From Corallococcus sp. AS-1-6 (lineage in GTDB: Bacteria > Myxococcota > Myxococcia > Myxococcales > Myxococcaceae), in NCBI RefSeq assembly GCF_020037015.1, contig NZ_JAIQDE010000024.1, positions 62,001-126,000 of the forward strand: a stretch of 64,000 nucleotides of DNA, written 5' to 3'. The first letter of the stretch is position 1. Every line of letters starts with the position of its first letter. The translations under genes were made by a program, and so were the position numbers. Below, in pieces: positions 1 through 64,000 of the stretch. The notes beneath the pieces are model-generated. The model was not told the origin of the DNA, did no database searches, and saw only the letters and a program-made list of their open reading frames with translations.

Positions 1-164
1 GCATCCAGGTCCTCATGGCCCAGCGTCGCGATGGCCAGGGCCGCCAGGTCCAGCCGCGGTGGATCCGCGGCCAGGGAAGACACCAGCCGCTCACGCGCCA
101 GCGGAGGGCCGAAACCAGAGGGAAAGCTCACGGTGCGCACCAGTAACCCACGGAGGCTCCTCAC
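1..164 (-). CDS. N-terminal fragment of an unrecognised protein, cut by the left edge
   Basis: On the minus strand an open frame starts at a GTG (164-162) and runs off the left edge with no stop, giving about 54 residues. It reads VRSLRGLLVRTVSFPSGFGP and continues through an Asp/Leu/Ala-rich helix (PPRLDLAALAIATLGHEDLD). Codon third positions are GC-rich as in neighbouring genes. It lies just 22 bp after the stop of the 97-residue gene upstream, so it is probably the third gene of that minus-strand operon. The helix loosely resembles the N-terminus of SirB1/transglutaminase-like proteins, but that is a weak guess. No convincing Shine-Dalgarno precedes the GTG, so the start is uncertain. Confidence 0.45.
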   Translation of the reverse strand, partial: MRSLRGLLVRTVSFPSGFGPPLARERLVSSLAADPPRLDLAALAIATLGHEDLD

Positions 165-186
165 GGCAAAAGCAGGCAGCCGAGCA

Positions 187-480
187 TCAGGTGCCCGGAG
201 GTGCCGGAGGCAGCCGGCCCTTGATTTCCGCGCGCAGGGCCATCTGGGCTGAAATCAGCCCCGCCAGGATGCCGTCCTCGAACTCGAAGGTCGGGTGCTC
301 CTTCAGCTCCGGGAAGTCGTGCGGGTTGCGCAGCTCCTCCGGCCCGATGTTGGGCACCGCCTCTCGCGCCAGCTTGAGCACCTTCGCCTGCTGCTGGGCA
401 ATCATCCGCTCGTAGAGGGGGGAGGCCAGGGCCAGCAGCTCGTTCGCCGTCTCTTCCGTCATGGTGTGTGCCTCTTGCAT
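187..480 (-). CDS. Hypothetical 97-residue protein
   Basis: This small acidic, helical protein is not recognised. Its ATG at 480 overlaps the TGA stop of the upstream YiiX-like gene (ATGA), which suggests translational coupling. A second in-frame ATG at 462 (MTEETANELL) would give 91 residues. The middle holds an amphipathic helix (SPLYERMIAQQQAKVLKLAR) followed by Pro-rich turns (NPHDFPELKEHPTFEFEDGI) and a final helix. There is no signal peptide, membrane segment or Cys motif. Context suggests it belongs with the secreted cysteine-peptidase-like protein, but no function can be assigned from sequence. Confidence 0.7.
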   Translation of the reverse strand: MQEAHTMTEETANELLALASPLYERMIAQQQAKVLKLAREAVPNIGPEELRNPHDFPELKEHPTFEFEDGILAGLISAQMALRAEIKGRLPPAPPGT

Positions 481-2075
481 CACTCTTGGGCGATGTCCCA
501 CTTCATCCGCCGGTACGTGTAACGAAAGGACTCGGCGTTCGCTTCGACGGCGTCCCCCGGGCCCTCCCGCCCGTCCAGGAAGGCGACGAAGTCGAACTGC
601 CGGCCGGGCTGGCCGTACTCGGCGTCGAACACGCGCACGATTTCGTTCGCCGGCAGCGTCCTGCGCCCCGCCACGCTCACCAGGGGGATGTCCAGGCCCT
701 TCATGTCCTTCGACGGGGCGTAGGACTTCCACACCAGCTCCGTGCACACCAGCGACTGGTCGGAGAAGAAGTCGAAGTTGAAGTCGTACGGCCGGCCCTG
801 GAAGGTGAAGGCGCGCAGGATGGCGCGGGCCTTGTCCACCGGTGACAGCCGGGGCCGCAGCACGCCCAGGTAGTCCACGTGCATGCCGTGCTCCACGCCG
901 GTGAAGCTCACGCCCTCGCTGATGGACTCGATGATGCGCAGCGGGTCCCCGTGCGCGTCCTTGCCGGTGTACTCGGCCCACTTGGCGGGGAAGGCCTTCG
1001 CCAGGTGGGCGGTGAACGTCTCCGGCCGGCCGGGCAGGGTGGCCACCCAGGCCTTCACCCCCGGGTCCGCGTCGAACGCCAGGGACAGCTCCCGGGCGGT
1101 GCCCACGTACAGCTCCGCGTGCGGCCAGAAGCCCGGCAGCCCGATGTTGGACAGGAACCAGTTCTGCCGCGCGACCATCACGTCGCCCGGGGCCATGCGC
1201 GGCAACAGCGCCAGCACCTGCTCCCGGGAGATGAGCGGCCTGCCGGAGCGGTGCACGCGCGTGTCGCCCATCCACTCCGCCACCGTCTTCTGCACCGGGA
1301 ACACCGCGCGGGCGGTGGTGTCCTGGGTGAGGTCCGCCGCGGCCTTGGCGAAGAGCACCGGGCCGCGCTTCAACAGGCGCGCGCGGGCCGCCTGGCTGTC
1401 CCGCCGCATGGCCTGGAAGAGCGCGGGGACGCCGGGCTCGGTCAGCACGCCGGACTTCGCCAGCACCGGGTGCAGCGTGGCGCGGTAGCCGTCGCCCGTG
1501 AAGAGCTGCGTGCTGGTGCCCACGTGGACGACCTTCTCCTTGAAGCGGCTGAAGGCGCGCGCGGGCAGGCCGTACTCGGGGCCGGGCTCGTCCAGCAGCA
1601 CCTTCACCTGGTCCTGTCCCCCGGTGAGGTCCGCGAAGGCCATCCCCTGCGCCAGCTCCGACGCGAGCGCGGCGTGGGTGAGCAGGAAGCCCCAGGCGTG
1701 CTTCCTCGGCTGGGTGAGGGCGGGCACCTTGAGGAAGTCCCAGTAGCGCTGGCGCACCACCTCCGTGGAGACGAAGCAGTCGAAGAAGGCGGCCCAGGTG
1801 GACACCAGGAGCTGCTTCTCGTCCGGGGTGTACGGCACGTCCTTGCCGCGCTGGTACAGCGCCCTGGAGCGGAAGGCCTCCTCCTTGAGCCGGCGCAGCC
1901 CCTCCGTCCCCTGGCGCAGCGCCTCCAGGTCCCGGCGGGCCTGGGCGACGAAGGCGGCGTCGTCCAGCGCGTAGACGTCGCGCGGCGCCTGCTCGGCGGC
2001 GGGAGCGGGGGGCGGCGCTTCGGCGGGGGGGCTGGCGAACGTGAGCCAGGCGGCGAGCAGGGAGGCTGCGGACAT
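480..2075 (-). CDS. Secreted YiiX/YaeF-like permuted papain-fold protein (Peptidase_C92-like)
   Basis: This 531-residue protein starts with a hydrophobic export signal (SLLAAWLTFASPPAEA) and an Ala/Pro-rich linker. The C-terminal half matches the YiiX/YaeF permuted NlpC/P60 pattern. It has GDVMVARQNWFLSNIGLPGF followed by WPHAELYVG, with the likely catalytic His near residue 319. Further on is LVCTELVWKSY, with the likely nucleophile Cys near residue 444. Family members are proposed to hydrolyse amide or thioester bonds in the cell envelope. The roughly 280-residue N-terminal part is helical and not recognised, so the protein is longer than the usual 200-residue YiiX. The ATG at 2075 was chosen because GGAG lies 11 nt upstream; a GTG at 2087 is the alternative. 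Substrate is unknown. Confidence 0.75.
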   Translation of the reverse strand: MSAASLLAAWLTFASPPAEAPPPAPAAEQAPRDVYALDDAAFVAQARRDLEALRQGTEGLRRLKEEAFRSRALYQRGKDVPYTPDEKQLLVSTWAAFFDCFVSTEVVRQRYWDFLKVPALTQPRKHAWGFLLTHAALASELAQGMAFADLTGGQDQVKVLLDEPGPEYGLPARAFSRFKEKVVHVGTSTQLFTGDGYRATLHPVLAKSGVLTEPGVPALFQAMRRDSQAARARLLKRGPVLFAKAAADLTQDTTARAVFPVQKTVAEWMGDTRVHRSGRPLISREQVLALLPRMAPGDVMVARQNWFLSNIGLPGFWPHAELYVGTARELSLAFDADPGVKAWVATLPGRPETFTAHLAKAFPAKWAEYTGKDAHGDPLRIIESISEGVSFTGVEHGMHVDYLGVLRPRLSPVDKARAILRAFTFQGRPYDFNFDFFSDQSLVCTELVWKSYAPSKDMKGLDIPLVSVAGRRTLPANEIVRVFDAEYGQPGRQFDFVAFLDGREGPGDAVEANAESFRYTYRRMKWDIAQE

Positions 2076-2279
2076 CAGGGAGGACACTCCGGCGGGCGTT
2101 GGCGCGGGAGGACTCTACCCCGAAGCGGACGCGGGCAAGACGGCCGGTCCCCTGCCTGCCCGGCGTCTTGGGAGGTGGCGGGCGACAGGGTGGCCCGGAG
2201 CGGGCGCCATCCCCAGGTTGAGGCATGGATGGCCGCCCGGGCACTGGAAGCTCCGGGCGCAAGAAAGGTGGAAGACACG

Positions 2280-2597
2280 ATGGCTTACGGAAAGGCGGAG
2301 GATCCCTCGCGCTCCATCACCCCGCACCTGGATGGGGTGGAGTACCCGGCGACGCGCGAGGAACTCGTCGAGGCCGCCGCGGACAACGAGGCCCCGGTCG
2401 ACATCATCAACATCCTCAAGTCCCTGCCACAGACGGAGTACATGCTGCGCGAGCACGTGCTGCGCGACCTGGCGGAGGCCGAGCGCCGCTTCGCGATGAA
2501 CGGCCTGAAGGACGACGATGGCGTGGACCGCGACCGGCGCAACATCGGGCGCGACCGCATCGAGGGTGCCTCCGAGGGCGAGACGCGCCACCCCTAG
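2280..2597 (+). CDS. DUF2795-domain protein
   Basis: This 105-residue soluble protein carries the short DUF2795 signature: a helix with IINILKSLPQTEYMLREHVL followed by RDLAEAERRF. That domain is common in actinobacteria and myxobacteria and has no established biochemical role. The start ATG at 2280 is preceded by GGTGGAAG. The tail is charged (DDDGVDRDRRNIGRDRIEG) and probably disordered. It is divergent from the YiiX-like gene, with the promoters of both in the 200 bp between them. It has its own short spacer of 84 bp before the next lipoprotein gene. Confidence 0.8.
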   Translation: MAYGKAEDPSRSITPHLDGVEYPATREELVEAAADNEAPVDIINILKSLPQTEYMLREHVLRDLAEAERRFAMNGLKDDDGVDRDRRNIGRDRIEGASEGETRHP

Positions 2598-2681
2598 TGT
2601 CGCCTGCGCGCGGACACTCCACGCAAGGACGTTGCAAGACGCTCGCGGGCGCCCTGGCTTTCTGCCAGCGTTCGCGAGCGC

Positions 2682-3587
2682 ATGCGTACGGGCCTTTCGT
2701 GGAGCTGTCTGCTGCTGTCGCTGGCCGCCGCCGGGTGCACCTCCCGGTATCCGCCGCTCAACCCCGCGCCGGGGCTGCCGCCGCCGGTGCGTCTGGACTT
2801 CAAGCCCCCCGTGGACCGCCTCCTCACCGAATCCGTGCGCGCCACCCGCACCCTCCAGCGCGAGGGCCGGCCGGAGGTGCGCGACGAGGCGGCCTTCACC
2901 ACCGAGACCCGCTTCACCCCGTCCGACGGCGGCTGGCGCGTGGCCCAGGCCGTGCGCACCCCGCGCCAGGCGCATGACGGGCACGACGTGCCGTCCCTGT
3001 CCGGCGCCGTGCTGGAGCGCTTCACGCTGCGCATGCAGTTGGCGGCGGACGGCACCTTCGTGAAGCTGGTGGGCCCGGAGGCCGCGCGGGAGGCGCTGCG
3101 GCAGGTGGCGCCCGAGGGCACCGGCCTTCCGGAGGTGGAGCGCTTCTTCAGCCCGGAGGCGCTGGAGATCCGCACGCGCCGCGAGTGGGAGGCGAAGTAC
3201 GCGGGGCTGCTCCAGCGCAACCTGGTGGAGGGGCAGCGCACCTGGGCGGTGGACTCCGTGGACGTGGACGGCGAGGAGCGCGCCTATCTGCTGGAGCGCA
3301 CGGTGCAGGGCACGCGGCTCACGTCGTTCGGTGACGCGGTGGTGCTGACGCTGAGGTGCCTGGACGCGCTGCCCGCCCACGCCCCGGCGGAGCTGAAGGC
3401 CGCGTGGGCGGAGGCCGGCTCGCCCGAACTTTCCAAGGGCGTGACGTGTGAAGGCGAGCAGGTGGTGACGTGGGCCCGGTTCATCCCGGTGCGCCGCCTG
3501 CTGAAGGTGAAGGCGGTGGGGGCGGGCGGCACGCTGACGCTCACCACCGAGTCCCAGGCGGAAGCGCTCCAGGAGGAAGGGCCATGA
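2682..3587 (+). CDS. Putative lipoprotein, 301 residues
   Basis: The N-terminus is a typical lipoprotein signal (MRTGLSWSCLLLSLAAAGC) with lipobox AAGC at residues 16-19, so mature protein is expected to be membrane-anchored in the envelope. The rest is soluble, rich in charged residues, with alternating beta segments (for example GDAVVLTLRCLDALPAH and KVKAVGAGGTLTLTTES). It contains a Cys pair (LRCLDAL and VTCEGEQVV) that could form a disulfide. No family is recognised. Its TGA overlaps the ATG of the CoA-binding protein gene, so the two are translationally coupled. Confidence 0.75.
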   Translation: MRTGLSWSCLLLSLAAAGCTSRYPPLNPAPGLPPPVRLDFKPPVDRLLTESVRATRTLQREGRPEVRDEAAFTTETRFTPSDGGWRVAQAVRTPRQAHDGHDVPSLSGAVLERFTLRMQLAADGTFVKLVGPEAAREALRQVAPEGTGLPEVERFFSPEALEIRTRREWEAKYAGLLQRNLVEGQRTWAVDSVDVDGEERAYLLERTVQGTRLTSFGDAVVLTLRCLDALPAHAPAELKAAWAEAGSPELSKGVTCEGEQVVTWARFIPVRRLLKVKAVGAGGTLTLTTESQAEALQEEGP

Positions 3588-4027
3588 GCCACGACGAGTA
3601 CCTCATCGAGACCGAAGCGGGTGTGAAGCACGTGGTGCAGGAGGCCCGGCGCGTGGCGGTGCTGGGCATCAAGACGGAGGACCACTCCGCCCAGCCCGCG
3701 TACTACGTGCCGGAGTACCTGGCGAAGGCGGGCGTGGACGTGGTGCCGGTGCCCGTCTACTACCCGGACGCGAAGGTGATTCTTGGCAAGCCGGTGTACC
3801 GGAGGCTGGTGGACATCCCGGGTGACATCGACCTGGTGGACGTGTTCCGCAGGCCCGGCGACATCGACCAGCACGTGGACGACATCATCGCCAAGAAGCC
3901 CAAGGCGGTGTGGTTCCAGTCCGGCATCCGCAACGACGACGCGGCGAAGAGGCTGGCCGCCGCCGGCATCCGCGTGGTGCAGGACCGCTGCCTGATGGTG
4001 GACCACCGCCGCTACAGCGGGCGCTGA
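3584..4027 (+). CDS. CoA-binding domain protein (YccU family)
   Basis: This 147-residue protein is a stand-alone Rossmann-type CoA-binding domain. It shows VAVLGIKTE near residue 25, YYVPEYLAKAGVDVVPVPVY, and the closing KAVWFQSGIRNDDAAKRLAA plus VVQDRCLMVDHRR. YccU-type proteins bind CoA or acyl-CoA; their cellular role is not settled. The start ATG at 3584 overlaps the previous stop and follows a strong AGGAGGAAGG. A long GC hairpin follows within 20 bp of the stop, making this the last gene of its operon. Confidence 0.85.
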   Translation: MSHDEYLIETEAGVKHVVQEARRVAVLGIKTEDHSAQPAYYVPEYLAKAGVDVVPVPVYYPDAKVILGKPVYRRLVDIPGDIDLVDVFRRPGDIDQHVDDIIAKKPKAVWFQSGIRNDDAAKRLAAAGIRVVQDRCLMVDHRRYSGR

Positions 4028-4043
4028 CGGCCTGGAAGAACCA

Positions 4044-4078
4044 CGGCCCTCCGCGCCCGGCAAGGGCACGGAGGGCCG
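4044..4078. terminator. Bidirectional hairpin between convergent genes
   Basis: Arms 4044-4058 and 4064-4078 form a 15-bp stem with one mismatch and a 5-nt loop. The hairpin lies between the plus-strand CoA-binding gene and the minus-strand subtilase gene, where a shared terminator is expected. There is no clear T run on either side, so it may be a transcript-end stabiliser rather than a classical intrinsic terminator. Confidence 0.55.
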
Positions 4079-4115
4079 CGAGGCCGCGCGTGGAGGGCGG
4101 CGGCCTGCTTCAAGC

Positions 4116-5717
4116 TCAGTAGTTGCCGGAGATGACCTTGGGCAGGGCCTTCGCCAGGTCCGGCAGGGGGCCAATCTGCCGCGTGTCCGAAGCCTGCGCC
4201 GTGCCGTTGTTGCGCAGCAGGCCGCGCATCTGCACGGACGTCAGCAGCCGGCCGTTGGCGCGCGCCACGCCCTGGGCGCTGACGGCGGCGCCCACGATGA
4301 TGGGCGACGCGCTGGAGGTGCCGCTGAAGGTGGACGTGTAGTACTGGTCCTCGCCGTACCCGCTGCCGAAGCGGTCGCCGTAGCCGGTGGTGACGACGGA
4401 CTCGCCCCAGCCGTGCACGTTCACGCGCTGGCCGAAGTTGGTCCAGCACATGGGCACGCGCGTGGTGGCGGTGCTGGCGCCCACCAGGATGGCGCCCGAG
4501 TCACGCGTGGCCGGGTTGAACCGGCCGCCGTACGCGGCCGCGTCCAGGTTCGCGCTGCCGTTGCCCGCCGCCTCCACGATGATGACGCCGTTGGCGGTGG
4601 CGTTGCGGATGGCGTCGTAGTTGTCCTGCCAGTACTCCATCGCGATGTAGTTGCACTGGGACGTGTTGCACGTGCAGGCCGTGCCGTCGCTGGGGCCGCC
4701 CGCGTGCAGCTCGATGAGGACGACGCCGCCCGTGCCCACCGCCGCCGCCGCGTTGGTGATGGCGCTCGCGGTGCTCTGCGCGCCAATGGCCTCCACGCCC
4801 GGCGTCGCTGCGTTGGCGATGCCCGTCACGCCGTAGCCGTTGGACGCGCCCACGATTTCACCCAGCACCGCGGTGCCGTGGTTGCGCCAGCCCAGGTCGT
4901 TGTACTGCGTGCCGCCCACCCGGAAGAACGTGGGGAAGTCCTCGTGCGTGGTGCGCCAGCCTCCCTCGATGTCCACGAACTTCACGTTGGTGCCCCGGCC
5001 GCCCGTCACCGTCCACGCGTACGTCGCGTTGATGCCGGAGGGCGCCGCGTTCAGGTAGCCCTGGTTCGCCTGGTACAGCGGCGTGGTGGGCGGCAGGTCC
5101 GCCGCGGACAGGAGCGCGCGCAGCCCCGCCTCCATGGCGAAGTTCACCATCGCCGGCTCCGGGGGCGGCGCCGCGTAGGCCGTCTCCACGCTGCCAACGC
5201 GGTTGAGCGCCGCCACCAGGTCCGCCACGGTGTCCGCGGTGGTGCCGGGCAGCAGCGGAACTTCGAAGTACAGGTTCAGGTCCGCCAACTGCTCGCCGCT
5301 CGCGCGCTCACCGGACGCCTTGCTCGCGTCCAGCGTGGCCTCCTCCGCCTGGAACACCCGCTCCAGCGCCCCGATGCGCGGCGCGCGGTCCAACAGCGCC
5401 ACCACCTCCGCCAGGTCCGCGTCCACGCGCGCGGCGTCCAGGCGCAGGCCGGCCAACAGCTCGCGCTCGCCGGCGCTGCGCTCGGAGGACAGGGCGCGCA
5501 GCGCGTTGTCGCGCAGGCGCACGTGGCTGCCCTCGTGGAACTTCACCACCAGCCGCTCCACGAACGTCCCCGCGGGCAGCTCGCGCCCCGTGGGCTTCGC
5601 CAGGAGCGCGCGCGGCGCCAGCGAGGGCGCGGCGCCAGCAGCGGGGGCCAACGCCAGCAGGGACACAGCCATGACCGCGCCACGCAGGCGGAGCGGGGAC
5701 AGCGTCGACTTCAGCAT
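4116..5717 (-). CDS. Secreted subtilisin-like serine protease (S8 family)
   Basis: This 533-residue protein has a signal peptide (about residues 1-30, hydrophobic MAVSLLALAPAAGAA) and a long helical prosegment of about 180 residues. The S8 catalytic domain follows. Catalytic residues are visible: Asp249 in FVDIEGGW, His280 in NHGTAVLGEI and Ser468 in SGTSSASPI. The oxyanion Asn sits in VIIVEAAGNGS. A Cys-rich insert (GTACTCNTSQCNY) is present between His and Asn and could form disulfides. The ATG at 5717 was chosen because GGAGGAAG sits 5 nt upstream; an ATG further upstream has no such site. Exported proteases of this kind serve nutrient scavenging and predation in myxobacteria. The catalytic Asp is in DIEGGW rather than the usual DTG, so the subgroup is atypical. 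Confidence 0.9.
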   Translation of the reverse strand: MLKSTLSPLRLRGAVMAVSLLALAPAAGAAPSLAPRALLAKPTGRELPAGTFVERLVVKFHEGSHVRLRDNALRALSSERSAGERELLAGLRLDAARVDADLAEVVALLDRAPRIGALERVFQAEEATLDASKASGERASGEQLADLNLYFEVPLLPGTTADTVADLVAALNRVGSVETAYAAPPPEPAMVNFAMEAGLRALLSAADLPPTTPLYQANQGYLNAAPSGINATYAWTVTGGRGTNVKFVDIEGGWRTTHEDFPTFFRVGGTQYNDLGWRNHGTAVLGEIVGASNGYGVTGIANAATPGVEAIGAQSTASAITNAAAAVGTGGVVLIELHAGGPSDGTACTCNTSQCNYIAMEYWQDNYDAIRNATANGVIIVEAAGNGSANLDAAAYGGRFNPATRDSGAILVGASTATTRVPMCWTNFGQRVNVHGWGESVVTTGYGDRFGSGYGEDQYYTSTFSGTSSASPIIVGAAVSAQGVARANGRLLTSVQMRGLLRNNGTAQASDTRQIGPLPDLAKALPKVISGNY

Positions 5718-5756
5718 GGACTTCCTCCGGGATGGACAACATCCCCACCATGCCAC

Positions 5757-5830
5757 GCCGGTCTGTCATTCAAATCTGGCTATTCTGCTATTTCTATCCT
5801 GATGGTTTATTCGCGCCTCATTGAACCGGG
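5757..5830 (-). promoter_or_regulatory. AT-rich promoter region of the subtilase gene
   Basis: Bases 5757-5830 are strikingly AT-rich compared with the surroundings and lie 40-110 bp upstream of the subtilase start. This is the natural place for its promoter and UP-like elements. Several TATTCT/TATTTC-like hexamers are present, and no single -35/-10 pair can be chosen with confidence. Confidence 0.35.
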
Positions 5831-5847
5831 CGGGCGTGCGAAGGCGC

Positions 5848-6726
5848 TCAGGTGCTCTGCTCGAAGGGGACGGGGGGCCGGGCCAGGGCGCGCTCCGCGG
5901 ACAGCCGGGCCTGGTCCAACGCGTCGAAGCCGCGCTCCAGCGTGGCGGGCGTCACCGGGGGCAGGTTGGAGACGACGACGTAGACGGGCACGTCGCGCGT
6001 CTGGAGCACGGTGAGCTGGAGCCGGAAGTGGTCGCGCCGGAGCGCGGCGGAGCCGGCGGCCAGACCCTGCGGATAGGCCATGGGGCCGCCCACCACCTTG
6101 CGCGTGCGGCTGGGCAGGTAGTGCACGAGGATGGCGTCCAGGTCCTTGCCGATGGCGCTCTCCTGGAGGGCCAGCGCGGGCGCCTTGTCCACCAGCCCGC
6201 CGTCCCAGAAGAGCTGTCCGTCCAGCGGCACCGCGCGGAAGAGGCCCGGGTACGCGCAGGTGGCGTGGACGCGCGGGGCCAGCTCCCCGGTGGTGAACGC
6301 CTGGTGCGTGCCCTGGGTGAGGTTGGCGACGGTGAGCAGCAGCGGGTGCGGCAGGTCCTCGAAGGTGGACACCGGCAGCGTGGACTCCAGCAGGCGCCGG
6401 AAGCGCTCGCCCTTGAGCAGGCCCGTGAAGCCGTGCCCCTGGGACGCCACGTTCAGCATCGCGCCAAGGGGGTCCGGGTCCCAGAAGTTGGCCCGCGTCT
6501 GGCGCAGCACCAGCTCCTCCAGCGCCGGCATGGGCATGCCCGCCGCCGCGTACGCCGCCACCATCCCGCCCGCGGACGTGCCCGCGTAGGCGTGGGGCTT
6601 CAGGCCGCTGGCGTGCAGCCCCTTCAGGAAACCCGCATGGCCGTAGAACCCGAAGTAGCCCGCGGAGAGGACCAGCCCGAACCGCTTGCCTTCGAGCAGG
6701 GAGTGCAACGTGGAGGAGGGAGCCAT
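5848..6726 (-). CDS. Patatin-like phospholipase
   Basis: This 292-residue protein has the hallmarks of patatin lipases. They are a glycine-rich oxyanion region (LVLSAGYFGFYGHAGFLKGL), the nucleophile elbow GTSAGG with Ser51, and the catalytic Asp in FWDGGLVDKAP near residue 173. No signal peptide is seen, so it is cytoplasmic or secreted by a non-Sec route. Patatins cleave acyl groups from phospholipids or other lipid esters. The gene is transcribed divergently from sahR; the 99 bp between the two starts contain a perfect 19-bp palindrome and the sahR promoter. No strong Shine-Dalgarno is visible at 6726. Confidence 0.85.
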   Translation of the reverse strand: MAPSSTLHSLLEGKRFGLVLSAGYFGFYGHAGFLKGLHASGLKPHAYAGTSAGGMVAAYAAAGMPMPALEELVLRQTRANFWDPDPLGAMLNVASQGHGFTGLLKGERFRRLLESTLPVSTFEDLPHPLLLTVANLTQGTHQAFTTGELAPRVHATCAYPGLFRAVPLDGQLFWDGGLVDKAPALALQESAIGKDLDAILVHYLPSRTRKVVGGPMAYPQGLAAGSAALRRDHFRLQLTVLQTRDVPVYVVVSNLPPVTPATLERGFDALDQARLSAERALARPPVPFEQST

Positions 6727-6757
6727 TTCGGATTTTTACGGGATGGGTGCGTTCCAA

Positions 6758-6776
6758 GGCAACGCAATGCGTTGCC
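6758..6776. repeat. Perfect 19-bp palindrome between divergent genes
   Basis: GGCAACGCAATGCGTTGCC is a perfect inverted repeat (9-bp arms, one central A). It lies 32 bp upstream of the patatin-like gene start and 50 bp upstream of sahR. Its symmetry and position fit a dimeric-repressor operator. It differs in sequence from the sahR operator nearby, so a second regulator would be needed. Confidence 0.6.
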
Positions 6777-6784
6777 GGGGCCAT

Positions 6785-6812
6785 TGTGCCCGTGTCAGAG
6801 CATCGATATATG
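6785..6812 (+). promoter_or_regulatory. Candidate sahR-metH promoter
   Basis: A -35-like TTGTGC (6785-6790) and a -10-like TATATG (6807-6812) are separated by 16 bp. The -10 lies inside the 18-bp sahR operator, so repressor binding would block RNA polymerase. The predicted transcript start, around 6819-6821, is only 5-7 nt before the sahR ATG and no Shine-Dalgarno is seen, so a leaderless mRNA is likely. Confidence 0.45.
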
Positions 6813-6818
6813 TTGATG
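6801..6818. promoter_or_regulatory. Candidate SahR operator
   Basis: CATCGATATATGTTGATG is an imperfect palindrome with 14 of 18 symmetric positions, ending 7 bp before the sahR start codon. ArsR-family repressors bind such AT-centred palindromes, and SahR is known to repress SAM-cycle genes including its own locus or metH. That this exact site is the operator is inferred from position, symmetry and overlap with the -10 element. Confidence 0.6.
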
Positions 6819-6825
6819 GCTCGAT

Positions 6826-7722
6826 ATGGACGTTCTCTCCCAATCCTTCCGTGTCCTGGGGGACACGACGCGGCTGCGCATCCTGCGGCTGGTGGCCCAG
6901 GCGCCGCTGAACGTGACGGAGCTCGTGTCGCTGGTGGGGGTGGCCCAGTCGTCGGTGTCGCACCACCTGTCGAAGCTGAAGGGGCTGGGGCTCATCCGCG
7001 AGGAGCGGCAGGCGGGCTTCACGTACTATTCGCTGGCGCTGGAGTCGGATGACTCGCGCTGGCCGCTCGTCCGGCTGGCACGCGAGGCGGATGACGCGGC
7101 GGGGGACTCGGCGCGGCTCAACGACCTCTTGCGCGCGCGGGAGGACCGGCAGGCGCTCAACGAGCGGCTGCTGGAGCCCGGCCAGTCGTGGTTCCTCTGG
7201 GCGGGGGCGCTGGCGTCGCTGCTGCCGCCCCTGGACGTGGCGGACTTCGGCTGCGGCACGGGCGTGTTCAGCCGGGCCATGGCGCGGTGGGCGCGGCACG
7301 TGTGGGCCATTGACCAGAGCGAGGACGCGCTGTCCCAGGCGCGCGCCCTGGCCCAGCGTGACGCGCTCACCAACATCACGTTCCTGCGCGAGGACCTGCA
7401 CCGGCTGTCCCTGGCCGGCGGGCGCATGGACCTGGTGGTGATTTCGCAGAGCCTCCACCACGTGGAGGCGCCCGCGGCGGTGGTGGCGGAGGCGGCGCGG
7501 CTGCTCAAGCCGGGCGGCCGGCTGGTGGTGCTGGAGCTGATGCCGCACGAAGAGAAGTGGGTGCTGGAGCGGTTGGGGCACCGTCACATGGGCTTTTCGC
7601 CCGAAGTCCTGGAAGCGGCCCTTCGCGAGGCCGGCTTCACGTCGTTCACCCGCGAGACGCACGCGCGCGACGGGGCCAGTCCCTTCCGCGTCTTCCTGCT
7701 GACCGGAGTCAAACCGTCATGA
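6826..7722 (+). CDS. sahR: SahR-like repressor: ArsR DNA-binding domain fused to SAM-methyltransferase fold
   Basis: This 298-residue protein joins an ArsR winged helix (residues about 1-75, LGDTTRLRILRLV, VGVAQSSVSHHLSKLKGLGL) to a class I methyltransferase-like domain. That domain starts near residue 135 with VADFGCGTGVFSRAMARWA, then VISQSLHHV and LLKPGGRLVVLELM. This architecture defines SahR, whose methyltransferase domain senses S-adenosylhomocysteine and releases DNA when SAH is high, inducing methionine-cycle genes. The metH gene follows directly, with its ATG overlapping the sahR TGA, exactly the context expected. No zinc-binding Cys motif of metal-sensing ArsR proteins is present. 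An ordinary regulator-methyltransferase of unknown target is the alternative. Confidence 0.85.
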   Translation: MDVLSQSFRVLGDTTRLRILRLVAQAPLNVTELVSLVGVAQSSVSHHLSKLKGLGLIREERQAGFTYYSLALESDDSRWPLVRLAREADDAAGDSARLNDLLRAREDRQALNERLLEPGQSWFLWAGALASLLPPLDVADFGCGTGVFSRAMARWARHVWAIDQSEDALSQARALAQRDALTNITFLREDLHRLSLAGGRMDLVVISQSLHHVEAPAAVVAEAARLLKPGGRLVVLELMPHEEKWVLERLGHRHMGFSPEVLEAALREAGFTSFTRETHARDGASPFRVFLLTGVKPS

Positions 7723-10700
7723 CGAGCCACATCGCCCAACCCCTGCCGCTTCCCCCCGGGGAGCACGGCCAGCGCGTGCAGGCGCTCCAGGCCGCGATGC
7801 GCGAGCGCATCCTGGTGCTGGACGGCGCCATGGGCACGCTCCTGCAGGGCCACCAGTTGATGGCGGCGGACTTCGGCGGCGCGGAGTACGAGGGCTGCAA
7901 CGAGCACCTGGTCCTCACCCGCCCGGACGTCATCGAGGGCATCCACGCGAAGTACTTCGCCGCGGGCGCGGACGTGACGGAGACGGACAGCTTCGGCGGC
8001 ACCCCGGTGGTGCTGGCGGAGTTCGAGCTGGGCCACAAGGCGATGGAGATCAACATCGCCGCGTCCCGCCTGGCGCTGAAGGCCGCGAAGGCCGCGGAGG
8101 CGAAGGACGGGCGGATGCGCTGGGTGGCGGGCTCCATTGGCCCCACCACCAAGGCCATCAGCGTCACGGGCGGCATCACCTTCGAGGAGCTGGTGGACAA
8201 CTTCGCCGTGCAGGCGGAGGGGCTCGCCCTGGGCGGTTCCGACTACCTGCTGGTGGAGACGGCGCAGGACACGCGCAACGTGAAGGCGGCGCTGCTGGGC
8301 ATCGACCGGGCCTTCCGGAAGCTGGGCTGGAAGCTGCCGGTGGCGGTGTCCGGCACCATCGAGCCCATGGGCACGATGCTCGCGGGCCAGTCCGTGGAGA
8401 GCCTGGCCACGTCGCTGGAGCACACGGACCTGCTGTACCTGGGGCTCAACTGCGCCACGGGCCCGGACTTCATGACGGACCACATCCGGTCGCTGTCGTC
8501 CATGAGCCCGTTCCCGGTGTCGTGCGTGCCCAACGCGGGCCTGCCGGACGAGAACGGCCAGTACCTGGAGTCGCCGGAGATGATCGCCCGGTCGCTCCGG
8601 CGCTTCTGTGACAACGGTTGGATCAACGTGGTGGGCGGCTGTTGCGGCACGCACGCGGGCCACATCGAGGCGCTCGCCGCCGCGGTGAAGGGGCTCAAGC
8701 CTCGCACGGAAGTTCCGAAGCCGCGCTCGTCGCTGTCCGGCGTGGACTACCTGGAGGTGACGGACGAGCAGCGCCCCATCATCGTGGGTGAGCGCACCAA
8801 CGTCATCGGCAGCAAGAAGTTCAAGGAACTCATCGTCGCGGGCGCGTTCGACGACGCGTCGGAGATTGCCCGCGCCCAGGTGCGGCGGGCGGCGCAGGTC
8901 ATCGACATCTGCCTGGCGAACCCGGACCGGGACGAGCTGGAGGACATGCGCCACTTCCTGGAGGTGGTGGTCAAGAAGGTGCGCGTGCCGCTGATGATCG
9001 ACTCGACGGACGAGAAGGTCATCGCCATGGCGCTCACGTACTGCCAGGGCAAGGCCATCATCAACTCCGTCAACCTGGAGGACGGCGAGGAGCGCTTCGA
9101 GAAGGTCGTCCCGCTGGCGAAGGCGTTCGGCGCGGCGCTGGTGGTGGGCTGCATCGACGAGGTGGGCATGGCCGTCACGCGCGACCGCAAGCTCGCCGTG
9201 GCCGAGCGCAGCTACGAGCTGCTCACCCAGAAGTACGGCATGCGCCCGGAGGACCTCTACTTCGACCCGCTGGTGTTCCCCTGCGCCTCCGGTGACGCGC
9301 AGTACACCGGCAGCGGCGTGGAGACGATCGAGGGCGTGCGGCTGATCAAACAGCGCTTCCCCCAGTGCCGCACGGTGCTGGGCATCAGCAACGTGTCCTT
9401 CGGCCTGCCCACCGCGGGCCGCGAGGTGCTCAACTCCGTGTTCCTGTACCACTGCGTGCAGGCGGGCCTGGACATGGCGCTCGTCAACTCGGAGAAGCTG
9501 GAGCGCTACCCGTCACTGCCGGAGGAGGAGCGCAAGCTCTCCGAGGACCTCATCTACAACCGGGGCACGGACCCCGTGACGCCCTTCGCGGCGCACTTCC
9601 GCGAGCGCAAGCCCGCACGCGCCCAGGTGAGCAGCCTGCCGCTGAACGAGCGGCTCCAGCGCTACATCATCGAGGGCACGCGCGACGGCCTGACGGCGGA
9701 CCTGGACCTGGCGATGAAGGAGATGTCGCCGCTGGAGATCATCAACGGGCCGCTGATGAAGGGCATGGACGAGGTGGGCCGCCTCTTCGGCGCCAACGAG
9801 CTCATCGTCGCGGAGGTGCTCCAGAGCGCGGAGTCCATGAAGGCGGCGGTGAGCCACCTGGAGCCGCACATGAGCAAGACCCAGGCGGCGTCGCGCGGGA
9901 AGATCGTCCTCGCGACGGTGAAGGGGGACGTGCACGACATCGGCAAGAACCTGGTGGAGATCATCCTCGCCAACAACGGCTTCCAGGTGGTGAACCTGGG
10001 CATCAAGGTCCCGCCCGAGCAACTGGTGCTGGCGGTGAAGGAGCACCGCCCGGACATCCTGGGCCTGTCCGGCCTGCTGGTGAAGAGCGCGCACCAGATG
10101 GTGGCCACCGCGGAGGACCTGCGGCGCGCGGGCGTGGAGACGCCCATCCTGGTGGGCGGCGCCGCGCTCAGCCGCAACTTCGTGGACCGCAACATCGCCC
10201 CGGCCTACGGCGGCGGCACGGTGGCCTACGCGCAGGACGCGATGAACGGCCTGGAGCTGGCGAAGCAGATTGTCGAACCGGGCGCGCACGCGAAGCTGCG
10301 GGATGACCTGGCCGCGCGGCGGCTGAAGCTGGCGCAGGAGGCGAAGGACCGGCCCGCGCCCGCGGCCCCGGTGCGCCGCTCGCGCAGCACGGAGGTGCCG
10401 GTGCTGGCCACGGTGCCGCCCGCGCCGGACTTCGCGCGGCACGTGCTCACCAACACGCCGTTGGACCACATCTGGAAGTTCATCAACCCGGTGATGCTCT
10501 ACGGCCGCCACCTGGGCCTGCGCACGTCGTCGCGCGCGCTGGGGACCCCGGCCGAGGCGGAGCTGGCGAAGACGGAGGAGGGCCGCAAGGCGCTGGCGCT
10601 GAAGGAGGCGGTGGAGGAGCTGAAGACGCTCCTGCGCGGCGGCGTGATGCACGCGCGCTCGGTGTTCCAGTTCTTCAAGGCGGCCAGCGACGGCGACCGG

Positions 10701-11234
10701 GTGCTGCTCTTCGACGGCACGACGGGCGAGCCGGTGACGTCCTTCGACTTCCCCCGGCAGGACAAGGACAACGGCCTGTGCCTGGCGGACTACGTGAAGC
10801 CGCTGGAGAACGGCAAGCCGGTGGACGCGCTCTCGCTGTTCGTCACCACCGCGGGCGCGGGCATCCGCGAGCTGTCCGAGGGCTTCAAGGCGAAGGGCGA
10901 GTTCCTCAAGATGCACGCGGTGCAGGCGCTGGCGCTGGAGACCGCGGAGGGCTACGCGGAGCTCCTGCACACGCAACTGCGCAGCATGTGGGGCTTCCCG
11001 GACCGCGCGGACATGACGATGCTGGAGCGCTTCCGCGCGGAGTACACCGGCAAGCGCTACTCGTTCGGCTACCCGGCGTGCCCGCGGCTGGAGGACCAGA
11101 CGAAGCTGTTCGCCGCGCTCAAGCCGGAGGAGATCGGCGTGCAGCTCACCGACGGCTGCATGATGGAGCCCGAGGCGAGCGTGTCCGCCATCGTCTTCCA
11201 CCACCCGGGCGCCACGTACTTCTCCGTGACGTGA
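7719..11234 (+). CDS. metH: Cobalamin-dependent methionine synthase
   Basis: This 1171-residue enzyme transfers a methyl group from 5-methyltetrahydrofolate to homocysteine through cobalamin. All modules are present. The homocysteine domain (about 25-330) has zinc ligands Cys245 (LNCATGP) and Cys308-Cys309 (GGCCGTH). The pterin domain (about 360-620) starts with IIVGERTNVIGS. The cap domain is at about 630-725. The B12 domain has axial His739 in GDVHDIGKN and GLSGLLVKS. The C-terminal SAM-activation domain (about 880-1171) ends with YPACPRLED and DGCMMEPEASVSAI. The length fits full-size MetH. It is coupled to sahR by an ATGA overlap and is followed by a strong hairpin, so the two genes form a bicistronic, SAH-regulated operon. 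Confidence 0.97.
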   Translation: MTSHIAQPLPLPPGEHGQRVQALQAAMRERILVLDGAMGTLLQGHQLMAADFGGAEYEGCNEHLVLTRPDVIEGIHAKYFAAGADVTETDSFGGTPVVLAEFELGHKAMEINIAASRLALKAAKAAEAKDGRMRWVAGSIGPTTKAISVTGGITFEELVDNFAVQAEGLALGGSDYLLVETAQDTRNVKAALLGIDRAFRKLGWKLPVAVSGTIEPMGTMLAGQSVESLATSLEHTDLLYLGLNCATGPDFMTDHIRSLSSMSPFPVSCVPNAGLPDENGQYLESPEMIARSLRRFCDNGWINVVGGCCGTHAGHIEALAAAVKGLKPRTEVPKPRSSLSGVDYLEVTDEQRPIIVGERTNVIGSKKFKELIVAGAFDDASEIARAQVRRAAQVIDICLANPDRDELEDMRHFLEVVVKKVRVPLMIDSTDEKVIAMALTYCQGKAIINSVNLEDGEERFEKVVPLAKAFGAALVVGCIDEVGMAVTRDRKLAVAERSYELLTQKYGMRPEDLYFDPLVFPCASGDAQYTGSGVETIEGVRLIKQRFPQCRTVLGISNVSFGLPTAGREVLNSVFLYHCVQAGLDMALVNSEKLERYPSLPEEERKLSEDLIYNRGTDPVTPFAAHFRERKPARAQVSSLPLNERLQRYIIEGTRDGLTADLDLAMKEMSPLEIINGPLMKGMDEVGRLFGANELIVAEVLQSAESMKAAVSHLEPHMSKTQAASRGKIVLATVKGDVHDIGKNLVEIILANNGFQVVNLGIKVPPEQLVLAVKEHRPDILGLSGLLVKSAHQMVATAEDLRRAGVETPILVGGAALSRNFVDRNIAPAYGGGTVAYAQDAMNGLELAKQIVEPGAHAKLRDDLAARRLKLAQEAKDRPAPAAPVRRSRSTEVPVLATVPPAPDFARHVLTNTPLDHIWKFINPVMLYGRHLGLRTSSRALGTPAEAELAKTEEGRKALALKEAVEELKTLLRGGVMHARSVFQFFKAASDGDRVLLFDGTTGEPVTSFDFPRQDKDNGLCLADYVKPLENGKPVDALSLFVTTAGAGIRELSEGFKAKGEFLKMHAVQALALETAEGYAELLHTQLRSMWGFPDRADMTMLERFRAEYTGKRYSFGYPACPRLEDQTKLFAALKPEEIGVQLTDGCMMEPEASVSAIVFHHPGATYFSVT

Positions 11235-11245
11235 CCGGAGGAACA

Positions 11246-11278
11246 CCGGGAAGAGGGCCGGAGGGCCACTCTTCCCGG
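11246..11278. terminator. Hairpin terminator after metH
   Basis: Perfect 10-bp arms CCGGGAAGAG (11246-11255) and CTCTTCCCGG (11269-11278) enclose a 13-nt loop that can itself pair (GGCC/GGCC). It sits 12 bp past the metH stop and 15 bp before the end of the convergent small-protein gene, so it probably serves both strands. No T run follows. Confidence 0.65.
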
Positions 11279-11292
11279 AAGATGCACGAACG

Positions 11293-11700
11293 TCAGGCGC
11301 GCAGGTCGCGGAGGGCGTCGGAGAAGGCCCCGGCGGCGACGCCCAGGCTGGCGGCCTCCTTGCCGTGCTTCTTCCGGTCCTCGGCGTTCTTCGCCTTGTC
11401 GTCGTTCATCTTCTTGTGCGCCTCGTCGCGGGCCTTGCCCTCGTCGTGGATCGCCTTGTCCTCATCCTTCTTGGCCTTGTCCGTGAGGGCATCCGCGGCC
11501 TTCTTGCCCAGGTCGGCCGCCTTCTTGCCCGTGTCGAGGATGCCCATCAGCGACCACTGCTCCGCCAGCGCCGCCTGCACCGCCTGACGCAGCTCCTGCG
11601 CGCTGTGGCCCACCTCGGGCGCCGCCACCTGGCCCGCCTCCGCCAGCTTCGGCAGGTCCCGCGACGTGATGAGCCCCGCTTCGGTGTTGTGCTTCGACAT
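11293..11700 (-). CDS. Lys/Asp/Glu-rich small protein, possible partner or substrate of the ATP-grasp cluster
   Basis: This 135-residue protein is not recognised. It has an ordered-looking N-terminal part (residues 1-55) with VGHSAQELRQAVQAALAEQW. A low-complexity, very charged middle follows (about 60-112; LTDKAKKDEDKAIHDEGKAR and so on), then a short Ala-rich helix at the end. The start ATG at 11700 has AGGGGGAT upstream. It is the third gene on the minus strand after the two ATP-grasp-type genes, 53 bp downstream of the ligase gene, with a small hairpin in between. The charged middle rich in Lys, Asp and Glu is the type of substrate ATP-grasp peptide ligases act on, but a general stress- or nucleic-acid-binding protein is just as possible. 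Confidence 0.7.
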   Translation of the reverse strand: MSKHNTEAGLITSRDLPKLAEAGQVAAPEVGHSAQELRQAVQAALAEQWSLMGILDTGKKAADLGKKAADALTDKAKKDEDKAIHDEGKARDEAHKKMNDDKAKNAEDRKKHGKEAASLGVAAGAFSDALRDLRA

Positions 11701-11717
11701 GGTGTATCCCCCTGGTG

Positions 11718-11744
11718 ATTCCGGCATTCCCGTAAGGCCGGAAT
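11718..11744. repeat. Inverted repeat between ATP-grasp and small-protein genes
   Basis: ATTCCGGC (11718-11725) and GCCGGAAT (11737-11744) are perfect 8-bp arms with an 11-nt loop. The element lies in the 53-bp gap between the ATP-grasp gene and the small charged protein gene. On the minus strand no T run follows, so it is unlikely to stop transcription from the ligase gene; it could be an RNA processing or attenuation hairpin, or an operator for a separate promoter of the small gene. Confidence 0.5.
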
Positions 11745-11753
11745 TTTACAGCT

Positions 11754-12701
11754 TCATGATGCTAGCGGGGCTTGAAGGGAGCGCGCAAGGGCCTGGGCGA
11801 TGGGAAGCCCCGTGTGCTGCTCGAACCACATGAAGCCGGGGCAGGTATTGACCTCCAGGCACACCCAATCGCGGGGGTCGGCGGAGCCGCCGGGGGGCTC
11901 GATGAGGTCGATGCCGGAGAGGTGGAGGCCGAGCGCGCAAGACAGGCGCCGGCACGCGTCGGCCACGGGCTCCGGCAGGGTGGTGGCGCGCAGGTGCACC
12001 GGGTGGCCGGTCATGTCCGGGTGCCGGTAGTCCAGGGCCTGCGACTCCGCGCGGCAGGCGAAAACTTCACGGCCTCCCACGACGTGGACGCGCACGTTGG
12101 TGCCGCTGATGCGCTGCTGGAACTGGTGGGGCGGCGGAGGCCGTCCCGGCAGGAACGCGGCCCGGGTGTCATCCCAGGAGACCTGTTTCACGAGGGAGCG
12201 CTCGTCGCTGACGGACTTGATGACGGGGTCCCCCGTCAGGCCCCGGGCGAAGGGCTCCCACAGCCGCCAGTCGCCGCCCGCCAGGGTGTCGGGCACGCTC
12301 AGGCCCGCGGCGAGGATGGCGGCGTACTGGCAGGGCTTGCTGTTGTTGGACACCATCGCCGTGGGGCGGTTGGCCACCGGGCCGTGGAAGAGGTCCATGA
12401 GGGCATTCGCATGGGCCCGCTCGGCGCGGACCTCCGGCGTCACGTGTTCGCGGACGCCCCCCGTGCCCAGGCGCGAAAAGATGCCGGAGATGTCCTCCAG
12501 GTCGACGCGCCAGGTGGGAAAGCACACCGCTCCTCGCAGCCTCCGCGAGGCGTGAGGCCCCGGCGCCAGGTCCAGCTCCAGGCGCACCTGCGTGCCCAGG
12601 TGCCGCTGGTCCACGAAGAGGTACTCGCTCTTCGTGTCGGTGAGGTGCGCGAGGAAGAAGGACGTCACCAGCTCATCGATGGGACCCATCAACAAGATCA
12701 C
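11754..12701 (-). CDS. ATP-grasp ligase, possible peptide-modifying (graspetide/RimK-like) enzyme
   Basis: This 315-residue protein has the ATP-grasp layout: a short alpha/beta pre-domain, then DPVIKSVSDERSLVKQ (ATP-binding Lys region) and QQRISGTNVRVHVVGGREVF. The C-terminal metal-binding segment has Asp265 in SGIDLIEP and Glu283 and Asn285 in CLEVNTCPGF. Size and order resemble RimK-like and graspetide (MvdC/MvdD-type) ligases, which form amide or ester links using ATP. The start is a GTG at 12701 overlapping the TGA of the upstream gene, with AGGAGG 7 nt before it, so the two proteins are made together. Substrate is unknown; the charged small protein downstream is one candidate. Confidence 0.75.
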   Translation of the reverse strand: MILLMGPIDELVTSFFLAHLTDTKSEYLFVDQRHLGTQVRLELDLAPGPHASRRLRGAVCFPTWRVDLEDISGIFSRLGTGGVREHVTPEVRAERAHANALMDLFHGPVANRPTAMVSNNSKPCQYAAILAAGLSVPDTLAGGDWRLWEPFARGLTGDPVIKSVSDERSLVKQVSWDDTRAAFLPGRPPPPHQFQQRISGTNVRVHVVGGREVFACRAESQALDYRHPDMTGHPVHLRATTLPEPVADACRRLSCALGLHLSGIDLIEPPGGSADPRDWVCLEVNTCPGFMWFEQHTGLPIAQALARSLQAPLAS

Positions 12702-13537
12702 GGCCCGACCTCCTGGCCCGCGAGCTGAGCGCGGACGAAGTGTTCCGCCTGCTCCACGAGCGCGGGGTGCTCACCGGAGAGCATCGACTCCAGGCCCTCC
12801 GGAACGAACGACAGTTGGAGCGCCGCCCAGGCCGTGGGGGACGCGGAGGGCACCAGCAGGACCTCCAGGAACTCCGCGCCACAGCCGGCCGCGAGCCGCG
12901 CGAGGTCCGCGGCGAGTTCGGGTGTCGGCGCCACCCGGGCCCCGCCGCCGTCTTCGACGCTCCACAGGCTGACCTGCTGGCCCATCACCCACGCCATGTG
13001 GAGCGGCCCCGGCGCGGACACCGTCCACCAGACCCGTGCATCGGTGCCCCCCGCCTCCTGGGGCCAGGGCTTCCACCGGCGGCCGTCCTCGGGGGGCGTG
13101 CCCACATGGAAGTGGGGCGGCGCGAGGACGCAGGCCCCCTCTCGTGCCGGGAGCTGTTGGGCGAGCAGCCGCCAGGAGGGCACCGTCCAGGGGACGGAGA
13201 GCAGGCCCCTGCGGTTGAGGGTGCGCGCGGGGCAGGTGGTGTGGAAGCCCTCGCGCAGGGCCTCCCGCTCCGCGCGCAGGTAGTCCTCCTCCGGGGGCAG
13301 CGGACCTTCGGAGAGGCACCAGAACACGTCCTCGCGCTCCAGCTCCTCGGGGCCTTCGGGACCGAGCAGCCCCGCGCGGAACCGGCCGCCCTTCACCTCC
13401 ACCCAGGGCGTCGTGGTGGCGCCCCAGGCTCTCACGGGCACCTCCACGGCGCGGAACCCGGCGCGCAGGGCCTCGGCGCGCAGGAGGTCGCGCAGGTGTG
13501 GAAACAGCTCCGCGCCGACGAGGACGAGCTTGGGCAT
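12698..13537 (-). CDS. Degenerate ATP-grasp-like partner protein
   Basis: This 279-residue protein is not a recognised family member. It starts with a Rossmann-like strand (MPKLVLVGAELFPHLRDLLR) and has a layout parallel to its downstream neighbour. Its C-terminal segment FLEVLLVPSASPTAWAALQL then SFVPEGLESM can be aligned by eye with SGIDLIEP...DWVCLEVNTCPGFMWF of the ATP-grasp protein. The metal ligands are replaced: Asp by Val226, Glu by Gln241, Asn by Ser243. It may therefore be a pseudoenzyme that pairs with the active ligase. The ATG at 13537 places the first beta strand at the N-terminus as expected; an upstream ATG would add 16 residues. The alignment is by eye. Confidence 0.7.
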   Translation of the reverse strand: MPKLVLVGAELFPHLRDLLRAEALRAGFRAVEVPVRAWGATTTPWVEVKGGRFRAGLLGPEGPEELEREDVFWCLSEGPLPPEEDYLRAEREALREGFHTTCPARTLNRRGLLSVPWTVPSWRLLAQQLPAREGACVLAPPHFHVGTPPEDGRRWKPWPQEAGGTDARVWWTVSAPGPLHMAWVMGQQVSLWSVEDGGGARVAPTPELAADLARLAAGCGAEFLEVLLVPSASPTAWAALQLSFVPEGLESMLSGEHPALVEQAEHFVRAQLAGQEVGP

Positions 13538-13627
13538 GGACCCGGAAGCCTCGCAGGCCGCCTCCCCGGGGAACAATCCCCCCATCCAAGTCCGGCCGCC
13601 TTTTCCCGGAAGGGATAGATTGCCGCC

Positions 13628-14722
13628 ATGCCTTCGCCCACCATCCGTCGCGCCGTCCAGCTCCTGCCCGCGTGTGCCACGACGGGCATTGGCAGCCTGC
13701 CGCACACCCAGGTGGAGCTGGGGCTGCAAGCCGCGCTCGCCCTGGACATCCCGTTCCTGCCGCAGCTCCCGGTGGGTCATCCGTCGGAGCTGATGATCCC
13801 CGCCGCGCTGGAGGGCCTGCCGGGCCTGCGCTTCGACGAGGACGGCGTGTGCACGGTGGACGTGGAGGTGTGGAGCGCGGGGCGCGAGGCCTTCGAGAAG
13901 CGGCTGGAGGCGGCGCTGGCCTCCGGGGACCTGGAGGCCTTCGAGCCCACCGCGGACGCGTGCCGCGCCTGGAGGCCGTTCCTCTGGGAGGTGGAGCACC
14001 GCAAGCTCGCGTTCGCGAAGGCGCAGCTCGCCGGCCCCTTCACGGTGCGCTCCGTGGTGCGCACCGCGACGGGTGAGCCGGTGCTCTCGGTGCCGGGGCT
14101 GGACGCGGCGCTGTACCGGCTGGTGATGGTGCGCGCGCTGGCCATGGTGCGCGCCCTCAAGCGCACGGGCACCACGCCCCTGTTCTACCTGGACGAGCCC
14201 GGCCTCTACGCCTACGTGCGGATGAACCCGCAGCACCTGTTGGCCCAGCAGGAGCTGCGGCTGCTGGTGGTGGCGCTGCAGCGCGAGGGCGCGCTCGTGG
14301 GCATCCACTGCTGCGGCAACACGGACTGGGGCGTGCTGCTGGACGCGCAGGCGGACCTCGTGTCCCTGGACGTGCGGCTGTCGCTGGACGCGATGCTGGA
14401 GGAGACGGACGCGCTCAAGCGCTTCCTGGACTCCGGCGCCACGCTGAGCCTGGGCGTCATCCCCACGGACCTGGCGTCCACGTATTCGGTGGAGGAGCTG
14501 TCGGACTCGGTGGAGGCGTCGTTGAAGGCGGCGCTGCCGGACGGCATCGGCTTCTCACGCGCGCTGTCCACGGTGCTGCTGACGCCCGCGTGCGGGCTGG
14601 CGATGCGCTCGGTGATGGACGCCGAGCGCATCCTGGAGGAGCTGAAGCAGGCCCAGCGCCGGCTGAAGCGGGCGCTGGAGTTCGAGCGCCCGGCCCTCCA
14701 GGGACTTCCGCCCGCGCACTGA
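13628..14722 (+). CDS. Cobalamin-independent methionine synthase-like protein (core MetE)
   Basis: This 364-residue protein resembles the C-terminal catalytic barrel of MetE. It starts with CATTGIGSLPHTQVELGLQ. A zinc-type motif follows in LVGIHCCGNTDWGVLL (His-Cys), and the third ligand Cys is in LLTPACGLAMRS near the end. It lacks the N-terminal MetE barrel, as do stand-alone core-MetE proteins. Some of these are proposed to take methyl groups from B12 proteins or other donors. The start ATG at 13628 has GGAAGGGATAG upstream. It is transcribed divergently from the ATP-grasp cluster with 90 bp between starts. With metH in the same window it may be a second, differently supplied, methionine synthase; a related UROD-like methyltransferase is the alternative. 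Confidence 0.8.
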   Translation: MPSPTIRRAVQLLPACATTGIGSLPHTQVELGLQAALALDIPFLPQLPVGHPSELMIPAALEGLPGLRFDEDGVCTVDVEVWSAGREAFEKRLEAALASGDLEAFEPTADACRAWRPFLWEVEHRKLAFAKAQLAGPFTVRSVVRTATGEPVLSVPGLDAALYRLVMVRALAMVRALKRTGTTPLFYLDEPGLYAYVRMNPQHLLAQQELRLLVVALQREGALVGIHCCGNTDWGVLLDAQADLVSLDVRLSLDAMLEETDALKRFLDSGATLSLGVIPTDLASTYSVEELSDSVEASLKAALPDGIGFSRALSTVLLTPACGLAMRSVMDAERILEELKQAQRRLKRALEFERPALQGLPPAH

Positions 14723-14752
14723 AGCCGCGCGCGGGCGGCCTCGAGCGGCGGA

Positions 14753-14995
14753 CTACTGACGGCCGAGCCGCAGCTCGCGCTCCGCCTGGTGCCAGTCCTG
14801 CTCGGGGTTGCCGTGCGTGCCGCCCCGGGCCTGGAAGATTTCGTAGGCGCGGCGGGCGATCTGCTCCTGCGTGGGCGCGGCGGTCTTGCTCGTGGGCGCG
14901 CTCGCCGTGGCCGCCGGCTTCTTGTCCTCGGTCCGCTCCGGCGCGGCCTTGGGGGCCGGGTTCGGTTGGGACTTCTGCGCGTTCTGACGGGCCAT
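14753..14995 (-). CDS. DUF2934-domain small protein
   Basis: This 80-residue protein has a disordered Ala/Lys/Pro/Thr-rich N-terminal half (PAPKAAPERTEDKKPAATAS) and a C-terminal DUF2934 helix pair. The latter reads IARRAYEIFQARGGTHGNPE then QDWHQAERELR. DUF2934 proteins are short, often stress-related by context, and without known activity. The ATG at 14995 has an AGGAGGAAA Shine-Dalgarno. About 200 bp of non-coding DNA separate it from mutY upstream on the same strand, enough for its own promoter. Confidence 0.85.
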   Translation of the reverse strand: MARQNAQKSQPNPAPKAAPERTEDKKPAATASAPTSKTAAPTQEQIARRAYEIFQARGGTHGNPEQDWHQAERELRLGRQ

Positions 14996-15194
14996 GGGGT
15001 TTCCTCCTGGAAAAGGCGACCTGAAGCTTCGGCCGCGCCCCTCTCTCGCGGAAGAGACCCAAGGCGTACGGGGTTGCCGGAGCGACATCCCAGGTCGCGA
15101 AGTGTTGAGGGACCAACGGGCCATCCCGCTCGGAAAATCCGTCAGCGGAAGGGCCCTGGACGGGTGGTCCGCGAGCGCAAGCCCACCAGGCGCT

Positions 15195-16358
15195 TCATCG
15201 CCTGGTCGCCCTCTTCGCGGGCGGGGCCTCGGCGCCCATCACGCCGTGCCCCAGCGCCGCGTCGAGCGCGCGCTGCATCGCGGTGCTCATGCCCAGCGCC
15301 TCCGCCTCCTGGGGCGTGCACCAGCGCAGCTCCTGGAACGCGGCGGACTTCGTGGGGCGCGCGTCGCCCGTCACGCGCAGCAGCCGCAGCGTGAGGTCGC
15401 GGTGGGTGAGCTGCCGGCGCACGCTGTCCAGCGTGCCCACGTGCGTGAGCGGCGCGCCCAGCACCGTGGCCAGCCGCTGCGTCGCCTCCGCTTCGGACGT
15501 GTCCTCCTCCACCTCCACGGCGGGCAGCTCCCACAATCCGCCGAAGAGGCCCTTGTCCGCGCGCCGCGCGAAGAGGAGCGTGCCCGCGTGCGGCCACACG
15601 GCCAGCGCCAGGAACAGCTTGCGTGGAGCGGCGCGCACCTTGGCCGGCGGCAGCTCATCCACGCGCCCCTTCTTGAACGCGATGCACCCGTCGCGCACGG
15701 GGCACAGCAGGCACAGCGGAGACTCCGGCCGGCACACCGTGGCGCCGTGCTCCATCAGCGCCTGGTTGAAGTCCCCGGGCCGCTCGCTCTTCACCAGCGC
15801 GGAGGCCAGCGCCCAGAGCGTGGCCTCGCGGTCGCGGTCGCCGGGCAGCCCCTCCACCTCGAAGAGGCGCGACAGGACGCGCGCCACGTTGCCGTCCACG
15901 ATGGGCGCCTCTTCACCGAAGGCGATGGAGGCCACGGCCCCGGCGGTGTAGCGCCCGAAGCCGGGCAGGGTGAGCAACGCCTCTGCCGTGGCCGGGAGCT
16001 TCCCGCCGAAGCGCTCCACCACCTCCTGCGCGGCCCGGTGCAGGTTGCGCGCGCGCGAGTAGTAGCCCAGCCCCTTCCACCCGGAGAGCACGTCGTCCAG
16101 GGGCGCGGAGGCCAGCGCCTTCACCGTGGGAAAGCGCGTGAGGAAACGCTCCCAGTACGGGATGACCGTGGACACCTGCGTCTGCTGGAGCATGACCTCG
16201 CTGAGCCAGATGGCGTACGGGTCGCGGGTGCGCCGCCAGGGCAGGTCGCGCTTGTTCCGGTCGTACCAGGAGAGCAGCGGACCGTGGATGGCGGTGTGAC
16301 GTTCAGGGGAGACGGGGGCGGGGAGTGCCCCGGTGTCGGTGCGCTTGCGTGGGCTCAT
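15195..16358 (-). CDS. mutY: A/G-specific adenine DNA glycosylase
   Basis: MutY removes adenine mispaired with 8-oxoguanine. The 387-residue protein has the HhH-GPD core: WLSEVMLQQTQVSTVIPYW near residue 50, the hairpin LPGFGRYTAGAVASIAFGEE and catalytic Asp in PIVDGNVARV. The [4Fe-4S] ligands follow in CRPESPLCLLCPVRDGC. The C-terminal NUDIX-like domain for 8-oxoG recognition starts at about residue 240 (LALAVWPHAGTLLFARR). Length is normal for MutY. The start ATG at 16358 has only a weak GAAGAA upstream. It faces away from the Cas4/AddB-like nuclease gene, sharing a 141-bp promoter region. Confidence 0.95.
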   Translation of the reverse strand: MSPRKRTDTGALPAPVSPERHTAIHGPLLSWYDRNKRDLPWRRTRDPYAIWLSEVMLQQTQVSTVIPYWERFLTRFPTVKALASAPLDDVLSGWKGLGYYSRARNLHRAAQEVVERFGGKLPATAEALLTLPGFGRYTAGAVASIAFGEEAPIVDGNVARVLSRLFEVEGLPGDRDREATLWALASALVKSERPGDFNQALMEHGATVCRPESPLCLLCPVRDGCIAFKKGRVDELPPAKVRAAPRKLFLALAVWPHAGTLLFARRADKGLFGGLWELPAVEVEEDTSEAEATQRLATVLGAPLTHVGTLDSVRRQLTHRDLTLRLLRVTGDARPTKSAAFQELRWCTPQEAEALGMSTAMQRALDAALGHGVMGAEAPPAKRATRR

Positions 16359-16499
16359 GTGATTCTTCGCGGGGGGCGCGGCACCATACCCGTACGGTCG
16401 GGCGCACCCGGCGTTTCTACCAACGGCGGGGGGCGGTTGTCCGGCCGCCCGTCCCTCTTCTGGCGGGGCGGGCGATCGTCTATAGGATGCCCCGCGTCC

Positions 16500-17465
16500 A
16501 TGGCCCGCCCTCCCATCACCAACGACTTCTCCTGGTCCAAGAGCCGCCACGAGAAGTTCTCCGAGTGCCTCCGGGCCTACTACCTCTACTACTACCGCTC
16601 CTGGGGCGGCTGGGAGGCGGAGGCGGCCAAGGACGTGCGCGAGCTCTACGTCCTCAAGAAGCTGCACAACCGCTACACCTGGGCGGGCAGCATCGTGCAC
16701 GAGGCCCTCAAGGACGTGCTGCTGGACTGGCGCGCCGGCCGTGACGTGGACCCCGCGAAGGTGGAGGCCCGCACGCACAAGCTGATGCAGGACGACTTCC
16801 GGCACTCGCGCTCCAAGGCCTACTGGACGACGAAGTACCGCAAGCCCTTCACCGGCCTCGCGGAGCACGAGTACGCCGAGGACGTCCCCAACGAGGCCTG
16901 GAAGCAGAACTTCGAGACGGTGCGCAACGCGCTCGCGTGGTTCTTCCAGTCGCGCTGGCCCACCGTCGCGAAGGGGCTCAAGCCCGCGCAGTGGCTGGAG
17001 GTGGACGCGGGCTTCGACTTCGCCCACTTCGTCATGGACGGGGTGAAGACCTTCGCCATCCCGGACTTTGCCTACGTGGACGCGGAAGGCTCCGTCGTGG
17101 TGGTGGACTGGAAGACGGGCCGCTCGCGCGAGGGCTACGACGAGCAGGTGCTGGGCTACGCGCTCTACATCGCGCAGCGCTACCGCTACCCGCTGGAGAA
17201 GGTGCGCGCGTCGCTCGTGTACCTCAACGAGGGGCTGGAGCACGACGTGACGGTGGACCCGTCCGCCATGGACTCCTTCCGCCAGCACTTCGCCCGGAGC
17301 GTGGAGGGGATGCGCTCGCTGCTGAATGACCCCGGCACCAACACGCCGAAGGAGCCGGAGGCCTTCCCGCAGACGGGGAACCTGGACGTCTGCGCCCGCT
17401 GCGTCTTCCGCCGTCCGTGCGGCCGGGAGCCCGCGGTGGCGCAGGCCCGGCCGCGCGTGGCCTGA
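16500..17465 (+). CDS. PD-(D/E)XK nuclease of RecB/Cas4 type with predicted [4Fe-4S] cluster
   Basis: This 321-residue stand-alone nuclease has the RecB-family order. His is in VHEALKD, Asp189 in IPDFAYVDAEG, Asp203-x-Lys205 in VVDWKTG, and Gln/Tyr in QVLGYALYIAQRYR. Four Cys residues fit the AddB/Cas4 iron-sulfur pattern: Cys23 (SECLRAYYLYYYR) and Cys298, Cys301, Cys307 (C-x2-C-x5-C) near the C-terminus. Such enzymes chew or clip DNA ends in repair or adaptation. No helicase or CRISPR genes adjoin it. The start codon is ATG at 16500, and its frame is open further upstream only through non-conserved sequence. It converges on tcdA with a 9-bp gap. Confidence 0.85.
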   Translation: MARPPITNDFSWSKSRHEKFSECLRAYYLYYYRSWGGWEAEAAKDVRELYVLKKLHNRYTWAGSIVHEALKDVLLDWRAGRDVDPAKVEARTHKLMQDDFRHSRSKAYWTTKYRKPFTGLAEHEYAEDVPNEAWKQNFETVRNALAWFFQSRWPTVAKGLKPAQWLEVDAGFDFAHFVMDGVKTFAIPDFAYVDAEGSVVVVDWKTGRSREGYDEQVLGYALYIAQRYRYPLEKVRASLVYLNEGLEHDVTVDPSAMDSFRQHFARSVEGMRSLLNDPGTNTPKEPEAFPQTGNLDVCARCVFRRPCGREPAVAQARPRVA

Positions 17466-17474
17466 GGGCGCGCG

Positions 17475-18374
17475 CTACCGCGCGGAGGCGAGCCGGCGCA
17501 CCACCACGCCCGCGGCGTTCATGCCGAAGGCGGAGGTGACGAACGCCACGCTGCCGTCAATCTGCGTGCGGTGGTCGCAGGTGTGGAACTCGTTGTCCTG
17601 CGGGCAGACGCACAGGAAGCCGTCGGTCGCGTCGTCGTAGTTGAGCGGCACCGGCTGCCGGCGCGTCTCGATGGAGTACACGGCGGTGATGCCCGTGTGG
17701 CGCTCCGTCTCCACGCCGTACTTGCGCTTGAGCAGCTTGCGGATGTCCTTGGCGAAGGGGTCCATGTGCGTCTCGCTCAGGTCCTCCACGCGGATGGCCG
17801 TGGGGTCCAGGCGTCCCGCCGCGCCCATGGAGCTGACCACCGGCAGGCCCAGCGTCACGCACCGGTGCAGCAGGTGCAGCTTCGCCTTCACGTTGTCGAT
17901 GGCGTCCACCACGAAGTCGTAGCGGCCCGCGGGCAGCAGCGTCTCCGCCAGCTCCTCGCGGTAGAACTCGCGCAGGGCCTCCACCCTCGCCTGCGGGTTG
18001 ATCTCCTGGCAGCGCTGGGCCATCAGCTCCGCCTTCGATTTGCCCACCGACTTCACCGTCGCGTGGAGCTGGCGGTTGGTGTTGGTGACGCACACATCGT
18101 CATGGTCCACCAGCGTCAGCCGGCCCACGCCGCTGCGCACCAGGCCCTCCGCGGTGAAGCTGCCCACGCCGCCCAGGCCGAACACCACCACGTGCGCGTT
18201 GGCCAGCCGCTCCATGGCGCTGTCGCCCAGGAGGCGCGCCGTGCGGTCGAAGCGGCGCGACAGCTTGAAGGGCTTCGCCAGCGAGGCCGCGTTCTCGACG
18301 GTGTTCGAAGCGGCCGGGGAGGCGGGGAGCGCCTCGGTCTCGGCGGTGGGGGAGGGGGCGGGCTGCGGGTTCAT
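17475..18374 (-). CDS. tcdA: tRNA threonylcarbamoyladenosine dehydratase (TcdA/CsdL family)
   Basis: This 299-residue ThiF-fold protein cyclises t6A37 in tRNAs using ATP. It has an N-terminal Ala/Pro-rich extension of about 30 residues. Then come FKLSRRFDRTARLLGDSAME, the nucleotide loop VVVFGLGGVGSFTAEGLVRSG, acidic LVDHDDVCVTNTNRQ and VVDAIDNVKAKL. The C-terminal part, GSVAFVTSAFGMNAAGVVV, is typical for TcdA. The start ATG at 18374 has GAGGAGC upstream. It lies 29 bp after tatD on the same strand and is likely co-transcribed with it. Other ThiF-like E1 enzymes are less likely because the TcdA-specific RFDRT and FAKDIRKLLK segments are present. Confidence 0.9.
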   Translation of the reverse strand: MNPQPAPSPTAETEALPASPAASNTVENAASLAKPFKLSRRFDRTARLLGDSAMERLANAHVVVFGLGGVGSFTAEGLVRSGVGRLTLVDHDDVCVTNTNRQLHATVKSVGKSKAELMAQRCQEINPQARVEALREFYREELAETLLPAGRYDFVVDAIDNVKAKLHLLHRCVTLGLPVVSSMGAAGRLDPTAIRVEDLSETHMDPFAKDIRKLLKRKYGVETERHTGITAVYSIETRRQPVPLNYDDATDGFLCVCPQDNEFHTCDHRTQIDGSVAFVTSAFGMNAAGVVVRRLASAR

Positions 18375-18403
18375 GAAGGGCTCCTCTATCACGCGACGCT
18401 CGC

Positions 18404-19201
18404 CTACCGCGAAGGGGAGGGGAAAGCTTCCCGGAACAGGCGCCGGGCGTTCTCGGTCGTCCGCTGGGCGAGCGCCTCCACCGGCTCTCCCAGCGCCTGC
18501 GCCATGCCCGCGAGGATGTGGGGCAGGTAGCCGGGTTCGGAGCGCTGCCCCCGGAAGGGCGTGGGCGCCTGGTCCGGCGAGTCCGTCTCCGCCACCAGCC
18601 GGTCCGCCGGAATCACACGCAGGGCGTCCAGCGGCTTGCGCGCCTCCGCCCACGTCACCGGGCCCGCGAAGGAGAAGTGACAGCCCTTCTGGATGTAGAA
18701 TCGCGCCAGCTCCGCGCCGCCGCTGTAGCTGTGCATCAGGATGCCGGCCTCCGGCCAGGCCTCCGCCTTCAGGAACTCCATCAGCGCGGGGTGCAGCCGG
18801 TGGCAGTGCATCAGCACCGGCAGCCCGTGCTTGCGCGCCAGGGCCAGGTGCCCGCGCAGCACCGCCAACTGCCGCTCCAGCGGAGCGCCGGGGAGGGAGG
18901 GGCCGTCCAGGCCGCACTCGCCCACCGCCACCGCGCCGCCCCGGGACAGGAGCGCGTCCAGCCGCTCCATGTGCGCGCCGTCGTCCTCCGGCGGCAGGTC
19001 CGGCAGGAACTGGGGATGGATGCCCAGCCCCACCTGGACGCGCGCGTCCCTTCGCGGCAGCGCGAGCAATGGCTCCCACGTGTCCGGGCCCACCGCGGGG
19101 ATGAGGATGCCGTGCAGCCCCGCGGCCCAGGCGCGCGCGACGACGTCGTCACGGTCCGGGTCGAAGCGCGAGGCGTCCAGATGGCAGTGCGTGTCGATCA
19201 T
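18404..19201 (-). CDS. TatD-family metal-dependent DNase
   Basis: This 265-residue TIM-barrel hydrolase begins with the metal motif MIDTHCHLDASRFDPD. It continues with VGLGIHPQFLPDLP, Glu in AVGECGLDGPS, LPVLMHCHRLHPALMEFLKA, LMHSYSGG and the terminal RLVAETDSPDQAP. TatD proteins act as 3'-5' exonucleases or deoxyribonucleases in DNA repair and degradation. The ATG at 19201 places the HCH motif at the N-terminus as in all family members; a start 11 codons upstream would add unrelated residues. It is the promoter-proximal gene of the tatD-tcdA pair. Confidence 0.9.
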   Translation of the reverse strand: MIDTHCHLDASRFDPDRDDVVARAWAAGLHGILIPAVGPDTWEPLLALPRRDARVQVGLGIHPQFLPDLPPEDDGAHMERLDALLSRGGAVAVGECGLDGPSLPGAPLERQLAVLRGHLALARKHGLPVLMHCHRLHPALMEFLKAEAWPEAGILMHSYSGGAELARFYIQKGCHFSFAGPVTWAEARKPLDALRVIPADRLVAETDSPDQAPTPFRGQRSEPGYLPHILAGMAQALGEPVEALAQRTTENARRLFREAFPSPSR

Positions 19202-19340
19202 TGAGCACCCTTCTTCCCAGACCCGTTCAATCACTGACAGCCCTGAATGGCGTGCCCTTCAAGGCCTCCCGGCATCCTTGGACGCGAAGCTAAGACGCGC
19301 CGCCTGACTTTGGAGCCATCGCGTCTTTGGAGGCGTGTAA

Positions 19341-20798
19341 ATGACCAAGCGAGTGGTGTTGGGGGCGTTGTTCGGGGCGCTGGCGGTGCTGGGCACGGGC
19401 TGTGGCGACGAGTGCGTCGACCAGTACGATTGCCGTGACAAGGGCTCCGCGCCGGAAGGGCAGCAGTGGACCTGCAACGCGGACAACAAGTGCGAGCTGC
19501 AGAACGTCACCCCCCCGCCGGAAGAGGACGCGGGCGTGGAGGCCGACGCGGGCACCGAGGACGCCGGGACGGAGGTCGACGCGGGCACCGAGGACGCCGG
19601 GACGGAGGTGGACGCCGGGACGGAGATGGACGCCGGCATGAACGTGGCCAAGGGCGGCGCGTGCACCGCGTCCACGGACTGCATGGCGGGCCTGCGCTGC
19701 GAGGCCGCCACCTGCCAGTCGCTGCTCATCGCCGTGACGGGCAACGACGGCGGCACGCGCGCGCTGGTGACGGCCTACGACGTGCCGGGGATGACGTCGC
19801 TCAGCGCCGACGGCGTCGCCAGCGCCTACCCGCGCTTCGGTCCGGACGGCACCCAGGTGGCCTTCGTGCAGGGGGACGTCACCGCCGCCGCGGGTGAGCT
19901 CGCGGTGCGCCCGGTGCCTGTCACGGCCGCCGCGCCCACCGTGCTGACCACGGGCACGGCCGCTGGCAATGCGCGCATCCGCTACATGGAGTGGGAGCCG
20001 GGCAACCTCATCGCCTGGGTGCGCGGCAGCACGGGCATCTCCACCATCGCGGCCACGGGCGGCACGCCCGCGCAGGCCACCGGCAACGGCACCTTCCCGG
20101 ACTGGGCGCCCAACGGGACGGACTACGCGTACAGCGCCGCGGGCAACGGCATCTACGTCTCCACGGGCGGCGGCGCGCCGGCTCCGCTCGCGGGCTCGCC
20201 CACCTCCGGCGAGCAGCCGCACTACAACCGCACCACCTCGCAGTTGCTCTTCCTGGCCAACCCGGAAGGCGAGACGGTGACCTTCGGCACGGACACGACC
20301 CCGGTGCTCAAGCTGTACACGCTGCCGGTGACGGGCGGCGGCACCCCGGAGCTGCTCGCGGGCAAGACCTCCGACGCCGTCACGGGCGGCACCCTGGAGT
20401 CATACATCGCGAACCCCAACTGGGCGCCGGACGGCAGTTGGGTGGCGTACGTGCGCGCCTACTACCAGAACGTCGGGGGCGCGGCCACGCTGTGCGGCAA
20501 CGCCGGCGCCACGCTGTGCGGCAACACGCCGGGCAACGTCATCTTCCTGCAGCGCGTGAACACCTCCACGGGCGCGGCGGAGGGCGCCGCCGTCAAGCTC
20601 GTGGACAACGCCACGCTGCCGTCGTTCTCCCCGGACGGCCGCCTCCTGGCCTACATCCTGGGCGGCGCGCTCAAGGTGCAGCCCATCGACCCGGCCACCG
20701 GTCAGCCCTCCGGCGCGCCCATCGAGCACCCGAAGGACACGTACACGGTGCTGACGAGCGAGGGTGACGACCACCGCCCGCGCTGGCAGCCCCGCTAG
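19341..20798 (+). CDS. Beta-propeller lipoprotein with Asp-Ala-Gly repeat linker
   Basis: This 485-residue lipoprotein starts with VVLGALFGALAVLGTGC (lipobox GTGC at residue 18-21). A Cys-rich knot follows (CGDECVDQYDCRD and CNADNKCEL), then a repetitive acidic linker of DAGTEDAGTEVDAGTE units. Another Cys pair region (ACTASTDCMAGLRCEAATC) comes next. The last 330 residues contain several TolB/PD40-like blades: YPRFGPDGTQVAFV, FPDWAPNGTDYAYS, NPNWAPDGSWVAYV, LPSFSPDGRLLAYI. It is likely an outer-membrane anchored binding scaffold. It stands alone, with its own upstream region and a hairpin terminator. Partner and ligand are unknown. Confidence 0.85.
   Translation: MTKRVVLGALFGALAVLGTGCGDECVDQYDCRDKGSAPEGQQWTCNADNKCELQNVTPPPEEDAGVEADAGTEDAGTEVDAGTEDAGTEVDAGTEMDAGMNVAKGGACTASTDCMAGLRCEAATCQSLLIAVTGNDGGTRALVTAYDVPGMTSLSADGVASAYPRFGPDGTQVAFVQGDVTAAAGELAVRPVPVTAAAPTVLTTGTAAGNARIRYMEWEPGNLIAWVRGSTGISTIAATGGTPAQATGNGTFPDWAPNGTDYAYSAAGNGIYVSTGGGAPAPLAGSPTSGEQPHYNRTTSQLLFLANPEGETVTFGTDTTPVLKLYTLPVTGGGTPELLAGKTSDAVTGGTLESYIANPNWAPDGSWVAYVRAYYQNVGGAATLCGNAGATLCGNTPGNVIFLQRVNTSTGAAEGAAVKLVDNATLPSFSPDGRLLAYILGGALKVQPIDPATGQPSGAPIEHPKDTYTVLTSEGDDHRPRWQPR
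19545..19637 (+). repeat. In-frame tandem repeats coding Asp-Ala-Gly linker
   Basis: A 33-bp unit starting GACGCGGGCACCGAGGACGC at 19545 repeats at 19578, followed by shorter 18-bp derivatives up to 19637. The units encode DAGTEDAGTEV and DAGTEV/M. Being multiples of three, they are likely to change in number by slippage or recombination without breaking the reading frame. Confidence 0.8.
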
Positions 20799-20834
20799 GC
20801 CCACGCCACCCAAGCCCCGGACTCCGGGGATTCC

Positions 20835-20872
20835 CGGCCCGTGTTCCCCGTTTCACGAGGGAGCACGGGCCG
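20835..20872 (+). terminator. Hairpin terminator after the propeller lipoprotein gene
   Basis: Arms 20835-20848 and 20859-20872 form a 14-bp stem with one G-T pair and a 10-nt loop, followed by TCGTGTTT. It lies 36 bp past the lipoprotein stop. Confidence 0.7.
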
Positions 20873-21149
20873 TCGTGTTTCCGGTGCGAAGCGCGCCACC
20901 CACCCCGCGCGAAGTGACGAACGCGGGCAGTGCCGGGTCCCCATCAACCCGCGTGCGGATCCACTTCCTGGTCCAGCGGATCCAGGTTCCAGGACAGAAA
21001 GAAGGAGGGGAGAGGGGCTCCACCCGCGCTCACGCGAAACCGCGGCACCTGGTGGAGAAGGACTGACAGCCGTGTCGCGACGGCTCACGCGCCCGCGCGC
21101 TCCAAAGGGAGCACGGCCTGGGCTTCACGGGGCCGGGACGCGGGCTGCT
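20873..21149. other. Intergenic region, nothing recognised
   Basis: This is the rest of the 351-bp gap between the propeller lipoprotein and a minus-strand small basic protein gene. It contains no open frame with conserved-looking sequence. A few short inverted repeats (for example CTGGTCC/GGTTCCAG around 20965-20995) are present but not compelling. Confidence 0.5.
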
Positions 21150-21398
21150 TCAGCCCACGACGACGATGCGGCGGCCCAGCGCGCGGGTCATCTGCGGGGA
21201 CGTGACGAGCTCCAGCACGCCGCTCATCTCTCCGCCCGCCGTGTCGAACGCCGCCGCGATGACCTCACCCACGGTGAGCTGGGCCTTCTGGGCCGCCACC
21301 CGCGCGCGCTTCGCCGTGCGCCGCAGCGCGGGCATCACCCGCCGACCCTGCCGCCGCACCGTGCCACCCTTCGCCTTGCCTGCGGTCCGCTTCGCCAT
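21150..21398 (-). CDS. Small basic protein, 82 residues
   Basis: This protein is not recognised. The first 40 residues are strongly basic (MAKRTAGKAKGGTVRRQGRR and ALRRTAKRARVAAQKAQ), and the rest is a neutral hydrophobic-helical segment (LTVGEVIAAAFDTAGGEMSG). Basic tails of this type are common in small nucleoid-associated or RNA-binding proteins, but no domain can be named. The ATG at 21398 has GGGAGGAACC upstream, supporting translation. Confidence 0.65.
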   Translation of the reverse strand: MAKRTAGKAKGGTVRRQGRRVMPALRRTAKRARVAAQKAQLTVGEVIAAAFDTAGGEMSGVLELVTSPQMTRALGRRIVVVG

Positions 21399-21765
21399 GG
21401 TTCCTCCCGCTACTGTCGACTCGCGGGTGAGTACCTCGTCGGTCTGACACCATGCAGGCGAGGTGCCAGGGCTCAGCCTCCCCGTCAGGTTCCTGAATCC
21501 AGGGGTTTTCCTTGCCGGTAGCGGGTTTCCGAGGGGCGGGCAGGCCTTCCTTTTTTCAGCCCTTCAGGGTCGTTCCTCGTTCTGTCGAGTTTTTCGTTCA
21601 CGCAGTGCGGTGATTTCCACGCATCGTTCAATGGCGCGCACCTCCCCTGAGGTCGTGCGACGACAGGGCTGGGTCAGGTGTCACCCCCTGGCCACAGCCC
21701 CTGCGGGCAGGGAACCACGGTGCGGGTGGGACGCGGCGGGGCTTTGGGGTAGAGGGCGGGCGCCC
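21399..21765. other. Intergenic region with a relatively AT-rich core
   Basis: This 367-bp gap separates the divergent small basic protein gene and the DHH phosphoesterase gene, so it should carry both promoters. Around 21540-21610 there are T-rich runs (CTTTTTTC and GAGTTTTTCG), unusual for this GC-rich genome. No clear -35/-10 pair, RNA gene or repeat was recognised. Confidence 0.5.
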
Positions 21766-22728
21766 ATGCGAGTCCAGGTCCTCTTCCACGACAATTGTTT
21801 CGACGGCGCCGCCAGCGCCGCGGTCTTCACCCGCTTCTACCGGGAGCGTGTGCGCGCGGACGCGACGTTCAGCTACCGGGGGCTGGCCCACAAGCCGGGG
21901 GCGGAGGGCATCGACCCGGCCGTCTTCACGGGCGACGAGAACGTCATCGTCGACTTCCGCTACAGCCAGGACGCGCGGCTCACCTGGTGGTTCGACCACC
22001 ACGCCTCCGCCTTCCAGCAGCCCGGCGACGAGCCCCACTTCCAGCGCGACACCAGCGGCCGCAAATTCCACGACCCGCAGCGCAAGAGTTGCACGCTGTA
22101 CCTGGCGGACGTGGCGCGCGAGCGCTTCGGCTGGGACGCGTCCCCGCTGAAGGACCTGCTGCACTGGGCGGAGATCATCGACGGCGCCCAGTTCCCCAGC
22201 CCCCAGATGGCGGTGGCGCTGGAGGAGCCCGCGCTGCGCATCATGACCGTGCTGGAGGCGACGAAGGACGACACGCTCATCCCGGAGGTCATCCGGCGCA
22301 TGCAGACGGAGTCGTTGGCGGACATCGCGGCGTCGCCCCTCATCGCCGCCCCGCTGGAGCCGCTGCTCTTCAAGCACCAGCGCAACATCGACCTCGTGCG
22401 CGAGAAGGCCCGGTACGAGAACGGCGTCGTCCACTTCGACCTGGTGGACGAGGGCGTGGACAGCCTCAACAAGTTCATCGCGTACGCGCTCTACCCGGAC
22501 GCGCGCTACACGCTGTGGGTGGGGAGGGGCGCGTCGCGCGCCAAGGTCTCGCTGGGCTCCAACCCCTGGAAGCCCCAGACGCGCCAGCACGACCTGTCCG
22601 CCATCGCCGGCCGCTACGGCGGGGGCGGCCACCCGGTGGTGGCCGCGGCGAGCTTCAAGGCGGACCAGGCCGACAAGGCCCGGGCCGCGTACCAGGAGAT
22701 CCTCGCGGAGCTGTCCGGCGCGCGCTGA
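21766..22728 (+). CDS. DHH/DHHA1-family phosphoesterase
   Basis: This 320-residue protein has the metal-binding motifs of the DHH superfamily. They are VLFHDNCFDGAASAAVFTRF at the N-terminus, NVIVDFRYS, the diagnostic FDHHAS at about residue 83, and WAEIIDGAQFPS. The C-terminal DHHA1 RNA/DNA-binding loop is RYGGGGHPVVAAASF. Relatives degrade short oligonucleotides, cyclic dinucleotides or pyrophosphate. The first motif is HDNCFDG rather than the common HxNPDxD, as in the oligoribonuclease-like FHDxDGxxSA subgroup. The ATG at 21766 was chosen because the motif begins six residues later; the frame is open further upstream without conserved sequence. Exact substrate cannot be told. Confidence 0.85.
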   Translation: MRVQVLFHDNCFDGAASAAVFTRFYRERVRADATFSYRGLAHKPGAEGIDPAVFTGDENVIVDFRYSQDARLTWWFDHHASAFQQPGDEPHFQRDTSGRKFHDPQRKSCTLYLADVARERFGWDASPLKDLLHWAEIIDGAQFPSPQMAVALEEPALRIMTVLEATKDDTLIPEVIRRMQTESLADIAASPLIAAPLEPLLFKHQRNIDLVREKARYENGVVHFDLVDEGVDSLNKFIAYALYPDARYTLWVGRGASRAKVSLGSNPWKPQTRQHDLSAIAGRYGGGGHPVVAAASFKADQADKARAAYQEILAELSGAR

Positions 22729-22745
22729 GCGCCGAAGCCGGCGTC

Positions 22746-23327
22746 TCAGGGGAGGGCGAAGAGGTCGAAGCCCGCCTGCCGCAGGAGCCGCACCACCGAC
22801 AGCATGGGCAGCCCCTGCACGTTGGTGCGGTCGCCCTCCAGGCCCTGGAGCAGCGCCTGCCCCCGGCCCTCCACGCGGTAGCTGCCCGCGCAGCCCTCCC
22901 ACTCGCCGGTGTCCAGGTAGCGCTCCAGCTCCTCCGCCGGGATGGGGAAGAACGTGAGGCGCGTGTCCTCCACCGTCTCCGAGTGGTGGCCGCCCGGCCC
23001 CAGCAGGCACACGGCGGTGTGGATGACGTGGGTGCTCCCCAGCAGGCGCTGGAGCTGCGCGCGCGCGGCGTCCCGGTCCCGGGGCTTGCCCAGCACGTCG
23101 CGGCCCACCTCCACCAGTTGATCCGCGCCCAGCACCCAGGCCTCCGGGTGGCGCTCCTGCACCGCGCGGGCCTTGCGCACGGCGAGCATCCGCACGGCCT
23201 CGTCGGCGGGCAGGTCCTCGGGGACGTGCTCGTCCACGTGGGGGGCTTCGGCGCGGTAGGGCACGCCCAGCCCGTCCATCAGGACCCGTCGCGCGCTGGA
23301 GGTGGATGCCAGGATGAGTTCTCTCAT
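22746..23327 (-). CDS. maf: Maf-family nucleoside triphosphate pyrophosphatase
   Basis: This 193-residue protein has the Maf signatures. The N-terminal [20 protein letters not shown] contains the phosphate-binding Ser-x-Ser-x-Arg-Arg. [20 protein letters not shown] and the catalytic Asp in [20 protein letters not shown] follow, then [20 protein letters not shown] with the conserved Gly-Ser-Tyr. Maf proteins hydrolyse non-canonical or modified nucleotides and affect septation. It converges with the DHH gene, 17 bp apart. No clear Shine-Dalgarno is seen at 23327. Confidence 0.9.
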
Positions 23328-23432
23328 GGGAGGCCGGAGGGTAATGCAGCCGGGGAGGGGAGGGGACCCCTCGAGCGGGCAGGCACGTCCCCGCTTCCTG
23401 TGCATGGGGCGGATGCCATAGCCTCCCCGCCC

Positions 23433-24695
23433 ATGTCGCGGCGCGGTCTGCTCGCTGTCTGTCTCCTCCTGCTCGCCTCCTGTAAACGCCCCCCTCCGGC
23501 GGACGCCGACGCGGGCACGGATGCGGGCGTGGCCCCCACCGCCGTGGCGGCCGACGCGGGCACGGACGCGGGCGCGCTCGCGCAGGGCCCCGTGGACGCG
23601 GGCCCCCTCGCCTCCGTGAAGCCCCCGGACGACGCGGCGGAGGTGCACCCGCTGGCGGTGTGCGACGCGAAGGGCGGCGCGCCCCTGGACGCGGCCCGCG
23701 ACTACTACGACGCCGGCCACTACGAGGAGGCGCTCTCCTGCGCCGCGCAGGCCGCCGCGCTGGAGCCGGACCTCGCCGCCGCCCACGCGGAACGGGGCGC
23801 CGCGCTGGCCGCGCTCAACCGCGAGCCGGAGGCGCAGCTCGCCTACGCGCGCGCGCTGGCCATCGACCCGGGGGACGCGGACGCGCTCCTGGGCGCCGCG
23901 CACCTGTACGCGGTGCAACTGCCCTCCACTCGCGAGCGGGACGAGCTGGGCGCCCTCTACGCCGAGCGCGGCCTGTCCCAGCCCTCCACGCCCCCGGAGC
24001 TCGTGCCGTCCCTGGCGCTGGTGGCCGCCATGGCCTTCAACGACCTGGGGCAGGCGGACCAGGCGTTGGACCGCGCCGCCATCGTGCTCGCCCGCGAGCC
24101 GGGCAACGCGGAGGCGAAGTACGAGAAGGCCCTGGCCCTCTTCGAGCTGTGCCGCTTCCGCGAGGCGAAGGCGGCCTTCGTGTCGCTCCTGAAGGACAAG
24201 GACCGCGCGGCGCACGCGCACCAGCACCTGGGCCTGCTGCTGGAGCGCGAGGGCCAGTGGGCCCGGGCGGAGGAGCACTTCCAGAAGGCCCGCGCGCTGG
24301 AGCCCGAGGACTTCCCCCCGCCGCCCCTGCCGTCCGCGGACGAGTTCAAGGCCCAGGTGACGCGCGCGCTGGCGGACCTGCCCGCGGACATGCGCAAGGA
24401 CCTGGAGGGCGTGCCGGTGGCCGCGGAGGAGATTCCCTCCGAGGACGACCTGCTCGCCAACCAGCCGCCCCTGTCGCCCACCATCCTGGGCCTGTTCCGC
24501 GGGCCCTCGCTCCAGGAGCCGTGCGACGGCTCGGAGACGCCCTGCCGCTCGGTGGCCCTCTACCGGCGCAACCTGGCCCGCGCGGTGCGCACCCCGGAAG
24601 AGCTGCGCGAACAGATTCGCGTGACACTGCTGCATGAAATCGGGCATCTGCGAGGGGAAGACGACGAGGAACTGGCCGCGCGCGGCCTGGAGTGA
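23433..24695 (+). CDS. TPR lipoprotein fused to a C-terminal zincin-like metallopeptidase
   Basis: This 420-residue protein begins with a lipoprotein signal ([17 protein letters not shown], lipobox LASC) and Asp-Ala-Gly-rich linker (ADAGTDAG repeats). TPR units cover about residues 80-310 ([40 protein letters not shown]). The last 110 residues resemble the minimal zinc-peptidase family PF06262: [40 protein letters not shown] with HEIGH at 401-405 and acidic GEDDEEL after it. That family is normally a stand-alone protein of about 120 residues, so the fusion to a TPR lipoprotein is unusual. The gene overlaps or abuts the next gene by a GTGA, suggesting coupling. Confidence 0.8.
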
Positions 24696-24703
24696 GCCCC
24701 CAC

Positions 24704-25882
24704 ATGCCTTCCCTTCCCACCGCCCGCGTCAGCTTGAAGGGCGCCAAGACGCTGCGTCGCGGCACCCCCTGGGTGTACCGCACGGAGCTCACCGATGCCC
24801 CCGCCACCGACACGCCGGGCGCGGTGGTGGCCGTGGTGGATCCGCAGGGCAACCCCATCGGCCAGGCCCTCTACGCCCGCCGCTCCCCGCTCGCCCTGCG
24901 GCTGCTCACGCGCAAGGGGCCCAACGAGGAGAAGGTGGACGACGCCTTCTTCATCCGCCGCCTGGACGCCGCGCTCGCCCGCCGCGCCGTGCTGCCGGGG
25001 CGGGACGGCCTGCGCCTGGTGCACGGAGAAGCGGACCTGCTCCCCGGCTTCTTCGTGGACCGCTACGGCCAGGGCCTCACCGTGCAGACGCTGTCGGAGG
25101 GCATGGACGCGCGCAAGGAGATGCTGGCGCGCGCGCTGGTGGAGCGGACGGGCGCGAGCCACGTCGTCTGCCGCGACGACGCCTCCGGCCGCGACTTCGA
25201 GAGCCTGCCCCGCGAGGTGCGCCTGCTGCACGGCGAGGGCGCCGCGCGCTTCACCTACCACGAGGGTGACAACCGCTTCGACGTGGACCTGCTGGGCGAC
25301 ATGAAGACGGGCGCGTTCCTGGACCAGGTGGACAACCACCTGCGCGCGGGCGAGCTGGGCCGGGGCGAAGCGCTGGACTGCTTCAGCTACCACGGCGGCT
25401 TCGCGCTCGCGCTCGCGAGGCACTGCACGTCGGTGCTCGCGGTGGAGCAGGACGCGAAGGCCGCATCGCGCATCCAGACCAACGCGGAGGCCAACGGCCG
25501 CGCCCACGTGAAGGTGGAGAACGCCAACGCGTTCGACGTGCTGCGCCGCTTCGACCAGGAGGGCCGCCGCTTCGACACCATCGTCCTGGACCCGCCCGGC
25601 CTGGCCAAGCGCCGCGAGGGCCTGGCCACCGCCCTGCGCGCCTACCACGAGCTCAACCTGCGCGCCCTGCGCTGCCTCAAGCCGGACGGCCTGCTCGTCA
25701 CGTGCTCGTGCTCCGGGAAGCTGGACCGGCAGGGCTTCGAGTCCATGGTCCTGGACGCCGCCGCGGACGCGAAGCGCCCGGTGCAGATTTTGGAGCGGAG
25801 GGGCGCCGGGCTGGATCACCCGGTGCTCGCGGGCCTCGCGGAGACGGAGTACCTCAAGGCCCTCTACGTGCGCGCCCTGTAG
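24704..25882 (+). CDS. Class I rRNA large-subunit methyltransferase (RlmI-like)
   Basis: This 392-residue protein has an N-terminal PUA-like domain ([20 protein letters not shown]) followed by a linker ([20 protein letters not shown]) and a SAM-binding domain. The latter shows [42 protein letters not shown] and the catalytic-loop [18 protein letters not shown], then [12 protein letters not shown]. RlmI and relatives methylate C5 of cytosine in 23S rRNA. The ATG at 24704 is preferred over a GTG at 24692 that overlaps the upstream stop. Its stop is immediately followed by the stop of the convergent Cys-rich gene. Confidence 0.88.
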
Positions 25883-26386
25883 CTACGGGATGCCCAGCTC
25901 CTTGCGCAGCCGGCCCACGACCTTGAAGTACTCCGTGCGGGAGAAGCCCACGTTGAGGATGTGGAAGTCCTTCTTGGACAGCCCCACGCAGCCGAAGCAG
26001 TAGTTGCAGTCCTGCAGGTTCTTGCTCATCACCACGTACGCGCTGCTGGAGCAGTTCTCGCTCTGCACGCAGTAGGCGCACGCGTGGCAGTTCTTGCACT
26101 CCACGCAGTGCGAGCAGTTGGTGCACAGCTCGCACCGGGTGCAGTGCGTGCACTGGTGGCAACTGTCGCAGTCCTTGCAGAACATGCAGTTGGCGCAGCG
26201 CTGGCAGCCCTCGCACGCGTAGGAGCCGGGGTTGCCCGGATCCACCGCGTAGCTCTTGGACAGCTTCTGGAACTGGTCCATGAACTCGCGCTTGCCCAGG
26301 GACGACACGCCCAGACGCGCCGCCTTCTCCTGCTCCAGCAACTCCTGGGTCGTCTGGGGCCGCGACCCCTTCTCCTTCACCGCCAC
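25883..26386 (-). CDS. Cys-ladder protein with Cys at every third residue
   Basis: This 167-residue protein starts at a GTG (26386) with AAGGAG 5 nt upstream. After a helical N-terminal part (RPQTTQELLEQEKAARLGVS, residues 9-55), residues about 67-117 hold seventeen cysteines spaced exactly three apart (CEGCQRCANCMFCKDCDSC and on). The tail SAYVVMSKNLQDCNYCFGCV then GLSKKDFHILNVGFSRTEYF resembles a conserved motif of Cys-repeat proteins seen in many bacteria; I know no established function. The periodicity suits a three-residue-per-edge coil or solenoid stacking Cys, or a metal or disulfide ladder. It follows a lipoprotein gene by 22 bp and is likely co-expressed. Confidence 0.85.
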   Translation of the reverse strand: MAVKEKGSRPQTTQELLEQEKAARLGVSSLGKREFMDQFQKLSKSYAVDPGNPGSYACEGCQRCANCMFCKDCDSCHQCTHCTRCELCTNCSHCVECKNCHACAYCVQSENCSSSAYVVMSKNLQDCNYCFGCVGLSKKDFHILNVGFSRTEYFKVVGRLRKELGIP

Positions 26387-26408
26387 AAACGCTCCTTGGA
26401 CTCTTGAG

Positions 26409-26969
26409 TCACTGCAGCCGGGCCAGCCCGGCCAGGTCGATGCCTCGCGCCACCCGCCGCACCTCCACGGTGCTGGGGAAGCCGCGGCTGGTGACGGCCA
26501 CCACGAACCGCTCCCCCACCAGGAGGTTCGCCTCCGCGACGGCCTCGTCCGCGTCATAGCGCACGAAGCCCACGGCCTCCTTCCACTGGATGGGCGCCGT
26601 CGGGTCGCTCGCCGCGCGGCCCCGCGCCTTCTGCGCCGCCTCGCGGATGGCCTGCCCCAGCTTCAGCCCCATGGTGGTGTCCACGATGCGCACCTTCACC
26701 TCGCGGCCCTCGCCACGCGTGTAGGTGCGCTCCGCCTCCGACACGGACACCTCGCCGTACTTCCCGGTGGAGCCCGCGGTGGCACCCACCGTGAAGCCCT
26801 CCAGCGTCTCCGGCAGGAACGGCGCCAGGTCCTTGAAGTACACGCACGGTGCGGCGGTCGTCACCACGTCGCGCGGGGTGGGAGATGTCGTGCGTTCGTC
26901 GTCAAGGCATCCGCCGCCCACGCCGAGCGCGAACGATGCGATGGCCAGCCGGAGGAAATAGTCGCGCAC
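26409..26969 (-). CDS. Putative lipoprotein upstream of the Cys-ladder gene
   Basis: This 186-residue protein has an N-terminal hydrophobic signal (YFLRLAIASFALGVGGGC) with an atypical lipobox (GGGC at 17-20). A soluble domain follows with VYFKDLAPFLPETLEGFTVG, EVKVRIVDTTMGLKLGQAIR, and LLVGERFVVAVTSRG near the end. The domain looks like a small alpha-beta sensor or binding fold; the family is not recognised. The start is probably the GTG at 26969, though a TTG at 27023 overlapping the helicase gene start is possible; neither has a Shine-Dalgarno. It is the first gene of the pair with the Cys-ladder gene. Confidence 0.65.
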   Translation of the reverse strand: MRDYFLRLAIASFALGVGGGCLDDERTTSPTPRDVVTTAAPCVYFKDLAPFLPETLEGFTVGATAGSTGKYGEVSVSEAERTYTRGEGREVKVRIVDTTMGLKLGQAIREAAQKARGRAASDPTAPIQWKEAVGFVRYDADEAVAEANLLVGERFVVAVTSRGFPSTVEVRRVARGIDLAGLARLQ

Positions 26970-27003
26970 GAACGAATCAAAGGGTATCCCTGGCCCGCGC
27001 GCA

Positions 27004-29070
27004 ATGGACCTTTCGAAGCTCAATCCTCCTCAGCGCGAGGCCGTGGTGACGCTCCAGGGCCCCCTGCTCGTGCTGGCAGGCGCTGGCAGTGGAAAGACGC
27101 GGGTCATCACCCACCGCATCGTCCACCTGCTCAACGAGCGGCCCAACCACATCATGGCCCGCAACATCCTCGCGGTGACCTTCACCAACAAGGCCGCCAC
27201 GGAGATGAAGGAACGCCTCATCCACATGGCCGGGCCTCGCGCCCAGGGCGTGCTGGTGTGCACCTTCCACGCGTTCGGCGCGGAGGTGCTGCGCGAGGAC
27301 ATCCACCGGCTGGGCTGGCCCCGGAAGTTCGCCATCGCGGACATGGGCGACCAGCTCTCCATCATCCGCCGCGCCATGCGCGAGAAGCGCATCGATGATC
27401 GCGCCTTCGACGCGCGCAAGGTCCTCACCCTCATCTCCAAGGCGAAGAACTCCGGCGAGGCGCCCCAGCCCAAACCGGAAGGGCTGGGGGACGACTACGA
27501 CCTCATCACCTCCATGGTCTTCGCGGACTACCAGCTCGCGCTCAAGGCGCAGGGCTCGGTGGACTTCGACGACCTGCTGGTGCTGCCCGCGCGCCTGTTG
27601 CGCGAGCACCCGGACCTGCACCGCAAGTACACGGCCCGCTTCCAGTACCTCCTGGTGGACGAGTTCCAGGACACCAACCACGCGCAGTTGGACCTGCTCA
27701 AGCTGCTGGCGGGCGAGGCGAGGAACGTGTGCGCGGTGGGGGATGACGACCAGTGCATCTACTCCTGGCGCGGCGCGGAGGTGCGCAACATCCTGGACTT
27801 CGACCGGCACTTCCCGGGCGGCAAGGAGGTGCGGCTGGAGCAGAACTACCGCTCCTCCCAGCGCGTGCTGGACGCCGCCAACGCCGTCATCGCCAAGAAC
27901 CCGGAGCGCAAGGACAAGCGCATGTGGACCGACCGCAAGGGCGGTCCGCTGGTGAAGGTGGTGGCGTGCCCCAACGACGAGGAGGAGGCCCGCTTCGTCG
28001 CGCACGAAATCCAGAAGCACATCTCGCTGGGCGTCCCCGCGGACGACATCGCGGTGCTCTACCGCACCAACGGTCAGGCCCACCCGGTGGAGGAGATGCT
28101 GCGCGAGAAGAACATCGCCTACGAGGTCGTGGGCGGCAGCGAGTTCTTCGACCGCAGTGAAGTGAAGGACGTCATCGCGTACTTCAAGGTCCTGGCGAAC
28201 AAGCTGGACGAAATCTCCCTCATGCGCATCGTCAACGTGCCCTCGCGCGGCATCGGCGACGTCACCATGGAGCGGCTGCACGCGCACTCGCGCGCGGAGG
28301 GCGTGACACTCTGGACGGTGATGCGCCGCGCGGACACCTATGACGACCTGCCCGCGGGCGCGGGCGGCAAGGTGCTGGAGTTCGTGGAGATGGTGGAGCG
28401 CTACCGCGACGCCTTCGCCCAGACGCCCCGCCTGTCCGAGGCCACCCACAAGCTCCTGGAGGAGATCGGCTTCCGCGAGGCCACCCGCGCCAAGGCCGTC
28501 TCCGGCACCGCCGCGGACAAGAAGCTCAAGGGCGTGGATCAGGTGCTCGCGTCCCTGGAGAAGTTCGAGAAGCGCGAGGGCCCCAAGGCCAGCCTCCTCA
28601 CGTACCTCAACCGCCTCAGCCTGGACACGCGCCAGGAGGAGGAGGAGGTGCCGGGGCAGAACAAGCGCGTGACGCTGATGTCCCTGCACGCCTCCAAGGG
28701 CCTGGAGTACCGGCTCGTCTTCTTCATCGGCATGGAGGAGGACCTGATGCCCCACGGCGGCATGCAGGGCGAGGCGCAGAACCTCGAGGAGGAGCGCCGC
28801 CTCTGCTACGTGGGCATCACCCGCGCCAAGGAGCTGCTCTACCTCACCCGCTCCACCGTGCGCGTGAAGCGCGGCAAGGAGGTCCCCCGCACGCCCTCCC
28901 GCTTCCTGGAGGACCTGCCCCCGGACGCCTTCGAGAACGTGGATATGGACGCGCCGCGTCAGGGCCCTCCGGACGAGAAGGAGAAGAACTTCTTCGCGAA
29001 CCTGAAGGAGCGCTTCAAGAAGCCTGGCGCCGGCAGCCCGGGCCCTGGCACCCCTGGCCGGGCACCGTGA
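27004..29070 (+). CDS. UvrD/Rep/PcrA-type superfamily 1 DNA helicase
   Basis: This 688-residue helicase has all SF1 motifs: Q motif LNPPQREAV, Walker A VLAGAGSGKTRVITHRIVHL, AVTFTNKAATEMKERL, Walker B LLVDEFQDTNHAQLDL, GDDDQCIYSWRGAEVRNILD, LEQNYRSSQRVLDAANAVI, and MSLHASKGLEYRLVFFIG. It ends with a disordered charged tail (about 640-688, KPGAGSPGPG). It probably acts in nucleotide excision and mismatch repair or replication restart. The start ATG at 27004 lies 35 bp from the divergent lipoprotein gene start. It could be Rep-like rather than UvrD; motifs alone do not settle it. Confidence 0.93.
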   Translation: MDLSKLNPPQREAVVTLQGPLLVLAGAGSGKTRVITHRIVHLLNERPNHIMARNILAVTFTNKAATEMKERLIHMAGPRAQGVLVCTFHAFGAEVLREDIHRLGWPRKFAIADMGDQLSIIRRAMREKRIDDRAFDARKVLTLISKAKNSGEAPQPKPEGLGDDYDLITSMVFADYQLALKAQGSVDFDDLLVLPARLLREHPDLHRKYTARFQYLLVDEFQDTNHAQLDLLKLLAGEARNVCAVGDDDQCIYSWRGAEVRNILDFDRHFPGGKEVRLEQNYRSSQRVLDAANAVIAKNPERKDKRMWTDRKGGPLVKVVACPNDEEEARFVAHEIQKHISLGVPADDIAVLYRTNGQAHPVEEMLREKNIAYEVVGGSEFFDRSEVKDVIAYFKVLANKLDEISLMRIVNVPSRGIGDVTMERLHAHSRAEGVTLWTVMRRADTYDDLPAGAGGKVLEFVEMVERYRDAFAQTPRLSEATHKLLEEIGFREATRAKAVSGTAADKKLKGVDQVLASLEKFEKREGPKASLLTYLNRLSLDTRQEEEEVPGQNKRVTLMSLHASKGLEYRLVFFIGMEEDLMPHGGMQGEAQNLEEERRLCYVGITRAKELLYLTRSTVRVKRGKEVPRTPSRFLEDLPPDAFENVDMDAPRQGPPDEKEKNFFANLKERFKKPGAGSPGPGTPGRAP

Positions 29071-29092
29071 GGGGTCCCCCGTACGCCCAACC

Positions 29093-29121
29093 TTGACTTG
29101 ATCCCGCCGTCCTACTAGGAG
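29093..29121 (+). promoter_or_regulatory. Candidate promoter for the rplM-rpsI operon
   Basis: TTGACT (29093-29098), a near-consensus -35, is followed 17 bp later by TAGGAG (29116-29121). It lies 119 bp upstream of rplM, leaving a leader of roughly 110 nt. A strong promoter is expected for ribosomal protein genes; the -10 assignment is tentative. Confidence 0.45.
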
Positions 29122-29239
29122 GGTCAGCCTTTCCGGGCTTCTGTCGGAGTTTCAGGCGGAGGACCCGCGGTTGGTATCGCACGAGCACGCGGCCCCTGGC
29201 ATGCACCTGGGTGTCGCGCCGAAGTCTGGAGTGCACGAA

Positions 29240-29686
29240 ATGTCGCAGAAGACCTACAGCGCCAAGGCTGGGGACATCAAGCGCCAGTGGCACGTCATCG
29301 ACGTGTCCGACAAGGTGCTTGGCCGCGCCGCCAGTCAGATCGCCACCCTCCTGAAGGGCAAGCACAAGCCCACGTACACCCCGTCCATCGACACGGGTGA
29401 CCACGTCATCGTCATCAACGCCGAGAAGGTGAAGGTGACGGGCACGAAGGAGACGGACAAGCAGTACTACCGTCACCCGTACGCCGGTTTTCCGGGCGCC
29501 CTGAAGATCACCAACCTCCAGAAGCTGCGCCAGCGTCACCCCGAGGACATCATCCTCAACGCCGTGCGCCGCATGCTGCCCCGCAACGCCCTGGGCCGTC
29601 AGATGATGACGAAGCTCAAGGTCTATGCTGGTGACACCCATCCGCACACCGCCCAGAAGCCGGTGGCGTACAAGGTCGAGGCGTAA
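29240..29686 (+). CDS. rplM: 50S ribosomal protein L13
   Basis: L13 is an early assembly protein of the large subunit. The 148-residue protein contains KRQWHVIDVSDKVLGRAASQ, HKPTYTPSIDTGDHVIVINA, YYRHPYAGFPGALKITNLQK and RMLPRNALGRQMMTKLKVYA, all standard for L13. The ATG at 29240 has GGAG 9 nt upstream. rpsI follows after 9 bp, the widely conserved rplM-rpsI pair. Confidence 0.97.
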   Translation: MSQKTYSAKAGDIKRQWHVIDVSDKVLGRAASQIATLLKGKHKPTYTPSIDTGDHVIVINAEKVKVTGTKETDKQYYRHPYAGFPGALKITNLQKLRQRHPEDIILNAVRRMLPRNALGRQMMTKLKVYAGDTHPHTAQKPVAYKVEA

Positions 29687-29695
29687 GGAACAGCC

Positions 29696-30097
29696 ATGGC
29701 GATCAATCCTGAACTCGGTTTCTACGCCACGGGCCGCCGCAAGGAGGCCACCGCTCGCGTCTGGGTGCGTCCCGGCAACGGCGCTGTCGTCATCAACGGC
29801 CGCGACATCAACGAGTACTTCGGCCGTGAGACGTCGAAGATGGTGCTCAACCAGCCGCTGGAGATCCTGGAGCAGAAGGGCAAGCTCGACGTCACGGTCA
29901 ACGTGCGTGGCGGCGGCCTCTCCGGCCAGGCCGGTGCCATCCGTCACGGCATCGCGCGCGCGCTGTGCGCCTTCAACCCGGAGTTCCGTCCGGCGCTGAA
30001 GAAGGCCGGCTTCCTCACCCGCGACGCCCGCGCGGTCGAGCGCAAGAAGTACGGCCAGCCCGGCGCCCGTCGTCGGTTCCAGTTCTCCAAGCGCTAA
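29696..30097 (+). CDS. rpsI: 30S ribosomal protein S9
   Basis: S9 contacts the P-site tRNA with its C-terminal tail. The 133-residue sequence has [60 protein letters not shown] and the basic C-terminus ending RRFQFSKR. It lies 9 bp downstream of rplM and is followed by a UUCG-loop hairpin, so the operon ends here. Confidence 0.97.
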
Positions 30098-30130
30098 TCA
30101 CGCTTGCCGGCCCGCTCTGCGGCCGTTCGT

Positions 30131-30162
30131 CGGCGGGGGTTTCCTTCGGGAAGCCTCCGCCG
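30131..30162 (+). terminator. UUCG-tetraloop terminator after rpsI
   Basis: Arms CGGCGGGGGTTTCC (30131-30144) and GGAAGCCTCCGCCG (30149-30162) form a 14-bp stem with two G-T pairs, capped by TTCG. A UUCG tetraloop with such a stem is very stable. The segment after it contains TCGTGCTTTG. Confidence 0.8.
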
Positions 30163-30240
30163 TCGTGCTTTGCGGGCAAGCGGGTGGGCCGTGCCCCGTC
30201 GCGATGCGCGGGGGCGTTCTGCTACCATCCGGACACCCTC

Positions 30241-31659
30241 ATGGAACTCAACGAAATCCTGCAGATCGCCCTGCGCGGCGGAGCCTCCGACATCCACCTG
30301 AAGGCGGGCCTGCCGCCCATGTTCCGCGTGGATGGTTCGCTGGTGCCGCTCAAGGACGGCCGCCGCCTGCCCCCGGAAGAGGTGGCGCGCATGGCGTTCG
30401 GCATCATGAACGAGTTCCAGAAGGAGAAGTTCAAGGTCAGCAACGAGGTGGACCTGGCCTACGGCGTGCCGGGCCTGGGCCGCTTCCGCGTGAACGTCTT
30501 CCAGCAGCGCGGCACGGTGGGCGCCGTGCTCCGCGTCATCCCCTTCAAGGTGATGACGATGAAGGACCTGCTGTTGCCCACGGTGCTGGAGAAGGTGTGC
30601 GGCGAGGAGCGCGGCCTGGTGCTGGTGACGGGCACCACGGGCTCCGGCAAGTCCACCACGTTGGCGGCGATGATCGACTACATCAACTCCAACGAAACCA
30701 ACCACATCATGACCATCGAGGACCCCATCGAGTTCCTCATCCGCGACAAGCGCTCCATCGTGAACCAGCGCGAAGTGGGTGTGGACACGATGAGCTTCTC
30801 GCAGGCCCTGAAGTCCGCGCTGCGCCAGGACCCGGACGTCATCCTGGTGGGCGAAATGCGCGACCACGAGACCATCGAAACGGCGCTCCACGCCGCGGAG
30901 ACGGGCCACCTGGTGATGTCCACGCTGCACACGCTGGACGCCACGGAGACCATCAACCGCATCGTGTCCGCGTTCCCCCCGCACCAGCAGAAGCAGGTGC
31001 GCCTGCAGCTCTCCAGCGTGCTCCGCGGCGTCGTGAGCCAGCGCCTGGTGCCGCGCGCGGACGGCAAGGGCCGCGTGGCGGCGGTGGAGGTGCTGCGCGT
31101 CACCGCGCGCGTGCGCGAGCTGATTGAAGACAAGGACCGCACGAAGGAGATCCACGACGCCATCTCGCAGGGCACGGACTCCTACGGGATGCAGACGTTC
31201 GATCAGTCGCTGATGAGCCTGGTGCGCAACGGCCTGGTCACCTACGAGGAGGCCCACCGCCAGGCGAGCAACCCGGACGACTTCGCGCTGCGCTTCTCCG
31301 GCATCAGCGGCACGTCCGACTCGAAGTGGGACGCCTTCGACGCCAAGGCCGGCGAGGAGCGGCCCATCCCGGGCTCGCAGTCCTTCGCGCAGAAGGGCGC
31401 GCCCACCCAGGCGGCCCCGATGGCGCCCACGCCCGCGCCGGTTCCCCAGGCCCCGCGCCCCGGAGCGCCCATGGCCGCCCGGCCCATGACGCCTCCGCCC
31501 GGCGTCGCGGCGCCGCGTCCCGCCACCCCGCCGCCCGGCGTCGTCCAGGGCCGGCCGCTGCCTCCGCAGGTGGTGGCCCGTCCGCCCACGCCCGCCCCGG
31601 TGGCCGCGCCCGCTCCGGCGGCCGGCGGTGACGACGACTTCCAGATCGAACGCTTCTAG
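30241..31659 (+). CDS. pilT: PilT-family retraction ATPase with extended Pro/Ala-rich tail
   Basis: This 472-residue secretion ATPase powers type IV pilus retraction or a related function. It contains GGASDIHLKAGLPPMFRVDG, Walker A GTTGSGKST (131-139), HIMTIEDPIEFLIRD (Asp box), Walker B DVILVGEMRDHETIE, and the His box HLVMSTLHTLDATETINRIV. PilT is usually 340-370 residues. Here the last 100 residues are a low-complexity Pro/Ala/Met tail (PMAPTPAPVPQAPRPGAPMA) ending in acidic DDDFQIERF. The canonical AIRNLIRE motif is replaced by ARVRELIED. No pil genes adjoin it, so it is likely a PilT paralogue rather than the main motility motor. Confidence 0.88.
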   Translation: MELNEILQIALRGGASDIHLKAGLPPMFRVDGSLVPLKDGRRLPPEEVARMAFGIMNEFQKEKFKVSNEVDLAYGVPGLGRFRVNVFQQRGTVGAVLRVIPFKVMTMKDLLLPTVLEKVCGEERGLVLVTGTTGSGKSTTLAAMIDYINSNETNHIMTIEDPIEFLIRDKRSIVNQREVGVDTMSFSQALKSALRQDPDVILVGEMRDHETIETALHAAETGHLVMSTLHTLDATETINRIVSAFPPHQQKQVRLQLSSVLRGVVSQRLVPRADGKGRVAAVEVLRVTARVRELIEDKDRTKEIHDAISQGTDSYGMQTFDQSLMSLVRNGLVTYEEAHRQASNPDDFALRFSGISGTSDSKWDAFDAKAGEERPIPGSQSFAQKGAPTQAAPMAPTPAPVPQAPRPGAPMAARPMTPPPGVAAPRPATPPPGVVQGRPLPPQVVARPPTPAPVAAPAPAAGGDDDFQIERF

Positions 31660-31690
31660 GAAGCCCGGCGCGAAGGGGGAGGGCGCCGCC

Positions 31691-32428
31691 TCAGGCGTCG
31701 TCGTCCCCCAACTGCGCGCGCAGCCGGGTGAGGCGCATGGGCCCGATGAGGCCCTGGTGCGCCAGCGTCTGGAGCAGCGACACGGTGGCGCGCACGCGCG
31801 CGTCCTGCACCTCGTCGGACTCCTGGACGACCTCGTTGTCGAGCAGCGTCTCCAGGTGCTCCGGGTTGATGGACGTGGGGCCTTCCGCCCACGCGATGTC
31901 GAACAGCGCCCGCGCCATGTGCTCGCGCGCCTTGCGGTCCGCGTCGTTGGGCGCGGCCTTGGCGAACGCAAGGAACAGCGCGTCCACGGACTCCTTGGAC
32001 AGCGCGGCCAGGGCGGGCACCTCGCCCAGGGACTCCTTCACGTAGTCCGCGTCGAAGCTGTCCACCTCCTGCTCGTAGCCGAAGGCCTCCTCCAGCAGGA
32101 TGGACGCGAGGAAGGCGTCCGACTCCTCGTCGCTCGCGCCCTCCTCCTTCAGCGCCTCGCGCGCCTTCTGCGTCGCGGCGGACAGGGACTCGTCCTGCGT
32201 GAGCGCGCGGGCTGCGGCGTGCGCGGCCAGCAGCACCAGCGCGGCCTGGGCGTCGGAGGACAGCGCGCGTCCGCTCACGCCCAGCAGCATGGCCTTCTGC
32301 TTGGGGTTGGCGTCCGCGGCGGCCACGAAGTGCTGCTCCTCCGGAGTCAGCGCTTCGCCGGCCTTCTCCTTGCGGAGCGTTTCCCTGGCGGCGTCTGCGG
32401 TGAGGAAGCGGGCGAGGATGGGGTGCAT
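31691..32428 (-). CDS. Hypothetical acidic helical protein, 245 residues
   Basis: This all-helical acidic protein is not recognised. It has regular amphipathic segments such as FLTADAARETLRKEKAGEAL, ALVLLAAHAAARALTQDESL and DADYVKESLGEVPALAALSK. There is no signal peptide, membrane segment or Cys motif. It converges with pilT (31-bp gap) and diverges from recX, with starts only 36 bp apart and a TACCACATGGTA palindrome between. Function is unknown. Confidence 0.75.
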   Translation of the reverse strand: MHPILARFLTADAARETLRKEKAGEALTPEEQHFVAAADANPKQKAMLLGVSGRALSSDAQAALVLLAAHAAARALTQDESLSAATQKAREALKEEGASDEESDAFLASILLEEAFGYEQEVDSFDADYVKESLGEVPALAALSKESVDALFLAFAKAAPNDADRKAREHMARALFDIAWAEGPTSINPEHLETLLDNEVVQESDEVQDARVRATVSLLQTLAHQGLIGPMRLTRLRAQLGDDDA

Positions 32429-32441
32429 GGCGAAGGCCTGT

Positions 32442-32453
32442 TACCACATGGTA
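32442..32453. repeat. Short palindrome in the recX divergent promoter
   Basis: TACCACATGGTA has perfect 5-bp arms around CA. It lies in the 36-bp space between the divergent starts of the acidic protein gene and recX, where an operator could control both. Short enough to occur by chance. Confidence 0.3.
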
Positions 32454-32464
32454 GGGACTCCGCG

Positions 32465-32971
32465 ATGGTTGACGAGCCCGAAGGCCCCGAGGCTGTCCAG
32501 CGCGCCACCGACGCCTGCCTGCGCCTGCTCAAGGCGCGCGGCCGCAGCCGGCATGAGCTGACGCTCGCCCTGGAGCGCAAGGGCTACCCGGAGTCCGTCC
32601 GCGACGCGGTGCTCGCGCGCCTCGCGGAGTGGGGCTACCTGGACGACGCGAAGTTCGCGCGTGAACGCGCCCAGGCCCTGCTGGGCAGGGGCAAGCTGGG
32701 GCCCCGGGCGGTGCTCCAGCGGCTGCAGGCCCACGGGCTGGAGGGCACGCAGGCGCGGCGGGCGCTCTCCGAGGCGAAGGACGCGGTGGGCTTCGACGCG
32801 GTGGCCGCCGCCCGGCAGGTGCTGGAGCGCCGGCGCCTGGCCGGCCGCCCGCTGGACGCGAAGGAGCAGGCGAGGGCAGGGCGGCTCCTGCTCAGCCGGG
32901 GTTTCGCGCCGGACATCGTGACCCGGCTGGTGGGAGAACCTTCGCTGGACCCCTCCGGGCAGGACGAATAG
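32465..32971 (+). CDS. recX: RecX-type RecA regulator
   Basis: RecX binds RecA filaments and limits their growth. The 168-residue protein contains repeats of the three-helix RecX motif: CLRLLKARGRSRHELTLALE, VRDAVLARLAEWGYLDDAKF, GRGKLGPRAVLQRLQAHGLE, and the final RGFAPDIVTRLVG. Length is typical. recA is not in the window. The next gene, bamD, begins 12 bp after its stop, so the two are probably in one transcript. Confidence 0.85.
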   Translation: MVDEPEGPEAVQRATDACLRLLKARGRSRHELTLALERKGYPESVRDAVLARLAEWGYLDDAKFARERAQALLGRGKLGPRAVLQRLQAHGLEGTQARRALSEAKDAVGFDAVAAARQVLERRRLAGRPLDAKEQARAGRLLLSRGFAPDIVTRLVGEPSLDPSGQDE

Positions 32972-32983
32972 TTTGGGGGCGTG

Positions 32984-33754
32984 ATGCGCTCCGTCGTCCT
33001 CGTCCTGTCCGCCCTGATGTTGTCCGCCTGTGCCGCCCTCACCGCGGGGCCCGTGGGCGAGCCCGACTACGCCACCATGGCCGCGGAGAACCTGGCCCTG
33101 GGCGAGGCCGCGCTGGAGGACAAGGACTACCTCAAGGCGGAGAAGTACTTCGACCACGTCCGCACCAAGTTCCCCTACCTGGAGGCCGCCCGCGAGGCGG
33201 AGCTGAAGCTGGGGGACCTGGACATGGCCCGGGAGATGTACCCGGAGGCGCGCGAGAAGTTCGACTCCTTCATGCGGCTGCACCCCACGCACCCCAAGGT
33301 GGACTACGCCGCCTACCGCGCGGCGCTGTCCTACGTGGAGGAGTTCCCCTCGGAGTTCTTCGCCCTGCCGCCTTCCTACGAGAAGGAGCAGAAGCCCATG
33401 TACGACGCGCTCCGGGCCATGAACATCTTCCTGCGCGAGTACCCCAACTCGCAGTACGTGAAGGACGCCACGGCGCACCGGGATGATGCCAAGCAGCGCT
33501 TGGCGCGCCATGAGCTGTACGTCGCGTCCTTCTACGCGAAGCGCGAGCGCTGGAAGGCCGTGGCCCAGCGCCTGGAGGGGCTCCTCAAGGACTACCCGGG
33601 CACGCCGCTGGAAGAGGAGGCCCTCTTCGACCTCCACAACGCGTACGTGAAGCTCAACGACACGGAGCGCGCGCAGAACACGCTGAAGGAAGTCCTCAAG
33701 CGCCTGCCGGGCACGCCCGCCGCCCAGCGTGCCCAGAAGATGCTGGGCTCGTGA
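32984..33754 (+). CDS. bamD: Outer-membrane assembly lipoprotein BamD
   Basis: BamD is an essential lipoprotein of the BAM complex that inserts beta-barrel proteins into the outer membrane. The 256-residue protein has a lipoprotein signal (VVLVLSALMLSAC, lipobox LSAC). A TPR-like array follows: ALEDKDYLKAEKYFDHVRTK, EMYPEAREKFDSFMRLHPTH and LREYPNSQYVKDA. An adjacent GTG at 32981 gives one extra residue; ATG 32984 was preferred. The gene overlaps the next by GTGA. Confidence 0.85.
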   Translation: MRSVVLVLSALMLSACAALTAGPVGEPDYATMAAENLALGEAALEDKDYLKAEKYFDHVRTKFPYLEAAREAELKLGDLDMAREMYPEAREKFDSFMRLHPTHPKVDYAAYRAALSYVEEFPSEFFALPPSYEKEQKPMYDALRAMNIFLREYPNSQYVKDATAHRDDAKQRLARHELYVASFYAKRERWKAVAQRLEGLLKDYPGTPLEEEALFDLHNAYVKLNDTERAQNTLKEVLKRLPGTPAAQRAQKMLGS

Positions 33755-34455
33755 GGCGCTCGGAGGACTGGGGCCGGCTGGGGGGCATCGGCATCGCCGT
33801 GCTCGCCGCCGCCATCGTCCTCCTGTTCCTGGGCTCGCGCCTGCTGGGCGCCGCGGCCGGGCCGGAAGCCGAAATCATCACCACCCTGAAGCAGGCCGAG
33901 CACGACGGCGTGTCCCTGCCCGTGCCCGGCGCCCCGGCGCCGCTCGTCTCCCGGAAGCTCCAGTACGCGCGCATCTCCGTGTCGGTGGCGCCGGACGGCC
34001 AGCGCGCGGAGGCCTTCGCCACGCTGGACTTCGACGGCGCGCTGGGCGCCACCACGGTCAGCACGGCGGGCGTGGAGGTGGTCCCCTTCACCCGCGCGTC
34101 CGGCCGGTGGAGGCCCGAGTCCTCCGTGGCGCCCCGGCTGGTGGCGGTGGTGGCGGCGCTGGAGGCGCGGCGGCAGGCCCTGGCGCAAGGCCGGCCGGAG
34201 GCGCTGTCACGGCTGGCGGGCCCGGGAGGGGACGGCGGCGCGGGCCCGACGTGGGCGGAGGTCGCCCCCCTGGGCAGGAGGCGGCTGACGGCCCAGGCGT
34301 GGTACGCCCGGCTGGAGCGGGACGAGGTGACGGTGACGGAGCACTACCGGGTGGAGGGAGACCTTCCGGCCCGGCCGGTGGACACCCGGGGCGAGCGGCC
34401 GCTTTTGCTGGTGCGCGAGGGCGATCAATTCTTGTTTTCGCCCGGGCTGATGTAG
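33751..34455 (+). CDS. Membrane-anchored periplasmic protein of unknown function
   Basis: This 234-residue protein starts at a GTG overlapping the bamD stop. It has a single N-terminal transmembrane helix (GIAVLAAAIVLLFLGSRLLG, residues about 13-35) and a periplasmic domain. Strands LVSRKLQYARISVSVAPDG and LTAQAWYARLERDEVTVTEH and the C-terminal LLLVREGDQFLFSPGLM are visible. The family is not recognised. Its coupling to bamD suggests an envelope role. Confidence 0.7.
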   Translation: MRRSEDWGRLGGIGIAVLAAAIVLLFLGSRLLGAAAGPEAEIITTLKQAEHDGVSLPVPGAPAPLVSRKLQYARISVSVAPDGQRAEAFATLDFDGALGATTVSTAGVEVVPFTRASGRWRPESSVAPRLVAVVAALEARRQALAQGRPEALSRLAGPGGDGGAGPTWAEVAPLGRRRLTAQAWYARLERDEVTVTEHYRVEGDLPARPVDTRGERPLLLVREGDQFLFSPGLM

Positions 34456-34492
34456 GCTTCCCGAGGAGGCAGGGGCCCGCGCGGGCCGAGTC

Positions 34493-35215
34493 ATGGACGA
34501 AGCCCTCAAGCAGCTACTGACCCTCGGGCGCGGCTCCTTCGAGAAGAAGCAGTACGCCCAGGCCGAGCAGTTCTTGACGAAGGTGGTCGAGCAGAATCCG
34601 ACCTTCGCCGACGTCTACAACATGCTCGGCATCATCTACCACGACCAGGGCCAGTTCGCCCGGGCGCAGCGGGCCTTCGAGTCCGCGCTGCGGCTCAACC
34701 CCGCGTACACCGAGGCCGCGCTCAACCTGGCGGTCATCTACAACGACATGGGGAAGTACGCGGAGGCGAAGGAGGTCTACCAGGCCGCCTTGTCCCGCCA
34801 GAAGGGCGCCCCCGGCGAGCTCGACCCCTACGTCATGAAGAAGGTGGCCAACATGTACGCCGACATCGGCGACGTGTTCGCCTCCAGCGGCGTGTGGCCC
34901 AAGGCCATTGAAGAGTACCGCCGCGCGCTGGCCCACTTCCCGGAGTTCGTGGACATCCGCCTGAAGCTGGGCAACGCCCTCCGGGACGCCGGCGACAACG
35001 CGGCGGCCCTGGCGGAGTACGAGCAGGTCATCGCGCAGAATCCGTCGTACATTCCTGGACGGATCAACTATGGAATCGCCCTGTACACGGCGGGTCGCCG
35101 TGACGAGGCGGTGAAGGTCTGGGAAGACGTGCTCGTGCGCAGCCCCGGCAACAAGAGCGCGCAGATGTACCTCAACCTGGTGAAGGACCCGGGGAAGGCG
35201 GAAGTGACGGGTTGA
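34493..35215 (+). CDS. Cytoplasmic TPR-repeat protein
   Basis: This 240-residue protein is almost entirely TPR: FEKKQYAQAEQFLTKVVEQN, AQRAFESALRLNPAYTEAAL, NDMGKYAEAKEVYQAALSRQ, SSGVWPKAIEEYRRALAHFP and GDNAAALAEYEQVIAQNPSY. There is no signal peptide, so it probably scaffolds protein contacts in the cytoplasm. It lies in the middle of the plus-strand run with the FHA-DUF4388 gene after it. Partner proteins are unknown. Confidence 0.85.
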   Translation: MDEALKQLLTLGRGSFEKKQYAQAEQFLTKVVEQNPTFADVYNMLGIIYHDQGQFARAQRAFESALRLNPAYTEAALNLAVIYNDMGKYAEAKEVYQAALSRQKGAPGELDPYVMKKVANMYADIGDVFASSGVWPKAIEEYRRALAHFPEFVDIRLKLGNALRDAGDNAAALAEYEQVIAQNPSYIPGRINYGIALYTAGRRDEAVKVWEDVLVRSPGNKSAQMYLNLVKDPGKAEVTG

Positions 35216-35220
35216 GCACC

Positions 35221-35256
35221 ATGGCAACTTCCATCATCGAGGTCGCGGCACCGTGA
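35221..35256 (+). CDS. Possible 11-codon leader ORF
   Basis: ATG at 35221 opens a mini-ORF of 11 codons (MATSIIEVAAP) whose TGA overlaps the GTG start of the FHA-DUF4388 gene. Translation coupling by a short leader ORF is one reading; chance is the other. No good Shine-Dalgarno precedes it. Confidence 0.2.
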   Translation: MATSIIEVAAP

Positions 35257-36197
35257 GCACTCCTGGCGGTACGGCGAAGTCCTTTGCCCTCAAGTTCATC
35301 TCCGGGAAGTACCAGGGCGGTGAGTTCCCGCTGAAGGCCAACAAGCAGATCGTCGTCGGACGGTCGAGCGAGTTGGACATGGTGCTGGTGGAGGACATGG
35401 TCTCGCGCAAGCACGCGAAGATCTTGTTCTCCGACGGAGCCATCACCATCGAGGACCTGGGGTCCACCAACGGCACCTTCGTCAACGGCGAGAAGGTCAA
35501 GCAGGCCAAGCTGAAGGAGGGAGACCGCATCCTCATCGGGACCTCCATCCTCAAGCTCGTGCACCAGGGCGCGGAGAGCGCGCCGGTGGACGAGAGCGTC
35601 GTGAAGCAGAAGCTGGAGGAGGCCGCCGCGGCCCAGGCCGCGCGCACCACCAAGGCCAGCTCCATGACGGGGAAGATTGAAGAGATCCCCCTCCCGGACC
35701 TGCTCCAGCTCTTCCACACGTCCAAGAAGAACGGCGTGCTCGTGGTGAACAATGCCCACGAAGGGAAGATCTACCTGCGCCAGGGCCGCGTGTACTACGC
35801 GGTCATCGACGACAACCACAACCTGGGCCCGCAGAAGAGCTTCAACCGCATCGTCACCTGGGAAGAGGGTGACTTCGAACTGCGCCCCGCGGACACGCAG
35901 GAGTTCATGGTGGAGCTGGACTCCTCCACCGAAGCGCTCCTGATGGACGCCCTGCGGCAGTTGGACGAGTTCAAGCGCCTGCAGCCGAACCTGCCGCCCA
36001 TGGCCACGGCGCTGCGCCTCGCGCAGCCCATGACGGCGCCCTTGAAGGAACTGACGCCGGAGCTGCTGGACGTGCTGCAACTGGTGCACAACCACGGCTC
36101 GCTGGGCGGGGTGCTGGACCACTCGGACGGCGACGACGTGCTCACCGCCGAGACGGTGGTGCAGCTCATGAAGCGCGACTACGTGCGCGCGGAGTAG
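35253..36197 (+). CDS. FHA-domain protein with C-terminal DUF4388
   Basis: This 314-residue protein has an FHA phosphothreonine-binding domain (about residues 10-105): IVVGRSSELDMVLVEDMVSR, KHAKILF, LGSTNGTFVNGEKV. DUF4388 (about 140-240) follows with LPDLLQLFHTSKKNGVLVVN, GKIYLRQGRVYYAVIDD, and FNRIVTWEEGDFELRP, a myxobacterial fold linked to signalling or gliding. FHA partners with Ser/Thr kinases, which are abundant in myxobacteria. The GTG start at 35253 has GAGG 10 nt before it. Confidence 0.88.
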   Translation: MSTPGGTAKSFALKFISGKYQGGEFPLKANKQIVVGRSSELDMVLVEDMVSRKHAKILFSDGAITIEDLGSTNGTFVNGEKVKQAKLKEGDRILIGTSILKLVHQGAESAPVDESVVKQKLEEAAAAQAARTTKASSMTGKIEEIPLPDLLQLFHTSKKNGVLVVNNAHEGKIYLRQGRVYYAVIDDNHNLGPQKSFNRIVTWEEGDFELRPADTQEFMVELDSSTEALLMDALRQLDEFKRLQPNLPPMATALRLAQPMTAPLKELTPELLDVLQLVHNHGSLGGVLDHSDGDDVLTAETVVQLMKRDYVRAE

Positions 36198-36210
36198 GGC
36201 GGGGAACATC

Positions 36211-37275
36211 ATGGCGGGTGCGAAGCCGGTGGCGCCGAAGAAGCGCCTCACGGAGATGAGCCACTGCGCGGGCTGCGCGGCGAAGCTCAAGGCGGGGGAC
36301 CTGGCCACGGTCCTGGGCGGGCTCAAGGGGGCGGCGTCCCACCCCCGGGCCCTGGTGGGCTTCAACACCAACGACGACGCCGCCGTGTACCAGGTGGCGC
36401 CGGGCATGGCCGTGGTGGAGACGGTGGACTTCTTCCCGCCGCTCGTGGACGACCCGTTCCAGTTCGGCGCCATCGCCGCGGCCAACGCGCTGTCGGACAT
36501 CTGGGCCATGGGCGCGAAGCCGCTGTTCGCGCTCAACCTGGTGTGCTTCCCGGACGAGCTGCCGCTCAAGACGCTGCAGAAGATTCTGGCGGGCGGCCAG
36601 TCCAAGGCGGACGAGGCGGGCATCCCCATCCTGGGCGGCCACAGCATCCGCGACCCGGAGCCCAAGTTCGGCATGGCCGTCACCGGCGTGGTGCACCCGA
36701 AGAAGGTGCTCACCAACGCGGGCGCGAAGCCGGGGGACGTGCTGCTGCTCACCAAGCCGGTGGGCACGGGCATCGCCACCACCGCCATCAAGCGGGGGCT
36801 CGCGTCCAGGCAGCTCACGAAGCGCGTGACGGCGCAGATGGCCACGCTCAACAAGGCCGCCGGCGAGGTGTTCGCGTCGGGCGCCTTCAAGGTGAACGCG
36901 CTCACGGACGTGACGGGCTTCGGCCTCCTGGGCCACCTCCTGGAGATGATGAACGGCGCGAAGACGCGCGCGGCGGTGGACCTGGAGCGCATCCCGCTCA
37001 TCGCGGAGGTGCCCGCGCTGGCGGAGGCCGGAGTCATCCCGGGCGGCACGAAGACGAACCTCGCGCACGTGAAGAAGCAGGTCACGTTCCCGGAGGGGCT
37101 GCCGGAGCACATCCAGTGGCTGCTCGCGGACGCGCAGACCAACGGCGGCCTGTTGGCCAGCGTGCCCGCGCGCCACGCGCTCAAGGCCCTCCAGGCGCTG
37201 GAGAAGGCGGGCGTGGACGCGGCCCTCATCGGCGAAGTGCAGGCGGGCCGCCCCGGCATCGACGTCATCGGATGA
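36211..37275 (+). CDS. selD: Selenophosphate synthetase (SelD), cysteine form
   Basis: SelD makes selenophosphate from selenide and ATP. The 354-residue protein has the N-terminal active-site segment SHCAGCAAK with Cys22 and Lys25. Nucleotide-binding features follow: FNTNDDAAVYQV, TVDFFPPLVDDPFQFG, NALSDIWAMGAKPLFALNLV, ILGGHSIRDPEPKFGMAVTG, and DVTGFGLLGHLLEM. In E. coli SelD the motif is GAGCGCK; here the first Cys and the Lys are kept but the second Cys is Ala. No selA, selB or selC is in this window. It follows the FHA gene by 13 bp. Confidence 0.9.
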   Translation: MAGAKPVAPKKRLTEMSHCAGCAAKLKAGDLATVLGGLKGAASHPRALVGFNTNDDAAVYQVAPGMAVVETVDFFPPLVDDPFQFGAIAAANALSDIWAMGAKPLFALNLVCFPDELPLKTLQKILAGGQSKADEAGIPILGGHSIRDPEPKFGMAVTGVVHPKKVLTNAGAKPGDVLLLTKPVGTGIATTAIKRGLASRQLTKRVTAQMATLNKAAGEVFASGAFKVNALTDVTGFGLLGHLLEMMNGAKTRAAVDLERIPLIAEVPALAEAGVIPGGTKTNLAHVKKQVTFPEGLPEHIQWLLADAQTNGGLLASVPARHALKALQALEKAGVDAALIGEVQAGRPGIDVIG

Positions 37276-37341
37276 AGGCGCGCTGGCGCCCGGGAGCGGA
37301 TTTCGCCTCCGGGCCGGGCCTCCGCTAACATCCCGGCGCGA

Positions 37342-38148
37342 ATGTCGCCGCGCCGCTTCCCCCTCTTCCTCCCCGTGCTCGCGTGTCTCCTGCCGGCCCT
37401 CGCCGGAGCGGGGGAGCGCGGCGCGCGCATCGTCATCGACCCGGGACATGGCGGGGCGAAGGAGGGCGCGAAGGGGCCCGGCGCGCTCTGGGAGAAGGAG
37501 GTCGCGCTCCAGATTGCCCAGCGCCTGCGCGAGAAGCTGGAGGCCGCGGGCAGCGAGGTGTTCCTCACGCGCGAGCGCGACACGCTGATGGCGCTGTCGG
37601 AGCGGGTGGAGTTCTCCAACATCCAGCGGCCGGACCTCTTCCTCTCCATCCACGCCAACTCCATGCCCACGAAGCGGCTGCGCGAGCGCACCGAGGGCAT
37701 CGAGACGTACTTCCTCTCCGCCAACGCCTCCGGTGAGGCGGCGCGCGCGGTGGCGGACCGGGAGAACGCGGAGGCCCCCACGGCCCGTGCGGCGCGGGGA
37801 CACTCCACGCTGGCCTTCATCCTGGATGACCTGGCGCGCACGGAGGCGCACTCGGACGCGTCCCGGCTGGCCTACGCCATCCACCCGCGCCTCGTGTCCA
37901 GGAGCGGCGCGGCGGACCGGGGCGTGCAGCAGGCGCCCTTCTTCGTCCTCACGGGCGTGGAGGCGCCGGCGGTGCTGATTGAAGTGGGCTTCATCTCCCA
38001 TCCGCAGGAGGGCGCGCGGCTGGGGAAGGCGGCGTACCAGGAGACGCTGGCGGAGGCCATCGCGGATGGGGTGCAGGCCTTCCTCCGGGAGACGCGGCGG
38101 CGGGACTCCTCGCCCTCGCAACCGGTGGCTGGATCCACCGCGCCCTGA
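37342..38148 (+). CDS. N-acetylmuramoyl-L-alanine amidase (Amidase_3)
   Basis: This 268-residue protein has an N-terminal signal peptide (FPLFLPVLACLLPALAGAG) and an Amidase_3 zinc domain: IVIDPGHGGAKEGAKG (His), WEKEVALQIAQRLREKL (Glu), RPDLFLSIHANSMPT (His), and VLIEVGFISHPQEG with the catalytic Glu. It cleaves stem peptides from peptidoglycan in the periplasm for septum splitting. It lacks AMIN or SPOR targeting domains. The next gene, rph, begins 48 bp after its stop. Confidence 0.92.
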   Translation: MSPRRFPLFLPVLACLLPALAGAGERGARIVIDPGHGGAKEGAKGPGALWEKEVALQIAQRLREKLEAAGSEVFLTRERDTLMALSERVEFSNIQRPDLFLSIHANSMPTKRLRERTEGIETYFLSANASGEAARAVADRENAEAPTARAARGHSTLAFILDDLARTEAHSDASRLAYAIHPRLVSRSGAADRGVQQAPFFVLTGVEAPAVLIEVGFISHPQEGARLGKAAYQETLAEAIADGVQAFLRETRRRDSSPSQPVAGSTAP

Positions 38149-38196
38149 TAAAGCGTGGGGGCTTCGCCCGTCCCTCCCTGTCAGGAGCCTTCCCTC

Positions 38197-38901
38197 GTGC
38201 GTTCCTTCAACCGTGGTGCGCTGGACCTCCGGCCCGTCACCCTCACGCCCAACGTCAACCGCTACGCGGAGGGCTCCGTCCAGGTGGAGTTCGGCCACAC
38301 CAAGGTGCTCGTCACCTGTTCGGTGGAGGACCGCGTCCCACCGCACCTGATGGGCAAGGGCTCGGGCTGGGTGACGGCCGAGTACGGCATGCTCCCGCGC
38401 GCCACGCACACGCGCGGCTCGCGCGAGGCCGCCAAGGGCAAGCAGTCCGGCCGCACCATGGAGATCCAGCGGCTCATCGGCCGCGCGCTGCGCGCGTCGG
38501 TGGACCTGCAGGCGCTGGGCGTGCGCACCTTCACGCTGGACTGTGACGTCATCCAGGCGGACGGCGGCACGCGCACCGCGTCCATCACCGGCGCGTACGT
38601 GGCGCTGGTGCTGGCCATGCGCTCGCTCAACAAGCCGGGCCTGTTGAAGGGCCTCACTCCGCTGGCCGCGGTGTCCGTGGGCGTGGTGAACGGCGAGGTG
38701 CGCGTGGACCTGGACTACGACGAGGACTCCACCGCGGAGGTGGACCTGAACCTCGTGGCCACGGGCGACGGCCGCATCGTGGAGGTGCAGGGCACCGCCG
38801 AGCACAAGCTCTTCGACCGCAAGTCGATGGACGCGATGCTGGACGGAGGCCTGGCCGCCATCCAGCAGCTCGCCGCCGCGCAGGCGAAGGTGCTGGGATG
38901 A
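38197..38901 (+). CDS. rph: Ribonuclease PH
   Basis: RNase PH trims tRNA 3' ends phosphorolytically. The 234-residue protein contains [60 protein letters not shown] with the phosphate-site Thr-Arg-Gly, [20 protein letters not shown] and [14 protein letters not shown]. The GTG at 38197 ([10 protein letters not shown]) fits the family's usual N-terminus; AGGAG lies 11 nt upstream. It overlaps rdgB by ATGA, a common pair in bacteria. Confidence 0.95.
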
Positions 38902-39488
38902 AGCCGAAGCTGCTCTTCGCCACGGGCAACGCCGGCAAGCTGCGCGAATTGCGCGCGCTCGTGGGCGACGCGGTGGAGGTGGTGTCCCTCAAGGACCTGC
39001 CCCCCGTGCCGGAGCCCGTGGAGGACGGCGCCACCTTCGAGGAGAACGCGGTGAAGAAGGCCCGCGAGTACTCGGAGGCCACCGGGCTGCCCGCGCTGGC
39101 GGACGACTCCGGGCTGTGCGTGGACGCGCTGGACGGGCGGCCCGGCGTGCACTCCGCCCGCTACGCGCCGGGGAGCGACAAGGACCGGTACGAGAAGCTC
39201 CTCGCGGACCTGGCGGACGTGCCGGAGGAGAGGCGCACCGCCTCCTTCCGCTGCGCCCTGGCGCTGGTGACGGGGAGGGGGGACGAGGCCCGGGTGGAGG
39301 TGGGCCGCTGCGAGGGCCTCATCCTTCGGGCGCCGAAGGGCACGAACGGCTTCGGCTACGACCCCGTGTTCCAGGTGGAGGGGGAGGGCGGGCGCTCCAT
39401 GGCGGAGCTGGCGCCGGAGGAGAAGTCGCGGGTGTCGCACCGGGCCCGGGCCTTCCTGTTGATGCGGCGCCATCTGTTGGCGCTCTGA
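38898..39488 (+). CDS. rdgB: dITP/XTP pyrophosphatase (RdgB/HAM1)
   Basis: RdgB cleaves dITP and XTP to keep them out of DNA. The 196-residue protein has [78 protein letters not shown] and [17 protein letters not shown]. Length is typical. It is translationally coupled to rph. A Pro tRNA gene follows 71 bp downstream. Confidence 0.95.
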
Positions 39489-39559
39489 CCGGGCGGGCGG
39501 GCGTCAGGAACAGCAAGCTTGCGCGTCCGTCCGCGTTAGGCGAAGAATGCAGCACTTCT

Positions 39560-39636
<77 letters not shown>

Positions 39637-39673
39637 GAAGTGCCGTGGGTTTCAGCAGCGTTGTTGTCGACCA

Positions 39674-39747
39674 GCTCCAGTAGCTCAGCTGGATAGAGCA
39701 CCGACCTTCTAAGTCGGGGGTCGCAGGTTCGAGCCCTGCCTGGGGCG
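39674..39747 (+). tRNA. tRNA-Arg (anticodon TCT)
   Basis: This gene has acceptor arms GCTCCAG (39674-39680) and CTGGGGC (39740-39746) with one G-T pair, discriminator G. The anticodon stem-loop is CCGAC-CTTCTAA-GTCGG, so it reads AGA/AGG. The T-loop is AGGTTCGAGCCCT. Confidence 0.93.
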
Positions 39748-39840
39748 CAAATCTGCTGGCAGATGGTTTTGGGCCTTGAACGGCTCCGGTTTCCACGGTA
39801 GGAGACCGCCGCTTTCCAAAGCCGTGACGTGTGAAGTGAC

Positions 39841-39915
39841 GGCGAATGTAGCTCAACTGGTTAGAGCGCCGGACTGTGACTCCGGAGGTTGCCGGTTCGA
39901 TCCCGGTCATTCGCC
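39841..39915 (+). tRNA. tRNA-His (anticodon GTG)
   Basis: This gene encodes the diagnostic extra G-1 (39841) opposite C73 (39915). Acceptor arms are GCGAATG and CATTCGC. The anticodon stem-loop is CCGGA-CTGTGAC-TCCGG. The T-arm is CCGGTTCGATCCCGG. Confidence 0.95.
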
Positions 39916-39936
39916 CTTCTTCTCTCGCTTCCTGTC

Positions 39937-40010
39937 GCGCCTATAGCTCAACTGGATAGAGCATCGGCCTTCGAAGCCGAGGGTTGGGGGTTCAAGTCCC
40001 TCTGGGCGCA
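39937..40010 (+). tRNA. tRNA-Arg (anticodon TCG)
   Basis: Acceptor arms are GCGCCTA (39937-39943) and TGGGCGC (40003-40009) with one G-T pair, discriminator A. The anticodon stem-loop is TCGGC-CTTCGAA-GCCGA. The T-arm is GGGGGTTCAAGTCCC. Confidence 0.93.
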
Positions 40011-40047
40011 CACCCTTTCCCAGCCCCTTCCTGGTGTGAAAAGCGAA

Positions 40048-40079
40048 ACGCCCGCGCCCCTGTTCCGGGACGCGGGCGT
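40048..40079. terminator. Terminator after the tRNA array, shared with recombinase gene
   Basis: ACGCCCGCG (40048-40056) and CGCGGGCGT (40071-40079) form a perfect 9-bp stem with a 14-nt loop. TTGTTCATTT follows on the plus strand. It lies 37 bp after the last tRNA and 26 bp from the end of the convergent recombinase gene. Confidence 0.75.
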
Positions 40080-40105
40080 TGTTCATTTCGCGCTCACGCG
40101 GGACT

Positions 40106-41188
40106 TCAGGCGTCCGGGTTCGCGGCCCCGTTCTTCGCCGTGGGCACCTGGCAGCGCAGCTCCGTCTCCGCCTCCAGCGCGGTGAGGTTCTCGCGCATGG
40201 CCTTCGCCCACTTGGCCCGGGGCTGCTCCATCAGCTTCTCGTGCGCCAGGTCGATGGTCTCGCTCAGCTCGTCGTCGGACAGCTCGGACGTCGTCTTGCC
40301 CTTGTGCGGGCCGAACGCCACCACCACCGCGCTCGCCTTCGGGCGCTCCGGCGTCTGGGCCACGGGCACCGCCGCCACCGTCTTGGCCGGCGCCAGCGGC
40401 ACGTCCACGTCCAGCCGCGCCTCCTCCTTCTCCGGAGTCCGCGCCGTCTCCACCGCCCTGGGCGCCTCCGTGGGCGCCGGAGCCAGGGTGGGGAAGGACG
40501 CCTTCACCGGGCCCGGCTTCGAGCCCAGCACCTCGTAGGCGCCGGAGGCGGGCGCGGGCTCGTCGTGCGCGTCGTACTCCTCGGCCGGCATCTCCTCGCG
40601 CACGTACAGTCCGCCGAAGGCCTCCGGGTACGCCTTGCGCAGCGCCGCCACGCGCGCGCACTTTTCAATCATCGTCGTGGGAATCTTGGCCCACAGCGGC
40701 GTCTGCTGGACGTAGCCGGAGAAGTCCAGCCACACGACCACGGGCAGCTTCCCCTCGCGCACCACGCGCGACCAGGCACCCACCAGGGCGCCCTTGCGCT
40801 TGGCCGGGTTGAAGCGGTGCACCACCTCGCCCTTGCCCTGGTCCACGACGATTTCGTCCTCGGCGAACACCGCGCTCGCCTGGATGCCCTTGAAGTCCGG
40901 GAAGCGCTCCGCCCGGGCGAGCATCCCCGCCTCGGAGGGCTGGAACTCGTACTTCGTCACCCAGTTGGGCCGCTCGCGGTTGCCGATGTTCTGCCGGCGC
41001 GCCACGCAGAACGCTTCCTTGAGCAGCGGATCCAACCCGCTGCGCTTGCACTGCTCGATGAAGAGGGCGAACTCGTCCTCGCTGATTCCCCGCGGGCAGA
41101 TGGTCCGCTTCACCAGGTCCACCCGCTCCCGGTTCCAGGCCGCGCCCTGCGGCGACGCCGTTCCATCCGCCTTCACATTCGCATCCAT
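40106..41188 (-). CDS. RecT/Bet-type single-strand annealing recombinase with extra C-terminal domain
   Basis: This 360-residue protein has an N-terminal phage Bet/RecT domain: VDLVKRTICPRGISEDEFAL, FIEQCKRSGLDPLLKEAFCV, RPNWVTKYEFQPSEAGMLAR, and LWAKIPTTMIEKCARVAALR then YPEAFGGLY. A Pro/Ala/Glu-rich linker (about 215-290) follows. The C-terminal VVVAFGPHKGKTTSELSDDE plus RAKWAKAMRENLTALE resembles the ExoX-like C-terminal domain. Bet proteins anneal complementary strands in phage recombination, usually with an exonuclease partner; none is next to it. The ATG at 41188 has GGAG 8 nt upstream. It sits between two tRNA groups, a typical integration site. Confidence 0.85.
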   Translation of the reverse strand: MDANVKADGTASPQGAAWNRERVDLVKRTICPRGISEDEFALFIEQCKRSGLDPLLKEAFCVARRQNIGNRERPNWVTKYEFQPSEAGMLARAERFPDFKGIQASAVFAEDEIVVDQGKGEVVHRFNPAKRKGALVGAWSRVVREGKLPVVVWLDFSGYVQQTPLWAKIPTTMIEKCARVAALRKAYPEAFGGLYVREEMPAEEYDAHDEPAPASGAYEVLGSKPGPVKASFPTLAPAPTEAPRAVETARTPEKEEARLDVDVPLAPAKTVAAVPVAQTPERPKASAVVVAFGPHKGKTTSELSDDELSETIDLAHEKLMEQPRAKWAKAMRENLTALEAETELRCQVPTAKNGAANPDA

Positions 41189-41520
41189 CACTGTGTCTCC
41201 GGCCCTGCTCGAAAAGGCGGACGACCCTCGCCCGCCCACATGGTTGCCCGGGCTCACGACGCACGACCGGCGGGGCAGGGGCCCGGAAGGGTCCCTGCTA
41301 CAGGCCTGCAGCGCGAACCGCAGCGTGGATCAACATGCGAGCCGGGCCGACCCTTCGCATCGCTTCCCGGTCGCGGGGACGGCCGGCCGCACGCCGGGCA
41401 TCCGGTTCCAACGCGGAGAATGGAAGGGGTGTGCAAAAACGTTTTGACAGGACAGGCGGCGCCCGGTATTCACCGCGCCACCTCGGACGTCGCGCAGCCA
41501 ACGCGGCCGAACGCAAAACC
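41189..41520. other. Divergent intergenic region between the recombinase gene and tRNA-Lys
   Basis: This 332-bp gap holds the promoters of the minus-strand recombinase gene and the plus-strand tRNA-Lys/Leu genes. The only clear element is the TTGACA/TATTCA pair described separately. No repeat of tRNA sequence that would mark an attachment site was seen. Confidence 0.5.
41444..41472 (+). promoter_or_regulatory. Consensus-like promoter for tRNA-Lys and tRNA-Leu
   Basis: A perfect -35 TTGACA (41444-41449) is followed by 17 bp and TATTCA (41467-41472). An AT-rich AAAACGTTTT palindrome overlaps the upstream side. The tRNA-Lys gene begins 49 bp downstream of the -10. Confidence 0.7.
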
Positions 41521-41593
41521 GGGAGCGTAGCTCAATTGGCAGAGCAATGGACTCTTAATCCATAGGTTGTGGGTTCGATTCCCTCCGCTCTCA
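41521..41593 (+). tRNA. tRNA-Lys (anticodon CTT)
   Basis: Acceptor arms are GGGAGCG (41521-41527) and CGCTCTC (41586-41592) with one G-T pair, discriminator A. The anticodon stem-loop is ATGGA-CTCTTAA-TCCAT. The T-arm is TGGGTTCGATTCCC. Confidence 0.95.
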
Positions 41594-41722
41594 CTCGCAG
41601 GGCCCCTTCTGGAAACGGAAGGGGCCCTGTGTCTTTTCCGGCGCTCCCTGGCCCGAAAGCGCGCGCCGGAAAGCCCCTGTCCCCCACGGACGTTTCGCGG
41701 TAGGACGGTCGCACGACGCGTC

Positions 41723-41804
41723 GGGCGGGTGGCGAAACTGGTAGACGCGCCAGACTTAGGATCTGGTACCGCAAGGTGTGAGGGTTCGAGTCCCTCCTCG
41801 CCCA
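41723..41804 (+). tRNA. tRNA-Leu (anticodon TAG)
   Basis: This 82-nt gene has acceptor arms GGGCGGG (41723-41729) and CTCGCCC (41797-41803), discriminator A. The anticodon stem-loop is CCAGA-CTTAGGA-TCTGG. The long variable arm (TACCGCAAGGTGT) marks the class II tRNA. It precedes tig by about 100 bp. Confidence 0.93.
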
Positions 41805-41906
41805 TTTCGCGTTGACCCGTTCGTGCCTATCCCCTAAAGCCCACGTCCCACTTTCCGGTTGCCGCCCCGGGACGCACAGCCCGTGGAGGCGGCGAGCGAG
41901 GCCCGC

Positions 41907-43184
41907 ATGAAGGTCCAGGTCGAAGAGCTCTCTCCCATCGAGAAGAAGCTCTCCATCGAGGTCGACTCCGCCCGCGTTTCTGAGGAGCTCAACCGCGCGT
42001 ACACCGCGCTCAGCGGCCAGGTGCGCCTGCCCGGCTTCCGTCAGGGCAAGGTCCCCCGCCGCATCCTCGAGCAGAAGTACCGCGAGCAGGTGGAGGACGA
42101 CGTCATCCAGCGCGTCGTGCAGCGCGCCTACCTGGACGCCGTGCGCGAGCACAAGGTGGAGGCCGTCGCCTCGCCCCAGGTCACCAACTCCGGCCTCAAG
42201 CCCGGCGCCCCCTTCAGCTTCGAGGCGCGCGTGGAGGTGAAGCCGAAGGTGGAGGCCAAGGACTTCGAGGGCCTGGCGCTCACGAAGGTGGACACCGCCG
42301 TCGCGGACGACGCGGTGAACCAGCAGATCGAGAACATGCGCCAGAACCTGGGCCGCATCGAGCCCGTCACCGACCGCGACACCGCGGCCCAGGGCGACCA
42401 GGTCACCATCGACTTCGAGGCGAAGGTGGACGGCAACGCGTTCCCCGGCAGCAAGGCGGACGGCATTGGCGTGCGCGTGCAGGACGGCGACCTCATCCAG
42501 GGCAACATCCCGCAGCTCGCGGGCGTGAAGGTCGGCGAGTCCAAGGACGTGGAGTACACCTTCGCCCAGGACTACCAAGCCGAAGAGGTCCGCGGGAAGA
42601 CGGCCGTCTTCCACATCACCGTCAAGGAGCTGAAGAAGCCGGTGGTGCCGGAGCTCAACGACGACTTCGCCAAGCAGACCGGCGTCGCGCAGACGGTGGA
42701 CGAGCTGCGCGCCAAGGTGCGCTCGGACCTGGAGAAGGCCAAGAAGAACCAGGCCACCGTGGACGAGCGTGACGCGCTCATCAAGGCGCTCCTGGAGAAG
42801 AACCCGTTCGACGTGCCCCGCGCCATGGTGGAGCGCGCCATCGACTCCATGATGGAGGGCGCCTTCCGCCAGATGCAGCGCCAGGGCATCGACCCGCGCC
42901 AGCTCGGCCTGGACTTCAACCGCCTGCGCGACGAGATGCGGGAGAAGGCCACCCTCGAGGTGAAGGGCACGCTGCTCTTCGAGGCCATCGCCCAGCAGCA
43001 GAACATCCAGGCGTCCGACGAGGACGTGGAGAAGCGCATCGAGGACCTGGCCATCGAGGCCAACCAGCCGGTCGCCCAGGTGAAGAAGTACTTCAAGGGC
43101 CCGGACGAGCGCCTTGGGTTGTCTCTGCGACTTCGCGAGGAAAAGACGATTGAATTCCTCAAGGGCCGGGCGAAGTATTCTTGA
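41907..43184 (+). CDS. tig: Trigger factor
   Basis: Trigger factor is the ribosome-bound chaperone and prolyl isomerase. The 425-residue protein has the ribosome-binding region ([38 protein letters not shown]). The PPIase domain (about 150-245) shows [20 protein letters not shown] and [20 protein letters not shown]. The C-terminal helical arms ([20 protein letters not shown]) end the protein. ATG 41907 was chosen because it opens the conserved N-terminus. clpP follows 47 bp downstream. Confidence 0.95.
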
Positions 43185-43231
43185 GGCTTTTCCTTCAAGG
43201 CACCTGAGTCCCTTCTAGAGGTCCATCCGAC

Positions 43232-43852
43232 ATGCCCTTCATGCCCGTCCCCTACGTCATCGAGCAGACCCACCGGGGTGAGCGCTCGTACGACATCTAC
43301 AGCCGGCTCCTGAAGGACCGCATCGTCATGCTGGGAACGGAGATCGACGATGACGTGGCCAACGCCATCGTCGCCCAGCTCCTGTTCCTGGAGTCGGAAG
43401 ACCCGGACAAGGACATCAACCTCTACATCAACTCGCCCGGTGGGTCGGTGACGGCGGGTTTGGCCATCTACGACACGATGCAGTACGTCAAGGCGCCCGT
43501 CTCCACCATCTGCGTGGGGCAGGCGGCTTCCATGGGCGCCGTGCTGCTGCTCGCCGGCGCGAAGGGCAAGCGCTACTCGCTGCCCTCCAGCCGCATCATG
43601 ATCCACCAGCCGCTCGGTGGCGCGCGCGGTCAGGCGACGGACATCGAAATCCAGGCCCGTGAAATCCTTCGCATGAAGGCCAAGCTCAACGAGCTCATCG
43701 TCAAGCACACCGGACAGACGATCGAGCGCGTGGAGAAGGACACGGACCGCGACTACTTCATGGGCGCCGCGGAGGCGAAGGCGTACGGCATCATCGACGC
43801 CATCCAGGACCCCCGGAAGGTCGTGGGTGTGAAGCCGGAAGAGAAGAAGTAG
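43232..43852 (+). CDS. clpP: ATP-dependent Clp protease proteolytic subunit
   Basis: ClpP is the barrel peptidase that works with ClpX. The 206-residue protein has the nucleophile Ser100 in [14 protein letters not shown], His125 in [14 protein letters not shown] and catalytic Asp in [13 protein letters not shown]. The N-terminal [20 protein letters not shown] and [20 protein letters not shown] are typical. Length is normal. It sits in the conserved tig-clpP-clpX order. Confidence 0.97.
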
Positions 43853-43992
43853 ACACACCGACATCCGAAAGGACCGGGGCGTCAACCACCCGGTCGGCGG
43901 CCGGGGGTGCTGGGAATCTTCTCCCGCGCCTCCGGCCTTCTCGTTTCTCCCGTCACCGGCATTTTCCCCTTGTTAAGTACCCGGAAGGTGCG

Positions 43993-44022
43993 TGGACGTT
44001 CCGGATGGGGGCTGACTAGATT
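43993..44022 (+). promoter_or_regulatory. Possible clpX promoter
   Basis: TGGACG (43993-43998) and TAGATT (44017-44022) are spaced 18 bp apart in the 232-bp gap between clpP and clpX. The gap is long enough for clpX to have its own promoter. The -35 is a poor match. Confidence 0.3.
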
Positions 44023-44084
44023 GGCGGGAGCAGGGGACCGGACGCGAAGCGGGTTGGGGCCTTTCAGGCGCAGCGAGGGATTTC

Positions 44085-45368
<1,284 letters not shown>

Positions 45369-45473
45369 GCGGAATCATCCTCTAGGGGCTCGCAAGAGCC
45401 TGACGGGGATGACGGGGCGCGTCACGGTCATTGGACCGGGGCGCGCCCTTCGCCTTTCCAGGGGGGCTTGCGG

Positions 45474-45498
45474 GCGTGGGGGCGGGCCACGCTTTTTT
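45474..45498 (+). terminator. Intrinsic terminator after clpX
   Basis: GCGTGG (45474-45479) pairs with CCACGC (45487-45492) around a 7-nt loop and is followed directly by TTTTTT (45493-45498). This separates the clpX transcript from the prolyl oligopeptidase gene 40 bp downstream. Confidence 0.8.
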
Positions 45499-45538
45499 GC
45501 GGGCCGGGGCGGGGGGCTTCTTGTATCTGCTGTCCCCC

Positions 45539-47740
45539 ATGAGAAAGCTCCTCATGCCTGCCCTGTTGTCGCTCGTGGCGTGCACCTCCGCGAAGGAAGC
45601 CACGCGTGATGAAGCCCCCGCCGCGTCCCAGGCGACGCAGGCCGCTCCGGCCCAGGAGGGCCCCTCCCGCATGGCCTACCCGGCGACCCGTTCCGACGCG
45701 GTGGTGGACACGCTGCACGGCGAGCAGGTGGCGGATCCGTACCGCTGGCTGGAGGACGAGAAGGCCCCGGAGGTCCAGGCCTGGATGAAGGCGCAGGACG
45801 GCTTCACGCGCGACGCCCTGGCGAAGATGCCGGGCCGCGACGCGCTGGCGAAGCGCTTCACGGAGCTGTTCTACGTGGACTCCGTGTCGGCGCCCTTCCG
45901 CCGGGGCAACCGCTTCTTCTTCATGCGGACCCACAAGGACAAGGAGAAGGCCATCGTCTACTGGAAGGACGGCGAGTCCGGACAGGAGAAGGTGCTGCTG
46001 GACCCCAACGCCATGAGCAAGGACGGCCCGGTGTCCCTGGGCCGCTGGGTGCCGTCGTGGGACGGCAAGCGCGTGGCCTTCCCGGTGCGCCCCAACGCCG
46101 CGGACGAGGCCACCCTGCACGTCATCGACGTGGACACCGGTGAGTGGTCCAAGGTGGACGTGATTGAGGGCGCCAAGTACGCCAACACCAACTGGACGCC
46201 GGACGGCAAGGGCTTCTACTACGAGTGGCTGCCCACGGACCCCTCCATCCCGGTGGACGCGCGCCCGGGCTACACCACGCTCAAGTTCCACAAGCTGGGC
46301 GAGGATCCGAAGAAGGACGTCGTGGTGCACGAGCGCACCGGCGACCCGACGACGTTCCTCCAGGGCGACCTGTCGCGGGACGGCAAGTACCTCTTCGCGT
46401 CCATCCTGCGCGGCTGGAGCGAGAACGACGTCTACTGGAAGCACCCGGCGGACAAGGACTGGCGGCTGCTCGTGAAGGGCAAGGGCGCCAAGTACAGCGT
46501 CATCGCCTGGAAGGACCGCTTCTACGTCGTCACCGACGAGGGCGCCCCGCGCCAGCGCGTCTTCGCCGTGGACCCCAGGAAGTCCGAGCGCGCGAACTGG
46601 AAGGAACTGGTGCCGGAGGACCCCAAGGCCACGCTGGAGAGCGTGTCGCTGGTGGGCGGCCACCTGGCGCTGGAGTACCTCAAGGACGTGACGACGGAGC
46701 TGCGCATCGCCACGCTGGAGGGCAAGCCGGTGCGCACCGTGCAACTGCCGGGCGTGGGCGCCGCCAGCAACCTGCTGGGCCTGGAGGACCAGGACGACGC
46801 CTACTTCTCCTACAGCTCCTTCACCACGCCCCGGCAGGTGTACCGGACGTCCGTGAAGAGCGGGAAGGTGGACCTGTGGGCGAAGGTGGAAGTGCCCATG
46901 GACCCGGACGCGTACACCACGGAGCAGGTCTTCTTCACGTCGAAGGACGGCACCAAGGTGCCCATGTTCCTCGTCTACAAGAAGGGCCTGAAGAAGGACG
47001 GCACCGCCCCCACGCTCCTGTACGGCTACGGCGGCTTCCTGGTGAGCATGCAGCCGGGCTTCCGCGCGAGCATCCTGCCGTGGCTGGACGCGGGCGGCAT
47101 CTACGCGGTGGCCAACCTGCGCGGTGGCGGTGAGTACGGCACCGCGTGGCACGAGGCGGGCCGGGGCGCGAACAAGCAGAACGTGTTCGACGACTTCGCC
47201 GGCGCGGCCGAGTACCTGGCGAAGGAGCAGTACACGCAGGCGAAGAAGCTGGCCATCTACGGCGGCAGCAACGGCGGCCTGCTGGTGGGCGCGGCCATGA
47301 CGCAGCGCCCGGAGCTGTACGGCGCGGTGGTGTGCGGCGTGCCGCTCCTGGACATGGTGCGCTTCCACCTGTTCGGCAGCGGGCGGACCTGGGTGCCGGA
47401 GTACGGGTCCGCGGATGACGCCGGGCAGTTCAAGACCCTGTACGCCTATTCGCCCTACCACCGCGTGCGTCAGGACGTGCGCTACCCGCCCCTGCTGATG
47501 ATGAGCTCGGACCACGATGACCGGGTGGACCCCATGCACGCGCGCAAGTTCGTGGCGGCGGTGCAGAACGCGAAGGGCAATCCGGCGCCCACGTTGCTAC
47601 GCATCGAGGCGAACGCGGGCCATGGCGGGGCGGACCAGGTGGCCAAGGCCATCGAGTCCAGCGTGGACATGTATGCCTTCCTCTTCCAGGCGCTGGGCGT
47701 CGCATGGCCGGACGCCGGGGTAGCGGCCGAGAGCCGCTAG
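45539..47740 (+). CDS. Prolyl oligopeptidase (S9A) lipoprotein
   Basis: This 733-residue peptidase cleaves short peptides after proline. An N-terminal lipoprotein signal (MRKLLMPALLSLVAC) is present, so it is envelope-anchored. The propeller domain (about 30-440) includes YRWLEDEKAPEVQAWMKAQD. The alpha/beta-hydrolase domain has Ser577 in IYGGSNGGLLVG, Asp about 660 in SSDHDDRVDP and His695 in AGHGGADQ. The ATG at 45539 follows a T-rich terminator and gives the lipobox. S9A enzymes are usually cytoplasmic or periplasmic. It lies between clpX and lon but probably has its own transcript. Confidence 0.92.
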   Translation: MRKLLMPALLSLVACTSAKEATRDEAPAASQATQAAPAQEGPSRMAYPATRSDAVVDTLHGEQVADPYRWLEDEKAPEVQAWMKAQDGFTRDALAKMPGRDALAKRFTELFYVDSVSAPFRRGNRFFFMRTHKDKEKAIVYWKDGESGQEKVLLDPNAMSKDGPVSLGRWVPSWDGKRVAFPVRPNAADEATLHVIDVDTGEWSKVDVIEGAKYANTNWTPDGKGFYYEWLPTDPSIPVDARPGYTTLKFHKLGEDPKKDVVVHERTGDPTTFLQGDLSRDGKYLFASILRGWSENDVYWKHPADKDWRLLVKGKGAKYSVIAWKDRFYVVTDEGAPRQRVFAVDPRKSERANWKELVPEDPKATLESVSLVGGHLALEYLKDVTTELRIATLEGKPVRTVQLPGVGAASNLLGLEDQDDAYFSYSSFTTPRQVYRTSVKSGKVDLWAKVEVPMDPDAYTTEQVFFTSKDGTKVPMFLVYKKGLKKDGTAPTLLYGYGGFLVSMQPGFRASILPWLDAGGIYAVANLRGGGEYGTAWHEAGRGANKQNVFDDFAGAAEYLAKEQYTQAKKLAIYGGSNGGLLVGAAMTQRPELYGAVVCGVPLLDMVRFHLFGSGRTWVPEYGSADDAGQFKTLYAYSPYHRVRQDVRYPPLLMMSSDHDDRVDPMHARKFVAAVQNAKGNPAPTLLRIEANAGHGGADQVAKAIESSVDMYAFLFQALGVAWPDAGVAAESR

Positions 47741-47743
47741 AAT

Positions 47744-47768
47744 GGGGGCAGGACACACTCCTGCCTCC
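47744..47768 (+). terminator. Hairpin after prolyl oligopeptidase gene
   Basis: GGGGGCAGGA (47744-47753) and TCCTGCCTCC (47759-47768) form a 10-bp stem with one G-T pair and a 5-nt loop, starting 4 bp past the stop. No T run follows. Confidence 0.55.
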
Positions 47769-47777
47769 CGGTGTTCC

Positions 47778-47804
47778 CTTGAAGGCAGGGTGCGGACCCC
47801 CAAT
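47778..47804 (+). promoter_or_regulatory. Sigma32-like heat-shock promoter of lon
   Basis: CTTGAA (47778-47783), 13 bp, then CCCCCAAT (47797-47804) closely follows the sigma32 consensus (CTTGAA, 12-15 bp, CCCCATnT). It lies 130 bp upstream of the lon start. lon is a heat-shock gene in many bacteria. Assigning a specific heat-shock sigma of this organism is inference. Confidence 0.65.
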
Positions 47805-47934
47805 CTTGAGCGGGGAACGGGTCCTGCGACCGGCGTGTTATAGAGCGGTGTTTCACCCTGCATGCGCGCTTGGGCGGCATGTGGGCAACTCTTGAAGGGC
47901 CTGCCCGTACGGCGGGCCAGCGGGTGGCGGATAC

Positions 47935-50388
<2,454 letters not shown>

Positions 50389-50397
50389 GGTTGAGCG

Positions 50398-50419
50398 CCG
50401 GCCCCCTTGCTGGGGCCGG
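50398..50419 (+). terminator. First hairpin after lon
   Basis: CCGGCCCC (50398-50405) and GGGGCCGG (50412-50419) form a perfect 8-bp stem 10 bp past the lon stop. It lies just before the U-run terminator below and may strengthen it. Confidence 0.5.
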
Positions 50420-50427
50420 GCAGTGAC

Positions 50428-50483
50428 GAAGCCAGGATGCCGGCCGACCAGGGGTCGCCGGTCTCCTGGCTTCTCTCTTTTTT
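50428..50483 (+). terminator. Intrinsic terminator of lon
   Basis: GAAGCCAGGA (50428-50437) pairs perfectly with TCCTGGCTTC (50464-50473), with an inner stem in the loop, followed by TCTCTTTTTT (50474-50483). This is a classical rho-independent terminator. It also supports the start of the peptide-binding lipoprotein at 50509 rather than further upstream. Confidence 0.88.
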
Positions 50484-50508
50484 ACGGGCCGGTCGGGGTA
50501 CAACGCGG

Positions 50509-52218
50509 GTGGTGGCTCCCCGCGCGCGAATCCTGTCCTACTCCCTGGTGCTGGTGATGGCCGCGGCCTGCGGGCCGTGCGGCTTCCAGCCCGAGCCGGG
50601 CGTGAAGGTGGTGGTGCCGGCGATGCCCACCACGCTCGACTGGAGCCATTCGGATCCGCAGAGCTGGGTGAACTACCCGGTGATGCTGGCCACGCAGAAG
50701 GGGCTCACCACGTTGGGGGCGGACCACTCGGTCCAGCCGGGCCTGGCGGCGCGGTGGGAGCGTGAGGCGGACGCGGCCGGGCATGAGGTCTACACGTTCC
50801 ACCTGTGCGAGGACGTGACGTGGTCGGACGGTTCTCCCGTTACGGCGCGCGACTTCGTCTTCGGGTGGCACCGGGCGCTGCTTGGACGTGAGCGCGGCGA
50901 GATGGCGGACCTCCAGGGGGCGGAGGCCGTGCTCGCGCTGCAGGAGCGCGGGGCGCCGGAGGCGGAGGTGAAGGCCGCGCTTGCTCGCGTGGGGGTGGAG
51001 GCGCTGGACGCGCGGACGCTGCGGGTGACGCTGGCCCGGCCCCGGAGCTACTTCCTGGCGCGGCTCGCGAACGTGTACCTGTTCTTTCCCGCGCCTTCGG
51101 CGGACCTGGAGGGCAGGTCGGACGAGGCGGTGCGCGACTACTTCGACCGGCCTCGCGACGGGCGGCCGCTGGCGGTGGGGCCGTATCGCGTGGAGCGCTG
51201 GGACCGCGCGGGGGAGCGCGTGCGGCTGGTCTTCAACCCGCGCAGCGCGTTCGTTCCGCCGATGGGCCCCGGGGAGACGCCGGCGCCGGTGTTGACGCTG
51301 ATGAAGTCGGAGATCGGCTCGGCGCTGTATGAGCGGGGCCGGGTGGACTTCGTCTTCGTGGACAGCGCGGCGGCGCTGCGCGGGATGAAGGCGGCGGACC
51401 TGAAGCGGGAGCCGCTGTTGTCCACGTACTTCCTGGGCTTCAACACGGAGCGTCCGCCGCTGGACCGGCCGGAGGTGCGCCGGGCGCTGGCGCGGGCGTT
51501 GGACCGGGAGGCGCTGCTCGCGGGGCTGCTGCCGGCCGCGCGCGCGACGAACGTGTTGCTGCCGCCGGAGCTGCCGGATGCGGCGACGCCGGAGCAGGCG
51601 GCCCGGCTGCCTCGCTACGAGCCGGAGCGGGCGAAGGCGGAGCTGGCCGGGGTGAAGGGGTTGGACCGGCCGCTGCGGCTGGTGGTGAAGGCGGGAGATT
51701 CGTTCGTGCCGGAGGAGGCGCTGGCGGAGCGCATCGCGGCGCAGCTCGCGAAGGTGGGCGTGCGGGTGGTGGTGGATTCGCGGTCGGACTTCTCCGCGGA
51801 GGTGGCGCGCAGGACGCCGCAGGGGCCGCGTGCGTATGACCTGTACCTGCGGCGGCTGGGCGCGGACTACGCGCACCCCAACACGTTCTTCACGCTGTTC
51901 GAACGGCAGGGCAACCACCAGACGGGCTGGGAGTCGCAGGGCGGCGGTGAGCCGATGCGCCGCTTCGAGCAGTTGCTGGAGGATGCGGACGGCGACCCGG
52001 ATCCGGCTCACGCGCGGGAGCTGTACGCGAAGGCCCAGGAGGTGCTGGTGGGGGAGGAGGCGGTCATCGCGCCGCTGTACCACCCGGACCGCTACTTCCG
52101 GGCGCGGGCGCGGCTGCACGGCCTGGACGTGGACCCCTTCAACTTCCTCGCGCTGCGCGCGCTGCGGCTGGGGCCGGATGAGACGCCCTCGGCCCGCGCG
52201 GAAGGGCAGGGGCCCTAG
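50509..52218 (+). CDS. Peptide ABC transporter substrate-binding lipoprotein (OppA/DppA family)
   Basis: This 569-residue solute-binding protein captures oligopeptides for import. It starts at a GTG (50509) and has a lipoprotein signal ([16 protein letters not shown]). The family motifs are [40 protein letters not shown] then [32 protein letters not shown] then [12 protein letters not shown], and YADAHP-type [12 protein letters not shown]. Length is typical of cluster C peptide-binding proteins. Two permease genes follow 348 bp downstream, but no ATPase genes are present. The start is after the lon terminator. Confidence 0.88.
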
Positions 52219-52566
52219 CGCATGGACCCGGTGATGCGAGGTGGGAGGCCGAGCTTCGAGCCCCCGTTGCGTGCGTGCCACCTGGGAGCCGAGGGAGTGG
52301 GCCCCACGAGGCCTCGGTGCGTGCGCTCTCGGGCGATGGCCTCAGGCCCTTGGCGCAAAGGCACGAGAGGCCGGGCCTCTCTGGGGCCGTCGCTCATGCG
52401 TGGCGTGGAGGGGCCACGCGAACGGCGGGGATGCGCTGCCGCCGGATACCCACGGTGCCCACCTCCCGGCCGACAGGGTCCAAACCTGTCCGACAGTTGG
52501 ACAGGTTTCCACGGCGCGCCGTTGCCGGGGTGTCCCTGCGGCGTTCCCATTCCGAGGGCCTAGCGC
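52219..52566. other. 348-bp non-coding stretch inside the peptide-transporter locus
   Basis: Between the binding-protein gene and the permease genes there is 348 bp without a convincing gene; open frames here lack a Shine-Dalgarno and family-like sequence. It contains a perfect 10-bp inverted repeat (52482-52508). Operons of this kind usually have tight spacing, so the stretch may be inserted DNA or a regulatory region. Confidence 0.5.
52482..52508. repeat. Perfect inverted repeat upstream of the permease genes
   Basis: AAACCTGTCC (52482-52491) and GGACAGGTTT (52499-52508) form perfect 10-bp arms around GACAGTT. The half-site CGACAG occurs again at 52471. It lies 58 bp before the first permease start, so an operator, an attenuation hairpin, or a member of a genome-wide palindromic repeat family are all possible. 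Confidence 0.6.
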
Positions 52567-53451
52567 ATGCGCCTCATCGCGACGCGCCTCGTGCGCCAGT
52601 TCGTGCTCGTGCCGGTGGTGGCGGTGGCCTCGTACTTCCTCATGGCCGCGCTGCCGCTCACCACGGAGAGCGACAACAAGCGGCAGGTGTCCCCGGAGCT
52701 GGCGGCTTCGTACCAGCGCGACCTGGGCATCGGTGAACCGCTCGGGTTCCTGCGGCCGTGGGAGAAGCTCTTCGCGGGGGAACGCCTGGGCACCAGCGCC
52801 CAGGGCATCACCGGCGATGAGCTGCTCCAGAAACTCTCCGGCAGCGTGGGCGTGGGCCTGGTCGCGCTTCCCCTCGCGCTTGCCTGGGCGGTGGGCTTCG
52901 CGCTGCTGCGCACCCGTTGGCGGCGGGGGCGCTTCGCCGTGCTCGGGGACGTGCTCCCCGCAATCGCGTTCGGGACGCCCGTGTTCATCCCCGCGCTGCT
53001 GCTGGCGCCCGCCGTGGTGGAGCGCGGTCACCTGCTGCCGGAGCTCTGCGCGGCGGTCGTCATCGCCATCTGGCCGGGGACCTTCCTGGGCACGCTCGTG
53101 GGCGATGCGCTGGAGACCGAGCTGTCCCGCGACTACGTGCGCACCGCGCTCAGCAAGGGCCTGGACCCCGGCACCGTGCTGCGCCGCCATGTCCTCCCCA
53201 ACGTGTGGCCCGCGCTCCTGGACGCCGTGACTCCCGTCGCCACGGCCCTGCTCGCGGGCTCGTTCGCCGCGGAGCGCGTCTTCGGCCTGCCGTACTTCGG
53301 CCAGCTCTACGTGCTCGCCGTGCTCAACAAGCAGGTCGCCGTCGTCGTCGTGTCCACCACCACCTTCGCCACCGTGCTCGTCGTCGTGAGCCTCACCGTG
53401 GAGCTCTTGCGCATGCTCGTGGATCCCCGCGCCCGGGAGGCCCGCGCTTGA
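52567..53451 (+). CDS. Peptide ABC transporter permease (OppB/DppB type)
   Basis: This 294-residue inner-membrane protein has an N-terminal helix (RLVRQFVLVPVVAVASYFLM) and a set of helices after residue 95 (VGLVALPLALAWAVGFALLR). The EAA loop motif DYVRTALSKGLDPGTVLRRH contacts the ATPase. It ends with TTTFATVLVVVSLTVELLRM and the short DPRAREARA tail. It is slightly shorter than typical DppB (about 330). The next permease overlaps by TTGA. Confidence 0.85.
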   Translation: MRLIATRLVRQFVLVPVVAVASYFLMAALPLTTESDNKRQVSPELAASYQRDLGIGEPLGFLRPWEKLFAGERLGTSAQGITGDELLQKLSGSVGVGLVALPLALAWAVGFALLRTRWRRGRFAVLGDVLPAIAFGTPVFIPALLLAPAVVERGHLLPELCAAVVIAIWPGTFLGTLVGDALETELSRDYVRTALSKGLDPGTVLRRHVLPNVWPALLDAVTPVATALLAGSFAAERVFGLPYFGQLYVLAVLNKQVAVVVVSTTTFATVLVVVSLTVELLRMLVDPRAREARA

Positions 53452-54260
53452 ACCGCGTCCCCGTGCGTGCCTGGGTGGGGCTGGTCCTGCTCGTGGGCCT
53501 GGGGGCGCTGAGCCTCGTGGCCGGCCGCCTGTTCCCCGAAGCCCTCGCGAACACCTGTCCGCTCGGCTGGGACCTGAACCGCCCGGACCGCAGCGTGTGC
53601 GAGCTGGCCTTCGGCGGCCTGTGGGTGTCGCTGGCCATCGGGCTCGCGGCCGGCGCGCTGTCCACCGTGCTGGGGCTGGCGGTCGCGGCGCTCGCGCGGC
53701 TGTCCGGCGGCGTGACGGAGCAGGTGCTCCTGCGGGCGGTGGACGCCGTGTTCGCCCTCCCGGATGTCCTCGTGGTGATGGTGCTCCAGCTCGCGGGCCA
53801 GTCCCTCATGGACGCGGGCATGGGCGGGGGCCTGGGGCCCTTCGGCTTGATGGTGACGTCCCTGGCCCTGGTGGGCTGGGCCGGCCCCGCGCGCATGTTC
53901 CGCGACCGCCTGGCCACGCTGGAGGGCCAGGAGTACGTGGCCGCCGCTCGGGCCCTGGGCGGCGGCGGCGCGCACATCCTCCGCGTGCACCTGTGGCCCC
54001 TCTTGCGCCCCTTCGTGCTGGCCGTGTTCCTGAGCCGCCTTCCGAGCGCCATCCTCACCGAGTCCACGGTGAGCTTCTTCGGCATCGCCCGCATGGAGCC
54101 CATGTCCCTGGGCCGCTACCTGGGCACGTCCTACGCCGCGCTCATCTACGAGGGCGGCGGCCGCGTGGTGATTCCCGCGTGGGGGCTGCTCGTCCTGCTG
54201 GTGCTTGGCGCCTCGCTCGCTTCACAGGCGCTGGGGGGAGGTACCCGTCGCGAAGTGTGA
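53448..54260 (+). CDS. Peptide ABC transporter permease (OppC/DppC type)
   Basis: This 270-residue membrane protein starts at a TTG overlapping the OppB-type stop, with GGGAGG 7 nt before it. Helices include AWVGLVLLVGLGALSLVAGR and GGLWVSLAIGLAAGALSTVL. The ATPase-contacting loop EYVAAARALGGGGAHILRVH is intact. The C-terminal helix is VIPAWGLLVLLVLGASLASQ. Together with the OppB-type protein it would form the channel; ATPases must come from elsewhere in the genome. Confidence 0.85.
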   Translation: MNRVPVRAWVGLVLLVGLGALSLVAGRLFPEALANTCPLGWDLNRPDRSVCELAFGGLWVSLAIGLAAGALSTVLGLAVAALARLSGGVTEQVLLRAVDAVFALPDVLVVMVLQLAGQSLMDAGMGGGLGPFGLMVTSLALVGWAGPARMFRDRLATLEGQEYVAAARALGGGGAHILRVHLWPLLRPFVLAVFLSRLPSAILTESTVSFFGIARMEPMSLGRYLGTSYAALIYEGGGRVVIPAWGLLVLLVLGASLASQALGGGTRREV

Positions 54261-54325
54261 GGAATGCCGCACATTGAGGCGGCGGTTTCACACGGACGGA
54301 AACCCTTTGCCCTCAGGTGAACATC

Positions 54326-54775
54326 ATGTCCCTCCCGACGGAAGAAATCCCCCTCTCGCCTGCCCGTGATGAGCGTCCGCGTGACGACGGCCTGCGCAAG
54401 GAGACCGTCCGGGGTTCGGTGCTGGTGGTGGAGGACGACGCCGCGCACCGCGAACTCCTGGTGGAGCTGGTGAGCACCTGGGGCTACGACGCCATGCCCG
54501 TGGGCAGCGCGGAGGAGGCCGAGTTCGCCGTGCGCAACAAGCGCATGGACGCCGCCATCGTGGACGTGTTCCTGCCCGGCCGCAGCGGCACCACCCTCAT
54601 GTCCAAGCTGCGCGAGAAGTTCCCGCAGGCCGTGCTCATCGGCGTGAGCGCCATGAGCGACGCGGCCACGGCTCGCAAGTGCAAGGGCCTGGGCGCGGAC
54701 CTCTTCATCGGCAAGCCGTTGGATCCGGAGAAGCTGGCCAAGGCGCTGAAGTCCAAGCACCAGAGCTGGCACTGA
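54326..54775 (+). CDS. Stand-alone response-regulator receiver protein
   Basis: This 149-residue protein has a 35-residue polar N-terminal extension and one receiver domain: VLVVEDDAAHRELLVELVST (acidic pocket), the phosphoacceptor Asp80 in AIVDVFLPGRSGTTL, the switch Ser in VLIGVSAMSDAA, and Lys130 in LFIGKPLD. No output domain is present, so it acts by protein contact, like CheY. The ATG at 54326 has AGGTG upstream. No histidine kinase gene is next to it. Confidence 0.88.
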   Translation: MSLPTEEIPLSPARDERPRDDGLRKETVRGSVLVVEDDAAHRELLVELVSTWGYDAMPVGSAEEAEFAVRNKRMDAAIVDVFLPGRSGTTLMSKLREKFPQAVLIGVSAMSDAATARKCKGLGADLFIGKPLDPEKLAKALKSKHQSWH

Positions 54776-54823
54776 GGTCAGCAGGGGAGCGGGTTCCGGT
54801 TGCACACCCCCGCCGGACGGCCG

Positions 54824-55381
54824 ATGCTCCCTGGCGTGAAGAACCTCGCCTCCGGCTTCCTGCTGGCCATGCCCCAGCTTGGAGACCCGAACTTCTACCG
54901 CTCGGTCATCCTGATGATCGAACACGGGGAGACGGGCTCCATGGGGCTCGTCGTGAACCGGGGAGCGCCCCTGACGCTCGGTGAGCTGGCGCGCGGTCAG
55001 TCGATGGACATCTCGACGGACCGCGTGTCGCAGCCGGTGTTCGTGGGCGGCCCGGTGGAACCCCAACGGGGCTTCGTCCTGCACGACGATGAGTCCGTCG
55101 CGGAGAAGCACTCCGTCCTTCCGGGCCTCTACCTCAGCGTCACCCTGGACGCGCTGGGCCCCCTCCTGCAGCGGACGAGTCCGCGCGTGCGCTTCTGCCT
55201 GGGGTACGCGGGCTGGGGCCCCAAGCAGTTGGAGAATGAAATCGCCGCCGGCTCGTGGCTGTACGCCGACGCCACCGCGGACGCGGTGCTGGGGCAGGAC
55301 CCGGCGAAGTTGTGGGATGCCACCCTGCGCGGTCTGGGCGTGGACCCGGCCATGCTGGTGATGGGAAAGGGGATGAACTGA
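54824..55381 (+). CDS. YqgE/AlgH family protein
   Basis: This 185-residue protein has the YqgE pattern: LASGFLLAMPQLGDPNFYRS, VILMIEHGETGSMGLVVNRG, VFVGGPVEPQRGFVLHDD, RFCLGYAGWGPKQLENEIAA and SWLYADATADAVL. AlgH/YqgE has been linked to transcriptional control and purine metabolism, but its biochemistry is unclear. A TTG at 54800 would add 8 residues. The stop overlaps the bolA start (TGATG). Confidence 0.9.
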   Translation: MLPGVKNLASGFLLAMPQLGDPNFYRSVILMIEHGETGSMGLVVNRGAPLTLGELARGQSMDISTDRVSQPVFVGGPVEPQRGFVLHDDESVAEKHSVLPGLYLSVTLDALGPLLQRTSPRVRFCLGYAGWGPKQLENEIAAGSWLYADATADAVLGQDPAKLWDATLRGLGVDPAMLVMGKGMN

Positions 55382-55638
55382 TGCTCGACGCCGAGACGCT
55401 TCGCCGTTACCTCCTGGACGCCCTGCCGGGCTCGGAGGTGGAGTTGAACGACACCACGGGGACGGGGGACCACTTCGAGGCGCGCGTCATCTCGCCCGCC
55501 TTCACCGGCAAGACGATGGTGGAGCAGCACCAACTGGTGTACGCGCCGCTGCAGCAGTGGCTCAAGTCGGGCGAGCTGCACGCGCTCGCGCTCAAGACCT
55601 ATTCGCCCGAGCAGTGGAAGAAGCTCGGGCCCCGCTGA
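55381..55638 (+). CDS. BolA-family protein
   Basis: This 85-residue protein is a single BolA domain: LRRYLLDALPGSEVELNDTT, GTGDHFEARVISPAFTGKTM, VEQHQLVYAPLQQWLKSGEL and LHALALKTYSPEQW. BolA proteins pair with CGFS monothiol glutaredoxins to move or sense iron-sulfur clusters. The glutaredoxin gene follows after 17 bp and yqgE precedes it, supporting that role. Confidence 0.9.
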   Translation: MLDAETLRRYLLDALPGSEVELNDTTGTGDHFEARVISPAFTGKTMVEQHQLVYAPLQQWLKSGELHALALKTYSPEQWKKLGPR

Positions 55639-55655
55639 AGAAGGAGCAACGATTC

Positions 55656-55973
55656 ATGGACGCAAACCTCAAGGCCCAGTTCGACGAGACGGTGAAGTCG
55701 CACCCCATCGTCCTCTTCATGAAGGGCAACGCCCTGTTCCCCCAGTGCGGCTTCTCCGCGCGCGCGCTCCAGTTGCTCCAGCCGCTGGGCCCGGTGCACA
55801 CGGTGGACGTGCTGGCGGACCCGGCCGTGCGCCAGGGCATCAAGGACTACTCCAACTGGCCCACGATTCCGCAGGTCTACATCCACGGGAAGTTCGTGGG
55901 CGGGTCGGACATCCTGATGGAGCTGGCCGAGCGCGGCGAGCTGCAGGACCTGGTCGCCGCCGGCGGCAAGTAG
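55656..55973 (+). CDS. grxD: Monothiol glutaredoxin (Grx4/GrxD, CGFS type)
   Basis: This 105-residue glutaredoxin binds a shared [2Fe-2S] cluster with BolA. The active site is CGFS, Cys31, in FPQCGFSARALQLLQ. Other conserved parts are HPIVLFMKGNALFPQ, DYSNWPTIPQVYIHGKFVGG and SDILMELAERGELQDLV. The ATG at 55656 has AAGGAG 8 nt before it. It is the last gene of the yqgE-bolA-grxD set. Confidence 0.93.
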   Translation: MDANLKAQFDETVKSHPIVLFMKGNALFPQCGFSARALQLLQPLGPVHTVDVLADPAVRQGIKDYSNWPTIPQVYIHGKFVGGSDILMELAERGELQDLVAAGGK

Positions 55974-56065
55974 GCGTTGGAGCGGGAGCGGGGCCGGGGG
56001 GAAGACCCGGGCCCCTTCCCCCGCGTAGACTGGGCGGCGGTCGCCAAGAGGGGTTGAAAGCCGCC

Positions 56066-57445
56066 GTGCTCACCGTCACACCGCCTGAGTCGAAGCCGCA
56101 GGACGCGTCCACCGAAGTGCCCGGCGTGCCGGTCGAGGGGGGCCCCCTTCCTCCCGGTGCGAACGTCGCGGTCGCCACGCCCGGCGGCGCGGTCGTGGAT
56201 CCGGACGACCTGGTCAGCACGGAGAAGACGCCCACGTTGGTGGACCGCGTGCAGGCCTTCCGCGCGAAGTACGAGAAGCAGGAGATGGCCCTCTTCTTCT
56301 TCGCGGGCTTCCTCTACGACGTCCTCACGCTGAGCCCCATCGACGACGCGCTCACGGAGGTGCAGAACTTCGTCTACCTGGCCATCCTGGCGGGCCTGCT
56401 GGTGCTGGAGCAGCGCTACCCCGAAGGCGTGGAGCCGCCGAAGCTCCTGTCCAAGGTGTGGCGCTTCCGCGAGGACGCGCTGCACTTCTTCATGGGCAGC
56501 CTGCTGAGCGCGTTCACGCTGTTCCTCTTCAAGAGCTCGTCGGGCTTCACGCCGCTGCTGTTCATGGCGGGCATGTTCGGGTTGCTGGTGGCGAACGAGC
56601 TGCCGCGCTTCCGGCAGTTGGGCCCCGTCATCCGCGTGGCCGTCTTCAGCCTGTGCGTGACGCTGTACTTCGCGTCGCTCCTGCCGGTGCTCTTTGGGCG
56701 GGTGGGGTGGTGGATCTTCACGCTGTCCGTCGCGCTGGGGTGCGGGAGCGTGTACGGGCTGCTTCGCGTGCTCAAGCGCTGGCGCCCGGATGAGAAGGCG
56801 CTGCTGCGCACGGTGGCGATTCCCGGCTTCGGCGCGCAGGCGCTGCTGCTCGGGTGCTACTTCGTGGGCGTGATTCCGCCGGTGCCCCTGGCGGTGCAGT
56901 ACAGCGGCATCTACCACCAGGTGAAGCGCGTCTCCCCGGGCGTGTATCACCTGACGTCGGAGGCGCAGCCCTGGTGGAAGGTCTGGACGGCGTTCCACCA
57001 CGGCGACCAGGACTTCCTGGTGCGGCCGGGCGAGGAGCCCATGTACTTCTTCCGCATCTTCGCGCCCAAGGGCTTCGAGCCGTACCGCGTGCGCGTGCGC
57101 TGGTTCTTCGACCACCCGGAGAAGGGCTGGACGTCGCTGGGCAAGGGGTTCATGGCCAACGTGACCAGCAACGGCACGGAGGGCGGCTACCGCTACTACG
57201 CGCGGCCGGGCACCACGCCCAAGCCGGGGGACTGGCGCGTCGTGCTGGAGACAGAGGACGGGCATGAAATCAACCGCCTCAACTTCACCGTCACCGAGGA
57301 CACGCGCACCGAGCCGCGCCCGGAGAAGGTGGACGTGTCCGTGCTCAAGGTCATCAAGCCCATCTCGCTGGAGGACTGGCAGAAGCTCCAGCCTCCCGCG
57401 CCGGTGACGGCCCCGGCCCCCGAGGCTACGGCGCCGGCGCCTTGA
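56066..57445 (+). CDS. Multi-pass membrane protein with C-terminal DUF2914
   Basis: This 459-residue protein has an N-terminal Pro/Val-rich cytoplasmic segment (about 60 residues). Seven to eight hydrophobic helices follow (MALFFFAGFLYDVLTLSPID, HFFMGSLLSAFTLFLFKSSS, PVIRVAVFSLCVTLYFASLL). The C-terminal soluble DUF2914 domain (about 310-440) shows WKVWTAFHHGDQDFLVRPGE, YRVRVRWFFDHPEKGWTSLG and WRVVLETEDGHEINRLNFTV. DUF2914 has no known function. The GTG start at 56066 is one of two options (TTG 56054). Its 3' end overlaps rsmE by 20 bp. Confidence 0.85.
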   Translation: MLTVTPPESKPQDASTEVPGVPVEGGPLPPGANVAVATPGGAVVDPDDLVSTEKTPTLVDRVQAFRAKYEKQEMALFFFAGFLYDVLTLSPIDDALTEVQNFVYLAILAGLLVLEQRYPEGVEPPKLLSKVWRFREDALHFFMGSLLSAFTLFLFKSSSGFTPLLFMAGMFGLLVANELPRFRQLGPVIRVAVFSLCVTLYFASLLPVLFGRVGWWIFTLSVALGCGSVYGLLRVLKRWRPDEKALLRTVAIPGFGAQALLLGCYFVGVIPPVPLAVQYSGIYHQVKRVSPGVYHLTSEAQPWWKVWTAFHHGDQDFLVRPGEEPMYFFRIFAPKGFEPYRVRVRWFFDHPEKGWTSLGKGFMANVTSNGTEGGYRYYARPGTTPKPGDWRVVLETEDGHEINRLNFTVTEDTRTEPRPEKVDVSVLKVIKPISLEDWQKLQPPAPVTAPAPEATAPAP

Positions 57446-58178
57446 GCAGCGTCACCTGACCCAGCAGCACCGGCACCGCCGTCTCCACGCGCAGGATGCG
57501 GGGGCCCAGCGAGAAGGGCAGGAAGCCGTGGGCTTCCAGGAGCTGCGCCTCGAAGGGCACCCAGCCTCCGTCCGGTCCGATGGCGAGCACCACCCGCGTG
57601 GCACTCGTGATGTCCCGGGCCTGGAGGGAGAGGCTGGCGGGCGGGTGGGGGAGCAGGCGCAGCGGCTCCGGGCCGAAGACGGCGTCCAGTTCGTCCTCGA
57701 CGAAGGGGCGGAAGCGCTCGCGGACAAGCACCTCCGGCATGCGGGTGTCGCGGGCCTGCTCCAGGCCCTGGAGGAGCAGCTCGCGGACGAAGGCCTCGTT
57801 GAGCACCTTGGAGTCGAAGTAGCTCTTCTCCACGCGGGCCGCGTTCACCAGCACGACGCGGTCCACGCCCAGGGACGCCACGGCGGGCAGGACCTTCTTG
57901 AGCGCCTTGGGGCGGGGGATGGCCAACAGCAGGTCCACGCCGGCCCGGGGCGGCGGCGGGTCCGTCAGCTCGACGCGCAGGTGGAGCAGGCCGGGGGCGT
58001 TCTCCAGCACCTCGCCCGTGCCGGTGAGGCCGTTCAGGCGGCCCACGCGCAGGGATTCGCCGGGTTCGGCCTTGAGGACCTCGCGGGCGTGCTGGGCGCG
58101 GCGGCCGGTGAGCCGGGCGGTGCCGTCCGGCTGGAAGTCCTCGTCGAAGAGCAGGAGCAGGTTCACGGTCTCCTCCAT
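57426..58178 (-). CDS. rsmE: 16S rRNA (uracil1498-N3)-methyltransferase
   Basis: RsmE methylates U1498 of 16S rRNA. The 250-residue protein has the N-terminal PUA-like domain (HAREVLKAEPGESLRVGRLN) and a SPOUT knot: DLLLAIPRPKALKKVLPAVA, ARVEKSYFDSKVLNEAFVRE, LAIGPDGGWVPFEAQLLEAH, and the final PRILRVETAVPVLLGQVTLL. These match RsmE. The final 20 bp overlap the convergent DUF2914 gene. It diverges from the DTW gene, sharing a 76-bp promoter region. Confidence 0.93.
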   Translation of the reverse strand: MEETVNLLLLFDEDFQPDGTARLTGRRAQHAREVLKAEPGESLRVGRLNGLTGTGEVLENAPGLLHLRVELTDPPPPRAGVDLLLAIPRPKALKKVLPAVASLGVDRVVLVNAARVEKSYFDSKVLNEAFVRELLLQGLEQARDTRMPEVLVRERFRPFVEDELDAVFGPEPLRLLPHPPASLSLQARDITSATRVVLAIGPDGGWVPFEAQLLEAHGFLPFSLGPRILRVETAVPVLLGQVTLLKAPAP

Positions 58179-58254
58179 GTAGCCGTTCCCGGGCGGGCAG
58201 GGGAGGGGGCGGGCCTTCCGTCAGGGGCCGCCACCGGTCGCCAGGGGCGGGACC

Positions 58255-59457
58255 GTGATAAAGGGCCACGGCGTGCGTACCTTCTGCATCAAGTGTCTGC
58301 GTCCTGAAAGCGCGTGCTACTGCGCGCATGTCCCCCAGCTCCAGACGCGCACGCGCGTGGTGTTCCTCCAGCATCCACGGGAGCGGCGCGTGGCCATTGG
58401 CACGGCGCGCATGGCGCACCTGTCGCTGACCAACTCGGAGCTGCACCGGGGTGTGGACTTCACCGGTCACGCGCGGTTGGAGGAGCTGGCGAAGCACCCC
58501 GAGCGCGTCGCGGTGCTCTTCCCGGGCGAGGACGCCATCACCGTGGAGGAGGCGCGGGCGAACCCGCCGGAGACGCTCATCGTCGTGGACGGCACCTGGC
58601 CGCAGGCGAAGAAGGTGGTGATGCGCAACCCGGTGCTGGCGGCGCTGCCGCGCATCGGCTTCGTGCCGCGCCGCCCGAGCAACTACCGCATCCGCGCGGA
58701 GCCGGCGGACCACTGCGTCTCCACCATCGAGGCGGTGGCGGAGATATTGGGCCAGTTGGAGGGCAAGCCCGAGTACTTCGACCGCATGCTGGGCGCGTTC
58801 GAGTTCATGGTGGACACGCAGTTGGAGCGGCAGGAGACGCGCACGGGGCCCAACCGCCGCCGCATCTACAAGAGCGAGTGGCGCCCGCCGCTGGAGCTGC
58901 GCTCGCTGGCGGACGCAGCGGACCGGCTGGTCCTCTTCTACGCGGAGGCGAACGCGCACCCGCTGGAGTCGGGCATCCCGCCGGAGCTGGTGCACCTGGT
59001 CGCGGTCCGCTACGCCACGGGCGAGCGCTTCGAGGCGGTCCTCGCGCCGGAGCAGCCGCTCGCGCACAGCACGTCGCTGCACGTGGAGCTGCCGGAGGAG
59101 GAGCTGCGCGCCGGTGAGCCGCGCGCCCGGGCGCTGGCCCGCTTCGAGGCGTTCCTGCGCCCGGACGACGAGCTGACGGTGTGGACCACGTTCGCCCTGG
59201 ACCTGCTGTGGAACGGGGGCCTTCAGCGCAGGGCCGCGCGCAACGTGCGGCTGGCCACGGCGCGGGCGCTCAAGGGCAAGGCGGGCGGCGTGGAGCAGGC
59301 GGTGGGGCTGCTCAAGGCGCCAGAGGTGGCCACGTGGGCCCGGGGTCGCGCGGGCCGCCGCATCAGCGCGCTGGAGTCCGTGACGCGCGAGCTGGTGGCG
59401 CGTGGCAACGCGACCGAGCCGCCCGCGAAGCTGCCGCGGACGGGCTCCGGGGGCTGA
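58255..59457 (+). CDS. DTW-domain tRNA acp3U-transferase-like protein with a C-terminal exonuclease-like domain
   Basis: The N-terminal 200 residues carry the DTW/TapT features: zinc-type CIKCLRPESACYC (C-x2-C-x6-C-x-C), GHARLEELAKHPERVAVLFP, ETLIVVDGTWPQAKKVVMRN (DGTW), and RRPSNYRIRAEP. TapT proteins transfer the acp group from SAM to tRNA U47. The extra C-terminal part (about 220-400) reads LVLFYAEANAHP, HLVAVRYATGERFEAVLAPE, HSTSLHVELPEEEL, and ARFEAFLRPDDELTVWTTFA. It resembles a DEDD-type RNase H-fold exonuclease by spacing but lacks clear catalytic acids. The GTG at 58255 was used; GTG 58273 has a better AAAGGG upstream. Confidence 0.8.
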   Translation: MIKGHGVRTFCIKCLRPESACYCAHVPQLQTRTRVVFLQHPRERRVAIGTARMAHLSLTNSELHRGVDFTGHARLEELAKHPERVAVLFPGEDAITVEEARANPPETLIVVDGTWPQAKKVVMRNPVLAALPRIGFVPRRPSNYRIRAEPADHCVSTIEAVAEILGQLEGKPEYFDRMLGAFEFMVDTQLERQETRTGPNRRRIYKSEWRPPLELRSLADAADRLVLFYAEANAHPLESGIPPELVHLVAVRYATGERFEAVLAPEQPLAHSTSLHVELPEEELRAGEPRARALARFEAFLRPDDELTVWTTFALDLLWNGGLQRRAARNVRLATARALKGKAGGVEQAVGLLKAPEVATWARGRAGRRISALESVTRELVARGNATEPPAKLPRTGSGG

Positions 59458-59463
59458 AGGCGG

Positions 59464-60582
59464 CTACTGGCCCAGACGGGCGGTGCCGACGCTGGCTTCC
59501 AGCGTGGTGGAGCCGGCGCGCCAGGGACGGGCCTGCTCGCGGACCCAGCGGCCCAGCCGGGCGATGAGGTAGCAGCCCACCAGCAGCGCCACGGACACGC
59601 CCATCGCCGCCGCCATGCCCAGCCGGGGACCGATGCGCTGCGCGAGGCCCGCGATGTCCGCCCAGCCGTACACCACCGGCAGGTGCAGCACGTAGATCCA
59701 CAGCGACAGCCGTCCCAGCGGCGCCAGCAGACCGCTCACCCGCCGCGGCAGCAGGTTCACGACGCCCAGCACCAGCAGGCCCTGCGCCACGCGGTACATC
59801 ACCATCGTGGGACTGGTGGGCGTCCACTCCACGGGCACCCAGCGGGTGAGCGCCAGCAGCGCACCTCCCAGCGCGAGCAACGCGAAGCCCTGCGCCAGGC
59901 CCGGCTTGAGCAGGTGCAGCAAGTGCGCGGCGAACGCGCCCGCGAAGAAGAAGCCCGCCCAGGGGAAGAACGGGAAGCGGCTGCCCTCCCCGTTGCCAAT
60001 GAACTGCTGCAGCGGCACCGGCAGGTGCGCGCCCGCGGCCCACATCCCGGCGCTCGCCAGGGGAATGCCCACCGCCAGCCCGCCCAGCAGCAGCGCCCGC
60101 GCGCCCCGGTGCGGCGTCACCACCAGCGCCATCGCGCCCAGGAGCAGCGCCGCGCCGATGCACTGGAGCGCGTCGAACTGGAACACCTTGCGCAACATGG
60201 CGTCGGTCCAGCCCAGCTCGCGCACCGCGCCCCAGCCCGGCCAGTGCAGCAGGTATCCCAGGAAGAGCAGCAGCAGGGCCCGGCGGAACCGGCGGCCGAA
60301 GGAGTCCTTCGCCGCGCCCGGCTTCGTGCCCAGCGCCATCACCACCGCCCAGCCGCTCACCAGCAGGAACAGCGGCGCGGTGATGCCCCGGAGCTTCCAG
60401 TACTCCTGGACCCACGGGTGGTCCCGGAACGCGGGCGCCAGCAGCGCGTCCAGCGTGTGACCCATCACCATGGCGAGCACGGCCAGCCCGCGCGCGCCAT
60501 CCAACGCGGGGTGCCGGGTCTGCCGGAAGCTGAGCGAGGGACCGAATCCTTTCAAAGCGGACCCGAGCATAAGCCCAGCCAT
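59464..60582 (-). CDS. Multi-pass acyltransferase-like membrane protein (DUF1624/heparan-acetyltransferase-like)
   Basis: This 372-residue protein has about ten hydrophobic helices. ALDGARGLAVLAMVMGHTLD at the N-terminus, the interhelix FDALQCIGAALLLGAMALVV and SRFPFFPWAGFFFAGAFAAH match the DUF1624/HGSNAT-type fold. LSLWIYVLHLPVVYGWADIA lies near the C-terminal end. It would transfer acyl groups across or in the inner membrane. The ATG at 60582 has ACGAGG upstream; another ATG at 60570 is possible. It stands alone between two opposite-strand genes. Confidence 0.82.
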   Translation of the reverse strand: MAGLMLGSALKGFGPSLSFRQTRHPALDGARGLAVLAMVMGHTLDALLAPAFRDHPWVQEYWKLRGITAPLFLLVSGWAVVMALGTKPGAAKDSFGRRFRRALLLLFLGYLLHWPGWGAVRELGWTDAMLRKVFQFDALQCIGAALLLGAMALVVTPHRGARALLLGGLAVGIPLASAGMWAAGAHLPVPLQQFIGNGEGSRFPFFPWAGFFFAGAFAAHLLHLLKPGLAQGFALLALGGALLALTRWVPVEWTPTSPTMVMYRVAQGLLVLGVVNLLPRRVSGLLAPLGRLSLWIYVLHLPVVYGWADIAGLAQRIGPRLGMAAAMGVSVALLVGCYLIARLGRWVREQARPWRAGSTTLEASVGTARLGQ

Positions 60583-60696
60583 GGGCCTCGTCTCCAAAAC
60601 GCACCCACCGTGGGGGGCGGCAGGCGTGGAAACGACCCGGATTTTCACTCCCAGCCCAGGTCACGCCCTCGGCGGTGGATGCTACAGGACGGATGC

Positions 60697-61467
60697 ATGT
60701 CCGCCCGTGCCGCGCTCGCCGCCCTCGTGCTCCTCGCCGCTCCAGCCTCGGGCCGCGCCGCGTCTGGCGATGACTGGTTTGGCCGCGACAAGCCCAGACA
60801 CTTCGCGGCGTGCGCGGCGGCCACGGGCGTGGGCTACGGCGCGGGCGCCGTCCTCTTCGATTCGCCCGGCGCGCGGGCGCTCAGCGGCGTGGGGCTGGGA
60901 TTGGGCGTGGGGTTGGGCAAGGAGGTCTACGACCGGGCTCGCGGCAGCGTCTTCTCCGTGAAGGACCTGGCGTGGGACGCCGCCGGCACCGCGACGGGGC
61001 TACTGGCCTCGTTCCTCGTGGACCGGTTCATCATCGAGGTGCTCCTGCCTCCCCGGAGCGTCGCCGTCGCTGGCGGCGGGAGCGTCCGGGCGCGCGCGGC
61101 GCTCCACGAACTTCAGGAGCAGGTCGCGCTGGAGCCGGGGCTCCACCAGCAGCAGGCGGCCTTCGGGATCATCGGTGTCGGAGACGAGCACGGTGACCTG
61201 GCGGCGCGGGCACTGGTTCATGCAGCCGGTGGGCGTGACGCGGACCTGACCGGCGAGGCCCCGCTCGGCCAACTCTCCCTGGAGCCAGCGCGGCAGGTCC
61301 TGCCCGCCGCTCCGGGCGCTCTTCCCCAGGCACTTGCGGCAGACGAGCACGTCCACCTCCCGCCCCTTGCCGCCCGTGTCTCCATCCTGCATCCGCCGTC
61401 CTCCGTGGCGCTCCGCTTCCAGGCGGATGCGCCGCTGCGTATCGCCGAAAAGTTCAAGAAGAGGTAG
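60697..61467 (+). CDS. YfiM-like (DUF2279-type) exported protein, reading frame extending through the ferredoxin gene
   Basis: The first 120 residues resemble YfiM/DUF2279 proteins: an N-terminal signal (ALAALVLLAAPASGRAASG), DDWFGRDKPRHFAACAAATG, VGLGKEVYDRARGSVFSVKD and LAWDAAGTATGLLASFLVDR. Family members end soon after that point. Here the frame stays open to 61467, giving 256 residues. The last 136 codons are antisense to the ferredoxin gene and have an atypical composition (HLPPLAARVSILHPPSSVAL). Either the natural stop has been lost or the true product ends earlier through a frameshift. The start ATG at 60697 gives the export signal. Confidence 0.6.
   Translation: MSARAALAALVLLAAPASGRAASGDDWFGRDKPRHFAACAAATGVGYGAGAVLFDSPGARALSGVGLGLGVGLGKEVYDRARGSVFSVKDLAWDAAGTATGLLASFLVDRFIIEVLLPPRSVAVAGGGSVRARAALHELQEQVALEPGLHQQQAAFGIIGVGDEHGDLAARALVHAAGGRDADLTGEAPLGQLSLEPARQVLPAAPGALPQALAADEHVHLPPLAARVSILHPPSSVALRFQADAPLRIAEKFKKR
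61000..61392 (-). CDS. Thioredoxin-like [2Fe-2S] ferredoxin domain protein
   Basis: This 130-residue protein has the (2Fe-2S) thioredoxin-fold signature: VDVLVCRKCLGKSARSGGQD with the first Cys pair, then VTPTGCMNQCPRRQVTVLVS with the second (C-x3-C). The C-terminal 35 residues are polar and disordered. It may pass electrons to an unknown partner. The ATG at 61392 has GGAGGACGG upstream. The whole coding region is antisense to the open frame of the YfiM-like gene. Because both domain signatures look real, this is a genuine deep overlap. Confidence 0.75.
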   Translation of the reverse strand: MQDGDTGGKGREVDVLVCRKCLGKSARSGGQDLPRWLQGELAERGLAGQVRVTPTGCMNQCPRRQVTVLVSDTDDPEGRLLLVEPRLQRDLLLKFVERRARPDAPAASDGDAPGRQEHLDDEPVHEERGQ

Positions 61468-61647
61468 CGGCGCGGGGAGGGTTCCGCAGGAGCTGTGGGC
61501 CGCGTCCGCCGGGCCGCCGTCCAGGCGGGCGCTGCCGGACTGATGGAATGGGAAAGGCCCCGCCGTGGGTGCGACGTTCCGTCGCGAAGCCAGCCGCCCG
61601 GAGCGCTGGTACGGTGCGCTCCGCGACGCATCCGGGAGGCGCTCCAC

Positions 61648-62769
61648 ATGACGCGAAATCGACTGCTGTTCGGGTTCACGCTGTCCGCGTTGGGCCTCGG
61701 CGCGCTCGCCGGTTGCGAGCGCTCCCCTGACAAGGCTCCGGAGGCGAAGCCGCCCGCGCCCGCTCCGGTGGCGGAGCAGGCCCCGAAGCCCCCGGCGTCG
61801 GATGCGGAGGCCGTGGCGAAGCTGGCGGCGCACTTCTTCCAGGCGCCTCGCAACGCGGCGCCGCTGCCCGAGGACACCGCGGAGCAGGTGGCCCTGGGGC
61901 GCATGCTCTTCCACGAGCCCCGCCTGTCGAAGAACCACGACGTGTCCTGCAACACCTGCCACGGCCTGGACACCTTCGGCGTGGACAACAAGGCGCTGTC
62001 GGAGGGCCACAAGAAGCAGAAGGGCAGCCGCAACTCGCCCACCGTCTACAACGCGGCCCACCACATCGCGCAGTTCTGGGACGGCCGCGCCGCCACGCTG
62101 GAGGCCCAGGCGGAAGGGCCGATGATGAACCCGGTGGAGATGGCCATGCCGGACGCGAAGCGCGTCGAGGCCACGCTGTCCTCCATCCCCGAGTACACCA
62201 CGCGCTTCCGCGCCGCCTTCCCCAAGACGGGCAAGCCCGTCACGCTGGCGAACGCCGCCCGGGCGCTGGCCGCCTTCGAGCGCACGCTCACCACGCCTTC
62301 CCGCTTCGACCGCTTCCTCGCGGGGGAGCACGCGGCCCTGAGCGCGCAGGAGCAGCGCGGCCTGGAGGCCTTCGTCACCACCGGCTGCACCACGTGCCAC
62401 AACGGTCCGGCGGTGGGCGGCGCGTCGTTCCAGAAGCTGGGGCTGGTGGAGGCGTACCCGGCCCTCACCGACGCGGGCCGCTTCGACGCGACGAAGAACG
62501 AGGACGACCGGGGCTACTTCCGCGTGCCCACCCTGCGCAACGTGGAGATGACCGGGCCCTACCTGCACGACGGCAGCGTGAACGACCTGCCCACCATGGT
62601 GCGCCTGATGGGCCGCTACCAACTGGGCCGGACGCTGAAGGACGGCGAGGTGGACGACCTGGTGGCCTTCCTCAAGAGCCTCACCGGCGAGCTGCCTCCC
62701 GCCGAGCGCATCTCCGCGCCGCCCCTGCCCCCCAGCACGAAGCGCACGCCCAAGCCGGACCCGTCGTAG
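61648..62769 (+). CDS. Di-haem cytochrome c peroxidase (MauG/BCCP family) lipoprotein
   Basis: This 373-residue periplasmic protein has a lipoprotein signal (LSALGLGALAGC) and an Ala/Pro-rich linker. Two c-haem motifs are CNTCH (101-105) and CTTCH (247-251). Other conserved segments are LGRMLFHEPRLSKNHDVSCN, RNSPTVYNAAHHIAQFWDGR, MMNPVEMAMPDAKRVEATLS and RGYFRVPTLRNVEMTGPYLH. It reduces peroxide using electrons from periplasmic donors. The ATG at 61648 has GGAGG 8 nt before it. It diverges from the ferredoxin gene. Confidence 0.92.
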   Translation: MTRNRLLFGFTLSALGLGALAGCERSPDKAPEAKPPAPAPVAEQAPKPPASDAEAVAKLAAHFFQAPRNAAPLPEDTAEQVALGRMLFHEPRLSKNHDVSCNTCHGLDTFGVDNKALSEGHKKQKGSRNSPTVYNAAHHIAQFWDGRAATLEAQAEGPMMNPVEMAMPDAKRVEATLSSIPEYTTRFRAAFPKTGKPVTLANAARALAAFERTLTTPSRFDRFLAGEHAALSAQEQRGLEAFVTTGCTTCHNGPAVGGASFQKLGLVEAYPALTDAGRFDATKNEDDRGYFRVPTLRNVEMTGPYLHDGSVNDLPTMVRLMGRYQLGRTLKDGEVDDLVAFLKSLTGELPPAERISAPPLPPSTKRTPKPDPS

Positions 62770-62819
62770 CTCGCAGGAAACGTCGCGTCCCGCCCGGCGG
62801 GTGCTAAACCCTCGCGCCC

Positions 62820-63215
62820 ATGACCTTCTTCTTCCATCTCCACTCGGGTCTTCGCTACCTGGTGCTGTTGTCCGGTGTCCTCGCGCTCGCGTTCTTCGCG
62901 TTCGCGGTCGCCACGAAGCGCCCGTTCGACAAGGTGGGGCGCATCATCGGTGCGTCCTACTCCGGCTTCCTGCAGTTGCAGGTGCTGGTGGGCATCGCGG
63001 TGCTGGTGACGCGCGGGTACTACCCGGCGCTCATCGGGCACATCGTGATGATGATCCTCGCGGTGGGCGCCATCCAGGGCCCCCTGTCCGCGAACCGCCG
63101 CCGCACGCCGCCCGGCTACGTGCTGCCCCTGGTGGGCACGCTGGTGTCGCTGGCGCTGGTGGCGGGCGGCATCCTGGCCATCCGCCCGGGCCTGTTCGTC
63201 TCCACCGCGTTCTGA
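62820..63215 (+). CDS. Four-helix inner-membrane protein of unknown function
   Basis: This 131-residue protein has four predicted transmembrane helices (HSGLRYLVLLSGVLALAFFA, FLQLQVLVGIAVLVTRGYYP, IGHIVMMILAVGAIQGPLSA, VLPLVGTLVSLALVAGGILA). Two His residues (HLHSGL and GHIVMM) in or near helices could bind haem or quinone, but that is a guess. It follows the peroxidase gene by 50 bp on the same strand. Confidence 0.75.
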   Translation: MTFFFHLHSGLRYLVLLSGVLALAFFAFAVATKRPFDKVGRIIGASYSGFLQLQVLVGIAVLVTRGYYPALIGHIVMMILAVGAIQGPLSANRRRTPPGYVLPLVGTLVSLALVAGGILAIRPGLFVSTAF

Positions 63216-63230
63216 GGCACGCGTGGGGCG

Positions 63231-63261
63231 GCGAAGCGGCTGGGGCCTCCAGCCGCCTCGC
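63231..63261. terminator. Hairpin between convergent genes
   Basis: GCGAAGCGGCTGG (63231-63243) and CCAGCCGCCTCGC (63249-63261) form a 13-bp stem with one mismatch and a 5-nt loop. It sits between the membrane-protein gene and the convergent beta-helix gene. Confidence 0.55.
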
Positions 63262-63272
63262 GAGGCCTCCCG

Positions 63273-64000
63273 TCAGCGACGTGCGCGCCGGCGCAGGGCC
63301 AGGGGCGTGAGCAACGCGAGGAGCGCGGGCAGCAGGCCCGGGCTCGCGCTGCAACCGCCGTCATCCTCGTCGTCCCCGGACGGGTCCTGCTCCGGGCCCG
63401 CGTCCGGGACAACGCCCGCGTCCGTGGTGCCGGTGCCCGCGTCCACGCCGGTGCCGGTACCCGCGTCCACGCCGGTGCCCGCGTCCGTGGCGCCGCCGGT
63501 GCCCGCGTCCGGAGTCCCGCCGGTGTTCGCGGGGCAGTCACCCAGCGAGTGCTCCAGGGCCCCCAGCGTGGCGGAGGCGGGCCGGGCGCGCGCGCAGAAG
63601 TCCTCCGGCGCCAGCGTGTTGCGCGGGGCCGCGCCGATGAGCGACGACACGTCGCCCTTGAGGGTCAGGTCCCCCTTGAGCGGCGCCACGTACCAGGACG
63701 CGAAGGTGCTGGTGGCCACGCCCGACCGGTTGTTGCCCTGGGTGCCGGTGGCGCTGTCGCGGTTGCGGATGACGCCCGTCAGCACGTTGCCCACGGCTTC
63801 GCCGGTGGACGCGGCGTAGCGGTAGTCCACGCCCGTCGTTCCGACGAACGTGTTGAACAGCACGCGCGTGTTCGCGGCCTTGTTCAGGTACACCGCGACG
63901 TCCGAGCAGTTCGCCACGATGTTGTTGCGGATGACTCCGTCCGTGTGCTCCGGCGAGCACGGCACCTGGGGGTCGAAGGCCGGCGCGCAGAACTCGTTCC
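63273..64000 (-). CDS. 3' part of a right-handed beta-helix protein with MYXO-CTERM-like sorting signal
   Basis: This frame enters at the right edge and ends at 63273, giving at least 242 residues. The first part has parallel beta-helix coils (GVIRNNIVANCSDVAVYLNK, TRVLFNTFVGTTGVDYRYAA, VGNVLTGVIRNRDSATGTQG). An Asp-Ala-Gly-rich linker (DAGTGGATDAGTGVDAGTG) follows. The C-terminal GCSASPGLLPALLALLTPLA then LRRRARR is a MYXO-CTERM-type signal: Gly-Cys, a helix, then a basic tail. Such proteins are processed and anchored or secreted at the myxobacterial surface. The N-terminal part lies outside the window. Confidence 0.88.
   Translation of the reverse strand, partial: NEFCAPAFDPQVPCSPEHTDGVIRNNIVANCSDVAVYLNKAANTRVLFNTFVGTTGVDYRYAASTGEAVGNVLTGVIRNRDSATGTQGNNRSGVATSTFASWYVAPLKGDLTLKGDVSSLIGAAPRNTLAPEDFCARARPASATLGALEHSLGDCPANTGGTPDAGTGGATDAGTGVDAGTGTGVDAGTGTTDAGVVPDAGPEQDPSGDDEDDGGCSASPGLLPALLALLTPLALRRRARR

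Follow-up and report, generated by a model that had tools for sequence, protein, structure and literature searches.

Graspetide synthetases phosphorylate Asp or Glu, and Ser, Thr or Lys then attack (PMC13097080). In the corallotide system of Corallococcus (graspetide group 15; CorA/CorB/CorC/CorD), the TIGR04187 enzyme CorB acts on a large precursor, making Lys-Asp isopeptide bonds within its KxxxD motifs, and requires a partner protein for full activity (PMC13097080). The synthetase of rosaritide (graspetide group 21, MirB/MirC) gives no product unless its co-encoded, co-purifying partner is present (PMC13097080). In branch 8 of the ATP-grasp enzymes described by Makarova et al. 2022, an ATP-grasp gene shares its locus with a catalytically inactive ATP-grasp (PMC8939145). 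That inactive partner is truncated to two N-terminal domains, there are peptidases in the locus, and no precursor was found (PMC8939145).

Here we consider three adjoining genes of a predatory soil bacterium, on the minus strand of the window (the whole 64,000-nucleotide stretch of DNA that was analysed). P0001 (12698..13537; 279 amino acids) is a putative catalytically dead ATP-grasp partner, or pseudo-graspetide-synthetase, as judged from a predicted model, Foldseek, VIA-align and alignment. P0002 (11754..12701; 315 amino acids, GTG start) is an active-looking ATP-grasp graspetide synthetase according to TIGR04187, profile matches and invariant residues. P0003 (11293..11700; 135 amino acids) is a small Lys/Asp/Glu-rich protein, which we propose as the substrate on the basis of its conservation, composition and motif spacing. 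Re-reading the open reading frames showed that the coordinates, strand and lengths in the original prediction were all correct. We consider it fairly probable that these genes form a graspetide-type cassette, in which P0002 and the dead P0001 crosslink side chains in the charged, probably helical P0003. The system had been proposed as undescribed, which holds in part: partner-dependent synthetases and truncated inactive ATP-grasps have already been published (PMC13097080, PMC8939145), while we found no description of this kind of pair with this kind of substrate. In the article texts searched, we found no full-length pseudo-synthetase and live enzyme described beside a charged helical protein, and no paper that uses the terms inactive or pseudo ATP-grasp. 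A dead partner and a helix-like protein as the proposed substrate look like unusual twists on graspetides.

The cassette resembles the corallotide system in its Corallococcus host, its TIGR04187-type synthetase, the repeated KxxxD motifs in a large atypical precursor, here a candidate one, and the proposed dependence on a partner. However, the corallotide partner is a 2OG-Fe(II) oxygenase, whereas that of the cassette is a dead ATP-grasp; the corallotide locus has a beta-lactamase-like gene and the 2OG oxygenase gene, and the cassette, with three genes only, has neither. A CorB-like protein and P0002 share only 25% identity over 126 amino acids. Corallotide-like clusters with KVMMD/KIRMD repeats, a CorB-like ATP-grasp and a 2OG-oxygenase-like gene occur in other Corallococcus (L135:3570-6103 in genome G028 and L136:2209-6194 in G018), and G028 also carries, separately, the cassette of the window. 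The rosaritide partner MirC is chaperone/PPIase-like, in contrast to the ATP-grasp P0001. Like P0002 and P0001, branch 8 loci combine a live ATP-grasp with a second, inactive one; judged by the description of branch 8, the cassette is set apart by the full-length fold of the closest partner proteins, P0001 among them, by having no peptidase and by an adjacent candidate substrate. Microviridin-type loci (MdnB/MdnC, AMdnB) are also similar, in that two paralogous ATP-grasp genes of the same fold adjoin a small precursor gene (a putative one in the cassette). However, both microviridin paralogues are active, their precursors have PFFARLLE-type leaders and KYPSD cores, and the P0001/P0002 pair falls in a tree group separate from the microviridin-type enzymes. 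Typical microviridin-type loci (L076-L081), with the PFFARLLE leader, KYPSD cores and two ATP-grasps whose C-terminal motifs look intact, are found in other genera of the family.

Profile comparisons place P0002 in the graspetide-synthetase family. Among NCBIfam models TIGR04187 fits it best (E 4e-27), at 95 bits against a curated cut-off of 350 bits, which the CorB-like protein (90 bits) does not reach either. For a profile of P0002 and ten relatives, the closest solved structures are PsnB (7drm, E 1e-37), PruB (9bou, E 4e-31) and MdnB/MdnC (MdnB 5ig8, E 3e-28), and in the tree P0002 lies beside the microviridin and CorB-like enzymes. As originally predicted, Asp265, Glu283 and Asn285 are retained; these metal ligands, the ATP lysines K122 and K162, and D224-Y225-R226 are invariant in an alignment of all 11 homologues. 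The last three residues sit where graspetide synthetases have their DFR motif, with Tyr instead of Phe. With its ATP and metal ligands intact, P0002 looks catalytically competent.

P0001 is harder to place by sequence. It has no significant family in Pfam or NCBIfam, and a partner profile found no matches among PDB sequences (hmmsearch). In an AlphaFold2 model (mean pLDDT 74.5, pTM 0.75), however, the ATP-grasp fold originally proposed for this 279-residue protein does appear, and it is the full fold of the graspetide-synthetase type. The top Foldseek matches of the model are PruB, CdnC, AMdnB, MdnB/C and PsnB (best E 2.2e-12); in VIA-align, RimK and other ATP-grasp folds come after CdnC (Z 19.4, rmsd 3.5, 263 residues), and the model aligns with full-length synthetases over residues 1-279. 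Although the family libraries give no ATP-grasp match, 11-row profiles of partners and enzymes match each other nearly end to end (hhalign: 96.9% probability, E 2e-10 in one comparison). Comparing six close partners with six close enzymes gives no signal, because these sequences are too few and too similar, and the homology of P0001 and P0002 thus rests on the wider, 11-row alignment and the predicted model.

When the 11 pairs are aligned, P0001 retains only the hinge N-R among the positions compared with the enzyme. Two of the three substitutions originally listed hold (Glu283 to Gln241 and Asn285 to Ser243); the third needs a shift of one residue, since D265 faces Leu227 and not the adjacent Val226. 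Also lost or deleted, and absent from that list, are the ATP lysines K122 and K162 and the D-Y-R motif. The catalytic residues are missing from the partners in all 11 homologues, with a few distant partners keeping an acid at the E283 position. P0001 appears to be dead, yet its dN/dS of 0.20-0.46 shows that it is maintained. Taken together, the model and the alignments show P0001 as a putative pseudo-ATP-grasp of the same fold family as P0002, with its catalytic positions lost and under purifying selection.

The arrangement of the two ligase genes shows sequence signals of coupled expression. As had been noted before, the GTG start of P0002 overlaps the stop of P0001 (GTGA, 12698..12701, minus strand) and is preceded by an AGGAGG ribosome-binding site (12709..12714, minus strand), of which GGAGG is retained in six of six close relatives. 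In all 11 pairs of this type the partner gene comes first and the overlap is 4 nt (GTGA or ATGA). P0003 follows P0002 after a gap of 53 bases. An in-frame ATG at 11727 is a possible upstream start for it, and the ATG at 11700 is common to six of six relatives.

The linkage suggested for the three genes extends to related genomes. P0001, P0002 and P0003 occur together, at two different sites, in the same six of 96 genomes of the family and nowhere else among the 96. In the Corallococcus carriers the cassette lies between metH and the next gene, as a 2.37-kb insertion holding exactly these three genes (11235..13606, no strand assigned), and it is missing in 13 of the 16 genomes of the genus. Comparison by blastn with four empty-site genomes shows homology ending at 11234 and resuming at 13606-13607, with 33-35 bp between. 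Myxococcus carriers have all three genes, their order unchanged, at a different site, flanked by what we take, from reading the sequence, to be genes of a polysaccharide-export-like and an inositol-monophosphatase-like protein. From the patterns at the two sites it follows that the cassette is gained and lost as a whole three-gene unit; the genome comparisons thus show a unit that appears to be both inherited and transferred. In genome G057, all that is left of the cassette at the Myxococcus site (L054:7741-7884) is a stretch of about 50 residues from P0001. In G020 (L051) the cassette occupies the same insertion site as in the window, where its DNA is 77% identical against 98% for the metH flank, which suggests allele replacement, separate acquisition or repeated insertion.

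P0003 has no significant family in Pfam or NCBIfam, yet across the six genomes that carry the cassette it is conserved, with 68-96% identity. The original description of a small, very Lys/Asp/Glu-rich protein is borne out: K+D+E make up 25-30% of P0003 and its five close relatives, whereas the median for 200 called genes in 12 regions is 14%. The N-terminal part is conserved, and the K/D/E-rich C-terminal part is predicted, with low confidence, to form a single long helix (residues 54-134). Lys is followed by Asp or Glu at i+4 ten times, against 3.3 expected. Five KxxxD/E pairs are invariant in six of six homologues (K59-D63, K66-D70, K77-D81, K97-D101 and K111-E115), and every homologue has a sixth pair, whose register varies (K89-E93, or K88-D92 in four relatives). 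In this six-homologue alignment the proposed modified region spans residues 59-115 (11356..11526, minus strand). However, the reverse order, an acid followed by Lys at i+3 or i+4, is likewise enriched, and a plain charged helix is therefore also compatible with P0003. Neither the Phhx(1,2)h leader recognition motif nor a GG cleavage site was seen in P0003, features that are not universal among graspetides.

Five distant loci, with 32-41% identity to P0002, have the partner directly upstream of the enzyme and the same 4-nt overlap. In the tree the partners form one group (98/96) and the enzymes another (90/90), with matching sub-branches, which suggests an ancient pair whose two members have remained linked. 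The two groups are equally deep; branches are long and the rooting is not fixed. A phylum-wide search of 195 genomes gave no further confident partners, the match in G161 being short and weak. Dead and live ligases are repeatedly paired with K/D/E-rich proteins: in four of the five distant loci a K/D/E-rich repeat protein is encoded upstream. Those of L055 and L056 are of the type (TKD)n, those of L058 and L059 of the type (KEFKEKDFKDF)n. When the 200 genes of the 12 regions are ranked by K+D+E, the repeat proteins and the P0003 family take the top eight places and ten of the top 11. Against the family libraries the repeat proteins have only a low-complexity, collagen-like match, and one of them (in G041) has no i+4 Lys-acid excess. 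They share a FISKEERPxVGE-like motif at the C terminus, for which P0003 has a weak counterpart, LITSRDLPKLAE, near its N terminus (shuffle p 0.01-0.05). A recognition motif common to P0003 and the repeat proteins is thereby suggested, although the resemblance is too weak to rely on. In L057 (G066, 5543-9209) the pair has no charged neighbor, and PqqD and a 2OG oxygenase adjoin instead.

Two further features of these loci may be mentioned. In L056:3100-10793 and L055:1915-9644, the (TKD)n protein and the ligase pair come after two large genes (484 and 771 amino acids) with no Pfam match, and a PhyH-type dioxygenase gene comes after the pair. A 58-amino-acid open reading frame in L057 (MQMTQSVVAKGTYVPPALRKHDG...) may be a peptide precursor.

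A locus on plasmid pPCS109 of Candidatus Megaera polyxenophila (AP017967.1, L153:4696-8196) encodes an enzyme 31% identical to P0002. After it comes a 278-amino-acid protein that aligns to that same enzyme (E 7e-8) without its C-terminal acidic residues; the partner profile gave no match on the plasmid. Two tiny Lys-rich open reading frames precede the enzyme, and two dioxygenase genes follow the pair. Of the two small frames, one contains a K/D-rich stretch and the second the sequence FISFDLRPDL (motif p 0.002). By its sequences, this Rickettsiales plasmid locus is apparently a parallel case of the same kind of system.

How might such a cassette work? By analogy with CorB, which is partner-dependent and acts on KxxxD motifs, we infer that P0002 and P0001 crosslink Lys with Asp or Glu in P0003. 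P0002 would use ATP to phosphorylate Asp and Glu side chains of P0003, and nearby Lys side chains would attack, giving isopeptide crosslinks, most plausibly from Lys(i) to Asp/Glu(i+4) along the long helix. P0001, a dead ligase paralogue made in step with P0002, would form a heteromeric complex with it and either hold the substrate or switch the enzyme on. The complex, the role of P0003 as substrate, the type and spacing of the bonds and a benefit to the cell are all parts of this proposed scheme. Many graspetide clusters include a GG cleavage site, a protease or a transporter, and the fact that none accompanies the three genes counts against a graspetide reading.

Several other explanations have to be weighed against crosslinking within P0003. 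The original prediction allowed for either a graspetide or a RimK manner of action, and P0002 might attach amino acids (e.g., Glu) to P0003, in the way that RimK modifies ribosomal protein S6, and form no crosslinks. The Pfam RimK-like ATP-grasp model is indeed borderline for P0002 (20.8 bits, cut-off 21) and RimK structures are among its weaker profile matches, but TIGR04187, PsnB, PruB and MdnB score far better, the rimK_fam model (TIGR00768) reaches 29.8 bits, far under its cut-off of 143.4, and the invariant D-Y-R sits at the graspetide DFR place. With TIGR04187 as the best family and D-Y-R invariant, the graspetide half of the prediction is favored, and we regard RimK-like addition as very unlikely. 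It is also conceivable, if quite unlikely, that P0002 forms its bonds between separate P0003 chains, or between P0003 and other proteins, building up a covalent polymer or matrix in place of intrachain rings. In favor of this are the length, charge and helix-like character of P0003 and the repeat proteins, the lack of genes for export or leader removal, and an engineered graspetide system that can link two proteins brought together by coiled coils (PMC12291112). Against such a polymer, the regular KxxxD/E spacing fits local rings. Moreover, to our knowledge, all characterized natural graspetide bonds lie within one chain.

P0003 might instead be no substrate at all, but an ordinary charged, stress-protein-like helix that is in the operon by chance while the pair acts elsewhere. 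This would suit its roughly symmetric Lys/acid spacing, its lack of a recognized leader and the L057 pair with no charged neighbor; but K/D/E-rich proteins of unlike sequence adjoin the pair in three lineages, and P0003 has travelled with the pair in an exact three-gene insertion, so that we consider this explanation unlikely. That P0001 is simply a decaying, functionless duplicate seems scarcely credible. Its catalytic residues are lost and it diverges faster than P0002 (in the same genomes, 58-60% identity for the partner and 74-77% for the enzyme), but the dN/dS values, a partner unbroken and a 4-nt overlap retained in all 11 pairs, and the depth of the partner group speak against decay.

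It is tempting to extend the preferred reading, crosslinking of P0003 by P0002 with P0001, to a natural form of helix stapling. A heteromer of a live and an obligate dead ATP-grasp would install many i,i+4 Lys-Asp/Glu isopeptides on one charged, helical, cell-retained protein, and both myxobacteria and a Rickettsiales plasmid would follow the same plan with K/D/E repeat proteins that are dissimilar. We put this forward tentatively, as a possibility that is rather doubtful as a whole. The preferred reading itself, if right, would add a pseudoenzyme-dependent class to graspetide biosynthesis, with crosslinked, possibly stapled, helical proteins as products in place of the small peptides that are excreted. 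With only three genes, the unit looks compact and complete enough for a single co-expression experiment in E. coli.

A possible intercistronic hairpin lies between P0002 and P0003 (11718..11744, minus strand). The evidence for it is weak, because a consensus fold of the relatives gives no covariation support; folded one at a time, the six relatives all yield a predicted stem, but their sequences and stems differ. Such a hairpin between the enzyme and small-protein genes may tune the ratio of enzyme to substrate.
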